Shown here one piece after another: positions 1-50,274 of a stretch of 50,274 bases of DNA. Both the position numbers and the translations under genes were made by a program. The notes under the pieces are model-generated. The model was given only the letters and a program-made list of their open reading frames with translations. It had not been told where the DNA came from and did no database searches. Each line of letters starts with the position of its first letter. Within the stretch, counting starts at the first letter, position 1. Source of the stretch: an uncultured Bacteroidales bacterium (GTDB lineage: Bacteria; Bacteroidota; Bacteroidia; Bacteroidales; Bacteroidaceae); the NCBI GenBank assembly GCA_902779315.1, contig CACZBC010000018.1, positions 1-50,274 of the forward strand, given 5' to 3'.

Positions 1-1
1 C

Positions 2-358
2 GATCTGGACGATTTTTGCAAGCACATCGCCGACCACAACTCGCCCTTCTCGAAGGGTACCGTGAAGGGCATTCTGACTGACGCAGTCAGTTGTCTCAAA
101 GAACAGCTGCTTGCAGGCAACAAGGTCAATCTGGGCGACCTCGGTTCTTTCAGTGTGGAACTCGCTTGCGAAGGCGCAGACACCACCGACGAGTTCAACG
201 CGCAGAAAATCAAGGCCGTGAATGTCCGCTGGGCTCCCGGTCCCGAGTTCAAGGATCTCCGCGCCGAAGCCGAGTTCAACCTCGTTCCTAGCCGTAAGGC
301 ACAGGCAGACGCCATCGAAGTCATTCGTAACGAAGAGACCATTCAGGGCCTCGAGTAG
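2..358 (+). CDS. HU-like (HU-HIG type) DNA-binding protein, 5' partial
   Basis: The reading frame is open from base 2, so the start codon lies before the window; 118 codons are visible and end at TAG 356-358. The product looks like the long histone-like proteins of Bacteroidetes (HU-HIG family): a helical stretch, then the beta-arm core around V-N-L-G-D-L-G-S-F, then a tail with N-V-R-W and P-G-P-E-F-K. The family is thought to bind DNA as dimers and shape the nucleoid. In Bacteroidetes it often sits upstream of a cell-wall-cleaving gene and a smalltalk peptide, as here. The GTG at 62 could be read as a start but lies inside the conserved helical region, so I reject it. Confidence 0.85.
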   Translation, partial: DLDDFCKHIADHNSPFSKGTVKGILTDAVSCLKEQLLAGNKVNLGDLGSFSVELACEGADTTDEFNAQKIKAVNVRWAPGPEFKDLRAEAEFNLVPSRKAQADAIEVIRNEETIQGLE

Positions 359-360
359 AA

Positions 361-393
361 GACCCACCCCCGACCCCTCCCTGAAAGGAGGGG
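361..393. repeat. GC-rich REP-like element, copy 1
   Basis: A 33-bp C-rich/G-rich element directly after the HU-like gene. It starts GACCCACCCC and ends GGAGGGG. It matches the reverse complement of 507-539 at 30 of 33 positions by eye, so the two copies form an inverted pair 113 bp apart. Confidence 0.75.
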
Positions 394-429
394 GGGAAGG
401 GTGTGGCCCTAACCGCTAACCACTAACCT

Positions 430-846
430 ATGACTTTAGGAGAACGCAACAACAACCCTTTGAACATCCGCAAAGTGCCTGGCACCCATTGGAAAGGCGA
501 AATACTCCCCTCCATTCAGGGAGGGGACAGGGGTGGGTCTTTCGTCCGCTTCGAATCTATGGAATGGGGTATTCGTGCCGCTCTTTGCATCCTCGCGACA
601 TACAAAAGGAAATACAACGTAATATGCATAGAAGACATAATAACGCGATGGGCGCCACCGAGCGAAAACGATACGCAGTCATACATAAAAAACGTATGCA
701 GGCTCACGGGATTCGGAGGAAAAGAAAGGCTCACAGAAAACGAATGGCCCACGCTCGTCAGGGCGATGGCATATATAGAGAGTTCATTATCGCTAGCGGA
801 AGCAACTATTGCAAGAGGCTGCGAACTTTTTCGTCAAACCAGATGA
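430..846 (+). CDS. Structural protein P5-like putative peptidoglycan-cleaving protein
   Basis: A 138-aa protein opening with an R-N-N-N-P-L-N-I-R motif, followed by W-K-G, F-V-R-F and W-G-I-R-A. This is the signature of the family labelled structural protein P5 in Bacteroides genomes, related to phage tail or lysis muramidases. It probably acts on peptidoglycan, but no catalytic residue is proven from sequence. Residues 27-35 or so (P-S-I-Q-G-G-D-R-G-G) are encoded by a REP-like repeat at 507-539, which appears to lengthen the loop between W-K-G and F-V-R-F by about six residues compared with relatives I remember. The stop at 844-846 overlaps an ATG at 843 leading into the smalltalk frame. 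Confidence 0.65.
   Translation: MTLGERNNNPLNIRKVPGTHWKGEILPSIQGGDRGGSFVRFESMEWGIRAALCILATYKRKYNVICIEDIITRWAPPSENDTQSYIKNVCRLTGFGGKERLTENEWPTLVRAMAYIESSLSLAEATIARGCELFRQTR
507..539. repeat. GC-rich REP-like element, copy 2, inside the P5-like gene
   Basis: Inverted copy of 361-393 with three mismatches. It lies wholly inside the coding sequence of the P5-like gene and is 33 bp long, so it keeps the reading frame. Confidence 0.75.
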
Positions 847-935
847 CCAATGCGGAACTTGTTCAGGCATTGGCATGGCGAGAAAAAGTCGAATACAATT
901 CAACTATACAAACTAACCAACAAAACCAAGAAGCA

Positions 936-1028
936 ATGAAACAAGAAACCAAGAACAAATGGTCAGTAATAATTAACATCATTCTCACCACAATCACTGC
1001 CATTCTGAGTGCTTTCGGGCTGGCATGA
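936..1028 (+). CDS. Smalltalk-type small peptide
   Basis: A 30-aa peptide: a charged start (M-K-Q-E-T-K-N-K-W) and one hydrophobic helix rich in I, L and T ending F-G-L-A. This matches the smalltalk family of Bacteroidetes, whose function is unknown; it is typically found beside HU-like and cell-wall hydrolase genes. The frame is also open from an ATG at 843 that overlaps the P5 stop (61 aa), but the family length supports 936. Its TGA at 1026-1028 overlaps the ATG of the next gene (ATGA), suggesting coupled translation. The usual C-terminal cysteine of the family is absent. Confidence 0.7.
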   Translation: MKQETKNKWSVIINIILTTITAILSAFGLA

Positions 1029-1291
1029 AAAGGGTAAATCAGCCCACCCCCAAACCATCCCAAACAAAAGAACAAAAAGCCTCCCCTAAAGGGGGAGGTT
1101 TGGAGGGGGCTACCGCCTCTTTTCTCTTGGCTTTTGGTTGCATTTTAGCAACTATCAGCCTTTTCATGCCGCCAGAGGGTGAGATTGACGGCAGCGTCTT
1201 GATGCTTTTCGCTCAAATTCTTGTCTATGCTGGCAGCATTTTCGGAGTGAAGATTTACATCAAAGACCTAATCAAGCGAGCAAACAAATAA
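1025..1291 (+). CDS. Small two-helix membrane protein, unknown function
   Basis: An 88-aa protein with two likely membrane helices, about residues 31-48 (A-S-F-L-L-A-F-G-C-I) and 60-79 (V-L-M-L-F-A-Q-I-L-V-Y-A-G), separated by a short acidic loop P-E-G-E-I-D. Small size, two helices and position after a muralytic-type gene and a smalltalk peptide make a holin-like role possible, but this is inference. The first 30 residues are low complexity (P-T-P-K-P-S-Q) and run through a REP-like element (1080-1111), so the original N-terminus may have been altered. It starts four bases inside the smalltalk stop. Confidence 0.6.
   Translation: MKRVNQPTPKPSQTKEQKASPKGGGLEGATASFLLAFGCILATISLFMPPEGEIDGSVLMLFAQILVYAGSIFGVKIYIKDLIKRANK
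1080..1111. repeat. GC-rich REP-like palindrome, copy 3
   Basis: CCTCCCCTAAAGGGGGAGG hairpin followed by TTTGGAGGGGGCT, inside the N-terminal coding region of the small membrane gene. An imperfect inverted partner (AGCCCACCCCCAAACC) lies at about 1039-1054. The same module recurs at 46111-46141. Confidence 0.7.
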
Positions 1292-1305
1292 AAGTATGAA
1301 AATGC

Positions 1306-1336
1306 TTTGAAGTTTGCTCGTTTTTTCGTAAATTTG
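1306..1336 (+). promoter_or_regulatory. Bacteroidetes-type promoter ahead of structured RNA
   Basis: TTTG at 1306-1309, a 19-nt spacer, then TAAATTTG at 1329-1336. Transcription would start near 1343, ahead of the folded RNA and the restriction-modification genes. Confidence 0.75.
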
Positions 1337-1342
1337 CAGAGG

Positions 1343-1560
1343 AAAATAAGAATAATAAGATGTCATAAACATCCTTGGTTGGCTGATTAAGCAGAACTAC
1401 CACAAAACCTGAACACATCAGTCGGACAAGCAAATGGATGTTTACGCTCGTAAAAGGGGCGTGGACTGCTAGTTTGTTGTCTGATGTGGGCTGTGGTAGG
1501 CCTTGCTTAAGCACATTCTCTTCCACGCCCTCTTTTCAAAACGAAAAGGGGGCTTTTTGT
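1343..1560 (+). ncRNA. Unassigned structured RNA with possible pseudoknot and terminator
   Basis: About 218 nt between a clear promoter and a clear terminator, with no sensible ORF. Paired segments seen: GATGT/ACATC hairpin (1359-1373); then a nested rod: TTAAGCA 1387-1393 with TGCTTAA 1504-1510; CTACCACA 1397-1404 with TGTGGTAG 1492-1499; CACATCAG 1414-1421 with CTGATGTG 1481-1488; ACAA+CAAA 1426-1434 with TTTG+TTGT 1473-1480; TTTAC/GTAAA tip 1441-1454. GGGCGTGGA 1457-1465, in the inner loop, is perfectly complementary to TCCACGCCC 1522-1530 outside the rod, giving a possible pseudoknot. It could be an independent small RNA (a rod shape as in 6S RNA) or a leader controlling the methyltransferase at 1577. 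I could not assign it to a known family. Confidence 0.65.
1528..1558 (+). terminator. Rho-independent terminator of the structured RNA
   Basis: CCCTCTTTTC (1528-1537) pairs with GAAAAGGGGG (1543-1552) around an AAAAC loop, 10 bp with one G-U pair, followed by CTTTTT. A competing hairpin GGGCTT 1550-1555 / AAGCCC 1561-1566 uses the same G residues. Confidence 0.75.
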
Positions 1561-1576
1561 AAGCCCAAGGAAGGAT

Positions 1577-2875
1577 ATGACAAAGAAAACAGAAAACATA
1601 AAAACCAAACTGGCTGACTTTCCTGAAGAGATAACTGAGGACGGTCTGAAGATATACGGCGAAACGTCGTACGAAAACCAAATGGCTGTGCTGAGCCACT
1701 TTCTGCACAATCATCCGAAACGGCTGAACAAGGAGCAGAAAGAGGAAATCATCTTGGCCGTCCGCGAGTTCCTTTCCCGTAAAGAGTTCCGCCAAGGTTT
1801 CGACAAAGACGAACTGAGTGACGAAGAGGTTTTGAAGGCAGCCGAATCACCTCTGCAATACAATTTCTTTTCTGACTTTTTTGACGTACCTTTCCCCGCG
1901 CCAGAGAAGCCCAAGTTTACATTCATCGACCTGTTTGCGGGAATAGGCGGTTTCCGTATTGCTATGCAGGAACAAGGCGGGAAATGTGTCTTTTCTTCAG
2001 AATGGAACGTATATGCTCAGAAAACATATTTCGCAAACTTCGGGGAAATGCCTTTTGGTGACATTACAAAAGAGGTAACGAAATCGTTTATCCCTGAACA
2101 TTTCGATGTGCTTTGTGCGGGTTTCCCTTGTCAGCCATTCTCGATAGCAGGCGTTTCCAAGAAAAAGAGTTTGGGACGTGAAACAGGTTTCAAGGACAAA
2201 ACGCAAGGAACACTTTTCTTCGATGTGGCCGACATTATAAGCCGCCATCGTCCTAAAGCCTTCTTCTTGGAAAACGTGAAGAACCTGACCTCGCACGATA
2301 AAGGTAAAACTTTCCGTGTCATAAAAGAGACTTTAGAGGAACTCCGCTATTCGGTTCATGCCTTGGTGATGGACGGACAGACATACGTCCCTCAACATCG
2401 TGAAAGAATCATGATAGTAGGCTTTAATAAAGATATCTTCGACGAAAAGGAGAATTTTACGTTCCCGGAGCAACACAAGGCAAAACGTGCAATAAAGGAA
2501 ATACTTGACCCTGACATCGACCCTAAATATACTCTAAGCGATAAATTGTGGGCATATCTTCAAAATTATGCAGAAAAGCATCGGGCAAAGGGCAACGGAT
2601 TTGGATATGGTCTTGTGGACCTTAACGGAATAGCGAGAACCTTAAGTGCCCGATATTACAAGGATGGTTCGGAAATCCTGATTCCGCAGGGTGAAGGGAA
2701 GAACCCACGCCGTCTTTCTCCTCGTGAATGTGCCCGGCTGATGGGCTATCCGGACAATTACATTTTGAATGTCGTTTCAGACGTACAGGCCTATCGTCAA
2801 TGTGGCAACTCCGTAATTGTGCCCCTGATTTCGGCAGTATCGAAGCAAATAATAAAAACCTTAGAAATTGCATAA
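1577..2875 (+). CDS. dcm: DNA (cytosine-5-)-methyltransferase, Dcm/M.EcoRII-like
   Basis: A 432-aa C5 DNA methyltransferase that would protect host DNA from the EcoRII-type nuclease encoded next. The SAM-binding motif [10 protein letters not shown] is at 116-125, the catalytic P-C-Q-P-F-S at 184-189 with Cys185 as nucleophile, E-N-V-K-N at 232-236, Q-H-R-E-R at 273-277, and the C-terminal Q-C-G-N-S-V motif near 411-416. The N-terminal extension of about 110 helical residues is like that of Dcm and M.EcoRII, which modify CCWGG; the target here is inferred from the neighbours. It follows a terminator-bearing structured RNA by 17-20 nt, and the nuclease gene begins 6 bp after its stop. Confidence 0.92.
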
Positions 2876-2881
2876 AAACTT

Positions 2882-4075
2882 ATGAGTGACATTCTGAACT
2901 TAGCCATTAACAAAGTACAGCAGGCACAAGCAGCATTATGTAAGTTTATTACTGCAAATGATACAGGCACAACAGGAGGACATCAATGCGGCTTTCACAT
3001 CTCAAAGGAAGCGTGGTCAATGTTCCTTGGCACAGAAGCCACAAAGGGAACAAATATTGATCTTCCTATTCGAATCCGTTGGCAAGACGAATTCAATACG
3101 GACAGCCGCTTTAAATATTATGGCGTAGGAACGAGGAACGAATACCGCATTACGCGATTTGGGCGCAGTTTCCCTTTCCTAAATGATGAAAATGTCGGCG
3201 ATTTGCTTGTTTTGGCTCGCTATGACACAAATTATTATGAAGCCTTTGTCCTTCAATCAGATGAAGATATAGACGACTTCTTTTCTTGCTTTAATCTTTC
3301 GTATGACAAAACGAATCAAATAATAGATGTCAATCAGGCTGAATTACCAGAACAAAGACTGCTTGCTTTAATAAAAGATTTTGTTACGCGATATGCCGAC
3401 TTCCCCGATACTCGCATAATGGCAAAGGGGGCAAGGGATTGCTTCAATGTGGCCAACAAAATTGAGGTAAATAATATCATGACAAATCCTGATAATGTTT
3501 TGCTTGGCTGGTTAGACACAGAATATGCCCTCTTCAAATATATGGAAGAGAAGGTATATTCGAACATCCTTGCCCAGCCATTCTCCAGTATAGATACATT
3601 TGTTGCAATGGCTAATGAAGTCCTAAACCGCAGAAAATCGAGAGCAGGTAAGTCATTAGAGCATCACTTGGCTGACATATTCACTCATAATAACTTGTTA
3701 TTTGAGGAGCAGGTTGTTACGGAAGAAAACAAAAAGCCCGATTTTGTCTTCCCCAACGGAAAATGCTATCACAACATTACCTTCCCAGGTGACTTGTTAA
3801 CAGTTCTGGGTGCAAAAACGACATGCAAAGACAGATGGCGTCAAGTATTGAATGAGGCAGACAGGGTTGATGACAAATACCTTTTCACATTACAGCAAGG
3901 CATTTCATCCAATCAGTTAAAAGAAATGCAAGATTATAATCTGCACCTTGTTGTCCCTCACAAATACCTAACGAGTTTCCCAAAAGAATATAGAGACGGA
4001 ATTAGCGATTTGTCAACCTTCATCGGAATGGTAAAAGGGCGACAAGAACGAATGCCCAAACATTATTTAATATAA
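2882..4075 (+). CDS. Type II restriction endonuclease, EcoRII family
   Basis: A 397-aa nuclease with an N-terminal effector-like half and a C-terminal EcoRII-type catalytic half. From memory the EcoRII active site is Asp299, Tyr308, Lys324, Arg330 and Glu337. The same spacing is seen here 12 residues earlier: Asp287 (P-D-F), Tyr296, Lys312 (G-A-K-T-T-C-K), Arg318 and Glu325. This supports cleavage at CCWGG-like sites; the exact site must be tested. It lies between the methyltransferase (6 bp) and Vsr (2 bp) on the same strand, with lower GC than flanking housekeeping genes, as expected for a mobile defence cassette. No controller protein gene is visible. Confidence 0.9.
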   Translation: MSDILNLAINKVQQAQAALCKFITANDTGTTGGHQCGFHISKEAWSMFLGTEATKGTNIDLPIRIRWQDEFNTDSRFKYYGVGTRNEYRITRFGRSFPFLNDENVGDLLVLARYDTNYYEAFVLQSDEDIDDFFSCFNLSYDKTNQIIDVNQAELPEQRLLALIKDFVTRYADFPDTRIMAKGARDCFNVANKIEVNNIMTNPDNVLLGWLDTEYALFKYMEEKVYSNILAQPFSSIDTFVAMANEVLNRRKSRAGKSLEHHLADIFTHNNLLFEEQVVTEENKKPDFVFPNGKCYHNITFPGDLLTVLGAKTTCKDRWRQVLNEADRVDDKYLFTLQQGISSNQLKEMQDYNLHLVVPHKYLTSFPKEYRDGISDLSTFIGMVKGRQERMPKHYLI

Positions 4076-4077
4076 TA

Positions 4078-4590
4078 ATGGACAAACTTTCTCCCCAGCA
4101 AAGGCACGATTGTATGGCTTCCATCCGGTCGAAGGACACGAAGCCCGAACTGGTTGTGCGGAAGGGCTTGTGGAAGAGGGGTTTCCGATACCGACTGAAC
4201 GACAAACGACTGCCAGGACATCCCGACTTGGTCCTCAGAAAATACCGCACTTGCATCTTCGTGAACGGCTGTTTCTGGCACGGACACGGTGTGACGGAGT
4301 CACATAAGACCGACCTTGTGGATTCCGCTTGCTGCAAGATTCCCAGGGCGAATCGTGAGTTCTGGGTGGCTAAGATCAGGCGTAACATGCAGAGGGACAA
4401 GGAGGAACAAAGGAAACTGGCCGAAATGGGTTGGCACTCGATTACGGTCTGGGAATGCTCCCTGGAGCCAAAACAGAGGGAAAAGACGCTCGACTCGATT
4501 GCCTTTACTCTGAACCACATCTGGCTGAAAGACCGCGGGGCCTATCCGGAACTGGAAGAAACCAGGCTGCAGGTGGCAGAAGAAGAATAA
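4078..4590 (+). CDS. vsr: Very short patch repair endonuclease Vsr
   Basis: A 170-aa Vsr. It nicks DNA at T:G mismatches made by deamination of 5-methylcytosine, starting very-short-patch repair, and commonly travels with Dcm-type methyltransferases. Motifs: R-S-K-D-T-K-P-E near 17-24, G-H-P-D with the metal ligand Asp50, N-G-C-F-W-H-G-H at 63-70, F-W near 98, and V-W-E-C in the last third. The position of E. coli His64, a catalytic residue, is Asn63 here; His68 and His70 are kept. Asn may be a common variant in Bacteroidetes, but I cannot check this. It starts 2 bp after the nuclease stop, so all three genes form one transcription unit. Confidence 0.92.
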   Translation: MDKLSPQQRHDCMASIRSKDTKPELVVRKGLWKRGFRYRLNDKRLPGHPDLVLRKYRTCIFVNGCFWHGHGVTESHKTDLVDSACCKIPRANREFWVAKIRRNMQRDKEEQRKLAEMGWHSITVWECSLEPKQREKTLDSIAFTLNHIWLKDRGAYPELEETRLQVAEEE

Positions 4591-4887
4591 GAATTAAAAA
4601 TTAAAAATTAAAAATTAAAAATGAAGGCTAGCTGACCGCTTAAAGGAATGAAAAATTAAAAATGAAAGGTCTGAACAGGACTATGGACTATGCACTATGC
4701 ACTTTCAATTATCTCTAACCGCTAACCGCTAAACGCTAAGGCTGCGAGAGCAGTCTCGACGAAGTCAAGATTGAAGATTGAAAATTGAAGATTGAAGATT
4801 GAAGATTGAAAGTCAACTATGCACTTTCAATTACCTCTAACCGCTAAACTCTAACCACTAAACGCTTTAAAATAAATTTCTAATAAG
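4591..4887. repeat. Spacer of short tandem repeats
   Basis: A gene-free 297-bp spacer made largely of heptamers: four perfect copies of ATTAAAA at 4593-4620, CTAACCG copies at about 4716-4740 and 4840-4865, and TTGAAGA-type copies at 4771-4812. A short module GCTGCGAGAGCAGTCTCGAC at 4741-4760 recurs in related form at 6770-6840 and near 29139-29165. I see no clear promoter for the GH16 gene. Confidence 0.8.
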
Positions 4888-5676
4888 ATGAAGAACCGGG
4901 TTTTAACTTTGTTAGCCGCAGTTTTCGTATTGGCTTCGTGCGCTACTCAGCGCCACGGGTGGAAACGTGTGTGGACGGAAAATTTCAATGGCAAGTCGAT
5001 TGACGAGAACGCCTGGACGAGGGTGCATAAGGGTCCGAGCGATTGGGACAATATGATGTCGCTACGCCCCGACTTGGCCTACGTGAGCGACGGGCAACTG
5101 GTGTTGCTCGGAAAGGTCAACGACCACTCCTCGGCCGATACGACTGCCTTCGTGACGGGCGGCGTGACGAGCAGCAGGAAGAAGTCGTTCCAGCTGGCCC
5201 GCTTCGAGATCAAGGCTAAGTTCAACCACGTGAACGGCTTCTGGCCCGCCATCTGGCTGATGCCGGACGCGAGGCTGGAAGCTCCCAACTATGCCGAGAT
5301 TGACATCATGGAGCACCTCAACTCGGACAAGAAGGTCTACCAGACTGTCCACTCGCACTACTCGCTCCATATCCAGAAGCAGGACGTTCCCCCTCACTAT
5401 GCGACAGCCGACATCAAGGTGGACGACTGGAACATTTATGCGGTCGAGGTGCATCCCGACAGCATCTGTTTCTTCGTAAACGACAAGAAGACAATGACTT
5501 ACCCCCGACTCCCCGAGAAGGAGTATCAGTTCCCCTGGGCCGACTGTCCGTTCTATCTGATTCTCTCCAACCAGCTGGAAGGCGCTTGGGTGGGACCTGT
5601 CAGCAAGCCCGAACAATTGCCCTCGGAGCTTAGGATTGACTGGATTAGGGTGTATAGGAAAAGAATTAAAGATTAA
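4888..5676 (+). CDS. Glycoside hydrolase family 16 lipoprotein
   Basis: A 262-aa predicted lipoprotein. The signal peptide ends in the lipobox L-A-S-C with Cys18, so the enzyme is probably anchored in a membrane facing the periplasm or cell surface. The GH16 retaining active-site motif E-I-D-I-M-E is at 137-142, with Glu137 as nucleophile and Glu142 as acid/base; W-P-A-I-W-L-M-P precedes it. GH16 enzymes cut beta-1,3/1,4-glucans, galactans and related polymers; the substrate here is unknown. It stands alone, with no SusC/SusD pair nearby. The last four residues (R-I-K-D) and the stop come from the ATTAAAA-type repeat that follows. Confidence 0.9.
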   Translation: MKNRVLTLLAAVFVLASCATQRHGWKRVWTENFNGKSIDENAWTRVHKGPSDWDNMMSLRPDLAYVSDGQLVLLGKVNDHSSADTTAFVTGGVTSSRKKSFQLARFEIKAKFNHVNGFWPAIWLMPDARLEAPNYAEIDIMEHLNSDKKVYQTVHSHYSLHIQKQDVPPHYATADIKVDDWNIYAVEVHPDSICFFVNDKKTMTYPRLPEKEYQFPWADCPFYLILSNQLEGAWVGPVSKPEQLPSELRIDWIRVYRKRIKD

Positions 5677-5692
5677 AAATTAAAAATTGAAG

Positions 5693-5724
5693 ATTGAGAA
5701 AATAAGAAATTATTCGTAAATTTG
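5693..5724 (+). promoter_or_regulatory. Promoter of the BRO-N/Fic gene
   Basis: ATTG at 5693-5696, 20-nt spacer, TAAATTTG at 5717-5724. Predicted start near 5731, 25 nt before the ATG at 5756. Confidence 0.6.
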
Positions 5725-5755
5725 TAGGCGAAAAGTATGAAAAGATGAGGCTGGC

Positions 5756-6628
5756 ATGAGCAGGAAGTCAATACGTTTCTATAATGATCGCGAGGTCAGG
5801 GCCGTCTGGGACGAGGATCACAGCAAATGGTGGTTTTCGGCTACAGACGTTGTGCGCGCCATCAACAACGAGGAAGATTATGTGAAAGCCGGCAATTATT
5901 GGCGCTGGCTGAAAAAGAAACTCAACAAGGAAGGCGTTCAACTCGTGAGCATCACTCACGACTTCAAATTTGAAGCTCCAGATGGCAAGCAGCGCCTGGC
6001 TGATGCTATGGATGCAGACTGCGTCCTGACTCTCTCTAAGAACTATCCCAACAATCGTGCCCAAGCTTTCCTCGACTGGTTCACTTATAGCGACAACAGC
6101 ATAGACGGCAGAAGCAAGAAAAAGGCTTATACGCTGGTGGAAAGCGGATTGCTGGAAAGCATGGAACCGGGAACTGTGAAATCCCTCCAACAGATTCACG
6201 CTTACCTCTTTGGCGGACTCTACGACTTTGCAGGCAAGATTCGAACCAAGACCATCTGGAAGGACGGCACGCTGTTCTGTCGCGCAGAATATCTGCAAGA
6301 GAACCTCAGGAAGATTGAGGAAATGCCGGAAACAACTTTCGACGAGATTGCCGACAAGTATGTGGAGATGAATGTGGCTCACCCCTTCATGGAAGGCAAT
6401 GGACGCGCTACACGCATCTGGCTCGACCTGATATTCAAGGCCCGGCTGAGGCTCTGCGTGGATTGGAGCAAGATAGACAAAAAGGACTATCTGGAAGCTA
6501 TGCGCATGAGCACGACTGACGCCTCCGACATCAAGACTCTGCTCCGTGATGCTATGACGGACAAAATTGACGACCGCGAGATTTTCATGAAAGGTATAGA
6601 CTATTCGTATTATTACGAGGAGGAATAG
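5756..6628 (+). CDS. BRO-N-like / Fic domain fusion protein
   Basis: A 290-aa protein. Residues 1-110 resemble phage BRO/antirepressor N-domains (W-W-F-S-A-T-D-V-V near 25-33, W-R-W-L-K-K-K near 49-55, A-F-L-D-W-F near 104-109). Residues 125-290 are a Fic domain with L-F-G-G-L-Y-D-F-A-G-K-I-R-T and the catalytic motif H-P-F-M-E-G-N-G-R at 209-217. Fic proteins usually transfer AMP to target proteins. No small antitoxin gene lies within 79 bp upstream, and I see no clear S-x-x-x-E-(G/N) inhibitory motif in the protein; S-G-L-L-E-S near 130-135 is close but not a match. It has its own promoter and stands alone between repeat-rich spacers, so it may be a toxin or a regulator. Confidence 0.85.
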   Translation: MSRKSIRFYNDREVRAVWDEDHSKWWFSATDVVRAINNEEDYVKAGNYWRWLKKKLNKEGVQLVSITHDFKFEAPDGKQRLADAMDADCVLTLSKNYPNNRAQAFLDWFTYSDNSIDGRSKKKAYTLVESGLLESMEPGTVKSLQQIHAYLFGGLYDFAGKIRTKTIWKDGTLFCRAEYLQENLRKIEEMPETTFDEIADKYVEMNVAHPFMEGNGRATRIWLDLIFKARLRLCVDWSKIDKKDYLEAMRMSTTDASDIKTLLRDAMTDKIDDREIFMKGIDYSYYYEEE

Positions 6629-6973
6629 CTGACAGCTTAGGAGAATTAAAAATTAAAAATGAAAAATTAAAAATTAAAAATTGAAGATTGAAGATTGAAG
6701 CGCTAACCGCTAACCTTCTAACCTTCTAACCTTCTAACCTCTAACCGCTAACCTCTAACCGCTAACCGCTAAGGCTGCGATTAAGCGAGAGCAATATCAA
6801 GTTTACTTAAATATTGCCGAGCGAGAGCAGTCTCGACCAAAGGTCAACCTCTAACCGCTAAACTATAAACTGATTCCATTTCTGTCGGATTTCGAACTTT
6901 TTCTGCCTTTATTGGCTCGTTTTTGAAATAAAAGTAGTATCTTTGTGGCGTTTTTACGCGCGAGTGCGCGAAA
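6629..6973. repeat. 345-bp spacer of short tandem repeats with a hairpin
   Basis: No gene seen. Copies of ATTAAAA at about 6645-6680, TTGAAGA near 6681-6698, CTAACCG and CCTTCTAA copies at 6700-6772, then a hairpin GCAATAT 6791-6797 / ATATTGC 6811-6817 and the module CGAGAGCAGTCTCG at 6823-6836. The last 80 bp carry the promoter of the next operon. Confidence 0.75.
6938..6945 (+). promoter_or_regulatory. -7 element TATCTTTG for the DUF1599-folE operon
   Basis: TATCTTTG at 6938-6945, 29 nt before the first ATG. The -33 element is not clear; ATTG at 6911-6914 gives a 23-nt spacer. Confidence 0.5.
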
Positions 6974-7549
6974 ATGTTAATAGGAATGGCAAATCGGAAT
7001 ACGCAAGAACAGTTCGAGAAGGTGATGGCGGAATGCCGCAGCCTGTTCGTCAAGAAGCTCCACGACTATGGGGCTGCGTGGCGAATTCTGCGCCCCTCTT
7101 CGCTCACCGACCAGATATACATCAAGGCCAATCGCATCCGCAGCCTTGAGATGAAGGGTGTCTCGCTGGTGGGCGAGGGCATCCGTCCCGAGTTTATCGG
7201 TATCGTCAACTATGCCATCATCGGCCTTATCCAGCTGGAGAAGGGCTTCAGCGAGAAGCCTGACGACATGAGTGTGGAAGAGGCTGTGGAGGCCTACGAC
7301 AAGCACGCTAACGAGGCTCTGCAATTGATGCTTCGCAAGAATCACGACTACGACGAGGCTTGGCGCATGATGCGTATCAGCAGTTATACGGACCTGATTC
7401 TGATGAAGGTGTTCCGCACGAAACAGATTGAGATGCTGCAGGGCGATACGCTGGTCAGCGAGGGTGTGGATGCGAACTATCTGGATATGTTGAACTATGC
7501 CGTCTTCGGCTTGATCAAGCTCGAAGAGAACAAGACAGCAGCAGAATAA
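6974..7549 (+). CDS. DUF1599 domain protein (two tandem repeats)
   Basis: A 191-aa protein made of two related halves, each with a K-(L/N)-H-D-Y-(G/D)-x-A-W-R motif (about residues 28-37 and 121-130), S-S-x-T-D-x-I, K-x-x-R and N-Y-A-(I/V)-x-G-L-I. This is the DUF1599 family (PF07659, associated with nucleotide modification); no reaction is proven. It heads the conserved Bacteroidales group DUF1599-DoxX-tpiA-SPOR-folE. An alternative ATG at 6986 (M-A-N-R-N-T) fits the usual family length slightly better; either is possible. Confidence 0.85.
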   Translation: MLIGMANRNTQEQFEKVMAECRSLFVKKLHDYGAAWRILRPSSLTDQIYIKANRIRSLEMKGVSLVGEGIRPEFIGIVNYAIIGLIQLEKGFSEKPDDMSVEEAVEAYDKHANEALQLMLRKNHDYDEAWRMMRISSYTDLILMKVFRTKQIEMLQGDTLVSEGVDANYLDMLNYAVFGLIKLEENKTAAE

Positions 7550-7566
7550 GGGGAAAAGAAGCAATC

Positions 7567-8715
7567 ATGTCCAAGAGTTCCAATTTTCTGCACAGCACAC
7601 TTCCTTCCATCTTGGTGAATGTGGTCCGACTGGTTCTGGGCCTGACCTTCCTGTTCTCGGGAACGGTCAAGCTGATTGACCCTCGTGGCACCCAGTACAA
7701 GATAGAGGACTACGGGGCTGCCTTCGGTCTGACCGGCTCGATGCCGGAGTCTCTGCCTTTGGTACTGGCTTGTGTGCTGGCCATTGTGGAGTTCCTGATG
7801 GGCGTGTATCTGCTGTTTGGCATCCGCAGGCGTCTGACGCTCTCTACGGCCATTTGCTTCCTGCTCATCATGACGCCCCTGACGCTCTACCTGGCTCTGA
7901 ACAACCCGATTTCCGACTGTGGCTGTTTCGGCGATGCCGTCAAGCTGTCGAACTGGCAGACCTTCTGGAAGAATGTGGTGCTGCTCGTGCTCTCCGTCTT
8001 TGCGCTATACAAGTTCAGACTGATGCCTCACTTTGTGGGCAAGAAGTACGAATGGATTGTGGCCCTTCTGGCACTCGTCTTTGCCGTATTGTTCTGCAGT
8101 TACAACCTGTGGCGCTTGCCCATCATAGACTTCCGTCCCTATCACATCGGAGCCGACATCCGACAGGCTTGGCTGGACGACCAGCAGAACTTCGGTGAAT
8201 ACCAGACGACCTTCATCCTGGAGAAGGACGGCGTCAGGAAGGAGTTCAGCCTGGAGGAATATCCCGACAGCACCTGGACCTTTATCGACACGAAGACCGT
8301 TCAGACCGAAGCCACGGAGCGAAGTGGAGTGGGGGACCTGTTCATCCGCGACCTGGAGACGGGCGAAGACATCACTCTGCAGATCCTGGAGAACGAGGGC
8401 TATACGCTCCTTTTGGTGGCTCCCTATCTGGAGAAAGCCGATGACGGCAGGATGGGCGAACTGCTGGCTCTGCACGATTTCAGCAAGGAGGCGGGTTACG
8501 ACTTCTGGTGCCTCACTTCGAGCGGAGAAAAGGCCATAGAGAACTGGAAGGAAATGACCGGAGCGGAATATCCGTTCGGACTGGCAGATGCTGTGGTGCT
8601 GAAGACTATGATTCGCTCGAACCCCGGTCTGATGCTCATCCACGACGGTAAGGTGGTGGGCAAATGGCCCTCGACGGACCTGCCGACACCGGAGGAATTG
8701 AAAATTGAAAATTAA
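7567..8715 (+). CDS. DoxX/MauE-like membrane protein with C-terminal thioredoxin-like region
   Basis: A 382-aa inner-membrane protein with four to five helices in residues 15-180, including a conserved D-C-G-C-F-G (Cys118, Cys120) after the third helix, as in MauE/DoxX redox-linked membrane proteins. The C-terminal half (about 190-382) is probably periplasmic and may have a thioredoxin-like fold, but it lacks a C-x-x-C motif. It starts 17 bp after DUF1599. The C-terminus L-K-I-E-N and stop are written by the heptamer-like repeat that begins the following spacer. The precise role is unknown; a link to disulfide or quinone chemistry is inferred. Confidence 0.8.
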   Translation: MSKSSNFLHSTLPSILVNVVRLVLGLTFLFSGTVKLIDPRGTQYKIEDYGAAFGLTGSMPESLPLVLACVLAIVEFLMGVYLLFGIRRRLTLSTAICFLLIMTPLTLYLALNNPISDCGCFGDAVKLSNWQTFWKNVVLLVLSVFALYKFRLMPHFVGKKYEWIVALLALVFAVLFCSYNLWRLPIIDFRPYHIGADIRQAWLDDQQNFGEYQTTFILEKDGVRKEFSLEEYPDSTWTFIDTKTVQTEATERSGVGDLFIRDLETGEDITLQILENEGYTLLLVAPYLEKADDGRMGELLALHDFSKEAGYDFWCLTSSGEKAIENWKEMTGAEYPFGLADAVVLKTMIRSNPGLMLIHDGKVVGKWPSTDLPTPEELKIEN

Positions 8716-8764
8716 AAATTGAAGATTGAAAATTGAAGATTAATAATTAAAAATTAAAACACAC
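8701..8764. repeat. Short A/T-rich tandem repeat between DoxX gene and tpiA
   Basis: Mixed units of TTGAAAA, TTGAAGA and ATTAAAA. The tract overlaps the 3' end of the DoxX coding region and ends 3-5 bp before the tpiA start region. Confidence 0.7.
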
Positions 8765-9523
8765 ATGAGAAAGAAAATCGTAGCAGGCAACTGGAAAATG
8801 AACAAGACCCTGCAGGAAGGTGTAGCTCTGGCTACTGAACTGAAAGAGATCCTGGCTGCTGAAAAGCCCAATTGCGAAGTCATCATCGGTACGCCCTTCA
8901 TCCACCTCGCAACTGTCAGCGAGCTGCTGAAGGACAGCGTCATCAAGGTTAGTGCCGAGAACTGCGCAAACAAGGAAAGTGGCGCCTACACAGGCGAAGT
9001 GAGTGCAGCTATGGTGAAGAGCACAGGCGCAGAATACGTCATCCTGGGTCACAGCGAACGCCGCGAGTACTACAACGAGACTCCCGAAATCCTGAAGGAC
9101 AAGGTTGATCTGGCTCTGGCAAACGGCCTGAAGGTCATTTTCTGCATCGGTGAAAGCCTGGAACAGCGCGAGGCAAACCAGCAGGAAGCAGTCTGCAAGG
9201 CTGAACTGGAGGGTAGCGTATTCCACCTGACAGCAGAGCAGTGGAAGAACATCGTGATTGCCTACGAACCCATCTGGGCCATCGGTACAGGCAAGACCGC
9301 TACCGCAGAACAGGCTGAGGAAATCCACGCCTACATCCGCAAGTGTGTGGCTGACGTCTATGGCGCTCAGGCTGCTGACGACACAACCATCCTTTACGGC
9401 GGTTCCTGCAAGGCCAGCAACGCCCCCGAACTCTTCGGCAAACCCGACATCGACGGCGGCCTGATTGGTGGCGCTAGCCTCAAGGCTCCCGACTTCAAGG
9501 GCATCATCGACGCTTGGAAATAA
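8765..9523 (+). CDS. tpiA: Triosephosphate isomerase
   Basis: A 252-aa TIM-barrel enzyme that interconverts dihydroxyacetone phosphate and glyceraldehyde 3-phosphate in glycolysis and gluconeogenesis. All key residues are present: Asn9 and Lys11 in N-W-K-M-N, His96 in L-G-H-S-E-R-R, Glu168 in [11 protein letters not shown] with the mobile loop, and the phosphate-binding Y-G-G-S near 217-220. Cytoplasmic. It lies third in an operon with folE, an arrangement typical of Bacteroidales. Confidence 0.98.
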
Positions 9524-9528
9524 AAGGA

Positions 9529-9569
9529 AAATAAGACAATAAGAGAATAAGACAATAAGAGAATAAGAA
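9529..9569. repeat. Tandem repeat of AGAATAAGACAATA-type units
   Basis: About two and a half copies of a 16-bp unit (GAGAATAAGACAATAA) between tpiA and the SPOR gene. Similar wording (AGGAAAATAAGA) occurs at 1340-1352. Confidence 0.7.
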
Positions 9570-9639
9570 ATCAGGAAAGAAGGAAGAGCGTCCGTAACTT
9601 TTCCTGTTTTCCACATTTCACATTTTCTAATTATCAGAT

Positions 9640-10149
9640 ATGAAGTACACCTTCGCCATCATTTTCTTCTGCTTGGGCGCCCTGAATGTGAGCGCTCAGC
9701 AGACTTTTACCGAAAGACTGCAACAAGTGGTGGATTCGGTAGGCAAAATCGTCCTGCATCAGGAAAAAACCATCACAGACCTCGTGAACGGGGCGCTGAA
9801 GTCGGCTACCAAGAAGAAGCAGGGTGACGACACAGACTCCATCGAAACGGCTGTCACAGACAGCATCATGCATGGGAAAATAGTGAAGATGAACGGTTAT
9901 CGCATTCAGGTGTACTTCGGCGACAATTCCCGCAAGGGGAGGGCTGAAGCACGAGCTGCCGGTTTGCGCTTCAAGAACTACTTCCCCTACCATGCTGTTT
10001 ATGTGAGCTTCGTCTCGCCCCACTGGCTTTGCAGGGTAGGCGACTTCCGCACAAACGAGGAGGCGAGAGAAGTTCTCAGACAGATTCGCGAGATGGGCAT
10101 CTTCCGCGAAGCTGTTGTCGTAAAAAGTAAGATAAACGCTAGATTCTAA
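9640..10149 (+). CDS. SPOR domain-containing secreted protein
   Basis: A 169-aa protein with an N-terminal signal peptide (cleavage probably after N-V-S-A, about residue 21) and a C-terminal SPOR domain from about residue 90: G-Y-R-I-Q-V-Y-F-G, then W-L-C-R-V-G-D-F-R-T-N-E-E-A. SPOR domains bind peptidoglycan lacking stem peptides, often at division sites. It probably sits in the periplasm. It follows tpiA by 116 bp and precedes folE by 3 bp. The middle section (25-85) is charged and unassigned. Confidence 0.88.
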   Translation: MKYTFAIIFFCLGALNVSAQQTFTERLQQVVDSVGKIVLHQEKTITDLVNGALKSATKKKQGDDTDSIETAVTDSIMHGKIVKMNGYRIQVYFGDNSRKGRAEARAAGLRFKNYFPYHAVYVSFVSPHWLCRVGDFRTNEEAREVLRQIREMGIFREAVVVKSKINARF

Positions 10150-10152
10150 GAA

Positions 10153-10737
10153 ATGGAAGAGAAATACAGTCACGAACTGACCCCCGCTCAGCAACAAATC
10201 TCAGAACACATCAGGGCCATCCTCAGCCTACTGGGCGAAGACGCTCAGAGGGAAGGACTGGTCAAGACGCCAAAACGTGTGGCCCGGGCCATGAGCTTCA
10301 TGACGCAAGGCTACGAACAAGACCCTGTTGCCATCCTGAACTCGGCCAAGTTCAACGAGGATTACCGCCAGATGGTTATCGTGCGGGACATCAATTTCTA
10401 TTCTCTTTGCGAACACCATATGCTCCCATTCTACGGGAAAGTGCATGTGGCCTACATCCCCAACGGACAAGTGACGGGCTTGAGCAAGATAGCCCGAGTG
10501 GTGGACTGCTTCTCGCACAGACTACAGATTCAGGAACGCATGACGAAGCAGATTCGCGATTGCATCCAGGAAGCCCTGCAACCCCTGGGCGTTATGGTGG
10601 TCGTGGAGGCTCAGCACATGTGCATGCAGATGCGAGGTGTTCAGAAGCAAGGCAGCATCACGACAACCAGCGACTTCTGTGGCGCCTTCAACCAAGCGAA
10701 AACTCGCGAAGAGTTCCTGCAGCTCATCAGAGAATAA
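10153..10737 (+). CDS. folE: GTP cyclohydrolase I
   Basis: A 194-aa cytoplasmic enzyme that turns GTP into 7,8-dihydroneopterin triphosphate, the first step of tetrahydrofolate (and possibly queuosine) synthesis. Zinc ligands: Cys86 and His89 in C-E-H-H-M-L-P-F and Cys157 in M-C-M-Q-M-R-G-V. The G-L-S-K-I-A-R and Q-E-R-M-T motifs are present, and the length is standard. It is the last gene of the operon starting at 6974 and begins 3 bp after the SPOR gene stop. Confidence 0.97.
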
Positions 10738-10741
10738 CAAT

Positions 10742-10925
10742 AAGAAGTAAAAATGGAAGTAAAAATGGAAGTAAAGCCCGCAGCGGGCTGGAAGTAATGC
10801 ACTATGTGCTGGACAACAGTTATAGTAGCTGGGAAATGTATTGTCCATGAGCTTTGCTCATTAACTTCCACGAGCGAAGCGAGTTAACTTCATCTTTAAC
10901 TTCATCTTTAACTCCAATAAAAACT
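10742..10925. repeat. Repeat-rich leader before iorA
   Basis: Direct copies of AAATGGAAGT (10752-10775 area), a GCCCGCAGCGGGC hairpin at 10777-10789, and several TTAACTTC units in the last 65 bp, some in inverted relation to the GGAAGTAA copies. No canonical promoter was found, although iorA must be transcribed from this region or by read-through. Confidence 0.6.
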
Positions 10926-12509
10926 ATGAAGAAACTCCTTTTAGGTGATGAAGCCATAGCCCTTGGCGCGATAAATGCCGGGCTGAGCGGTGTGTACGCT
11001 TACCCCGGAACCCCAAGCACGGAAATCACCGAATACATACAAAACCACCCATTAGCAAAGGAACGCGGCATCCATTCGCGCTGGTGCACGAACGAGAAAA
11101 CCGCTATGGAGGCAGCTCTCGGAATGTCGTATGCAGGCAAGAGAGCGCTCGTCTGCATGAAGCATGTGGGCATGAACGTTTGTGCCGATGCCTTCATCAA
11201 TAGTGCCATTACAGGCGTGAAAGGCGGACTGATAGTCCTTGCAGCCGACGACCCTTCCATGCACTCATCCCAGAACGAGCAGGACTCGCGCTTCTATGCC
11301 AAGTTCGCACTTGTCCCCTGTCTGGAACCCTCGAATCAGCAGGAAGCTTACGACATGATGGCTTATGGCTTCAACCTCTCGGAAAAGTTGGGCGAACCGA
11401 TTGTGCTTCGTGTCGTAACCCGTCTGGCTCACTCCAGAGCCGCAGTCGAGGTGACAGAACCGATGGCAGAGAAACTCCTCTCGCCCTCGACGGACCAATG
11501 GGTGCTGCTGCCAGGTATAGCAAGGAAAAAGTACGTGAAGCTCATCGAGAAGCAGGACGCCATGAAGCAGGCCTCTGCAGAAAGTCCCTTCAACAAGGTT
11601 GAAACTTCGCCTGTGAAGTCGGGCATTTTGGCGTGTGGCATAGCCTATAACTACGTGAAGGAATCGCTTGGAAGTGACGCCAATCTGGTCAAGATTTCGC
11701 AGTATCCTTTGCCTGAAGACAAGATTAAGGCTCTGGCCGAAAAGTGCGACGAACTCCTCGTTATAGAGGACGGACAGCCCGTTGTGGAGGAACTCGTCAA
11801 AGGTATTCTGGGCGCAGGTTATACTGTGAAAGGACGTCTGACAGGCGACCTTCCCCGGACAGGCGAACTCACTCCGGATAATGTTGCAAAGGCTCTCGGA
11901 AAAGCAAATGGAGCCGTCTTCGCTCCAGCAAAGAATATGGCAGCCCGTCCTCCACAGCTTTGTCAAGGTTGTGGTCACAGAGATGTCTATACAGCTCTGA
12001 ATCAAGTACTTGCCGACTATCCTGACCATCGTGTCTTTGGCGATATCGGATGTTATACGCTTGGCGCTCTGCCTCCATTCCAAGCCCTCTCGTCTTGTGT
12101 GGATATGGGTGCCAGCATCACAATGGCGAAAGGTGCTGCAGATGCAGGCCTCTTCCCTGCTGTCGCCATCATAGGCGATTCGACCTTCACCCATAGCGGT
12201 ATGACAGGTTTGCTGGATGCCGTGAACGACAAATCGAACATTACCGTCGTTATTTCCGATAACCTCACAACAGGTATGACAGGCGGTCAGGATTCTGCCG
12301 GCACAAACAAGTACGAGGCCATCTGTCTCGGTCTAGGTGTAGAGCCGGAACACGTTCGTGTGGTGGTTCCCCTGCCAAAGAACATGCCCGAGATAACGCG
12401 TGTCATCAAGGAAGAGATTGAGTATAAGGGCGTTAGCGTCATTATTCCCAGAAGAGAATGTATCCAGACATTCGCCCGTCACGCAAAACTTAAAAGGTTA
12501 AAAGGTTAA
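10926..12509 (+). CDS. iorA: Indolepyruvate:ferredoxin oxidoreductase, alpha subunit
   Basis: A 527-aa thiamine-diphosphate enzyme subunit that, with IorB, oxidatively decarboxylates arylpyruvates to aryl-acetyl-CoA, or runs in reverse to make arylpyruvates. Seen: Y-P-G-T-P-S-T-E-I near residue 22-30, C-Q-G-C-G-H-R-D near 350, G-D-I-G-C-Y-T-L-G, and the ThDP-Mg motif G-D-S-T-F-T-H ... N-L-T-T-G-M-T-G-G-Q. The frame is open upstream to 10854, but homology begins at the ATG at 10926. The C-terminal ferredoxin domain (two 4Fe-4S clusters) found in many archaeal IorA proteins is absent; it ends A-K-L-K-R-L-K-G, a tail written by TTAAAAGG repeats. Confidence 0.93.
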   Translation: MKKLLLGDEAIALGAINAGLSGVYAYPGTPSTEITEYIQNHPLAKERGIHSRWCTNEKTAMEAALGMSYAGKRALVCMKHVGMNVCADAFINSAITGVKGGLIVLAADDPSMHSSQNEQDSRFYAKFALVPCLEPSNQQEAYDMMAYGFNLSEKLGEPIVLRVVTRLAHSRAAVEVTEPMAEKLLSPSTDQWVLLPGIARKKYVKLIEKQDAMKQASAESPFNKVETSPVKSGILACGIAYNYVKESLGSDANLVKISQYPLPEDKIKALAEKCDELLVIEDGQPVVEELVKGILGAGYTVKGRLTGDLPRTGELTPDNVAKALGKANGAVFAPAKNMAARPPQLCQGCGHRDVYTALNQVLADYPDHRVFGDIGCYTLGALPPFQALSSCVDMGASITMAKGAADAGLFPAVAIIGDSTFTHSGMTGLLDAVNDKSNITVVISDNLTTGMTGGQDSAGTNKYEAICLGLGVEPEHVRVVVPLPKNMPEITRVIKEEIEYKGVSVIIPRRECIQTFARHAKLKRLKG

Positions 12510-12553
12510 AAAGATAAAGAGTTAAAATGTTATAATGCTTGACTGATAGCAGC

Positions 12554-12901
12554 ATGACAGATAGCGTAATAGGTGTATTAACTATGGATTTTGCAATTCG
12601 TATTGTGAAATTCTATAAATTCCTTAGAGACGAAAAGAATGTTTACATTATATCCAAACAACTTCTCCGTTCCGGAACGAGCATAGGTGCAAATGTCAGT
12701 GAAGGAACATACGCGCAAAGTCGTGCTGATTTCATTAATAAAATGAACATTGCACTGAAAGAAGCAAGTGAAACGGAGTATTGGATAACCTTATTATATA
12801 GGACGGGAGTAATCGACGACAAGTCGTATGAATCATTATTAAATGATGTTAAACAGATTATAGGAACATTAGTTAAGATAGTAAAAAACAGCAAGAGCTA
12901 A
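12554..12901 (+). CDS. Four-helix-bundle protein (23S rRNA intervening-sequence family)
   Basis: A 115-aa protein of the four-helix-bundle family first seen in 23S rRNA intervening sequences: D-F-A-I-R-I-V-K-F near the start, S-K-Q-L-L-R-S-G-T-S-I-G-A-N-V-S-E-G, then F-I-N-K-M-N-I-A-L-K-E-A-S-E-T-E-Y-W. Function unknown. It is A/T-rich compared with its neighbours and sits between iorA and iorB, which otherwise are adjacent subunits of one enzyme. It is flanked by TTAAAAGG and ACATTTTA repeats. A TTG at 12539 would add five residues; ATG 12554 is preferred. Confidence 0.88.
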   Translation: MTDSVIGVLTMDFAIRIVKFYKFLRDEKNVYIISKQLLRSGTSIGANVSEGTYAQSRADFINKMNIALKEASETEYWITLLYRTGVIDDKSYESLLNDVKQIIGTLVKIVKNSKS

Positions 12902-12952
12902 AAACTATCTTCAACATTTTAACATTTTAACATTTTAATACTATAACATTAT

Positions 12953-13528
12953 ATGAAGAAAGATATCATCCTTTGTGGTGTGGGCGGACAAGGTATCCTC
13001 TCCATCGCTACGATTATAGGCGAGGCAGCCACGAAGGCGGGACTTTACCTGAAGCAAGCTGAGGTTCATGGCATGAGTCAAAGAGGTGGTGATGTGCAGT
13101 CGAACCTCCGTCTCTCCACAGAACCCATCTGGAGCGACCTTATTGCTGAGGCAGGAGCAGACCTCATCATTTCGATGGAACCGATGGAGGCCATGCGCTA
13201 TCTGGCTTATCTCAACAAAGAGGGTAGGATAGTGACCAGCTCGAAGCCCTTCGTCAATATCCCTAACTATCCCGACGAAGAAGCCCTTCAGAGTGAACTC
13301 GACACCCTGCCAAGCATCAAGCTCGACATAGAGACGGTTGCCAAAGATTGCGGAAATCCAAGAGGCGCAAACATGGTGCTGCTCGGAATGGCGGCTCCCA
13401 TCATCGGCATTCTTTCCGTAGATAACCTCAGAGAAGCTATCGCAACAGTCTTCGCCCGCAAAGGTGAACAAGTGGTGGAAGCTAACCTCAAAGCCTTTGA
13501 TGCAGGCGTTAAGGCTGGAACGAAATAG
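12953..13528 (+). CDS. iorB: Indolepyruvate:ferredoxin oxidoreductase, beta subunit
   Basis: A 191-aa subunit with the 2-oxoacid:acceptor oxidoreductase gamma-type fold. It opens with the glycine-rich motif G-V-G-G-Q-G-I-L-S and has V-H-G-M-S-Q-R-G-G-D-V near 40-50. It partners IorA in coenzyme A-dependent conversion of arylpyruvates. The 443-bp separation from iorA, holding another gene, is unusual for this pair. The paaK gene starts 23 bp downstream, so iorB and paaK are likely co-transcribed. Confidence 0.93.
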   Translation: MKKDIILCGVGGQGILSIATIIGEAATKAGLYLKQAEVHGMSQRGGDVQSNLRLSTEPIWSDLIAEAGADLIISMEPMEAMRYLAYLNKEGRIVTSSKPFVNIPNYPDEEALQSELDTLPSIKLDIETVAKDCGNPRGANMVLLGMAAPIIGILSVDNLREAIATVFARKGEQVVEANLKAFDAGVKAGTK

Positions 13529-13551
13529 ATTATTCACAAACAGGATAACTC

Positions 13552-14862
13552 ATGATACACAATCCCCAGATGGAGTGCATGTCCCGCGAGGACATGAGGA
13601 AGTTGCAGAGCGAAAGGCTTGTTGCAACCGTAAAAAGATGCTACGAGACAGTTCCTTTCTACAAGAGGAAGATGGACGAGCTTGGCGTGAAGCCTGAAGA
13701 CATCAAGTCTATTGATGATGTCACCAAACTGCCTTTTACCACGAAGTACGACCTTCGTGACGAATATCCCTTCGGCTTGCAGGCTGTTCCTATGGACCAG
13801 ATAAGGCGCATCCATGCTTCCAGCGGAACGACAGGCAAACCCGTGGTCGGAACCTACACGCAGGCCGACCTCGACATGTGGGCAGAGTGCTGTGCCCGTG
13901 TCTTTGCCGTGGGTGATGTCGGCCCAGGTGATGTGGTTCAGGTCAGTTATGGCTACGGTCTCTTTACAGGAGGCCTTGGTGCTCATGATGGTGTTGCCAA
14001 ACTCGGGGCTGTTCAGTTGCCCACTTCCGCAGGTAATTCGGAGAAGCAAATCATGCTGATGCAAGACCTTGGCACCACAGCCATCTGCTGCACCCCATCG
14101 TATGCCCTGCATCTGGCCGAAGTGATAGAGCAGAATAGAGTGCCAGCCGACAAGCTCAAACTGCGTGTCGGGTTCTTTGGCGCAGAGCCCTGGACTTGGG
14201 GCATCCGTCGTGAACTTGAGGCAAAGCTCCACATCAAGGCAATCGATATCTACGGACTGACTGAAATGTGTGGACCTGGTGTGGGCGGTGAATGTCTGTA
14301 TCAGGACGGCACACACATCTGGGAGGACTTCTTCCTGCCCGAAATAGTCAATCCGGAAACACTCGAGCCAGTTGCTCCAGGCGAAGTTGGCGAATTGGTC
14401 ATCACTTCTCTCTGCAAGGAGGCTATGCCTATCCTCCGCTATCGTACTCGCGACCTCTCGAGCCTTAACTACGAGCCCTGCAAGTGTGGACGTACGGCAG
14501 TTCGTTTGGGTAAAGTGCTTGGCCGAAGTGACGATATGCTCATCATTCGTGGCGTGAACGTATTCCCAAGTCAGATCGAGACGGTACTCACAGAGTTCCC
14601 TGCTTTCACTCCGCAGTACTTCATTACCGTGGATCGCAAGGGCAACGAGGATACTTTCGACCTCGATGTCGAGTTGCGCGAAGAGTTCTTCTCGCCGAAT
14701 CCAGGCAAGCAGATGCCTTTCATCAAGCCGCTTTACGACCGTCTGGTTTCCCTCACAGGCATCAAACCCAACATTCACATCCAGCCACCAGGGACCATCC
14801 AGCGTTCTACAGGAAAGGCTAAACATGTGAACGACAAACGCGACTTCTCAAATTGGCATTAA
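13552..14862 (+). CDS. paaK: Phenylacetate-CoA ligase, paralog 1
   Basis: A 436-aa member of the adenylate-forming enzymes. The ATP/AMP-binding motif S-S-G-T-T-G-K-P is near residue 88-95, with Y-G-L-T-E-M-C-G-P-G-V around 237-247 and Y-R-T-R-D-L near 300. It activates phenylacetate or another aryl acid with ATP and CoA. Together with IorAB this allows aryl acids to be carried to arylpyruvates, or amino acid breakdown to run the other way with ATP gain. It starts 23 bp after iorB. A GC-rich palindromic repeat begins at its stop codon. Confidence 0.93.
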   Translation: MIHNPQMECMSREDMRKLQSERLVATVKRCYETVPFYKRKMDELGVKPEDIKSIDDVTKLPFTTKYDLRDEYPFGLQAVPMDQIRRIHASSGTTGKPVVGTYTQADLDMWAECCARVFAVGDVGPGDVVQVSYGYGLFTGGLGAHDGVAKLGAVQLPTSAGNSEKQIMLMQDLGTTAICCTPSYALHLAEVIEQNRVPADKLKLRVGFFGAEPWTWGIRRELEAKLHIKAIDIYGLTEMCGPGVGGECLYQDGTHIWEDFFLPEIVNPETLEPVAPGEVGELVITSLCKEAMPILRYRTRDLSSLNYEPCKCGRTAVRLGKVLGRSDDMLIIRGVNVFPSQIETVLTEFPAFTPQYFITVDRKGNEDTFDLDVELREEFFSPNPGKQMPFIKPLYDRLVSLTGIKPNIHIQPPGTIQRSTGKAKHVNDKRDFSNWH

Positions 14863-14892
14863 GGGCTCCTCTAACTCCCCCCTGTGGGAGAG
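14863..14892. repeat. GC-rich REP-like element, degenerate copy
   Basis: GGGCTCCTCTAACTCCCCCC followed by TGTGGGAGAG, directly after the paaK stop. It resembles the reverse complement of the module at 1080-1111. Confidence 0.55.
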
Positions 14893-14911
14893 CGTAAATG
14901 TTTAGAGATTA

Positions 14912-16216
14912 ATGAATAAAGAACAAGTTAATAGCATTATCGACTCGATGGGACTTGGGGACTTCTCCCAAGCCACCATCCGAGACATACAGGCACTCTC
15001 GCGCCTTATCGAGGAGAAGACGGGCGAAGAGGTTATCCATCTGGAGATGGGTGTGCCGGGCTTGCAACCCTCCGAAATTGCTTTGAAAGCAGAAGCGGAA
15101 GCCCTCAAGAACGGTTGTGCAACCATCTATCCTCCTAATGGAGGTATTCCACGCATCAAGAAAGCGGCTTCGGACTTCGTGAAAGCTTTCATTGGCGTAG
15201 ATGTCGCTCCAGAAGGTTGTGTGCCGACAACAGGCAGCATGCAGGGAACATTCGCCACTTTCATGGCGATTCATCACGCCTTTGCCGGTTCGAAGCAGGA
15301 TACCGTGTTGCTCATCCAGCCAGGTTTCCCTGTTCAAACCACACAATGTGATGTGATTGGCCTCAAGCACGAAGCCCTCGATATCTATAATTACAGAGGT
15401 AACGACCTGATTGCGAAACTCGAGGAAATCGTGGCGAAAGGCAATATTTGTGCGATAGTCTATTCCAACCCGAACAACCCTTCGTGGGTTTGTTTCACGG
15501 AAGAAGAGCTGAAAGGCATCGGTCAGATTGCGACAAAGCATGATATTCTCGTCCTTGAAGACCTGGCTTACTTTGCCATGGACTTCCGCCGCGACCTCTC
15601 GCATCCCTTCCAGGAGCCCTTCCAAGCCACTGTGGCACGCTATACGGACAACTATGTGCTGTGGGTTTCGGCCTCGAAGGCTTTCTCGTATGCAGGCCAA
15701 CGTATCGGTGTGACTTGCATCTCGAACAAAATATTCCATCGTGTTTATGCTCCCTTGAAGGAGAAGTTTGGCGTGGGAACCTTTGGCGATTTCTTCGTTG
15801 GCAGACTGATGTACACGCTTTCCAGCGGTTCGACACACTCCGTACAACACGCCATGTCTGCTTTGATGGAGGCTGCCGTGAAGGGAGAGTACAACTTCCT
15901 GGATGATGTGAAGGAGTATGGCCGACGTGCCAAGTTCATGAAGGACGTGCTGCTCGCCAACGGCTTCTATCTCGTTTATGATAACGACATGGGTGCTCCA
16001 CTGGCAGACGGCTTCTACTTTACCGTTCAGTACCCGGGTATGAACGACCTGCAGCTTACACGCGAGCTGATGACCTATGGTATTGCTGTCTATCCGCTCG
16101 ACACGATGGGCTCCACTCAGCAAGGTGTGCGCATCTGCACTTCCTTCTTCCGCCGCGAGCAAGAACAACTGTTTACAGAACGAATCAAACAATTCCATAA
16201 AGACCATGGATGTTAA
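14912..16216 (+). CDS. PLP-dependent aminotransferase, class I/II
   Basis: A 434-aa fold-type I aminotransferase. The PLP lysine is Lys256 in S-A-S-K-A-F-S-Y-A-G-Q-R; S-N-P-N-N-P is at 185-190 and E-D-L-A-Y-F near 216-221. In this cluster it probably interconverts aromatic amino acids and their arylpyruvates, feeding or draining IorAB; this is inferred from position. Its last 11 bases overlap the start of the second ligase gene, pointing to coupled translation. Confidence 0.92.
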   Translation: MNKEQVNSIIDSMGLGDFSQATIRDIQALSRLIEEKTGEEVIHLEMGVPGLQPSEIALKAEAEALKNGCATIYPPNGGIPRIKKAASDFVKAFIGVDVAPEGCVPTTGSMQGTFATFMAIHHAFAGSKQDTVLLIQPGFPVQTTQCDVIGLKHEALDIYNYRGNDLIAKLEEIVAKGNICAIVYSNPNNPSWVCFTEEELKGIGQIATKHDILVLEDLAYFAMDFRRDLSHPFQEPFQATVARYTDNYVLWVSASKAFSYAGQRIGVTCISNKIFHRVYAPLKEKFGVGTFGDFFVGRLMYTLSSGSTHSVQHAMSALMEAAVKGEYNFLDDVKEYGRRAKFMKDVLLANGFYLVYDNDMGAPLADGFYFTVQYPGMNDLQLTRELMTYGIAVYPLDTMGSTQQGVRICTSFFRREQEQLFTERIKQFHKDHGC

Positions 16217-17522
16217 ATCTCCGTACCTTCATCCCGAGTACGAAACGCTCTCTCGGGAGGAAATAAACAAACTGCAGACAGAACGTCTGCAAGAGACTAT
16301 CAACAGATGTGCGAATGTGCCTTTCTATGCGCAGAAGTTCAAAGAGATGGGCATCAAGGCAGAGGACATCAAATCGCCTGCTGACATTCGCAAATTGCCT
16401 TTTACCACGAAGCAGGACCTTCGCGACACCTATCCCTTCGGATTGGCCGCTGTGCCTTTGACCGACTGCGTTCGTCTGCATTCCAGCAGTGGTACGACAG
16501 GTAACCCAACCGTCATTCTGCATACAAAGAACGACCTGGACGAATGGGCAAACCAAGTGGCACGTAACCTTTGGATGGTAGGTCTGCGTCCGGATGATGT
16601 CTTCCAAAACTCATCTGGCTACGGCATGTTTACTGGCGGACTGGGTTTCCAGTATGGTGCTGAGAAGCTTGGTATGTTGACTGTACCCGCAGCTGCAGGC
16701 AACTCGCTTCGCCAGATTAAGTTCATCAAGGACTTTGGTACGACAGCCATTCATGCTGTGCCGTCTTACCTGACGCGCCTTTACGAAGTGATGCAGGAGC
16801 AAGGTGTTGACCCACGAAAGGACACAAAGCTCAAGACCTTTGCCATTGGAGCTGAGCCTCATTCCGAGGAACAGAGGAAGCGTATCGAGAACATGTTTGG
16901 CGTGAAGGCTTACAATAGCTTCGGTATGTCGGAGATGTGTGGCCCTGGTGTCGGCTTCGAGTGCCAGGAACAGAACGGTCTGCACTTCTGGGAGGACTAT
17001 TATATTGTTGAGATTGTCAATCCGGAGACGCTCGAGCCTGTGCCCGATGGCGAGATTGGCGAACTTGTCCTGACCACCCTGAAGCGTGAGGCTATGCCTT
17101 TGATCAGGTATCGTACACGCGACCTCACCCGAGTGCTTGGCCGTACTTGTCCTTGTGGACGCAATCATGTGCGCCTAGACCGCATGAAGGGTCGCAGCGA
17201 CGATATGATGGTACTGCGTGGCGTGAACATCTTCCCCATACAGATCGAGAAGATTCTCATGACCTTCCCCGAGTTGGCAAGCAACTATCTCATTACGCTT
17301 ACCACCGATAACGACAACGACAACATGACGGTCGAAGTCGAGTTGGCAGAGATGTTTACTGACGACTATGCACGCCTGCAGTCATTGACAAAGAATGTCA
17401 CACGTGCCCTGAAGGACGAAATCTTGCTCACGCCTATCGTGAAACTTGTGCCTAAGGGAAGTCTTCCTGTCAGCGAAGGCAAGGCAGTTCGTGTTGTTGA
17501 CAAACGCAAAGTATATCAATAA
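16206..17522 (+). CDS. paaK: Phenylacetate-CoA ligase, paralog 2
   Basis: A 438-aa paralog of the ligase at 13552, with the same motifs: S-S-S-G-T-T-G-N-P near 94-102, F-G-M-S-E-M-C-G-P-G-V, and Y-R-T-R-D-L. By eye it is clearly related but far from identical, so the two copies probably prefer different aryl acids, for example phenylacetate and indoleacetate or hydroxyphenylacetate. The frame is open back to 16077 inside the aminotransferase gene; the ATG at 16206 (M-D-V-K-S-P) begins the family homology. The ACT gene follows after 11 bp. Confidence 0.93.
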   Translation: MDVKSPYLHPEYETLSREEINKLQTERLQETINRCANVPFYAQKFKEMGIKAEDIKSPADIRKLPFTTKQDLRDTYPFGLAAVPLTDCVRLHSSSGTTGNPTVILHTKNDLDEWANQVARNLWMVGLRPDDVFQNSSGYGMFTGGLGFQYGAEKLGMLTVPAAAGNSLRQIKFIKDFGTTAIHAVPSYLTRLYEVMQEQGVDPRKDTKLKTFAIGAEPHSEEQRKRIENMFGVKAYNSFGMSEMCGPGVGFECQEQNGLHFWEDYYIVEIVNPETLEPVPDGEIGELVLTTLKREAMPLIRYRTRDLTRVLGRTCPCGRNHVRLDRMKGRSDDMMVLRGVNIFPIQIEKILMTFPELASNYLITLTTDNDNDNMTVEVELAEMFTDDYARLQSLTKNVTRALKDEILLTPIVKLVPKGSLPVSEGKAVRVVDKRKVYQ

Positions 17523-17533
17523 AAATAGACGTT

Positions 17534-17929
17534 ATGAAACAATTGTCCATATTCATCGAAAACAAGCGTGGCACACTCCTTACCGTGCTGAACGTTCTCA
17601 AGGAAGCAGGCATTCAGATAATCGCCTCCACCATTTCCGACACTCAGGATTTCGGCATCTATCGCATCATTTGTGATGATCCGGAGCGTGCCTTTATCGT
17701 GCTGAAGGAGCAAGGCATCACGGCAACTATTACCGATGTCTTTGCCATCCAACTCGAAGACAAACCTGGTGAAGCAGCCCGCGTGCTGGCACTCTTTGCC
17801 GAGGCTGACATCAGTATTGCCTACATGTACTCCTTCCTGCTCTCGGGCAAGGGCATCCTGGTGTTCCGCTCATCTGATACGGAAAAGACAAAGCAAATCA
17901 TCAAGGAGAAATCCCTTCAGGAGTTCTAA
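17534..17929 (+). CDS. Tandem ACT domain protein
   Basis: A 131-aa protein made of two ACT domains: residues 1-66 (Q-L-S-I-F-I-E-N-K-R-G-T-L) and 67-131 (F-A-I-Q-L-E-D-K-P-G-E-A-A-R-V). ACT domains bind amino acids. Stand-alone double-ACT proteins often lie beside phenylacetate-CoA ligase and ior genes, so a role in sensing an aromatic amino acid or modulating these enzymes is likely but unproven. It is the last gene of the cluster; a strong hairpin terminator follows 36 bp later. Confidence 0.88.
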   Translation: MKQLSIFIENKRGTLLTVLNVLKEAGIQIIASTISDTQDFGIYRIICDDPERAFIVLKEQGITATITDVFAIQLEDKPGEAARVLALFAEADISIAYMYSFLLSGKGILVFRSSDTEKTKQIIKEKSLQEF

Positions 17930-17965
17930 GTCTAATATAGGCAACGGTCACATTAATAATAAACG

Positions 17966-18000
17966 AGCGGATAGCCGTCAGAAATGGGCTATCCGCTTGT
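17966..18000. terminator. Hairpin terminator between convergent genes
   Basis: AGCGGATAGCC (17966-17976) pairs with GGCTATCCGCT (17987-17997), 11 bp with a 10-nt loop, followed on the plus strand by TGTCTGTTT. It separates the ACT gene (+) from the minus-strand membrane gene and may serve both. Confidence 0.75.
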
Positions 18001-18004
18001 CTGT

Positions 18005-18370
18005 TTATATCCTCGGTTTTTGGCAGAGGTAGGCTATCTGGGAGATGATGAAGATGATGATGCCATATATAATCGGAATGAGGACACACTTGTACCCGCC
18101 ATATATAGCTGGAGGCGGTACCAGATTGGATGGGGACACATCGCCCGTCTCGTTAAACGCCCGAAACGACTCTTGCAGAACGTCATACATCTGATAGAGG
18201 CCGAATGCGCCAAAGAGGAAACCACAAGCCAGCGCGATAAGGCCAATGTTACGAAGCCATGCGGGAGCTTTCCATGCAGCCAGGAATACCAAGGCCAGCA
18301 GAAGTGTGAGGGCTGACATACACAATGGATTACCCTCCATGAAGAAATTTGAAATCGCAGTCATAGTCAT
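18005..18370 (-). CDS. Small three-helix membrane protein, perhaps ExbB/TolQ-related
   Basis: A 121-aa protein with three hydrophobic helices (about residues 17-34, 38-58 and 93-114) and a short polar loop. The last part, Y-G-G-Y-K-C-V-L-I-P-I-I-Y-G-I, vaguely recalls the end of MotA/TolQ/ExbB channel proteins; I am not sure. It has its own promoter and is divergent from a membrane-bound LytTR regulator, so the two may work together in sensing or be regulated together. Confidence 0.6.
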   Translation of the reverse strand: MTMTAISNFFMEGNPLCMSALTLLLALVFLAAWKAPAWLRNIGLIALACGFLFGAFGLYQMYDVLQESFRAFNETGDVSPSNLVPPPAIYGGYKCVLIPIIYGIIIFIISQIAYLCQKPRI

Positions 18371-18415
18371 TACTTTTTAATTGGGTTAAAGATTTGTTTT
18401 TTACAGCTGCTGGTG

Positions 18416-18447
18416 CAAAGGTACAGCGTTATGGAAGAGGAACCAAA
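18416..18447 (-). promoter_or_regulatory. Promoter of the small membrane gene
   Basis: On the minus strand: TTTG (18447-18444), 20-nt spacer, TACCTTTG (18423-18416). A textbook match to the Bacteroidetes consensus. Confidence 0.75.
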
Positions 18448-18541
18448 TCTTTTGGCCGTTAAAACCCCTCATTTGTTTGTAGAAACCCTCTATAATGGGA
18501 TTTTGTGCCCCTGCAATGGCTTTTGAACGACAGGAATTTGC

Positions 18542-18549
18542 TATCTTTG
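18542..18549 (+). promoter_or_regulatory. -7 element of the LytTR gene
   Basis: TATCTTTG at 18542-18549, only 8 nt before the ATG at 18558, so the mRNA would be almost leaderless. The -33 element is weak. Confidence 0.5.
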
Positions 18550-18557
18550 TTGTCGAA

Positions 18558-19274
18558 ATGAAACGAACGACACTCATTATTCTCTATTGGTCAGTGGCAT
18601 TGGTTCTGTTTGCCATTGTACTTTCCAGCACAGGTTACACATTTGCCGAAGCCTTGTTCCTTGCTAGTTCGCTTTTACCTGTGGCTGTATTGTTCCGTTA
18701 TCTGTTGGTACAGGTGCGTTTTAGCTCCAGACGGCAAGGAATACGCAATGTGTGTTTCCTTACACTATTCATTCTCACGCTGGCCTTCCTTGCCGTTCTT
18801 TTGGCACATGTCATCATCCTATTCCATCGCCAGTTGTTTACTACCGAGTTGGGAGTGTCTCCCATATTGCTCAATCCGATCTTTCTGTTAGCCATGCTTT
18901 TGCTGATAATAGCAGGCGATTATTTCTTTGAACAACTCATCAGGGAACATTTGCCTGAAAGCGAGGAGTCAATAACTTTCAATAGTGACCGCCAGTCCGT
19001 GAAACTCCAAAGGAAAGAAATTCTCTATGTTGAGAGTTGTGATACAGAGACTTGGATTTATGCCACAGAAGGTCGTCGCTACCGCAACAAACGTTCCATT
19101 TCAGCATGGGCGAATCTTCTGGGACGCGACTTTATCCGCATCCATCGTTCCTATCTTGTCCGTATCTCTGCCTGCCTGGGACGTGAAGGAGAGAACATTC
19201 TGATAGGCGACGCTCGCCTCCCTATTTCGCGCAAGTATAAGGTGGAAGTGCAACAAACCGTTTCTGAGAGATGA
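18558..19274 (+). CDS. Membrane-anchored LytTR-type DNA-binding regulator
   Basis: A 238-aa protein: four membrane helices in residues 5-125, then a LytTR DNA-binding domain from about 135 (I-L-Y-V-E-S-C-D-T-E-T-W-I-Y, then F-I-R-I-H-R-S-Y-L-V-R). The frame is open from 18495, but the start at 18558 fits the promoter and places the first helix at the N-terminus. It probably senses something in the membrane and controls nearby promoters, most simply the divergent gene at 18005. There is no receiver domain and no partner histidine kinase is seen. Confidence 0.85.
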   Translation: MKRTTLIILYWSVALVLFAIVLSSTGYTFAEALFLASSLLPVAVLFRYLLVQVRFSSRRQGIRNVCFLTLFILTLAFLAVLLAHVIILFHRQLFTTELGVSPILLNPIFLLAMLLLIIAGDYFFEQLIREHLPESEESITFNSDRQSVKLQRKEILYVESCDTETWIYATEGRRYRNKRSISAWANLLGRDFIRIHRSYLVRISACLGREGENILIGDARLPISRKYKVEVQQTVSER

Positions 19275-19656
19275 TGCACAATAAAGCCATGAAGGCAAAG
19301 CGTTAACCGTTAACTGTTAACTGGCATAAAAGACATTTACGCTATTGCTTTTTCTTTCAGGCATATATATTATTATAATAGTATATAAATATAATAATAA
19401 ATAATGTATAGATAGTATTGTTTCTTTCGAGGCATTTTGAGCGTATGTGTGTATATATTGAAAACGGCACTTAACACATAACACTTAACGCTCTTCGTGT
19501 GACGCCTCGAAACGTGGCGTAGTTAAAATCCAAACGTATAGTGTTACGATTGCCAACGTATAGTGCCACGATTGCATTTATCACGTGTGTCGTTTGCAAT
19601 CATCACGTGTGTCGTTTGCATTCATCCCTGCAGTCGTTCCCCTACGGATAAAGTGA
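19275..19656. other. Gene-free island A: AT-rich tract, inverted repeat, 22-bp array
   Basis: No gene. Contents in order: an AT-rich tract at 19363-19413; the inverted repeat TTTCGAGGC 19425-19433 / GCCTCGAAA 19504-19512 with inner GAGCG/CGCTC; then the 22-bp array 19510-19641. The array ends just before the ompA terminator. Confidence 0.8.
19510..19641 (-). repeat. Array A: six tandem degenerate 22-bp units
   Basis: Six consecutive units of exactly 22 bp starting at 19510, 19532, 19554, 19576, 19598 and 19620. On the plus strand most share GTG at unit positions 10-12 and CG(A/T)TTGC at positions 16-22; units 2 and 3 share CGTATAGTG, units 4 and 5 share ATCACGTGTGTCGTTTGC. The last unit, with CCCTGCAGTCGTTCCC, matches an end unit of array C at 40422-40443. 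Assigned to the minus strand because array C runs in the opposite direction. Confidence 0.85.
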
Positions 19657-19684
19657 AAGCCCCACCACGATTGTGGCAGGGCTT
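19657..19684 (-). terminator. Terminator of ompA
   Basis: AAGCCC 19657-19662 pairs with GGGCTT 19679-19684 and CCAC 19665-19668 with GTGG 19673-19676. Read on the minus strand, the stem is followed by TTTCACTTTA, 33 bp after the ompA stop. Confidence 0.65.
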
Positions 19685-19717
19685 CCTTGTTAATCTGTTA
19701 CTGAGACTTGTCTCTAA

Positions 19718-20797
19718 TTACTTGATTGTAACGTAAACGATACGCTGTGACTCTGGGCCTTCAGCACCGTGTGCATTTGTGCCGGCAACCTTCACGCCGC
19801 GATCCTCAAGATAAGCCTTGACTGCATCGCAACGACGCTGTGACAGCTTCTGGTTGTAACCCTTAGCACCTTCTGGAGAAGCATAACCATCGAGAACAAC
19901 AGTAGCGCTCTTGTCGATAGTGTTCAGCTTAGCCTTAGCGGTGTTGGTGAGAGTAGCCTTGTTCAGAGCGAACTCAACGGTTACGCCGTTACCAACGTTC
20001 TTAGTGACAACCTTCTCAACAACCTTCTCGACAACCTTCTCAACGGGTCTGTCAACCATCTTCTCAACAACCTTGGTAACCTCGACGGGCTTAACCTCGG
20101 TGAAGTAGTGCTGACCGTTGCTGGTCTTGAAGTGATAGGTAACACCAGCGGTAATCTGACCGATGCAGTTGTGACCATAAGCGAGGCAAGCGCCATTGTC
20201 GCATACAACGGGCATACCTACACCAGGATTGCCGCGAACGATGTCGTTGTCGCGAGAGGTCTTGAGGATAACTGCAGGACGGAGGCTGATTGTCCAAGCC
20301 TTCTTCTCACCAAGGTTGAAGTCGAAGTCAAGACCGAGCTTTACATTGCAACGGTTGAGGTCGTTAGCACTTTCAGTGGTGATGCCATCGTAAGAGGGCC
20401 AGAAGAAGCGAGTATAACCTACACCGCCACGTGCTTGAATTTCGAAGAAGCGAGGAGCTCCCTTGTAGCCACCAAACCAGTTCATGAGGTTGATCTTGGT
20501 GTTAGCATAAACGCTAGCATTGTCAACAACATTGGCGCTCTTGAATGCCCAGTTCCAGTTGGCATCATCGTTGAAGCCAGCCTGAAGTTGGAATTCCAAG
20601 CTCAGAACAGGAGTGATACCCTTGGTGAAGTTGATGCCAGCTACTGCGCCATTGGGAACATCCCAATCATGCAGGTTTGTGCTTACGCCACCTTCTGCAC
20701 CAATTGACCAGTTGTCGAAAAACTTGTGACCAGTGTACTGTGCACTGGATGCCATTGCCATAGCGAACATAGCAATAACGAGAGTAATCTTTTTCAT
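19718..20797 (-). CDS. OmpA-family outer membrane protein
   Basis: A 359-aa protein: signal peptide cut near S-S-A-Q (residue 19), an N-terminal beta-barrel-type region of about 20-230, a charged linker of V-E-K-V-V-E-K repeats at about 235-265, and a C-terminal OmpA domain (F-A-L-N-K-A-T-L, D-G-Y-A-S-P-E-G, N-Q-K-L-S-Q-R-R) that should bind peptidoglycan. It probably links outer membrane and cell wall and is likely abundant, given its strong promoter and own terminator. The linker DNA is a tandem ACCTTCTCAACA-like repeat that could vary in length. Confidence 0.92.
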   Translation of the reverse strand: MKKITLVIAMFAMAMASSAQYTGHKFFDNWSIGAEGGVSTNLHDWDVPNGAVAGINFTKGITPVLSLEFQLQAGFNDDANWNWAFKSANVVDNASVYANTKINLMNWFGGYKGAPRFFEIQARGGVGYTRFFWPSYDGITTESANDLNRCNVKLGLDFDFNLGEKKAWTISLRPAVILKTSRDNDIVRGNPGVGMPVVCDNGACLAYGHNCIGQITAGVTYHFKTSNGQHYFTEVKPVEVTKVVEKMVDRPVEKVVEKVVEKVVTKNVGNGVTVEFALNKATLTNTAKAKLNTIDKSATVVLDGYASPEGAKGYNQKLSQRRCDAVKAYLEDRGVKVAGTNAHGAEGPESQRIVYVTIK

Positions 20798-20872
20798 TTG
20801 TTTAACAATTGATTAACAATATTAGTGTACTTTTCTCTTTTTCAATTATATATTTTGACCCATTTGTCGCTG

Positions 20873-20904
20873 CAAAGTTATGACTTTATTTGATATCGTG
20901 CAAG
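20873..20904 (-). promoter_or_regulatory. Promoter of ompA
   Basis: Minus strand: CTTG (20904-20901), 20-nt spacer, TAACTTTG (20880-20873). This leaves a leader of about 70 nt before the ATG. Confidence 0.65.
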
Positions 20905-20998
20905 AAAAAGTGTAATTTTTTATGCATCAAAGGCGCAAAACATGCACACTTTTGCTTTGTGTGTGTAATATTTTAGTGTTATATGCCTTAAAACATGT

Positions 20999-21838
20999 TT
21001 AATCGTCTTCTTTTTGCGGTTTGTCCTTTACAACGAGGATTGAGAGCTCATAGAGCACATAAAGCGGGATGAATACAAGCATCAGGGTGAAGGGGTCACC
21101 ACTTGGCGTGATGATGGCTGCTGAGACGAGAAGCACAACAACTGCATGCTTTTTGTACTCGCGCAGGAACCCTTTTTTCAGGATTCCCAACAGACCAAGC
21201 AGCCAAGCCAACAGGGGCATCTCGAACACAATGCCCATGACGAGGATGAGCATCGTGAAGTTGTCGATGTAGCTTTGCAGGTTGATCTGGTTGGTGATGC
21301 TCGGGCTCAGATTGTACTCCACGAGGAACCTGAAGGTGAAGGGGAAGACAAGTGTGTAACCTATTGCACAGCCCAGGTAGAACATTACGGTCCCCCCAAG
21401 GAAGGCTGGTCGCAAATGCTTTATCTCATCTTCGAAGAGGGCAGGTTCGATGAACTTCCATATCTCCCAGATGAAATAGGGGAAGGCAATGACGGCTGCC
21501 AGAGAGATGGAGGTCGAGATGTGCGTCATGAATTGGCTGGCTACATTGATGTTGATGATCTGCACGTCGAAGTCAGGCGAGAGTTTCACCACACCTCTGC
21601 CTATCGCGTTGAGCCATCGGTAAGTGAAGAAGTCGTTGTTTGTCGGGGCAAGGATGAAACGGTCGAAGATGTAGGGCATCGCGATGAATGTCCCCACCAT
21701 GATGACTGCCAACACACATGCGCTGCGGAACAAAGCCCACCTCAGCACTTCCAGATGGTCCCAGAAGGACATCGTCCCTTCCTGGATCTCTTCTATCTTT
21801 TCTTTGCTCTTGTCTTCTATCTCCATACTGTCATTCAA
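20999..21838 (-). CDS. tatC: Sec-independent protein translocase TatC
   Basis: A 279-aa six-helix inner-membrane protein that recognises twin-arginine signal peptides and moves folded proteins across the membrane. Hallmarks: M-S-F-W-D-H-L-E-V-L-R near 23-33, the Y-F-I-W-E-I-W-K-F-I-E-P-A-L motif near 126-139, and long periplasmic loops. It is the last gene of an operon that also carries tatA (25240) and a protein with a Tat signal (25202). A second ATG at 21826 would remove four residues. Confidence 0.96.
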   Translation of the reverse strand: MNDSMEIEDKSKEKIEEIQEGTMSFWDHLEVLRWALFRSACVLAVIMVGTFIAMPYIFDRFILAPTNNDFFTYRWLNAIGRGVVKLSPDFDVQIININVASQFMTHISTSISLAAVIAFPYFIWEIWKFIEPALFEDEIKHLRPAFLGGTVMFYLGCAIGYTLVFPFTFRFLVEYNLSPSITNQINLQSYIDNFTMLILVMGIVFEMPLLAWLLGLLGILKKGFLREYKKHAVVVLLVSAAIITPSGDPFTLMLVFIPLYVLYELSILVVKDKPQKEDD

Positions 21839-21883
21839 GTAGAAGCCCCTCCGTTTGTGGAAGAGGGGCTCCTGAAAAGTAGA

Positions 21884-22771
21884 TTACTTGTTGTAAGTAG
21901 CTTTTACGAACTTTGCAGCCTTCAGGTAGTCAGCGCATACCTTCATGCCATCCAAGATGTTAGGTCTGTTGCTTCCTTCCAGCTCGACCACCAAGTGCTT
22001 CAGGCCTGCCTTGTCAGCATTGTTGAAGATGGCGTCGAAGCCTACCATACCGCTCTCGCCGAATTCCTTGTGGTCCTTGATGTGGAGCAAGGTAAAGCGG
22101 CCAGGGTACTTGTTGAAATACTCGACAGGACTCACTTGTCCGCGAACAGCCCAATATACGTCCATCTCGAAGAACACCTTGTCAGCGTCTGTATGCTCGA
22201 CCATGTAGTCGTACCATACTTTGTTCTCGACTCTGCCGAACTCGTGTGAGTGGTTGTGGTAGCCAAACTTCATGCCTGCAGCGTTCACCATCTCGCCCAC
22301 TTTGTTCAGATACTTGCAGATGACGTCAGCCTCAGCAAGATTCTTGGGGTAGTTGACACCTGGGTTGACGATGTACTGCATGCCTGCGCGCTTGTGTGCG
22401 TCGATGCATTGTGCCCACCATTGCAGGGCTCCGTCGAAGTTGCCAGTCTTCAGCTCGTTGTCGTTCAGGTTGTGACCAACGTGGCTTGAGAGCACTTTCA
22501 GGCCTGCTGCTTCGATGTCAGCCTTGAACTGTTCAGGGGTTACGCCATAGAGCTTGCCGTCACCATAGTTGGCAGCCTCGACAGCTGTGTATCCCATCTT
22601 TGCAAGAGCTTTCAAGGTGCTTTCATGATTCTGCGCATACTTGTCAGGATTGCCGATGAGTTCGCGCACACTGTACATCTGGAAGGCGATTTCTTTCTTT
22701 TTGGCATCTGCATTCAAGCCGTAACCAAGGAAGGTGGCGGCAAGGCAGACAATCATAAGAATCTTTTTCAT
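21884..22771 (-). CDS. Secreted sugar phosphate isomerase/epimerase-like TIM barrel
   Basis: A 295-aa protein with a signal peptide (cut near A-D-A, residue 23) followed by a xylose-isomerase-like TIM barrel: F-Q-M-Y-S-V-R near 30-36, G-Y-H-N-H-S-H-E near 170-177, E-M-D-V-Y-W, and L-H-I-K-D-H-K-E. The acidic and histidine residues suggest a metal site. In this operon, with oxidoreductases and a DUF1080 protein, it probably acts on a keto-sugar or 3-keto-glycoside in the periplasm; this is inferred. It starts 29 bp after the DUF1080 stop. Confidence 0.88.
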   Translation of the reverse strand: MKKILMIVCLAATFLGYGLNADAKKKEIAFQMYSVRELIGNPDKYAQNHESTLKALAKMGYTAVEAANYGDGKLYGVTPEQFKADIEAAGLKVLSSHVGHNLNDNELKTGNFDGALQWWAQCIDAHKRAGMQYIVNPGVNYPKNLAEADVICKYLNKVGEMVNAAGMKFGYHNHSHEFGRVENKVWYDYMVEHTDADKVFFEMDVYWAVRGQVSPVEYFNKYPGRFTLLHIKDHKEFGESGMVGFDAIFNNADKAGLKHLVVELEGSNRPNILDGMKVCADYLKAAKFVKATYNK

Positions 22772-22800
22772 TGTTATACCTTATCTTATATAATAATGTA

Positions 22801-23661
22801 TTACTTAAGCACTTTGACGCGGATGTTGCGATACCAAACCTCGTCGCCGTGGTCCTGCATACCGAAGTAGCCGGGGTCTTTGCCGCAGTCCTTCATGATC
22901 TCGTAAGCGAGAGGCCAGTTCTTCTGGCTGAACTTGGAGGTCTGGACGAGGTCAACCCAAGACTTGTCGGCCAGAGTGTAGCTCAGCACCTTCACGCCGT
23001 TCTGGTAGTGTGTGACCTTGCCGTTCTTCACGACAACCTTCACCTTGTTCCACTGGCCAGCAGGATTGGCGTTCTGGGGCTTTGCAACAATCATGTCGTA
23101 GAGACTTGTACTCTGACGAATGCCAAGGGTTGCACCGAGCTTGGCATCGGGATGACGCTCATTGTCGAGAACCTGGCACTCAGGACAGCTGATATAGATG
23201 GGCTGATAGGTGAGTTTGCCACGATTGTCGATGGTCTGAGTGATGGTCACATTGCCAGCCTTTGTCTCTTCTGTCTTGGGAGCATCGTTGTTGATGGTTG
23301 CAGTTTCCTTACCAAGGTAGAAGATGCCAGAGTTGCCACCTTCTGCAATCTTCCATTCAATCTCGAAGATGAAGTCCTTGAACTTGTGAGCGAAGATGAT
23401 GTCGCCACCCTCACCCTGGCCACGACCGTTGAAGTGCAGAGCTCCGTCCTGGATGTTCCACTTGCTGGGGATGTGGTCCTTGCAGTAACCACGCCAACCG
23501 TTGAGGCTTGAGCCGTCGAAGAGGACATAGTAGCCTTCCTTGTCGACCTTCAGTGTGCTGAGGTCAACCTGAGGATTCTCGATAACGACGTACTGAGGCT
23601 GAGCCTGTACGCCAACCGCAGCAGTCAGAGCTGCTGCGGCTAGGATATTCCTTAGTTTCAT
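22801..23661 (-). CDS. DUF1080 / 3-keto-disaccharide hydrolase-type secreted protein
   Basis: A 286-aa protein with a signal peptide (cut near V-Q-A-Q, residue 21) and a DUF1080 domain: Y-V-L-F-D-G-S-S-L-N-G-W-R-G near 44-57, W-K-I-A-E-G-G-N-S-G-I-F-Y, and C-Q-V-L-D-N-E-R-H-P-D-A. The fold is concanavalin-like, and members have been linked to cleavage of 3-keto-glycosides. The neighbouring Gfo/Idh/MocA oxidoreductases could make the 3-keto substrate. It starts 20 bp after the Tat-exported oxidoreductase. Confidence 0.88.
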   Translation of the reverse strand: MKLRNILAAAALTAAVGVQAQPQYVVIENPQVDLSTLKVDKEGYYVLFDGSSLNGWRGYCKDHIPSKWNIQDGALHFNGRGQGEGGDIIFAHKFKDFIFEIEWKIAEGGNSGIFYLGKETATINNDAPKTEETKAGNVTITQTIDNRGKLTYQPIYISCPECQVLDNERHPDAKLGATLGIRQSTSLYDMIVAKPQNANPAGQWNKVKVVVKNGKVTHYQNGVKVLSYTLADKSWVDLVQTSKFSQKNWPLAYEIMKDCGKDPGYFGMQDHGDEVWYRNIRVKVLK

Positions 23662-23681
23662 TGTCGTAGAACTGTTAGGCG

Positions 23682-25202
23682 TTATGCAGGCATATCGGGC
23701 AGAACATAGCCATTCTGGTACTTAGGCTTGATGAGTTCTGCTGCGAACTCGCGAGCATTCACGGGTTCTGTGTAAGTCTTGTTGAATGTCGGGTGTCCAT
23801 CGTGGATGGAGAAGCCGTCCTTCAACATAGCGCGAACGGTAGCCTTTTCAGGAATGTTGGTGAAGCGCATGTTCTCGCCGTCCCATTCCAGAGTCTGGTT
23901 CAGACCTTGCAGACGTGTAGCTACAACGCCCATGGCAACCATTTCGTTGAATGGACCTGCTTCGCTGAAGTCAGATGCAGTTCTTACCCAATCGGTCTTG
24001 CCTGCACGGATTTCCTTGATGGCACGGATCCAGTCGCGCTGGTGGCTCTCAGTCACACGGCGGCAAACCTTTGGTGCATTGGGCACGCGACCACTTACGA
24101 GGTAAGGTCTTTCACCATAGCAACCTACTACGAGGATGTCCTTAGTGCCGTAGAAGATGGCACCACCACCGCTGACGTTCAGGTCCTTGCCTACAGGCAG
24201 TCCTTCTGGACGGAAGGGAACAATACCACCGTCGCTCCAAGTAACCACTACCTCAGGCATGGCAACCTTAGGACGGTTTGGACGAGCAGGATAGGTCAGC
24301 TTGACAACCTGTGCACTTGGGCAGCAGTCAGACATGAGGGGAGTAGAGCTTCCTTCAGCCTTGATGGGATAGCCAAGGTCGAGAGCCTTGAAGACAGGAT
24401 GCAGGATGTGGCAAGCCATATCGCCCAGGGCACCTGTACCGAAGTCCCACCATCCACGGAAGTTCCAGGGGTGATAGATAGAGTTGTAAGGACGCTTTGG
24501 AGCCGGGCCAATGAAGGCATCCCAGTTCAGTGTGCTGGGGATTTCGTGTACCTCTTCAGGACGCTCCAGGCCTTGTGGCCAGATAGGACGGTCTGTGAAG
24601 GCATCTACGCGAGTCACTTCACCGATTTCACCGTTCCAGATCCATTCGCAAGTCAGGTTCACACCTTCGCCGCTGGAACCCTGGTTACCCATCTGTGTGG
24701 CAACACCAGCCTTTGCAGCGAGCTTGGTGAGCAGACGAGATTCGTAAACGGTACGGGTCAGAGGCTTCTCGCAGTAAACGTGCTTGCCTGCTGCCAGAGC
24801 TTCTGCGCAGATGATGGCGTGAGTGTGGTCAGCAGTACCGCAGATGACTGCATCAGCCTTGTCCAGCAACTCGGCATACATCTTCTTGTAGTCGTTGTAG
24901 ATCTTCATGTTGGGGAAGAGCTTCTGATACTCTTCGAGGACGCCCTTTGCATACTTGAAGTCCACGTCGCACATGCCGATGAACTCGATGTCGTCGTAAA
25001 CTTCGCCTTTGCCTTTGTAGGTGACGCCGTTGATGTCAGCATGACCACGACCGCCGACACCTACGCCGAGGAGTTTGATCTTGCCGGTCTGTACGGGTTT
25101 CTTTGCTTTTGCCTTGCCGAGTACATCGGTGGGGGCCATTGCGAGAGCAGCAGTTGCTGCAGTTCCTGCCTTGAGGAACGATCTTCTTGACATGTCTTTC
25201 AT
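23682..25202 (-). CDS. Gfo/Idh/MocA oxidoreductase with Tat signal peptide
   Basis: A 506-aa NAD(P)-dependent sugar oxidoreductase with a classic twin-arginine signal: S-R-R-S-F-L-K at residues 5-11, then a hydrophobic alanine-rich stretch. The nucleotide-binding motif G-V-G-V-G-G-R-G-H follows near 46-54, and Y-C-E-K-P-L near 142-147. Tat export fits an enzyme that folds around its cofactor before leaving the cytoplasm. The tatA gene is the next gene upstream and tatC ends the operon, so the translocase and this substrate are encoded together. Confidence 0.93.
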   Translation of the reverse strand: MKDMSRRSFLKAGTAATAALAMAPTDVLGKAKAKKPVQTGKIKLLGVGVGGRGHADINGVTYKGKGEVYDDIEFIGMCDVDFKYAKGVLEEYQKLFPNMKIYNDYKKMYAELLDKADAVICGTADHTHAIICAEALAAGKHVYCEKPLTRTVYESRLLTKLAAKAGVATQMGNQGSSGEGVNLTCEWIWNGEIGEVTRVDAFTDRPIWPQGLERPEEVHEIPSTLNWDAFIGPAPKRPYNSIYHPWNFRGWWDFGTGALGDMACHILHPVFKALDLGYPIKAEGSSTPLMSDCCPSAQVVKLTYPARPNRPKVAMPEVVVTWSDGGIVPFRPEGLPVGKDLNVSGGGAIFYGTKDILVVGCYGERPYLVSGRVPNAPKVCRRVTESHQRDWIRAIKEIRAGKTDWVRTASDFSEAGPFNEMVAMGVVATRLQGLNQTLEWDGENMRFTNIPEKATVRAMLKDGFSIHDGHPTFNKTYTEPVNAREFAAELIKPKYQNGYVLPDMPA

Positions 25203-25239
25203 AAGAGATGTTTTTTGTTAGGGATGGTTAAACTAATGG

Positions 25240-25452
25240 TTATTTGTTTTGAATTTCTTCTTTCTTTTCAGGCTCGGCATTGATTTCCTGTTCAATGTCG
25301 TTCATGCCTTTCTTGAACTGCGATACGCCTTTGCCCAGGCCACGCATAAGTTCGGGAATTTTCTTGCCTCCAAAGAGGAGCAGGATTACGAGGGCGATAA
25401 TGATGATTTCCTGGCTGCCCAGACTGCCGAGGAATAAGAGTTGATTTGCCAT
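25240..25452 (-). CDS. tatA: Twin-arginine translocase subunit TatA/E
   Basis: A 70-aa protein: a short N-terminal membrane helix ([11 protein letters not shown]), the F-G-G-K-K-I-P-E-L motif, an amphipathic helix [13 protein letters not shown] and an acidic/lysine tail. TatA forms the transport pore with TatC. It is located between the two oxidoreductase genes; no separate tatB is seen, which is usual for minimal TatAC systems. Confidence 0.95.
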
Positions 25453-25488
25453 ATTTTTGTAGTTTAGAGTTGAGTTTTTGAGTTTTGT

Positions 25489-26565
25489 CTATTTATGTGG
25501 TCTGTCGATGAGGCCATAGCCGTTGGTGGCGTGGGCTCTGCGATAGTGTATTTGTTCCAGCTCCTTTGGCGTCCCTTTCGAGGGGAGGTCGTTCCTCCTG
25601 GCATCCTCGAGCATTTTCCACGAGTACTCGCTGGCAATGGCTGCGTCGCGGAAACGGGGTAGGGAGTCTGGTCGCTTGCCTGTCAGGATGGCTTGGCCCA
25701 TCAGTTTGCAGAGTCGGTCTATGTTCTTGTCGCCATAGGGTTGCTCCAGCCGTTCTGTGGTGTGTTCGCCATGCATTTCCACAACGGCTGTCTTGAAGTC
25801 GTGCGTCATGCGTACGAAGCCTTTGCTGCCTATGAGTTCCGTATAGGAGTTGTGTGTCTGGTCGAGTGCGAGCTGACCATAGACGAAACCCTGTGTGATG
25901 TCGTAGACGATGCCGTTCTCGAAGGTCCCATGGCACTGCAGCCACCATGGGTCTTTGTAGTCCCACATGCGAATGGCCTGAGCATGTCCTGTCTTGTACT
26001 CGGAATCGGCATACCAACGGGCTATGTCCACATAGTGCATGCCGCAGTCGTGGAAGGACGGGCCTTCGAATTCGTGCCCTTCTCCCGGGGAGAGTCCTGG
26101 TGTCATGTGGCAGATGCGTATGATGGCGAGTTCGCCTATCTCTCCGCTCTTGACGAAGTCCTTCATGGCCTGGGTGTACCATGCGTTTCGGAGGTAGAGG
26201 TTGACGGTGCAGAACTTGTCTGTCGACTCCTCGAGCTTGACCACGTCCCATTCCTCCTCGAGTTTGTAGGCGAGTGGTTTCTCGCAGATGACGTGCTTAC
26301 CTGCCTTGACGGCTTTCTCTATTCGGCTTGCTCGTGTGTCAGCCAGGGCGAAGAGGCCCACGCACTCCACTTCGGGGTCGTTCCAGAGGTCGCGTTCGTC
26401 TGTGGTGAAGATGGCCTCTGGGGCTATCTCGTGCGATTCCTTGACTTTTTCCGGGTTGATGTCGCAGGTGTATTTCACCTCCCAATATTCTGAGGCCACA
26501 AGTTCCCTCAGGTGCTTGCGTCCCATTCTGCCTAATCCTATGATGCCAATCTTTATCCTGTTCAT
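25489..26565 (-). CDS. Gfo/Idh/MocA oxidoreductase, cytoplasmic
   Basis: A 358-aa NAD(P)-dependent oxidoreductase without a signal peptide. G-L-G-R-M-G-R-K-H at 11-19 binds the nucleotide and C-E-K-P-L is near 95-99; H-D-C-G-M-H-Y-V-D near 174-182 supplies likely catalytic residues. It heads the operon and may reduce or oxidise the sugar released after periplasmic steps. Substrate unknown. Its promoter lies 57 bp upstream. Confidence 0.9.
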   Translation of the reverse strand: MNRIKIGIIGLGRMGRKHLRELVASEYWEVKYTCDINPEKVKESHEIAPEAIFTTDERDLWNDPEVECVGLFALADTRASRIEKAVKAGKHVICEKPLAYKLEEEWDVVKLEESTDKFCTVNLYLRNAWYTQAMKDFVKSGEIGELAIIRICHMTPGLSPGEGHEFEGPSFHDCGMHYVDIARWYADSEYKTGHAQAIRMWDYKDPWWLQCHGTFENGIVYDITQGFVYGQLALDQTHNSYTELIGSKGFVRMTHDFKTAVVEMHGEHTTERLEQPYGDKNIDRLCKLMGQAILTGKRPDSLPRFRDAAIASEYSWKMLEDARRNDLPSKGTPKELEQIHYRRAHATNGYGLIDRPHK

Positions 26566-26621
26566 CGTCTAAATGTGCAAGTTTTGCCGCAAAGGATGGG
26601 CATTTTGCACGTTTCAGTGTG

Positions 26622-26653
26622 TAAAGTTAAAAAATATTATTGACTTTGGCAAA
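26622..26653 (-). promoter_or_regulatory. Promoter of the keto-sugar/Tat operon
   Basis: Minus strand: TTTG (26653-26650), 20-nt spacer, TAACTTTA (26629-26622). Confidence 0.6.
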
Positions 26654-26704
26654 GAAAGCAGGATGTTTTTAACCTTTTTTTGCACGAATGTGTTGTTAAA
26701 CACG

Positions 26705-26742
26705 AAAAAGCCCACCATGCTTGATAGCACAGCGGGCTTTTT
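26705..26742 (-). terminator. Terminator of the TPR protein gene
   Basis: AAAAAGCCC 26705-26713 pairs with GGGCTTTTT 26734-26742, with part of the loop also pairing (ATGC/GCAC region). The T-runs on both sides allow use in either direction. Confidence 0.8.
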
Positions 26743-26788
26743 ATGATGAAGTTAACGTTATGGCTTGTGTTAACTTGTCGAGCAGTTT

Positions 26789-28195
26789 TTATTTTCCACC
26801 ACCCCAGAATGCCTCTTCAGCCTTCTTGCGGGCCATGTAGTCGTCGTAAGCCTTGCGGGCCTTGGCGTTCTCGGCCTGGTTGGCCTGAACCTTCTGGATG
26901 TTGGCTTTCAGACGGTCTGCAGAACCGCTGACTGTGATGTCTGCTGCACTGGCCTTGCTGCAGTAGGCGATGGCTTCTCCGTACTGGCCAAGCATAGTGT
27001 TGATGTTGGCCATCTTCAGGTAAGCCTTGCCAGTCAGGTCAGGATTGTAGGCAATAGCCTTCTCTGCGTAGGTCAGGGCACCAGTGTACTGCTTGCTTCT
27101 GGTCAGACCGTTGCAGATGTTCAGGCAGATGATGCCACGACGGCTGTCGCTCGAAGCCAGTTCCAGAGCCTTGTTGTAGTACTCCAGCATCTTGTTGAGC
27201 TGACCGTCCTTCTGAGCCTTCTGTGCCAGACCGATGGCGCTGGTGAATGTGGGCTCCAGGGCGTAGGCGGCTTCTGCATACTGGTAGTAGATGTCGCTCT
27301 CGTCGCAGTCGTTGTTCTGCATGATGGTCAGGCTGGAGTTGAGCTTGTTGATGTCCGTCTTGTAGTCCTCGAACTTCTTGGTGTAGATGGCAATCAGCTG
27401 AGCGCTGTCAGCTGCTCCACTCTGCGAGAAGATCTGTTCGATGGCAGCCAGAGGTGCATCGTAGGTGGCCACGAGTTTCTGAGCCCTTGCGGTATCGCCC
27501 TCGGCTTGAGCCTCTTTGGCCAGTTGGAGCATCTTTTCGCAAGCTTCCTTGCTGTCCAGATAGTCCTGCAGATACTGCTCGCGGGTGGTGTTGGGCATTG
27601 CCTTGTAGATGGCGTCGCTCACCAGGAAGAAAGTATGGAGGAAGGAGCCGGTGATTTCACGGCCGCCCTGCTCGTTGACCATTTTGATGGCCTCAGCAAA
27701 GTTCTTGTACGAATTGCGCAGGTCATACTCCTGGCCGAGAGCCTCCTGAGCCACGAAATTGTAGTACTCGGCCTTCACGCTCAGCACATCGCCAAGAGTG
27801 CTCTTCGTCTTGGCGAAAGTGTTCAGGGCGTCCAGGTTCTTCTGACGGAGGTCGAAGAGCTCCATCATCTCGTCGAAGTACTTTCTCTTCTTGGCCTGGT
27901 CCTTCTCAGCCTTGATGAGGTTGTAGAACATGTACGGGCCCTGAGTATAGATGCCGTTCCCAGCGAAGGGAGCGTACTTCTTCAGCCACTGGTAGTTGGT
28001 GTACATGTCCTGCCAGTCCTGGTTTGCACCCGTCTGCTGGAACATGGTGATGTATCCCTTAGCGGTCTTGATGGTGTCTTCGCCTTCGCCAGTTGAGTAC
28101 GCAATGCGCTCTTCAACGGTTTTGCCTTCGAAATTCTGTGCCATTGCAGTTGCTCCGATCAGCGCGAGCAACATGGCGAGAGTCAGCTTTTTCAT
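26789..28195 (-). CDS. Secreted tetratricopeptide-repeat protein
   Basis: A 468-aa protein with a signal peptide (cut near A-M-A-Q, residue 20). The C-terminal third has TPR-like helices: Y-Y-Q-Y-A-E-A-A-Y-A-L-E-P, M-L-E-Y-Y-N-K-A-L-E-L-A and A-L-T-Y-A-E-K-A-I-A-Y-N-P-D. It ends in a coiled-coil-like charged segment and the tail W-G-G-G-K. It probably works in the periplasm as a scaffold; partners are unknown. It is transcribed alone, with its own promoter and terminator. Related proteins are common and highly expressed in Bacteroidales. Confidence 0.85.
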   Translation of the reverse strand: MKKLTLAMLLALIGATAMAQNFEGKTVEERIAYSTGEGEDTIKTAKGYITMFQQTGANQDWQDMYTNYQWLKKYAPFAGNGIYTQGPYMFYNLIKAEKDQAKKRKYFDEMMELFDLRQKNLDALNTFAKTKSTLGDVLSVKAEYYNFVAQEALGQEYDLRNSYKNFAEAIKMVNEQGGREITGSFLHTFFLVSDAIYKAMPNTTREQYLQDYLDSKEACEKMLQLAKEAQAEGDTARAQKLVATYDAPLAAIEQIFSQSGAADSAQLIAIYTKKFEDYKTDINKLNSSLTIMQNNDCDESDIYYQYAEAAYALEPTFTSAIGLAQKAQKDGQLNKMLEYYNKALELASSDSRRGIICLNICNGLTRSKQYTGALTYAEKAIAYNPDLTGKAYLKMANINTMLGQYGEAIAYCSKASAADITVSGSADRLKANIQKVQANQAENAKARKAYDDYMARKKAEEAFWGGGK

Positions 28196-28274
28196 TTTCT
28201 ATATACCTTTTTATTTGTTTACTATTCTTTGATATCTCACTCTGTCCGAGGAGCAGTCCCCTCGTTTCTGAGTG

Positions 28275-28309
28275 CAAAGGTAAGAAGAAATCGTATAACT
28301 GCCAACAAA
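28275..28309 (-). promoter_or_regulatory. Promoter of the TPR protein gene
   Basis: TACCTTTG on the minus strand (28282-28275). TTTG at 28309-28306 gives a 23-nt spacer, or GTTG at 28306-28303 a 20-nt one. Confidence 0.55.
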
Positions 28310-28492
28310 AAGAGTATTAACGAAACTTAAAAAGCGACAAATAGAACAATTTTGCCCCTTTTTCGTCACAAATTGTCATGTTTCCTGTGGAGAAAATGAG
28401 TCTAGGCGTTGGCGCTTATGGCTTACTGTTTACCGTTTCGAGTTTGTCGGATTTGAAATCCCTCCGAACATAGACCTTTAATTCCTCTTTCT

Positions 28493-28580
28493 TAATTCAT
28501 AGTGTTACGAATGCAATCGTATAGTGTTAAATTGGCCACTTTAACGTGTTACGTTTGCAATCATAACGTTGTGTGTCAGC
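28493..28580 (-). repeat. Array B: four tandem degenerate 22-bp units
   Basis: Units start at 28493, 28515, 28537 and 28559, each exactly 22 bp. They share the wording of array A: ATAGTGTTACG, AACGTGTTACGTTTGC and AATC at unit starts. The array is assigned to the same orientation as array A. A possible fifth, decayed unit follows at 28581-28602. Confidence 0.75.
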
Positions 28581-28599
28581 TTTCACGAGGGGTTGAAAA

Positions 28600-28755
28600 C
28601 TACATATCTGCCCAAAACTACGTAGTTTTAAAATGTGTAGTTAATCCAGAATTCTGATGTCTATTATTATATATATATAATAATAGAATTTTTTTTCCAG
28701 TATTGGCTACATATTTTTCAGATATGTAGGTAGCCAATTATGTAGTTTTCTAATG
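28600..28755. repeat. Nested palindromes around a 28-bp AT palindrome
   Basis: Perfect inverted arms CTACATATCTG 28600-28610 / CAGATATGTAG 28719-28729; palindrome AAAACTACGTAGTTTT 28614-28629; a perfect 28-bp AT palindrome 28660-28687; hairpin ATTGGCTAC 28702-28710 / GTAGCCAAT 28730-28738. Confidence 0.8.
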
Positions 28756-29107
28756 TTAAATAATGTCTTTTCCTGAAAAGGTCGACTCGTTTAGCCGTTG
28801 ATTTTTAACGTTTGTCTATCCATACGGAAAAGGTTGACTTGCCCATCTGGGTAGAGTTGTCTTCTTTCTCTGAAGTGGATGACTCTTTTCCTAAAAGAGT
28901 AGACCTCCGACGGATATTGTTTACTGTACACTTGCTATTTCTTTTGCGCGTGAACATTATTATATCTTAACGCAGCTGTTGGGATTCGTGAGAACAGACG
29001 CCCTCTGTTTTGCGCAGAAACGGCCCCGGAATCGCACGAAATGCCTCGGATGTACATTTCCTTGACTGGCGTCGAGCTACTTTTTCGCTCGGAAAATCTC
29101 AAATGAA

Positions 29108-29139
29108 TTTGGATTTTCGCTCACTTATCCGTACCTTTG
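29108..29139 (+). promoter_or_regulatory. Upstream promoter of the antiporter gene
   Basis: TTTG 29108-29111, 20-nt spacer, TACCTTTG 29132-29139. It shares TCACTTATnnGTACCTTTG with the second promoter 84 bp downstream. Confidence 0.65.
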
Positions 29140-29192
29140 ACTTCGTCGAAAGTACTCTCGCTCGACAATAAAAGAAAAACTTTGCGTTTCTC

Positions 29193-29223
29193 TTTGTATT
29201 GTTCTCACTTATTTGTACCTTTG
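29193..29223 (+). promoter_or_regulatory. Main promoter of the antiporter gene
   Basis: TTTG 29193-29196, 19-nt spacer, TACCTTTG 29216-29223. The ATG at 29233 lies at or just after the expected transcription start, so the mRNA is nearly leaderless. Confidence 0.7.
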
Positions 29224-29232
29224 CAGGCGTTT

Positions 29233-30177
29233 ATGGAACATATGCTGCTTGAAATAGTTCTAATTGTGGTCGGCATAGCGGTTGTGCTATGGGGCGCTGA
29301 TCGCTTTACTGATGGGGCCAGCGGACTGGCCAGAAGGCTGAAAGTGAGCGAGCTGGTCATCGGCCTGACTGTGGTGGCTCTGGGCACGAGTCTGCCTGAG
29401 TTTATGGTCAGCTTCATGAGCGTTCTGCGTGGCAGTTCGGACATGAGTGTGGGCAACATCCTGGGCAGCAATATCTTCAATATCCTTGTCATTCTTGGCG
29501 CTTCGGCCATGATGAGGCCTATGATGGTGGAGAAGACGCTGCTCCGTCGCGACATTCCCCTTTGCTTTGCTGCCTCTGTTCTGCTGGTCGTCTTTGCCTT
29601 TACAAGCGATATGATTGCCAGATGGGAAGGCCTCTTGCTCGTCGCTTTCTTCTGTGGCTATCTGTTTGTGGCTTACCGTATTGCGGTGAAGGACAGGAAG
29701 GGTGCGCAGGATGAGATTCGCGAGGAGAACACGCCTCTGCCAAAACTGGTACTGTACATCCTGCTGGGTATGGCGGCTTTGGTCATTGGGGGGCGTGTCC
29801 TGGTGGACAATGCAGCCTCTGTGGCGCACGAGATTGGCATCAGCGAAAGTGTGATTGGTATGACCATCCTGGCTGGTGGAACCAGTCTGCCCGAGTTCGC
29901 CACAAGTGTTCTGGCAGCAAAGAAAGGCAGTCTGGGTCTCGCTTTCGGCAACGCCATCGGCAGCAATGTCTTCAACATCGCCTTCGTCATTGGCTCTTGC
30001 AGCAGTATCGTTCCGATGGCTGTGACAGAGATCAGGATGCTGGATTGGTATATGCTGGTGGGCAGCGTTGTGCTGGTCTGGCTTGTGGCTTTCACGCGTC
30101 GCACCATCAATGCTTGGGAAGGCTTTCTGCTCGTTCTCTGCTATCTGACCTATCTCACTTGTCTGATTCTGAGGTAG
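29233..30177 (+). CDS. Calcium/sodium antiporter (CaCA family, YrbG-like)
   Basis: A 314-aa inner-membrane exchanger with about ten helices and the two inverted alpha repeats of the family: V-A-L-G-T-S-L-P-E-F ... G-N-I-L-G-S-N-I-F-N near 49-85 and A-G-G-T-S-L-P-E-F ... G-N-A-I-G-S-N-V-F-N near 214-252. It exchanges cations, probably Ca2+ for Na+. The frame is open upstream to 29137, but that stretch overlaps promoter sequence, so ATG 29233 is chosen; ATG 29242 is also possible. Confidence 0.93.
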   Translation: MEHMLLEIVLIVVGIAVVLWGADRFTDGASGLARRLKVSELVIGLTVVALGTSLPEFMVSFMSVLRGSSDMSVGNILGSNIFNILVILGASAMMRPMMVEKTLLRRDIPLCFAASVLLVVFAFTSDMIARWEGLLLVAFFCGYLFVAYRIAVKDRKGAQDEIREENTPLPKLVLYILLGMAALVIGGRVLVDNAASVAHEIGISESVIGMTILAGGTSLPEFATSVLAAKKGSLGLAFGNAIGSNVFNIAFVIGSCSSIVPMAVTEIRMLDWYMLVGSVVLVWLVAFTRRTINAWEGFLLVLCYLTYLTCLILR

Positions 30178-30279
30178 CGTAGGGTAGGGGGACAATCCAA
30201 AAATACGAAACGGAGTGGAGATTTTACATTTTTTGAGAACAATTTCTCGAATGTAAATGGGAATATAAAATAAAAGTGC

Positions 30280-30287
30280 TATCTTTG
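30280..30287 (+). promoter_or_regulatory. -7 element of the M60 peptidase operon
   Basis: TATCTTTG at 30280-30287, 37 nt before the ATG; no good -33 element is seen. Confidence 0.5.
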
Positions 30288-30324
30288 TACCAAAATATTC
30301 GAAAGGAAAACCAAATCTAACATT

Positions 30325-33300
30325 ATGAAGAACTCAATCAAACTGATTCTTGCCTCTCTCTTCGCGCTGCTGGGAGCCACTTCGGCATGGGCACAAACGA
30401 GCGACTTCGCAGGAAAAATCATTACTGTGGGGAGTGCTGCCACCACGCTCGAGACGGGCAAGTGGTATGTCCTCTACAACGAAGCGACACTGTCCTATAC
30501 GGTGGAAAACGACGGCAACAAACTTGGCGTCACCACAACCTCGCCCAACGGAACAGATGCTGCTGCCAATGCAGGTTACCTCATTCAGCTGGTAGAAACG
30601 GGAACAGCTGACAGATATTACATCAAGAGTGGTCTGGGCAACTACTATGCCGACCTGACTGGAACCACGAACAAGGGCACAACTACTGAGCTCGCAGAAA
30701 AGCTGGGCTATGTCATCTCGCCGTTCACAACTGCGGGTCATTGGTTCCTCCGCAGCAATGGCCGTTACTACATGCAGAGCAACAATGGCAAACTGACAGG
30801 AGCTTCCGCCAGGGGCAATGAAGGTGGCGACAGGGACTGGGCTTTCCGAACTGTCACCCTCACTGACAAGAGCGACCTCTCCGGAGCAGCCTATGTCAAC
30901 TTTGTGCTCAGCAAGACCAATGTCGTTCGCCTAACAAGCCGCAGAAGCCCCAATGTACGCCTCTCGGACAACGGCACAAACACCATAGGCTCAGCCAAGA
31001 ACGACAATACGCTTGCTCAGGTCTGGCTCGTTGCGAAGTCAGGTGACGGCTATACCCTGAGGAATGCGAACACAGGGCGTTTCCTCAGCAACGACGACAA
31101 TTATCGCTCCCCCTCTGCAGTCTCGAAGAAACTCTACATCCAACTCAGTCCAAACAACGGAACGAACACATCCTACATCAACATCTCCTCTGAAAGCGAC
31201 TTCTCAGGCCTCTCCTGTCTGAACCTCGGAAACGACGGCACAACACTCTACAAGTGGAGCTGCCAAGGCGATACGGGTTGCGACTGGACCATCGCTGTAG
31301 CAGAGAATTATACGGTGGAGGAGGTGGAGGCCCATATGCTTGAGCTGAGCGGTCTGTCTGAACCTCAAGTTGGGAAGTACTATCGTATCAAAAACATGGG
31401 CTATTCGAAGTACATCAACGAGAGCTTTGGAGCGAATGTCCTCACTTGCGAAGCCAAAGACGAGACGAAACTCTCGCAGTACTGGACACTCGTTCAGTCG
31501 AGCGGGAAATGGTGTCTGCAGAACCTTTGCACACAAAGATACATCACCCAGCAGAACGGTGCCCTCAGTACGCAATATCGCACCTCAACAAGCAGAAGCG
31601 GCTCAACCTTCACCATCCAAAGGACCAACGATGCGACGAACATCACATACTACATCCTCGACACTGGAAGCATCGGCCTGCATTGTGATGCAAGCAGTGT
31701 GGTGGTGGGCTGGAGCAACAACAATGTGAACAGCGTTTGGGGCTTCGAGGAAGTGACCCTGGACGAATCCTTCATCGAGGAAGGCAGGGCGAAACTGAAC
31801 GCCTATAGCGAACTGCAGAAGAACATCAACACCTACAAGGCCGCGCTCACAAACCTCTTCCAGGACAAAGCCTGCACCATCCTCAAGGACGAGATTCAGG
31901 CACTCAGCGATGAGGCTTTGGCGGAAAATGCTGACTTTGCAGCACTCAACAGCGATATGAAGGCAATGGTGCTGAAAGTGAAGAACAACACATGGGAAAG
32001 TTTCACTTCATCCTCAGGTTATACGCGAGAAGCCTTCGAGAAGTTCTTCCGTGTCCGCGACGACTACTATGTTTACAGCCACAACCAGAAGATGTCGTGG
32101 AACGAATACGCAGGCATGAGCAACGCTTTCGGCAAGCTCTCCGGACCTACAGGAATCGTTGGCAACATGGGAGACATCATCTACATCTATGTCGACAAGG
32201 AACCCAATTCGGAATGTACCCTGCAAGCTGAAGTCGTGATCGATAGCGACAGTCCTGGTGATCATCAGACAGGTGCTGTCACAAATCTCCACGCAGGTCT
32301 CAACACCATCTTGTTGAGCCAGGCAAGCACCATCTACATTTTCTATCAGCTCAACAATCCGGAGAAATATCTCGCCGATTATCCTGCAGCCAAGATCCAT
32401 ATCGAAGGCGGACAATTGCAAGGCTACTTCGACTATACGCGTGGAATGACCAATCAGGACTGGACGCTCCTCTACGAGAAACTGCTCAACAAGAGCGCTA
32501 TCATTAACCTCAAATGCGAACGCGTTGTCTTCGCCATGATGGCCAACCTGGTAAAGAACGCTATCGGCAGAACGGGCGAAGCAGAAGGGCTGATGCGCGT
32601 CTGGAACAACTTCGTGGAATGCGAGGAAGACCTGATGGGCTTCAAGGAAGACTTGGCAGGCAGGTTCCGCAACGTATGGAACGCATTCTCCGTCACTCAC
32701 GGCTATATGTATTCCACCACCTACGGAACTTACTACGAGAACAGCACCATCTCGACCGTGATGAACTACAACACGCTGACTTCGAGCGGTGGTGCAATCT
32801 GGGGACCTTCGCACGAGATAGGACACAACCATCAGGCTTGCTTCAACATCGTAGGTGCAACAGAGGTGAGCAACAACCTCTTCTCCAATGTGAATGTCTT
32901 CCTGCATGGTGTTTCCACGACTCGAGGCACAAAGGTGACAGATACGCTCGAGGACTTCGCGAAGAACAAAGGCTGGTTCGGAATGAGCATCTGGGAACAG
33001 ACGCGTTTCTACTTCCAGCTCTACCTCTATTTCCACGCTCAGGGACACAAGCCTGACTTCTATCCCACACTCTTCAAGATGCTTCGTCAAGACCCCATCC
33101 AGAAGCGTACAGGACCATACGATTCGAATCTCACGAATGGCGATGGCGAAGTCGTGGGAGGATACATAACCTACGGAAAGACTGACTATCTGCACATGGC
33201 CAAGAAGATGTGCGACGCTGCCCAGCTCGACCTGAGCGAACTCTTCGAGGTGAACGGAATGTTTGTTCCCTACGACAAGTTCTTTGTGGGCGACTACAGC

Positions 33301-34473
33301 AACTATTGGGTAACGACCACGCAAGCCGACATCGATGCGGCTAAGGCCTATATGGCTCGCTATCCGAAGGCTCCAAGCATCTGCTTCATCGATGATCGCA
33401 TCAAACCCTCTCCTGCCATCTCCAACGGTCCCTTCGAGGGCAAACCAAAGGGAACGAATCGCGTCAATTACGACAGCGAAGTGTCTATCGGCTATGCTGA
33501 TGTTGGACAATGGAGCGACTTTGTGGACGAGTACCAGACGAACGGTTACTTCTATAGCACAACCACCAGCTCTGGTACGGTAACATACATCATAAACGGC
33601 TCTGGTGCAATCGGTTATAAGGTTTATGACAATGACGGCAACCTGGTTTACCTCACCAACAAGAACAGATTCAGCTTCCCATCGTACGTTCAGTCGAAGG
33701 TAAAGGACGGCTTCAAGCTGGTCGCTTGCGAAGCGAACGGTTACGAAGTGGTCATCCCATTCGGACCGTCGATGTATCGTGGCGAGATGACGGCTTATTA
33801 TGAAGGAAATCCTACGCCTCACACCCTCTACTATTACGGTACAGGAACGGCAGGAAAGAGCGTGATGAATCCGCTTCCAGCCAATTCCATCGCATACGTC
33901 AAAGCCGATCAGACTGAAAAGAGACAGCCTACGCCAGAACTCTTGGAAAACATCAATGTGGTAGGTCCTGACAGTACAGCTCAAAAGCTCGTTATCGACG
34001 GCGACAAACCCTTCTATATCCCTGAGGAATTCACTGCACAGAGTCTTACTTTCACCAAAACGGGTGAGGGGAATCAAGTTCTTCAGCTTCCCTTCAGCAC
34101 CTGGGCTGGGCTCGGCATCGTGGGTGAAGATGGAACCATCGACAGCACTCCTGAGACTTATGCTGCGGGCAATCCGGTCCTCTTCGAGGGCAATGTCAAC
34201 ATAGAGGAGAATGGCAGAACTATCAATCCTGGCACTTTTGCCGAGACGGAGAGCGGTTTTGTCTTCGACGGCACTTCGTTCGTCTTTGCAGAGAACATTT
34301 CTCCCTTCACTTATGTTTGGGACGATCCGAACGGAATCAAAGAAATTGAAGGCAGACAACAGACAACAGACAACAGACAACAGTCAATCTATAATCTTGC
34401 AGGTCAGCGCGTAAGCAAGCCTACGAAAGGCCTCTATATCGTAAATGGCAAAAAGATTGCAATTAAACAATAA
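30325..34473 (+). CDS. M60-family (enhancin-like) metallopeptidase, secreted
   Basis: A 1382-aa protein. The signal peptide is cut near A-W-A-Q (residue 24). Residues about 40-480 contain repeated ricin-like or other sugar-binding-type segments (G-K-W-Y-V-L, Y-Y-R-I-K-N-M-G-Y). The gluzincin motif H-E-I-G-H is at 830-834 with Glu847 as likely third ligand (H-E-x-x-H, 12 residues, E), inside the M60 domain. M60 enzymes such as B. thetaiotaomicron BT4244 cut mucin-type glycoproteins. The C-terminus carries a sorting-type tail Y-N-L-A-G-Q-R-V ... G-L-Y-I-V-N-G-K-K, preceded by a linker of four AGACAAC heptamers (34354-34381). The next gene overlaps its stop by one base. Confidence 0.92.
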   Translation: MKNSIKLILASLFALLGATSAWAQTSDFAGKIITVGSAATTLETGKWYVLYNEATLSYTVENDGNKLGVTTTSPNGTDAAANAGYLIQLVETGTADRYYIKSGLGNYYADLTGTTNKGTTTELAEKLGYVISPFTTAGHWFLRSNGRYYMQSNNGKLTGASARGNEGGDRDWAFRTVTLTDKSDLSGAAYVNFVLSKTNVVRLTSRRSPNVRLSDNGTNTIGSAKNDNTLAQVWLVAKSGDGYTLRNANTGRFLSNDDNYRSPSAVSKKLYIQLSPNNGTNTSYINISSESDFSGLSCLNLGNDGTTLYKWSCQGDTGCDWTIAVAENYTVEEVEAHMLELSGLSEPQVGKYYRIKNMGYSKYINESFGANVLTCEAKDETKLSQYWTLVQSSGKWCLQNLCTQRYITQQNGALSTQYRTSTSRSGSTFTIQRTNDATNITYYILDTGSIGLHCDASSVVVGWSNNNVNSVWGFEEVTLDESFIEEGRAKLNAYSELQKNINTYKAALTNLFQDKACTILKDEIQALSDEALAENADFAALNSDMKAMVLKVKNNTWESFTSSSGYTREAFEKFFRVRDDYYVYSHNQKMSWNEYAGMSNAFGKLSGPTGIVGNMGDIIYIYVDKEPNSECTLQAEVVIDSDSPGDHQTGAVTNLHAGLNTILLSQASTIYIFYQLNNPEKYLADYPAAKIHIEGGQLQGYFDYTRGMTNQDWTLLYEKLLNKSAIINLKCERVVFAMMANLVKNAIGRTGEAEGLMRVWNNFVECEEDLMGFKEDLAGRFRNVWNAFSVTHGYMYSTTYGTYYENSTISTVMNYNTLTSSGGAIWGPSHEIGHNHQACFNIVGATEVSNNLFSNVNVFLHGVSTTRGTKVTDTLEDFAKNKGWFGMSIWEQTRFYFQLYLYFHAQGHKPDFYPTLFKMLRQDPIQKRTGPYDSNLTNGDGEVVGGYITYGKTDYLHMAKKMCDAAQLDLSELFEVNGMFVPYDKFFVGDYSNYWVTTTQADIDAAKAYMARYPKAPSICFIDDRIKPSPAISNGPFEGKPKGTNRVNYDSEVSIGYADVGQWSDFVDEYQTNGYFYSTTTSSGTVTYIINGSGAIGYKVYDNDGNLVYLTNKNRFSFPSYVQSKVKDGFKLVACEANGYEVVIPFGPSMYRGEMTAYYEGNPTPHTLYYYGTGTAGKSVMNPLPANSIAYVKADQTEKRQPTPELLENINVVGPDSTAQKLVIDGDKPFYIPEEFTAQSLTFTKTGEGNQVLQLPFSTWAGLGIVGEDGTIDSTPETYAAGNPVLFEGNVNIEENGRTINPGTFAETESGFVFDGTSFVFAENISPFTYVWDDPNGIKEIEGRQQTTDNRQQSIYNLAGQRVSKPTKGLYIVNGKKIAIKQ
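34354..34381. repeat. Four perfect AGACAAC heptamers inside the M60 gene
   Basis: Copies at 34354-34360, 34361-34367, 34368-34374 and 34375-34381, encoding the linker R-Q-Q-T-T-D-N-R-Q-Q. The unit length is not a multiple of three, so gain or loss of a copy shifts the frame before the C-terminal tail. Confidence 0.9.
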
Positions 34474-36092
34474 TGCAGAAATCATCGAAACAACCGCATA
34501 AGGCGGCAACAAAACAAACGGCAGCTCCGCTGAAGAAGAAGGATTCGGCTTTCAGTCTCCAACTTTTGGCGACGAAGTTGCCTGTGCTTGTCATATTCTT
34601 CTTCCTGACTTGGCTTTGGTCAGGATGGTATTATGGCAGTGTCTTCTACATCAGTCGCGAGTACAGCTATTGGGTGGCCGATCCTCGCATCATGAGCTTC
34701 GTGTTGAGCCAGCCATACGGTATTCTCCGCTATATCGGACGAGCCATACTATTGCTCTACAAGTTCCCTTGGCTTGGAGGATTGGTGATGGCGTTGATGC
34801 TGACATCAGGAAGTTGGTTGACTGGATATTGCTTGCGTCTTCGCGGATCGTGGCGAACCCTTCAATACCTGCCGTCGCTGTTCTATATGGCAGTTGTGAC
34901 GTGGAATGGTCTCGACATCTTCTTCGAGGCTCGAACAGGTTTCATCTTCGGCATTCCTTTGCTGGCGTTAATCGTGCTGATGGTTTGCGCGCTCATCATC
35001 CGCAGTTTCAGTCGTAAAGCGACACCTGCGTTCTTCGCCAATCCAGCAGGTGAAACTCCGCGACAACACTGCATACAATTGGGAATTATCCTTGTGTTGA
35101 TGGCAGCTGTGGTTGGTTTCGACATGTGGAAGCGTCCCTATGTTCGCGTCATTTGTCGTTTGCTTGATATGGAGTATCGTCAGGATTGGTCTGGCATTCA
35201 GAAACTCGCTCGCGAAAATGCTATGATGAGCAATCGGCCGATGGCGTGCTCTTATGCGATTGCTCTGGTGCAGACAGGACAGATTGCTGAGCGTCTGTAC
35301 GACATCCGTTTGGATTACGATTCGCTCCACGTTCATGGTATGGACTGGAAGCACAACAATGCGAGCGTCCTTTATGTTCCAGAAGGCAATTATTATGGCG
35401 GCTTCATCGAGTCGGCACAACATGCTTGCATGGAACAGATGGTGATGACGGGCCCCACGATTCGCTTGCTGAAACTTCAGACGAAGTGTGCTTTGATGCG
35501 CGAGGAATGGGAGTTGGCAGAGAAGTATCTGGCGTTGCTCCGTCGTGTTCCTTTCGAAGGTGCGTTTGTGAAGAAGTACGAGCCGATGGTTCATCATCTG
35601 GATAAAGTGAATGCAGACCCGGAGATGGCGCTGATTCGCCTGACGGAACCCATCCACGACAGTTTCGAGAACCAGTATCAGCAACCCCTCTTCATGGGCT
35701 ACAACCTTTTGCTCGTCGAAGGACGAAGCAGCCAAGCCCTCACCAACAGTCTGAGTGTTTGCCTCTACACGAAGCTGATGCCACAGTTCATAGAGCGTCT
35801 GGAGCCAATTGTGGGAACGACGCCTTCCAGCATCATCATGGACGGCATCTTGTTGGCCGAGAACAAGCAGCCTGGACTCTCGCAGCACTTCACGGGCATG
35901 AATTTCCGTCAGCCTCAATTCCAAACCTTCCTGCGAAATGTACAACCCTACATGAAGGATCGTGCGGGCTATGCTAACGAGCTTTTCCCGAAGTACAAAG
36001 GCTACTATCCCTACTACTATTTCTTCGGCAATCTGAAGGCGACGAAGAAGGGCTACACCAGCCTGTCGTCGAGCAGCTCAGGCGTGAACTAA
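34473..36092 (+). CDS. DUF6057-type multi-pass membrane protein
   Basis: A 539-aa protein: a basic N-terminus, about six membrane helices in residues 30-220 (V-I-F-F-F-L-T-W-L-W, L-V-M-A-L-M-L, L-L-A-L-I-V-L-M-V), then a large soluble region of about 230-520 with helical, TPR-like character. It resembles DUF6057 proteins, which have no known function. It starts with an ATG overlapping the stop of the M60 gene (TAATG) and is followed 35 bp later by the PD40 lipoprotein, so the three are probably translated from one mRNA. Confidence 0.75.
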   Translation: MQKSSKQPHKAATKQTAAPLKKKDSAFSLQLLATKLPVLVIFFFLTWLWSGWYYGSVFYISREYSYWVADPRIMSFVLSQPYGILRYIGRAILLLYKFPWLGGLVMALMLTSGSWLTGYCLRLRGSWRTLQYLPSLFYMAVVTWNGLDIFFEARTGFIFGIPLLALIVLMVCALIIRSFSRKATPAFFANPAGETPRQHCIQLGIILVLMAAVVGFDMWKRPYVRVICRLLDMEYRQDWSGIQKLARENAMMSNRPMACSYAIALVQTGQIAERLYDIRLDYDSLHVHGMDWKHNNASVLYVPEGNYYGGFIESAQHACMEQMVMTGPTIRLLKLQTKCALMREEWELAEKYLALLRRVPFEGAFVKKYEPMVHHLDKVNADPEMALIRLTEPIHDSFENQYQQPLFMGYNLLLVEGRSSQALTNSLSVCLYTKLMPQFIERLEPIVGTTPSSIIMDGILLAENKQPGLSQHFTGMNFRQPQFQTFLRNVQPYMKDRAGYANELFPKYKGYYPYYYFFGNLKATKKGYTSLSSSSSGVN

Positions 36093-36127
36093 CGGACAAT
36101 ACGTAATAGAAAATATATAACAGACAT

Positions 36128-37711
36128 ATGAGACGACAGATTCTATATATCTTGTGTTCTTTATTATTCATTCTTGTCGGCTGCAAGCAGAAGGCTGAGT
36201 TACCGAGCCAGTTTGCTGAGGCGAATACTGAAGCAAAGATCTATCCCGACTACAAGGATGTTGTAGTTCCTCCCAACATAGCTCCGCTCAATTTTATCGT
36301 CAGCGATTCTGCAGCTACGGCTTTCGTCGCTCACCTCGAGGGTGGGGGAAAGGAGTTGGTGGCAGCGGCTTCGGAAAATGGTGTTATCAAGATGGATTCA
36401 ACCGAATGGCGTGCGCTTCTTGAGGCAAACAAGGGCGGCGATGTCGCGGTTGATGTCTATGCCAAGCGAGATGAGGGATGGGTGCACTTCAAGCCCTACA
36501 AGTTCAGCATTGCCGATGAGCCCATCGATGCTTTCGTCAGCTATCGTCTTATCGAGCCAGGCTACGAACTCTACCGCCAGCTCGGCATCTACCAGCGCAA
36601 TCTCACTACATTCGACGAGAAGCCCATCTACGAGAATAACCGACAATATGCCGAGGGCGAGAACCATTGCGTCAACTGCCACAACTTCCGGATGGGGAGC
36701 ACGGAGAGCATGCTTTTCCATGTGCGTTCCAATCATGGCGGAACCGTCATTGTTCAAGACGGCAAGGCTCATAAGATTCAACTCAAAGACAGTACCATCA
36801 TCACGAGTGGCGTCTATCCTTCCTGGCATCCCACAGAAAACCTTGTAGCCTTCTCCACGAACAAGACGGGACAAGTGTTCCACCTCTACCATCCCGAGAA
36901 AATCGAGGTGATGGACGAGAGGAGCGACCTCCTGCTCTACGATGTCACGAAGAACGAAGTGAGCCACATTCTCCGTACCACCTACGACCTCGAGACGTTC
37001 CCTTGCTGGGCTCCTGACGGCCGTACGCTCTACTATTGCACGTCCTACATCAAGCCCCTGCTTATTCCGGAATTGCCCGACAGTACCGTCACGCAGCAGC
37101 TCTTGCTGAAGTACGACAGTCTGCGCTACAATTTGATGTCCATCCCCTTCGACCCTGCTACACGCAACTTCGGACAACCACAACTGGAGATTGATGCCGC
37201 ATCCGAGCAGAAGAGCATTTCTGTGCCGCGTGTCTCTCCAGACGGCCGTTACATCCTCTTCACGAAGGGCGATTACGGGCAGTTCCATATTTGGCACAAG
37301 TCGAGCGACCTTTGGGTGAAAGACCTTCAGACGGGCGAGTGCAGACCCTTGCAGGAAGCCAATTCCGACGATGTCGACAGCTTCCATAGTTGGAGTTCGA
37401 ACGGGCGTTGGTTTGTCTTCAGCAGTAGGAGAATGGACCACAACTATTCGCGCCTCTTCATCGCCTATTTCGACAAGCAGGGACGCGCGCGCAAGCCCTT
37501 CCTCATTCCGCAGGAAGACCCCGAGTGGAACGTGCTTTTGCTGAAGAGCTACAATGTGCCCGAGATGAGTCGTGACGCAGTCCGCATCTCGCAGAAAGCG
37601 CTCCACGAATGCATCTATGATACTGAAGCCGAGAATGCTGTTTACAAGCCCAATCCCACCGCTATCATCAAGCTCGACGGCGTGACGGGAGCATCACCTA
37701 AGAAACCATAA
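36128..37711 (+). CDS. PD40/TolB-like beta-propeller lipoprotein with one CxxCH motif
   Basis: A 527-aa predicted lipoprotein (lipobox L-V-G-C, Cys19). The body has PD40/WD40-like propeller repeats: Y-P-S-W-H-P-T-E-N-L-V-A-F-S, F-P-C-W-A-P-D-G-R-T-L-Y-Y, V-S-P-D-G-R-Y-I-L-F and S-W-S-S-N-G-R-W-F-V-F-S-S-R. It contains a single haem-c-type motif H-C-V-N-C-H-N-F near residues 180-187. Homologs are sometimes annotated as cytochrome c biogenesis proteins, but the real role is unknown. It stands between DUF6057 and GH30 in the glycoprotein-degradation block. Confidence 0.82.
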   Translation: MRRQILYILCSLLFILVGCKQKAELPSQFAEANTEAKIYPDYKDVVVPPNIAPLNFIVSDSAATAFVAHLEGGGKELVAAASENGVIKMDSTEWRALLEANKGGDVAVDVYAKRDEGWVHFKPYKFSIADEPIDAFVSYRLIEPGYELYRQLGIYQRNLTTFDEKPIYENNRQYAEGENHCVNCHNFRMGSTESMLFHVRSNHGGTVIVQDGKAHKIQLKDSTIITSGVYPSWHPTENLVAFSTNKTGQVFHLYHPEKIEVMDERSDLLLYDVTKNEVSHILRTTYDLETFPCWAPDGRTLYYCTSYIKPLLIPELPDSTVTQQLLLKYDSLRYNLMSIPFDPATRNFGQPQLEIDAASEQKSISVPRVSPDGRYILFTKGDYGQFHIWHKSSDLWVKDLQTGECRPLQEANSDDVDSFHSWSSNGRWFVFSSRRMDHNYSRLFIAYFDKQGRARKPFLIPQEDPEWNVLLLKSYNVPEMSRDAVRISQKALHECIYDTEAENAVYKPNPTAIIKLDGVTGASPKKP

Positions 37712-37715
37712 CACT

Positions 37716-39989
37716 ATGTCACATCGCATCCTTTTTCCTGTTTTCCTTACCCTCTTTTCCCTTTCCTGCGTGGCCGAGCAGGTGCGTATCTACACGACTA
37801 CGACTGACGGAACGAAGAGGATGGAATTCAGCGTTCAGAAGAGTTCCCGCTCCAAGTTGTCCCGACACATCACGCTGCAGCCCACCACCACCTATCAGGA
37901 GATGGACGGTTTCGGCTATGCCATCACCTATAGTGCTGCCTACAATTTGCTGAAGATGGCTGAGGCGGACCGACGCACTTTCCTTACGCGAACCTTCTCG
38001 CGCACAGTGGGTTACGGTGTCAGCTATGTTCGCATCAGTATCGGTTGTTCCGACTTCTCGAGCACGGAATACTCTCTTTGCGACACACCCGGATTGGAGA
38101 ATTTCCGCCTTCACTCGGACGAGACGCAGTACGTCATTCCCATCCTGAAGGAGATACTTGCCATCAATCCCGACCTGAAGATTATGGCGGCACCATGGAC
38201 TTGCCCGAAGTGGATGAAGGTGAAGAGCCTTTCTGAGCGGGTGGGCTACGATTCGTGGACGAGCGGTTCGCTCAATCCCAACCACTACCAGACCTATGCC
38301 GACTATTTCGTACGCTTCGTCCAGGCTTTTGCAGCCGAGGGAATCCCCATCTATGCTGTCACACCTCAGAACGAGCCCCTCAACAAGGGGAACTGTGCGA
38401 GTCTCTACATGCCTTGGGCGGAGGAAGCGGCCTTCGTCAACAAACTTGCACCTGCCTTCGCGCATGCAGGCATCACAACCAAGATCTATTGCTTCGACCA
38501 CAACTACAACTACGATAACATCTCCTCACAGCAGGACTATCCCATCCAGTTCTACAATGCGCTCGACCCCGATATGGACGGACGCGAACTCGTTGTCGGT
38601 AGTGCTTGGCACGACTACGGTGGGAGTGTGACGGAGCTTGACGACATCAATCAGAAAGCACCCGACAAGGAGGTCATCTTCACCGAAACGAGTATCGGCA
38701 CTTGGAATGACGGACGCAATCTCTCTTCGCGTCTGCTGACGGACATGAAGAATCTGGTCTACAATACCGTCACACGCAAGAGCAAAGCCGTGATGGTATG
38801 GAACTTCATGCTCGACCTCAATCGCGGGCCTAATCTGGACGGAGGCTGCCAGACCTGCTACGGAGCCGTCGATATCGACCAGAACGACTACCACACGCTC
38901 ACCTACAACTCGCACTACTACGTGATGGCTCACGCCAGTCTGGCTGCAATGCCCGGAGCCCGTCGCATCGGGTTCAGCGTCTCGAACGCCCCCTCCGACG
39001 TCAGTTGTGTCGCCTTCCAGAACCCCGACGGCAGCTATGGCGCCATCATCTTCAATCAGGGTGGCAGCAGCGTGCAGATGTCTATGGGAGCTTCGTCAGC
39101 CGCTTATGCGCGTTTCACCGTGCCCGCCAAAAGCATCGTCACTGTTGTGCTGGGCGGAGAGGAGGAGAAAGACGTCAGGCTAGGCGCCAACGTCATTCCG
39201 CCGACAGAGCAGTCGGGAACCTATCGCGGGACCATCGCCACGCAGCAGTTGGAGAGTCTTTCGCAGAACTTCATCGACAATCCGGAGCAATGGCATATCG
39301 CTCCGGATTTCTTTTGGTGGGACGATACTGACTCTTCGCTCATCTTCCTCCCCATCGACGGTTCCTACGAGGTGGAGGTGGACAAAGTGGCGCGAACCCT
39401 GCTCTGCTCGCCTGTCCTTGCCGAGGAGGGACTCTCTGTCTTTATCTGCGGCCCTGCCAACAGTGTGGGCTGTCCTTTCTTCTATCCCGGCAGTGCCACC
39501 CTCCCGCAGAATGCCATTGCTATGGCACAGATGGAGCCAGGACTCTTCCAGCGCACCCTCGTTGCAGGCGAGCAACTCAACGATGCTGCTGTCGACTTCG
39601 GATTCTTCCTTTCCAGCGACCTGTCCACTCCTTTCTCGGGCAAGACTACGGCCGAGCATCACCTCGTTTACGACCAGACGCTTGGCTCCTCCCTCTTCGG
39701 CCTTGGGAAGGGCTATTCGGGGCATGCTGACGGCCATATCTACAAACGGCAGAACAATCGCCACCTCGATCCCGGAAGCCTCTGGACCGCTGTTGTGGAC
39801 CTTCGCGAGGGACTTGCAGGCGCACCCGTCTATGTGAAGGAATGGGAGGAGCCGACTGGAATAGAGTCACTCTCCCAAAGTGATTGCAGCGTGGAGGAAA
39901 CAGGCATTTATGACCTCAGTGGCCGCCGTGTTTCGTCCGTTCGGAAAGGCATCTACATCCGTGACGGCAGGAAGGTTGCGATTAAGTGA
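37716..39989 (+). CDS. Glycoside hydrolase family 30, secreted, with C-terminal sorting tail
   Basis: A 757-aa enzyme with a signal peptide (S-L-S-C at 15-18 may be a lipobox). The GH30 barrel spans about 50-480: D-G-F-G-Y-A-I-T, A-A-P-W-T-C-P-K-W-M-K, acid/base Glu220 in T-P-Q-N-E-P-L, nucleophile Glu324 in I-F-T-E-T-S-I-G. GH30 members act on glucosylceramide, beta-1,6-glucan, xylan and others; the substrate is not evident. A second domain of about 500-720 is unassigned and may bind sugars. The end is a sorting-type tail Y-D-L-S-G-R-R-V ... G-I-Y-I-R-D-G-R-K. It starts 4 bp after the PD40 gene. Confidence 0.92.
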   Translation: MSHRILFPVFLTLFSLSCVAEQVRIYTTTTDGTKRMEFSVQKSSRSKLSRHITLQPTTTYQEMDGFGYAITYSAAYNLLKMAEADRRTFLTRTFSRTVGYGVSYVRISIGCSDFSSTEYSLCDTPGLENFRLHSDETQYVIPILKEILAINPDLKIMAAPWTCPKWMKVKSLSERVGYDSWTSGSLNPNHYQTYADYFVRFVQAFAAEGIPIYAVTPQNEPLNKGNCASLYMPWAEEAAFVNKLAPAFAHAGITTKIYCFDHNYNYDNISSQQDYPIQFYNALDPDMDGRELVVGSAWHDYGGSVTELDDINQKAPDKEVIFTETSIGTWNDGRNLSSRLLTDMKNLVYNTVTRKSKAVMVWNFMLDLNRGPNLDGGCQTCYGAVDIDQNDYHTLTYNSHYYVMAHASLAAMPGARRIGFSVSNAPSDVSCVAFQNPDGSYGAIIFNQGGSSVQMSMGASSAAYARFTVPAKSIVTVVLGGEEEKDVRLGANVIPPTEQSGTYRGTIATQQLESLSQNFIDNPEQWHIAPDFFWWDDTDSSLIFLPIDGSYEVEVDKVARTLLCSPVLAEEGLSVFICGPANSVGCPFFYPGSATLPQNAIAMAQMEPGLFQRTLVAGEQLNDAAVDFGFFLSSDLSTPFSGKTTAEHHLVYDQTLGSSLFGLGKGYSGHADGHIYKRQNNRHLDPGSLWTAVVDLREGLAGAPVYVKEWEEPTGIESLSQSDCSVEETGIYDLSGRRVSSVRKGIYIRDGRKVAIK

Positions 39990-40053
39990 GCCCACATATA
40001 GTTTCCCGGGTGTAAAGTTACGACTTTCTTCAATACTTGCAAGTGAGAAAGTA

Positions 40054-40317
40054 GGAAAAGCGGAAAGGAGGAAAGTAGACATTAATACATTTTGAAGCAG
40101 TAAAAGCAGGTATAATTAAGTATATATAATAAGTAATTTTAATTAAGTATATATAATAAGTAATTTATATAAGTAATATATACCGTAATATAATTATAAT
40201 ATATATATTAATATATATATATTATATAATAAACTTTTACTAAGAAAAGTCCACTTTCCGCTTTGTCCGCCCGCCCCGAAACACCTTAATGTCTACTTTC
40301 CTCCTTTCCGCTTTTCC
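40054..40317. repeat. Perfect 32-bp inverted repeat enclosing AT-rich DNA
   Basis: Left arm 40054-40085 (starts GGAAAAGCGGAAAGGAGG) and right arm 40286-40317 (ends CCTCCTTTCCGCTTTTCC) are perfect reverse complements. A second nested pair AGTAAAAG 40099-40106 / CTTTTACT 40234-40241 and self-complementary TA runs lie inside. It looks like a giant hairpin or MITE-like element. No transposase gene and no clear target duplication were seen. Confidence 0.9.
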
Positions 40318-40374
40318 GCCTTACTGCCCCATAGAAAAAACTTTCATTTTCGTGTGAAAATAATTGCCAATTTA

Positions 40375-40406
40375 CTTGCATAATTCGCGATTATTTCGTA
40401 AATTCG
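40375..40406 (+). promoter_or_regulatory. Promoter-like pair facing the 22-bp array
   Basis: CTTG 40375-40378, 20-nt spacer, TAAATTCG 40399-40406. It resembles the real promoters at 1306 and 5693 (CGTAAATT...) with two weak bases. Transcription would enter array C and there is no plus-strand gene ahead. Confidence 0.4.
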
Positions 40407-40421
40407 CAGTGTGAAAGATGA

Positions 40422-40553
40422 GGGAACTACTGCAGGGTAAACTCGGATTTTCACACGCGATGTTTGCAAACTTCAAACGTGACAAATGCAATCGTCACAC
40501 TAGTTAATCGCAATCGTGGCACTATATGTTTGCAATCGTGGCACTATACGATT
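40422..40553 (+). repeat. Array C: six tandem degenerate 22-bp units
   Basis: Units start at 40422, 40444, 40466, 40488, 40510 and 40532. The last three share GCAATCG, with CACTA in the middle; 40510 and 40532 are identical over GCAATCGTGGCACTATA. The first unit GGGAACTACTGCAGGG matches the end unit of array A read on the minus strand. Both arrays have six units and the same distinctive end, so they are copies of one element. Confidence 0.85.
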
Positions 40554-40566
40554 GCATGCATACGGC

Positions 40567-42240
40567 TTAAAGGGATGGCTGGAAATGGTTGCCACGGATG
40601 GTGATGTTGTCGCAATTGTGCTGCTCGACGCCGCTCCCGCCTATGAACTCATTTCCCTCGATGTTGACGTCTTCGGCGTCTTGGAGCAGGATGCTGACGG
40701 GCCGTTCGCTCTGGAAACGGTTGCCACGGATGATGATGCCGCGATTGATGCGGGGCGGTGTTTGTGGCGCTTCGGTGGTGAGCATGACTGCAGTGGCGCG
40801 ATACCCGTCGGCGGTGCCGGTATGCTGGATGCGGTTGCCTTGGATCAGGACGTGCTCCACAGGGCCTGCTTCGCGCCAGCTGAGTTCGGCTCCCAGCTTG
40901 ATGGCGGAGAGCGTGCTTCGGCTGATGTCGTTGCCCGTAATGGTGATGTCGCGCGCTTTCAGCAGGAAGGCACGGCCATTGTTGTACGCCACTCGGTTGT
41001 TCTCAATATGTACGCGTGGGAACCGGCTGTAGTTGTACATGAGGCATTCCTCCCGTTTCAGCCGGGGCAAGGTGCGGTCCAGCGTGACTGTTACCCGCCA
41101 GTCGGTCCAGGAACTGTCGGCTGCGCTTACGACGGCTTCTGCCAAGGTGCTCATATCCCTTCGGCTGACGATTCGGAGGGTGTCGCCCACGCTGGGAATA
41201 TCGAGCGATTGCGCATGCAGGTCGGCGCCTTCCACGCGAATCTCGAACTGCCTGTCGTCGCTCTGAGGGATGAAGCTCCAATAGTAGTTGTGGACGTTCG
41301 TGCAGTCGTCGCCGTTGCCTGCGAAACGGGAGTTGCGGATGATGAGGTCGCCGCTGCAGGATGTGAAGTGTGTGGCGTCGGTACTGGTGGAACTGAAGCG
41401 CCCTTCTTCGGGCAAGACGTCCAGGCCGTCGATGCAGATATTGCGGCTGAGGTGTCCCACGATGCCCATTCCCGAAAAACTCCGAAGCGAAACGTTCGTC
41501 AGGTTCACATCCTCGGATTCGAGCACCATGATGCAGGGGCGGTAGTGTCCGCAATAGCGGATGATGAGCACATCGTCGACTTCCGGGTGCGAACGCGAGC
41601 GGAATCGGATGTGGCCCGGGCTGAGCAGTTGCCCCTCGCCGACCTCTCCGTAGTAGAAGTGCCCTCGTCTGCTGCTGTAGAAGTAGTAGCGTCCTTGAAC
41701 GATACGGTTGATGTGCGTGTAGAGTTCGGGGTCGAAAGTGATGTCGAAGGTGGAGTCCGTGCTGGCTGTGATGCGTCCCTCGGTAGCTGCAGGACGGCGG
41801 TTGGAGATGCTGAGCCCCTTGAGACTGACACCTTTGCAGCGGATGAAGGAAAGCACTTGCATCCATCCTCCCACGCTAAGCTTGACACCCTCGGCCTCAA
41901 TCTTCAAACCCTCGCAACCGGTGAAGTCGAGCCCTTTCACGTAAGGCTTTTGCGGCTGAAACAGATGCCATTGTACCTCCAAACCTCGTCCGAAAGTGCC
42001 GTCGATGGCTTTCCGCTCTATCTCGAGCGCTTCCAGGTCGTCCAACTGATAGGTGCCGGCAGGAAAGACGAGTGTCGTGTTCTTGTGCTCACGGCAATAT
42101 CTGGCGGCCTTTCGAAGGGCTTTCGCGTCATTCTTGCCGTCGTCCGGAACGGCTCCGAAATGGGTGACGGAAATGCTGCGGGCCGATGACGCTGCGGTAA
42201 TACAAACAAGCGTCAGCAAGAGGAGGAATCGGGTTTTCAT
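40567..42240 (-). CDS. GH110-like right-handed beta-helix protein, secreted
   Basis: A 557-aa protein with a signal peptide (cut near S-S-A-R, residue 20) and a pectin-lyase-type beta-helix. F-G-A-V-P-D-D-G-K-N-D near 28-38 is the usual beta-helix start. D-A-T-H-F-T-S-C near 290 and G-N-G-D-D-C-T-N-V-H near 308 resemble GH110 alpha-1,3-galactosidases, in which paired Asp residues are catalytic. It may remove terminal alpha-galactose from glycans, but substrate and family are inferred from memory of the motifs. It is transcribed alone or with the genes upstream at 42260-44881. Confidence 0.75.
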   Translation of the reverse strand: MKTRFLLLLTLVCITAASSARSISVTHFGAVPDDGKNDAKALRKAARYCREHKNTTLVFPAGTYQLDDLEALEIERKAIDGTFGRGLEVQWHLFQPQKPYVKGLDFTGCEGLKIEAEGVKLSVGGWMQVLSFIRCKGVSLKGLSISNRRPAATEGRITASTDSTFDITFDPELYTHINRIVQGRYYFYSSRRGHFYYGEVGEGQLLSPGHIRFRSRSHPEVDDVLIIRYCGHYRPCIMVLESEDVNLTNVSLRSFSGMGIVGHLSRNICIDGLDVLPEEGRFSSTSTDATHFTSCSGDLIIRNSRFAGNGDDCTNVHNYYWSFIPQSDDRQFEIRVEGADLHAQSLDIPSVGDTLRIVSRRDMSTLAEAVVSAADSSWTDWRVTVTLDRTLPRLKREECLMYNYSRFPRVHIENNRVAYNNGRAFLLKARDITITGNDISRSTLSAIKLGAELSWREAGPVEHVLIQGNRIQHTGTADGYRATAVMLTTEAPQTPPRINRGIIIRGNRFQSERPVSILLQDAEDVNIEGNEFIGGSGVEQHNCDNITIRGNHFQPSL

Positions 42241-42259
42241 GGTCTCGTTTTGTATGGAA

Positions 42260-42901
42260 TCAGTAAACGCAGGGGTTGTGCCGCTTTTCGTAGCCGATAG
42301 TGGTGTTCGGGCCGTGTCCGCAAAGGACTGTGACGTCCTCGGGCAGGTGGAAGAGCTTGTTCTTGATGCTGTTCACCTCGGCCTCGAAGCTTCCGCCCGG
42401 CAAATCCGTCCGTCCCATGCTTCCTGCAAATAAAGTATCACCGCAGAGCAGGAGTTTCGCGTCGGGAATGTAGTACGAGGATGAGCCCGTAGTGTGACCG
42501 GGGGTGTGGATGAGTCGGATGGCGGTCTCTCCCAGTTTGACCTCTTCCCGGTCGCGCAGCAATCGCTCGACGGGAGGCATTCCGCCACCAATGTTCAGCC
42601 CGAACTCTGCAGCCATGGAGGGCATATCGCGGTAAGTCTGCATCTCGTCAACGTGGAAGATGGGCTTGAGCCCCCAAGTGCGATAAATGAAGGGCAGACC
42701 GAAGGTGTGGTCGAAATGCGCGTGAGTTTGGAGGACATACTTCAACTTGAGTCCGTGCGCCCGTATGCTGCCCTCCAGCAGTTGCTCTTCCTGCCTGTTC
42801 CAGCATCCGCAGTCCAGGATGGCCGCTTCGAGCGACGTCTCGTCCCAAAGCAGATAGGTATTCTCTTGTATCGGATTGAAAGTGAATGAGATATGTTTCA
42901 T
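42260..42901 (-). CDS. MBL-fold metallo-hydrolase (glyoxalase II-like)
   Basis: A 213-aa cytoplasmic hydrolase. The zinc motif H-A-H-F-D-H is at 60-65, with further ligands in T-P-G-H-T-T-G (near 134-140), C-G-D-T-L-F and the final C-G-H-G-P. Such proteins hydrolyse thioesters or related bonds; the exact substrate is not clear. It lies between the beta-helix gene and rsmG with short gaps (19 and 26 bp). Confidence 0.9.
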   Translation of the reverse strand: MKHISFTFNPIQENTYLLWDETSLEAAILDCGCWNRQEEQLLEGSIRAHGLKLKYVLQTHAHFDHTFGLPFIYRTWGLKPIFHVDEMQTYRDMPSMAAEFGLNIGGGMPPVERLLRDREEVKLGETAIRLIHTPGHTTGSSSYYIPDAKLLLCGDTLFAGSMGRTDLPGGSFEAEVNSIKNKLFHLPEDVTVLCGHGPNTTIGYEKRHNPCVY

Positions 42902-42927
42902 TTCTTTTGTAGGTTATCGGTTGGTGT

Positions 42928-43551
42928 TTAGAGGGGCAGATAGACCAGCTTCTTCGTCTGGAAGAATTCCTCTTCAAAGTATTCGCTCAAGTTCGTGATT
43001 TGTGCGGCATTTCCGAAGGGGCGCGCTTCCTGTTCCAGTTCGCCGCCTTTCAGGCAAATCAGACCGTTCGGGAGCGCGTTTATCTGCTCCTTGCAAATGT
43101 GTTTGCGCACGATTTTGACGAGGTCGGGCAGGGGCATCACGGCTCGCGAAACGACGAAGTGGAACTGCTCTTTGACGGCTTCGGCCCGACTCCATTGGGT
43201 GGTGACGTTCTGCAGTCCCAAAGCGTTCTTCACCTCTTCGCAGACGCGAATCTTCTTTCCGATGGAGTCGACGAGGTGGAACTTCACTTCGGGGAACATG
43301 ATGGCGAGGGGGATGCCGGGGAAACCGCCTCCCGTGCCGAGGTCCATGATGCGTGTGCCAGGCTTGAAGCGAATCAGTTCGGCTATGGCGAGGGAATGCA
43401 GGATGTGGTGTTCGTAGAGGTTGTCGATGTCCTTTCGCGAGATGACGTTAATCTTGCTGTTCCAGTCGCGATAGAGTGCATCGAGTGCCTCAAACTGCTC
43501 CTTCTGCGCATCGTTCAGGGGGAAATATTTGGAGAGGAGTTCACAATTCAT
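42928..43551 (-). CDS. rsmG: 16S rRNA (guanine527-N7)-methyltransferase
   Basis: A 207-aa SAM-dependent enzyme that methylates G527 of 16S rRNA; loss of the enzyme gives low-level streptomycin resistance in other bacteria. Seen: I-S-R-K-D near 38-42, H-I-L-H-S-L, and the SAM motif M-D-L-G-T-G-G-G-F-P-G-I-P-L-A. The start ATG at 43551-43549 is part of a 14-bp tandem repeat (43538-43579), which offers further ATGs 14 and 28 bp upstream in other frames. Confidence 0.96.
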   Translation of the reverse strand: MNCELLSKYFPLNDAQKEQFEALDALYRDWNSKINVISRKDIDNLYEHHILHSLAIAELIRFKPGTRIMDLGTGGGFPGIPLAIMFPEVKFHLVDSIGKKIRVCEEVKNALGLQNVTTQWSRAEAVKEQFHFVVSRAVMPLPDLVKIVRKHICKEQINALPNGLICLKGGELEQEARPFGNAAQITNLSEYFEEEFFQTKKLVYLPL

Positions 43552-43584
43552 AGTTCACAATTCATAGTTCACAATTCATAGTTC
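43538..43584. repeat. Three perfect 14-bp repeats across nhaC stop and rsmG start
   Basis: AGTTCACAATTCAT at 43538-43551, 43552-43565 and 43566-43579, plus a partial AGTTC. It encodes the first residues of RsmG (M-N-C-E-L) and the last residues of the antiporter (T-M-N-C-E-L). Confidence 0.9.
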
Positions 43585-44881
43585 CCTTGCTCTTTATGGG
43601 GGTTAGGGGGTCTAATACAATATACACAATCGCTACTGCTCCGAGAATGTAGGGGTAGTAGAGGTGGGGAATGATGTCGAGGGGGGCTACGCCGGCCAGA
43701 CCGCTCGCAATCAGCATTTGTGCACCATAGGGGATGATGCCTTGGGCAAAGCAACTGAATGTGTCGAGGATGCTTGCGGCACGTTTGGGCTCGATATGGT
43801 AACGCCTGGCAATCTGCTTCGCAAGAGGGCCGACACTCAGGATAGCTATCGTGTTGTTGGCTGTGCAGAAGTCCGTCAGTACCACCAGTGTGGCCATGCT
43901 GAACTCGGCTTTCCGTCGTGTTCCGCGACGGCTGTCGAAGAGTTGCATCAGCCAGTCTATACCGCCAGCTTGACGGATGACCTGCATCAAACCTGCAGCC
44001 AACAAAGTCACGATGATGAGTTCGCTCATTCCCATGATGCCGTCGTTCATGGCTCTGAGCCATCCGAAAGGCGTCAAGGCTCCGGATGCGATTCCCATCA
44101 CGCCAGCCAGAACAGTTGCCGAAGCGAGGACGAGCATCACATTCATGCCAGCAAGTGCCGCTACTATTATATATATGTAAGGTATGATGGCGGGGTAGAA
44201 GACTTCGCCAAGCGTGTCGGGGCGAACACTTACGGCGGGCATGCATGCATAAAGTACGAGGCAGATGAGGGCTGCGGGCAAGGCAATCCAAATGTTGGCG
44301 CGGAACTTGTCCTTCATCTTGCAGCCTTGCGTTTGAGTCGCCACAATCGTTGTGTCGGAGATGAAGCTGAGGTTGTCGCCGAAATAAGCTCCGCCAACCA
44401 CTATCGCCACCATCATGGCCATACTGCTTCCCGTCTGTTCCGCCATTCTGCCTGCAATGGGGACGAGGGCTGCGATAGTGCCGACACTGGTTCCCGTAGC
44501 AAGCGAGATGAAGCACGAAGCGAGGAACAGACTGCTCAGGACGAAGTGGGGAGGCACAGCTGTCAAGGCCAACCGAATCGTCGCATCGATGGCACCCATC
44601 TGCTTTGCTGTTGCTGCAAAGGCTCCCGCCAAGATGAATATCCACAGCATCTGCATCACTCCCGGAGATGCCGCTCCTTCTGCAAGATAGCCGAAACGCT
44701 GACTCACGCTCTCACCCCTGATGAGCATCAGACTGTAGAGCGACGCAGCCAGGAATGCAACTGTCAATGGGACGGCATAGAAATCATCTGCTGCAAGACT
44801 CAGAAACAAGTAAAGCAGCAAAAATACTATCAGCGGACTCAGAGCGAGCAAGCCCTTTTTTGTCGAAATACCTTCTTTCAC
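43562..44881 (-). CDS. NhaC-family Na+/H+ antiporter
   Basis: A 439-aa membrane protein with about eleven helices. It has features of the NhaC family: S-L-A-T-G-T-S-V-G-T, G-A-Y-F-G-D-N-L-S-F-I-S-D-T-T and D-F-C-T-A-N-N-T-I-A-I. It probably exports Na+ in exchange for protons. The C-terminal end (about the last 12 residues) is written by a degenerate REP-like sequence (43590-43613) and by the 14-bp repeat, so its present end is probably recent. rsmG starts 10 bp after the stop. Confidence 0.88.
   Translation of the reverse strand: MKEGISTKKGLLALSPLIVFLLLYLFLSLAADDFYAVPLTVAFLAASLYSLMLIRGESVSQRFGYLAEGAASPGVMQMLWIFILAGAFAATAKQMGAIDATIRLALTAVPPHFVLSSLFLASCFISLATGTSVGTIAALVPIAGRMAEQTGSSMAMMVAIVVGGAYFGDNLSFISDTTIVATQTQGCKMKDKFRANIWIALPAALICLVLYACMPAVSVRPDTLGEVFYPAIIPYIYIIVAALAGMNVMLVLASATVLAGVMGIASGALTPFGWLRAMNDGIMGMSELIIVTLLAAGLMQVIRQAGGIDWLMQLFDSRRGTRRKAEFSMATLVVLTDFCTANNTIAILSVGPLAKQIARRYHIEPKRAASILDTFSCFAQGIIPYGAQMLIASGLAGVAPLDIIPHLYYPYILGAVAIVYIVLDPLTPIKSKGTMNCEL
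43590..43613. repeat. REP-like G-rich element at the end of the antiporter gene
   Basis: CTCTTTATGGGGGTTAGGGG, related to the GGGGGAGGTTTGGAGGGGG module at 1090-1110 and 46120-46140. Confidence 0.5.
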
Positions 44882-44989
44882 GCTGCGAAGTTACACATTT
44901 TTCCTCAAATTATCCTATTTCTCGCCTAAAAACACACTATTTTTGAAAAATAATTGCCTTTCCCTATTTTTTATATCGATAAATTATTG

Positions 44990-44997
44990 TACTTTTG
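44990..44997 (+). promoter_or_regulatory. -7 element of kdgK-eda
   Basis: TACTTTTG at 44990-44997, 40 nt before the ATG. The -33 region is T-rich without a clear TTTG. Confidence 0.45.
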
Positions 44998-45037
44998 CAT
45001 GTGAAAAAGCAAAAATTAGGCAAAAATATTCATAAAT

Positions 45038-46060
45038 ATGGCAAAAATAGTCACAATTGGCGAGATAATGCTTCGGCTTTCTACTCCCGGAAACAGCAGG
45101 TTCGTTCAGTCGGATAGCTTCGATGTCAACTATGGTGGTGGCGAAGCGAATGTGGCCGTCAGTCTGCAGAACTTCGGCAACGAAGCGTTCTTTGTCAGCA
45201 AAATACCGGCACACGAGATAGGTCAGGCTGCCGTCAACAGCCTTCGCCGTTTTGGCGTACATACTGATTACGTAGTTCGTGGCGGCAATCGCTTGGGCAT
45301 CTATTATCTGGAAACGGGTTCGAGCCTTCGGTCCAGCAAGGTGATTTACGACAGAGCCAATAGCAGCATCAGCGAAGCGATAGCCGAGGAGTTCGACTTC
45401 GATGCCATCTTCCGCGATGCCGATTGGTTCCATTGGAGCGGTATCACTCCGGCTTTGAGCAAGAATGCGGCTGTGATGGTCGAGAAGGCTTGTATCGCTG
45501 CGAAGAAGGCTGGCGTTACCATCAGTTGCGACCTCAACTTCCGTCAGAAACTTTGGAGTGCAGAAGAAGCGCAAAAAGTAATGTGCCCGCTCATGTCGTA
45601 CGTGGATGTTTGCATCGGTAACGAAGAAGATGCGGAGAAATGCCTCGGCTTCCGTCCTGAAGCGGATGTGGAGAACGGACAGACCGACGCTAACGGATAC
45701 ACGGGCATCTTCCTTGGAATGGTCAAGAAGTTCGGTTTCAAATATGTTGTCGGCACTCTTCGCGAGAGTTTCAGCGCTTCGCATAATGGTTGGAAAGCAA
45801 TGATTTACGACGGCAAAGAGTTCTACAAGAGCCGTCGCTATGATATCAGTCCCATCGTGGACCGTGTCGGTGGAGGCGACAGTTTCAGCGCCGGTCTCAT
45901 TCATGGCCTTGCAAACGGCAAACCGATGGATTGGGCGTTGGAGTTCGCAGTAGCTTCGAGTGCCTTGAAGCACACCATTCCTGGCGATGTCAACATGGTT
46001 TCCCAGCAAGAGGTGGAAGCCCTGATGAATGGGAGTGGCAACGGAAGAGTGGAGAGATAA
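45038..46060 (+). CDS. kdgK: 2-dehydro-3-deoxygluconate kinase (PfkB family)
   Basis: A 340-aa sugar kinase of the ribokinase/PfkB fold: G-E-I-M-L-R-L near 8-14, G-G-G-E-A-N-V-A near 33-40, and the catalytic [10 protein letters not shown] near 278-287 with the base Asp in G-D-S. The neighbouring eda gene makes KDG the most likely substrate: KDG to KDPG, then cleavage to pyruvate and glyceraldehyde 3-phosphate. This is the uronate/Entner-Doudoroff lower branch. Cytoplasmic. Confidence 0.9.
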
Positions 46061-46110
46061 AAGAGAGTAATTCAAAATTTGTAAATTCAAAATTTATAAA
46101 TTCAAAAGGT

Positions 46111-46141
46111 CTCCCCTTTGGGGGAGGTTTGGAGAGAGGCT
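46111..46141. repeat. REP-like palindrome between kdgK and eda
   Basis: CTCCCCTTTGGGGGAGG hairpin followed by TTTGGAGAGAGGCT, a close relative of 1080-1111. It directly precedes the eda ATG. Confidence 0.7.
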
Positions 46142-46143
46142 GT

Positions 46144-46812
46144 ATGGCAGGTTTTGACAAGATACAAGTGCTGCAGAAGATGCAGCAGACGGGCATGGTT
46201 CCCGTGTTCTATCATAGCGATGTAGAGGTTGCGAAGCAGGTTGTGAAGGCTTGCTACGATGGTGGTGTCCGCGCATTCGAGTTCACCAATCGTGGCGACT
46301 TTGCTCACGAAGTCTTTGCCGAATGTGTGAAGTTCACGGCTAAGGAATGCCCTGAAATGGCGATGGGTGTGGGTTCGATTGTGGATGCACCCACGGCTGC
46401 ACTCTATATCCAGTTGGGAGCAAGCTTCGTGGTGAGCCCTTTGCTCAATCCCGAAGTAGCGCGTGTCTGCAATCGTCGTCTCGTCCCTTATTGTCCCGGA
46501 TGCGGTTCTGTCAGCGAGATCGGTACGGCTCAGGAGTTGGGTTGCGACTTGACGAAAGTCTTCCCTGGCGACGCTTATGGTCCGGCTTTCGTGAAGGCAA
46601 CGATGGCTCCCTGTCCTTGGAGCAGAATCATGGTTACGGGAGGTGTTTCGCCCGACAAGGAGAACCTGACGGCTTGGTTCCGGGCTGGTGCTTTCTGCGT
46701 TGGTATGGGCAGTAAGCTCTTTCCGAAGGATACGTTGAAAAACAAGGATTGGCAGCATATCACGGAGATGTGCCGCCAATCGCTCGAATACATTGCCGAG
46801 GCTAGGAAATAG
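46144..46812 (+). CDS. eda: KDPG / 4-hydroxy-2-oxoglutarate aldolase
   Basis: A 222-aa class I aldolase. V-P-V-F-Y near 18-22, F-E-F-T-N-R-G near 44-50, S-P-L-L-N-P-E near 99-105, and Y-C-P-G-C near 116-120 surround the active site. K-V-F-P-G-D and M-V-T-G-G-V-S follow. It cleaves KDPG to pyruvate and glyceraldehyde 3-phosphate. The frame is open from 45931 inside kdgK, but homology begins at ATG 46144. The terminator hairpin includes its stop codon. Confidence 0.93.
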
Positions 46813-46826
46813 CCTCGGTTTTTTAT
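46796..46826 (+). terminator. Terminator of kdgK-eda overlapping the eda stop
   Basis: CCGAGGCTA pairs with TAGCCTCGG around GGAAA, followed by TTTTTT (46796-46826). The TAG stop of eda is within the right arm. Confidence 0.85.
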
Positions 46827-46830
46827 TTCT

Positions 46831-48357
46831 CTATTTCTTGTAGCACTCGAACATCCTCTCGACGTAGTCTTTCGACAACTTCGGGCTGACAAGGCTTGCA
46901 ATCCACACAACTGGGAAACCGCCCAACATGGCCAAAGCGCCGCAGTTGATGGGGTTGATGGGGTTGCCCAGAAGCATGTTGACGACGGTCAGACCTACGC
47001 CCCAAACGAAGCAAGCCCAGACTGCCGTCTTCGTAACGCCACGCCAATAGAGTCCCATCATGAAGGGAGCGAGGAAGGCTCCGGCAAGGGCTCCCCAAGA
47101 GATGCCCATCAGTTGGGCGATGAAGGTGGGGGGATTCAGCGCTATCATCAGCGAGATGACGATGAAGAAGACGATGAGGACGCGCATCACAACGACTTTG
47201 CGGCGCTCTATCTTCTCGGAAACGGTGTCGTCGATGCTGCCTTCTTCAACCTCTCCCGGCAAGGACTTCTTGTCGCGATAGATGAGGTCGAGGGTCATCG
47301 TGCTCGATGAGGTCAGAACCAACGAAGCGAGTGTCGACATCGATGCGGAGAGGACAAGCAGGACGACGAGGGCGATGAGGACGTCTGGAAGTGTGACGAG
47401 CATCGAGGGAACGATGGAGTCGAAGTCCAAACGGCCGTTCGGGAGCGTTGGAGGCATTCCGAACAACCTGCCGAAACCACCCAGAAAATAGCATCCGCCA
47501 GCCACGATAATGGCGAAAACCGTAGAGATGATGGTGCCGCGACGGATGGCGCTCTCGTCCGTGATGCTGTAGAACTTGCCCACCATTTGCGGCAGTCCCC
47601 AAGTACCCAACGAGGTCAGGATGACGACGCCAATCAGGTTGGGAACATCAGGGCCGAACCACGATGCAAAGCCTCCGTTGACGTCGGGATTGCTGTCGGA
47701 AGGCATGGCAGCCAGTTTGGATATGGCTTCCGTCAGTCCGCCTTGCGATGCAAGTACGGCAGCGATGATGGTGATGATGCCGAAGAGCATGATGATGCCC
47801 TGGATGAAGTCGTTCATCGCAGTCGCTTTGTAGCCTCCGAAGATGACGTAGACTGCCGTGAACGCAGCCATTCCGACCACGCAATATTCGTAGGGGATGC
47901 CGAAGCCCATCTCGAAAAGAGTGGAGATGCCCTTGTAAACGCCGGCAGTATAGGGAATCAAGAACACGAAGGCGATGACCGAAGCCACGACGCGGAGGTT
48001 CTGGCTTTGATAGCGAGTGCCGAAGAAGTCAGGCATCGTCCGACTTTCTATGTGCTGCGTCATCAGTTTCGTCCTGCGCCCCAACACGATCCACGCCAGC
48101 AAAGAGCCGATCAGGGCGTTGCCTATGCCGATCCATGTCGAAGACAAGCCGTACTTCCAGCCGAACTGTCCTGCATAGCCGACGAAGACGACTGCCGAGA
48201 AATAACTCGTTCCGTAAGCGAAAGCGGTCAGCCAAGGCCCCACATTTCTGCCGCCAAGCACGAATCCGTCGACATTTGCGGCTTGCTTACGTGAATAAAT
48301 ACCTACACCCACCATCACTGCTAGGAAGATGATGGTCAGAAGAACTTTTGTTATCAT
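46831..48357 (-). CDS. Sodium:solute symporter (SSS family)
   Basis: A 508-aa inner-membrane transporter with about 13 helices: Y-G-T-S-Y-F-S-A-V near 49-57, G-G-Y-K-A-T-A-M-N-D-F-I-Q-G near 170-183, and L-V-L-T-S-S-S-T-M-T-L-D. It imports a sugar, acid or amino acid with Na+. It is 10 bp downstream of a porin gene and likely in one operon with it. Convergent with kdgK-eda, so the solute might be a uronate or KDG, which is speculation. Confidence 0.92.
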   Translation of the reverse strand: MITKVLLTIIFLAVMVGVGIYSRKQAANVDGFVLGGRNVGPWLTAFAYGTSYFSAVVFVGYAGQFGWKYGLSSTWIGIGNALIGSLLAWIVLGRRTKLMTQHIESRTMPDFFGTRYQSQNLRVVASVIAFVFLIPYTAGVYKGISTLFEMGFGIPYEYCVVGMAAFTAVYVIFGGYKATAMNDFIQGIIMLFGIITIIAAVLASQGGLTEAISKLAAMPSDSNPDVNGGFASWFGPDVPNLIGVVILTSLGTWGLPQMVGKFYSITDESAIRRGTIISTVFAIIVAGGCYFLGGFGRLFGMPPTLPNGRLDFDSIVPSMLVTLPDVLIALVVLLVLSASMSTLASLVLTSSSTMTLDLIYRDKKSLPGEVEEGSIDDTVSEKIERRKVVVMRVLIVFFIVISLMIALNPPTFIAQLMGISWGALAGAFLAPFMMGLYWRGVTKTAVWACFVWGVGLTVVNMLLGNPINPINCGALAMLGGFPVVWIASLVSPKLSKDYVERMFECYKK

Positions 48358-48367
48358 ATAGCTAATG

Positions 48368-49513
48368 TTAATTGAATCTTACCTGTACTTGACATTGTAT
48401 GCCGTGATTGGCGCCGTGAACGAACTGATTCTCTGAGATATAGGCGTTCTTGTAGACATACTGGACTTGCAGACGGCACTTCTTGTAGAACCAGTATTGC
48501 AAGCCTGCGATGGCTTTGTGCTGATCCATGCCGAGGTCTGTGTTGAAGTTGAAGAAGTCGTACGAGCCGACCAGCTCCAGCCTCTTACCCAACTCGGGAG
48601 CGCCGAAGCGAGCCAAAGGAACGGCTCCCGTCAGGTAAGCGCCCCAGCTGTGAGCGTCGCCGTCCCATCCGTTCAAGTATTCGCCGTGCAGGTTGAAGCC
48701 TCTCGACTTGTAGTCCGCGCCGATGGTGCTACGATGGCGCTTGTAGTCCTGGCCAATCGCGATGGTCGGGTTGTAGAGGGATGTATTGATGGCATGGCCG
48801 CGACCGAACTGTCCTGTCGTGACGATGTTCAGTCCCTCGACCGGACGGTATTCCAGTCGGGCGATGATGTCCTTGAACTTGTTGCCGTCCTTCTTGTTGA
48901 TGCCTTGGCCGTTCAGCACATCCAGTTCGTAGCGGAACTTGCCGTTGTTTGTCACTCCGAAGAGCGCGAGACCCAGGTCACGGCCATACTGCACGCCCAG
49001 CAAGGGGTCGCTTCCGCAGCCCGTCAGGAACGTCACAGCCTCGCTGTAGACGTCGATAGCTTCCATGGAAGTGGGGGAGAGGGGGTTCTCGAGCGAGAGA
49101 CCGTTCTTGAACTGGCCGAATCGGACGGTCAGGGCGTTGTTGCGGGTGAGTCGATAGTCCGTGTAGTACTCCTGTACGACGCTCGAGAAGTCGTGCATGA
49201 AGAGGAACGACCAGCGGTCCGTTATCTTGGCTTCAGCCCAGAAGAGGACGCGTTTCAGGTCGAAAGTGTTTTTGTCCTGTCCGCCCTGATGCGAGTAGGT
49301 GTAGCCCGCTTGGGCATAGCCGTGCAGTTTGATGCGGCTCTGCAGTTCCTGGAACCATTTCTTTTCCGTCAGTTCCTTTAACTCTACTCGTCCGTTCTTT
49401 GTGATGGTTGTGGCCGTCCCATCTGCATTAAGGGAGTCAGATTGCCCCATCGCTGCTGTGCTGCTGAAGATGGCCAGCGACACAGCCAGCGTTGTTTTGA
49501 TGAAAGTGTTCAT
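48368..49513 (-). CDS. Phosphate-selective porin (OprO/OprP)-like outer membrane protein
   Basis: A 381-aa protein: signal peptide cut near A-M-G-Q (residue 24), a short region to about 60, then a beta-barrel with alternating strands (L-H-G-Y-A-Q-A-G-Y-T-Y, F-D-L-K-R-V-L-F-W-A-E-A-K-I-T, V-R-F-G-Q-F-K-N) and a final strand ending V-R-F-N, as outer-membrane barrels do. The frame extends upstream to 49561, but ATG 49513 gives a proper signal peptide and lies downstream of the promoter at 49551. The solute is unknown. Confidence 0.85.
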   Translation of the reverse strand: MNTFIKTTLAVSLAIFSSTAAMGQSDSLNADGTATTITKNGRVELKELTEKKWFQELQSRIKLHGYAQAGYTYSHQGGQDKNTFDLKRVLFWAEAKITDRWSFLFMHDFSSVVQEYYTDYRLTRNNALTVRFGQFKNGLSLENPLSPTSMEAIDVYSEAVTFLTGCGSDPLLGVQYGRDLGLALFGVTNNGKFRYELDVLNGQGINKKDGNKFKDIIARLEYRPVEGLNIVTTGQFGRGHAINTSLYNPTIAIGQDYKRHRSTIGADYKSRGFNLHGEYLNGWDGDAHSWGAYLTGAVPLARFGAPELGKRLELVGSYDFFNFNTDLGMDQHKAIAGLQYWFYKKCRLQVQYVYKNAYISENQFVHGANHGIQCQVQVRFN

Positions 49514-49550
49514 TTGTTTATTAATATTGGTTAACTGTGTTATCCGAGCA

Positions 49551-49558
49551 CAAAGGTA
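49551..49558 (-). promoter_or_regulatory. -7 element of the porin-symporter operon, with heptamers upstream
   Basis: TACCTTTG on the minus strand (49558-49551). The place where the -33 element should be is filled by the ATTCATA repeat (49566-49593), and no TTTG is seen there. Confidence 0.6.
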
Positions 49559-49565
49559 CAAAATA

Positions 49566-49593
49566 ATTCATAATTCATAATTCATAATTCATA
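49566..49593. repeat. Four perfect ATTCATA heptamers
   Basis: Copies at 49566, 49573, 49580 and 49587, immediately upstream of the porin -7 element. Confidence 0.9.
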
Positions 49594-50054
49594 ATTATTT
49601 TATGTTTTTCTGACAAAATGAAAGCGTTTTGCCCTGATTGCTTGCAAATTGCACCGTGCCAACGCAGGAAAGGGGCAGCCGAACTCTCTCGAACTGCCCT
49701 TCCTGCCCATGCTGGGGCATCAAAAATTAATTGTGAATTGTGAAATTGTGAAGGGTCTCGTTTCTATGCGGCCGAGGCGCTATCCGCATGAACCGCACGG
49801 CAAAAGTGCTGATGTGCTCATCGTGACGCTCGTCCAAATACTTTAATTTCGTCTAAAAGTGTTGCAATCTTGTCTGAAATATGTTGTAATCTTATCTTTT
49901 TTTGCAAAAATGTGAAGGAAGGTGATAGGTGTTCGGAAAAATTTTGTACCTTTACGGCGTCTTCAGCATTTTAAGGTATGAGAAAGATTGAAGTGAAAAC
50001 AAGCATTCATTCAAAATAATCATTAACTGATCTATTAACTAAATCAACACAATA
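49594..50054. other. Gene-free spacer D with possible 22-bp units
   Basis: No gene. It contains a hairpin AGGGGCAG / CTGCCCTT at about 49675-49703, possible 22-bp units at 49844-49909 (AATCTTGTC and AATCTTATC start 22 bp apart; TGTTGCAATC as in array A), and a promoter-like TACCTTTA at 49947-49954 for the last gene. Confidence 0.5.
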
Positions 50055-50274
50055 ATGACAAAGAAATTACTTTCAATGCTCGCTCTGCTATGCTTCACGG
50101 TAGCCAGCGCATGGGGGGCGAAAACCCTCATAATCACTCCCGAGGACGACTTCTATTGGGCAGGGGGGCACTCTTATACGATAGATTGTGTCACTTTTTC
50201 AGTCACCGAAAAGCTTGAACCGAGTTATATTGAAGGTTATCCCATTACAATCTCGACCTCGGAGGGTATCTTCA
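50055..50274 (+). CDS. Secreted protein of unknown function, 3' partial
   Basis: 73 codons are visible from ATG 50055 to the window end. It starts with a signal peptide (M-T-K-K-L-L-S-M-L-A-L-L, cut near A-S-A-W, about residue 19), then I-I-T-P-E-D-D-F-Y-W-A-G-G. Nothing more can be assigned. The start of a large surface or sorting-tail protein, as elsewhere in the window, is possible. Confidence 0.7.
   Translation, partial: MTKKLLSMLALLCFTVASAWGAKTLIITPEDDFYWAGGHSYTIDCVTFSVTEKLEPSYIEGYPITISTSEGIF

Follow-up and report, generated by a model that had tools for sequence, protein, structure and literature searches.

Array A, a run of six 22-bp units between two convergent genes of an uncultured Bacteroidales bacterium, is confirmed: it far exceeds chance expectation, and hundreds of such short arrays lie between genes in a group of rumen bacteria. 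The place of an array tends to stay between species while the sequence of its unit is replaced, and our observations point to arrays whose recognition depends less on sequence than on spacing and symmetry.

Array A and its relatives in the window

The window, i.e. the whole stretch of 50,274 nucleotides that was analysed, contains array A, the weaker array B and array C. The features concerned are the following, the scores being self-identity at lag 22 over 66 positions:

18495..19274, + strand: LytTR-domain gene, left member of the convergent pair, upstream of array A
19510..19641, + strand: array A, six contiguous 22-bp units, lag-22 score 50 of 66
19657..19684, no strand assigned: intrinsic-terminator-like hairpin, seen by eye, between array A and the end of the OmpA-family gene
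19718..20797, - strand: OmpA-family gene, right member of the convergent pair flanking array A
28491..28578, + strand: array B, four units of the kind found in A, weaker, lag-22 score 39 of 66
40422..40554, - strand: array C, six units, inverted relative of A, lag-22 score 48 of 66

In 100 copies of the window made with a first-order Markov model, the lag-22 score reached 34 at most. With regard to chance matches in shuffled DNA, a concern raised in the sequence-only reading, the pattern of the type I unit, with up to 3 mismatches allowed, was found five times in the window, each time within A, B or C, and was absent from 100 dinucleotide shuffles. The exact 22-bp spacing of the six units of array A, which that reading had proposed, was borne out, the units being contiguous, and array C was confirmed as an inverted relative of A, with six units in the opposite orientation. 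The fixed positions ascribed to the units, GTG at 10-12 and CGWTTGC at 16-22, are present in four of the six units of array A, and the end units AAACGTGGCGTAGTTAAAATCC and ATTCATCCCTGCAGTCGTTCCC deviate from them.

Array A opens with the end unit AAACGTGGCGTAGTTAAAATCC, which is followed by two units of type I (GTATAGTG core), two of type III (CACGTGTG core) and an end unit bearing CTGCAG. Array C reads GGGAACTACTGCAGGG at its 40422 edge (plus-strand letters). The terminator-like hairpin is separate from array A. The window gave no match above the gathering score in Rfam 15, and at 19400-19760, with E values up to 5, the single match, beside the array, was at chance level (sar, E 0.48). The genome also has a second type of short tandem repeat, present in the window as arrays of 7-bp units (TAAAAAT, AATTAAA, CTAACCT, ATAATTC and others) at 4588-4863, 6644-6772, 8696-8759, 43538-43584 and 49563-49596.

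Arrays and unit families across genomes

The idea that a genome scan would reveal further arrays held in the window's own genome (G000; 2.83 Mb, 84% complete), in which the type I unit (up to 3 mismatches) matches 340 times and the reversed pattern not once. A BLAST search with array A returned at least 42 matches (the best 40 of 227 candidates scored). At a lag-22 score of 34 or more, contiguous stretches of five species exhibit roughly one array per 6-8 kb, with one peak per 7.5 kb in G000 (225 kb), 7.3 kb in G008 (315 kb), 5.8 kb in G005 (52 kb), 7.3 kb in G012 (240 kb) and 6.7 kb in G024 (168 kb); the stretches of G000 and G008 lie partly around known arrays, and those of G012, G024 and G005 were picked by synteny with the window. 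Because of this density, an iteron-like origin, one of the functions initially suggested, is not supported.

The period is strict. The contiguous stretches of the five species gave 140 peaks at lag 22 versus 3-7 at lags 19, 20, 23, 25 and 26. Samples from 25 genomes of the genus (673 kb) gave 54 peaks at lag 22, versus 0, 2, 2, 2 and 2 at lags 19, 20, 23, 25 and 26, and 15, 18, 14 and 10 at lags 18, 21, 24 and 27; in these counts one long array may yield several peaks, and the samples of G000 and G020 had been selected for an array. The spacing first read from array A is thus a genome-wide feature in which only lag 22 is prominent. At least one lag-22 peak is present in 17 of the 25 samples and none in 8, and 23 peaks are found in the 20 genomes left after removal of the five most-studied species. 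In 258 kb from 16 genomes that belong to other families of the order, there is no excess, with 2 peaks at lag 22 versus 0-4 at the other lags tried. One genome of another family of the order (G035) exhibits a lone lag-22 array of palindromic-looking units, GTTCTTGCAAGAAC (L213, 11597).

With regard to their anatomy, 93 arrays from a 528-kb sample of G000, mostly fetched around matches, were oriented and cut into units. Arrays comprise 2 to 12 units, with 4-8 units in 89 of these 93. They usually exhibit an end unit close to AAAACGTGGCGTAGTTAAAATG, followed by CAAACGTATAGTGTGACGATTG (type I), CGATTTACTAGTGTGACGTTTG (type II) and CAAACGTCACGTGTGACGTTTG (type III), and a closing end unit whose reverse complement resembles the opening one. 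A polarity is observed along the array: position 4 is an A in 81% of the units of the first fifth and in 17% and 31% of those of the last two fifths. Neighbouring units within an array are 77% alike, versus 70% for the same positions of other arrays. The units are contiguous and without spacers, in agreement with the earlier statement that the repeat is not a CRISPR.

The unit sequences differ by species. In G008, the frame is the same and the core is another one (unit CAAACGTAACGTGTTACGTTTG; 131 matches at 3 mismatches, control 0). The motif GSTTAASC, present twice at 22 bp, was searched in 30 genomes and occurs at 278 places in G012, 256 in G024, 32 in G020, one each in G005 and G016, and none in the other 25. 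In fetched DNA, all GSTTAASC pairs within 100 bp (57 of 57 in G012 and 36 of 36 in G024) are spaced by 22, 44, 66 or, once, 88 bp. Several families are present in G012, where 31 arrays comprise 11 of the GSTTAASC kind, 8 with ACGTG, 5 with CTGCAG/TTCTCG, 2 with CTACTGCC and 5 others. The G000 array at C28:30225 (L244) also belongs to another family, of near-perfect 22-bp palindromes (TTGCTCCTTCATGTAGGAGCAA), and the G008 orthologues overlap there. In G005 (L194 5003-5225 and L197 (G005:C22) 25458-25730), two arrays of unrelated units are found next to each other where other species have one.

At 2 mismatches, the G000 unit was matched in 5 of 301 family genomes (241 times in its own genome and once in each of four others), the reversed control likewise in five, in a draw from which G008 and G005 are absent. 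A pattern scan of named genome contigs found at least 79 stretches: at least 38 in the MAG RGIG10220 and at least 31 in RGIG9745, both titled Bacteroidaceae bacterium and derived from yak rumen and omasum, at least 4 in other rumen MAGs, and at least 6 under unrelated titles, of which the six among the matches listed were excluded from the comparison as chance. Viral spread was rejected, the sole match to a viral contig (L188) being a lone one with no adjoining array in the 351 bases read.

Position relative to genes and conservation of place

The claim that array A is not a coding repeat extends to its relatives. At a slightly stricter cut, G000 yielded 92 arrays, 88 of which could be placed between gene calls, made by a simple script based on codon usage instead of an annotation pipeline, and 87 of these 88 are intergenic: 54 lie between tandem, 20 between convergent and 13 between divergent genes. 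The sole array within a predicted gene (L073 1454-1541, G000:C25) falls in a gene call that may be false. The 54 arrays between tandem genes lie at a median of 14.5 bp past the upstream stop and 109 bp before the next start. In the contiguous stretches, the median distance from a stop is 11 bp in G000 and 19 bp in G008; as it reaches 81.5 bp in G012 and 92.5 bp in G024, proximity to stops is not general. In G000 and G008 together, an array is found in 26 of 37 intervals between convergent genes, versus 10 of 43 between divergent genes (p 4e-5) and 25 of 80 between tandem genes (p 1e-4). G012 and G024 show no significant convergent preference (15 of 32 convergent, 14 of 36 divergent and 23 of 66 tandem intervals).

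Window orthologues in the other species were located by flank searches. At the place of array A, an array is present in all five species, with four unit types, one of which is common to G012 and G024. The place of array B exhibits an array in G000, G008, G005, G012 and G024, G008 being assigned through one flanking gene only. The place of array C exhibits one in G000 and G008, and none above the threshold in G012 and G024. At a fourth place, arrays are found in G008, G005, G012 and G024, and none in G000.

Intergenic intervals of at least 60 bp with the same neighbours were then classed as having an array in both species, only the first, only the second, or neither. The counts are 10/2/0/25 for G000-G008 (p 1.9e-7), of which three of the ten shared arrays were already known (7/2/0/25 when these are removed) and place C had also been seen previously, and 15/1/2/27 for G012-G024 (p 5.9e-9). 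The more distant pairs gave 2/1/0/10 for both G008-G012 and G005-G012 (p 0.038 each), 1/0/0/10 for G000-G012 (p 0.09), 1/0/2/11 for G000-G005 (p 0.21), 0/0/1/10 for G008-G005 and 0/0/0/12 for G008-G024. When arrays were counted per gene side in six distant pairs, none was significant at p 0.05 on the 3' side (e.g. 6/3/1/5 for G008-G012 and 2/3/3/5 for G008-G024), and two were significant on the 5' side (6/0/2/12 for G008-G012, p 0.0007; 4/1/2/10 for G008-G024, p 0.028). Conservation of place is therefore firm in the close pairs G000-G008 and G012-G024, and suggestive in the distant pairs, for which the intervals are few and the results mixed.

The sisters of G000 align with it over long stretches (about 87-97% identity for RGIG9745 and 84-94% for RGIG10220). 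Each mapped G000-sister pair has an array on both sides, at loci that had been chosen by array matches. Where flanks are tight, the length difference is a multiple of 22 within one base in 33 of 33 cases (13 of 13 and 20 of 20 in the two sisters), and for G008 it is a multiple of 22 in 2 of 3. Such whole-unit steps could come from slippage, the arrays being 22-bp minisatellites whose symmetry is improved by quasi-palindrome template switching and which are tolerated without function. The greater likeness of adjacent units within an array and the avoidance of genes are consistent with this mutational origin, which we nevertheless consider distinctly improbable: it leaves unexplained the exclusive 22-bp period, the presence of a species-specific unit in hundreds of arrays, and places that are common to species despite the change in sequence.

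Gain or loss of arrays is also observed. G005 has arrays at C51:12648 and C22:19663, where the other species either lack an array or exhibit gaps of -11 to 60 bp. G000 has arrays at C28:30225 and C45:10521, two places that are array-free in G008. The presence of an array in one species where others have only such short gaps (both G005 places and C28:30225 of G000) could be explained by non-autonomous mobile repeats of the REP or MITE type. A transposase or gene conversion would spread each family, which would preferentially insert behind genes or into older arrays and so replace the older families at the same places. This would also account for the hundreds of copies per genome, for families that are species-specific, and for end units that are related and inverted. 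At the mapped places, however, which were chosen by array matches, sisters differ in unit number and not in presence, and the flanks of the gained arrays are too diverged for a target duplication to be readable. In addition, the RAYT-type Y1 transposase (PF01797) was found in none of six genomes, these MAGs being incomplete, by a search that was positive in 5 of 14 control genomes. Mobility of this kind is thus unlikely, although it deserves appreciable weight.

Unit symmetry, a possible protein lattice and known systems

In all six groups of arrays, the best 18-bp palindrome per 22 bp scores higher than in column-permuted units (5.5-6.6 of 9 matched, z 5.2-15.6). Control repeats at lags 18, 21, 24 and 27 have a lower score of 5.16, yet one above their permutations (z 8.8), and array-free intergenic DNA scores 5.01. 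The consensus unit is palindromic at z >2 in 46% of the 54 peaks. Strong dyads are 11, 22, 33 and 44 bp apart in G008, G005, G012, G024 and other members of the genus, so that an array amounts to a word of roughly 11 bp alternating with its own inverse; in G000, they are mostly 22 or 44 bp apart, and 11 bp apart once. At the within-unit pair 4/19 of G000, A-A and T-T are favoured at the expense of complementary pairs (OR 5.9, p 2e-13), and in G008 this pair is not significant (p 0.32). The units of G000 tend to combine one CAAACG half with one CAATCG half, rather than two halves alike.

Palindromic units could also act in the transcript, where the arrays would fold as 3'-end elements that terminate transcription or block exonucleases. 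The proximity of the G000 arrays to upstream stops in tandem genes fits this possibility, as do folding energies that are mildly low relative to dinucleotide shuffles on both strands (mean z -2.2 and -2.7, n=92), which is expected from palindromic units, and a pooled fold-back pairing at 4/19 that is mildly complementary (OR 0.60, p 0.011). Mismatches on the transcribed strand of tandem genes show no excess of G.U over A.C (86 v 90; 50 v 64), and of six sets one did so, with 86 v 57 (p 0.019); it came from convergent genes, where the choice of strand is arbitrary. Several RNA structures were rejected: per-unit hairpins in G000, for which the pair 4/19 is anti-complementary; an array-specific fold-back hairpin (z -1.5 when all columns are taken, z -2.1 at positions 4 and 19); and covarying terminal inverted repeats, which are striking by eye and were contradicted by permutation (z 0.09; p 0.45-0.50 for words of 6, 7 and 8). 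Replacement or accompaniment of terminators was likewise rejected, the arrays having no association with terminator-like hairpins (p 1.0 for convergent and 0.27 for tandem genes). With the G.U signature, array-specific covariation and any terminator link all absent, an RNA element is very unlikely, and the negative RNA tests place the constraint on duplex DNA. The constraint looks to act at the DNA level and, being strand-symmetric and free of an RNA-pairing signature, is compatible with protein-binding sites.

We tentatively favour the possibility, which we would still put short of probable, that the arrays mark gene ends as lattices of dyad sites, to which dimeric DNA-binding proteins specific to each family would bind. 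The 22-bp units, which are tandem and near-palindromic and whose dyads are mostly spaced by 11 or 22 bp, would be the lattice elements of duplex DNA, and each dyad would be the site of a putative dimeric protein, copies of which would line up over the whole array. Which unit family dominates in a species would follow from the specificity of the putative protein of that species, and an occupied array may mark the ends of genes architecturally or as a boundary. Candidate roles are the damping of convergent transcription, the limitation of supercoil spread, and nucleoid anchoring. The sole prominence of lag 22, the palindromy, places kept while the sequence is replaced, the 22-bp length steps, and the convergent preference in G000 and G008 argue for such a lattice. 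Against it stand the imperfect symmetry of G000, the palindromy of the control repeats at lags 18, 21, 24 and 27, the small number of intervals behind the conservation of place in distant pairs, and a preference for convergent genes and stops that is absent or weak in G012 and G024; moreover, one protein could hardly read several unrelated families, and these coexist in the genome of G012. In a broader and more speculative form, the arrays could be a satellite-DNA-like element of the whole genus, set by place and by the 11/22-bp dyad lattice, whose family is replaced in each species along with a fast-evolving DNA-binding protein, hundreds of gene-end marks thus switching together in place.

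As the letters change while period, symmetry and, in the species that were compared, place tend to stay, the arrays escape sequence-similarity searches. Non-coding elements are usually found through such similarity, and these arrays surfaced by a lag-wise scan of self-identity. Any function of the arrays would be on a large scale, given one site per 6-8 kb, and they would then be a test bed for a binding protein and hundreds of sites changing together. If they have no function, they would show how palindromic lattices come into being and are then kept at fixed places.

Searches of the openly accessible literature, in which subscription journals are mostly not covered, gave reports on BrickBuilt and REP elements and none on these arrays. 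BrickBuilt of Porphyromonas gingivalis is a minisatellite/MITE of contiguous intergenic 23-nt units, variable in number and with distinct ends; it has 19 copies in one genome, a leader and tail of up to 285 and 318 nt, and 12-nt IS5-type inverted ends (PMC4596501). BrickBuilt resembles the present arrays in its intergenic position, its short spacer-free units, its distinct ends, its variable unit count and its bacterial order, and differs from them in that they number in the hundreds, have near-palindromic 22-bp units, and keep their end units in the 22-bp register. The unit length here is 22 bp and not 23, with 54 peaks at lag 22 versus 2 at lag 23. The IS5-type ends GAGACCTTTGCA (up to 2 mismatches) have 10 matches in the window, none of them at A, B or C, versus 5.3 expected, and 10 was reached in 4 of 100 shuffles.

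REP/BIME elements, which are associated with RAYT transposases, are extragenic and palindromic, exceed 100 copies per genome, and form species-specific families. The present arrays share the extragenic position (87 of 88), the palindromy and the copy number (340 unit matches), and differ in their strict 22-bp lattice of contiguous units, in places common to species with different unit families, and in that no Y1 transposase turned up in the six genomes searched. The BOX elements of pneumococcus comprise an end module, a repeated middle module and another end module; they are modular like the present arrays, with longer modules and other hosts. The iterons of plasmid origins are protein-bound direct repeats about two helical turns apart, in one or a few clusters beside a Rep gene; the spacing is alike, whereas the arrays described here recur about once per 6-8 kb of chromosomal contigs. 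Based on these comparisons, we file the arrays as extragenic palindromic repeats placed outside the BrickBuilt and REP families.
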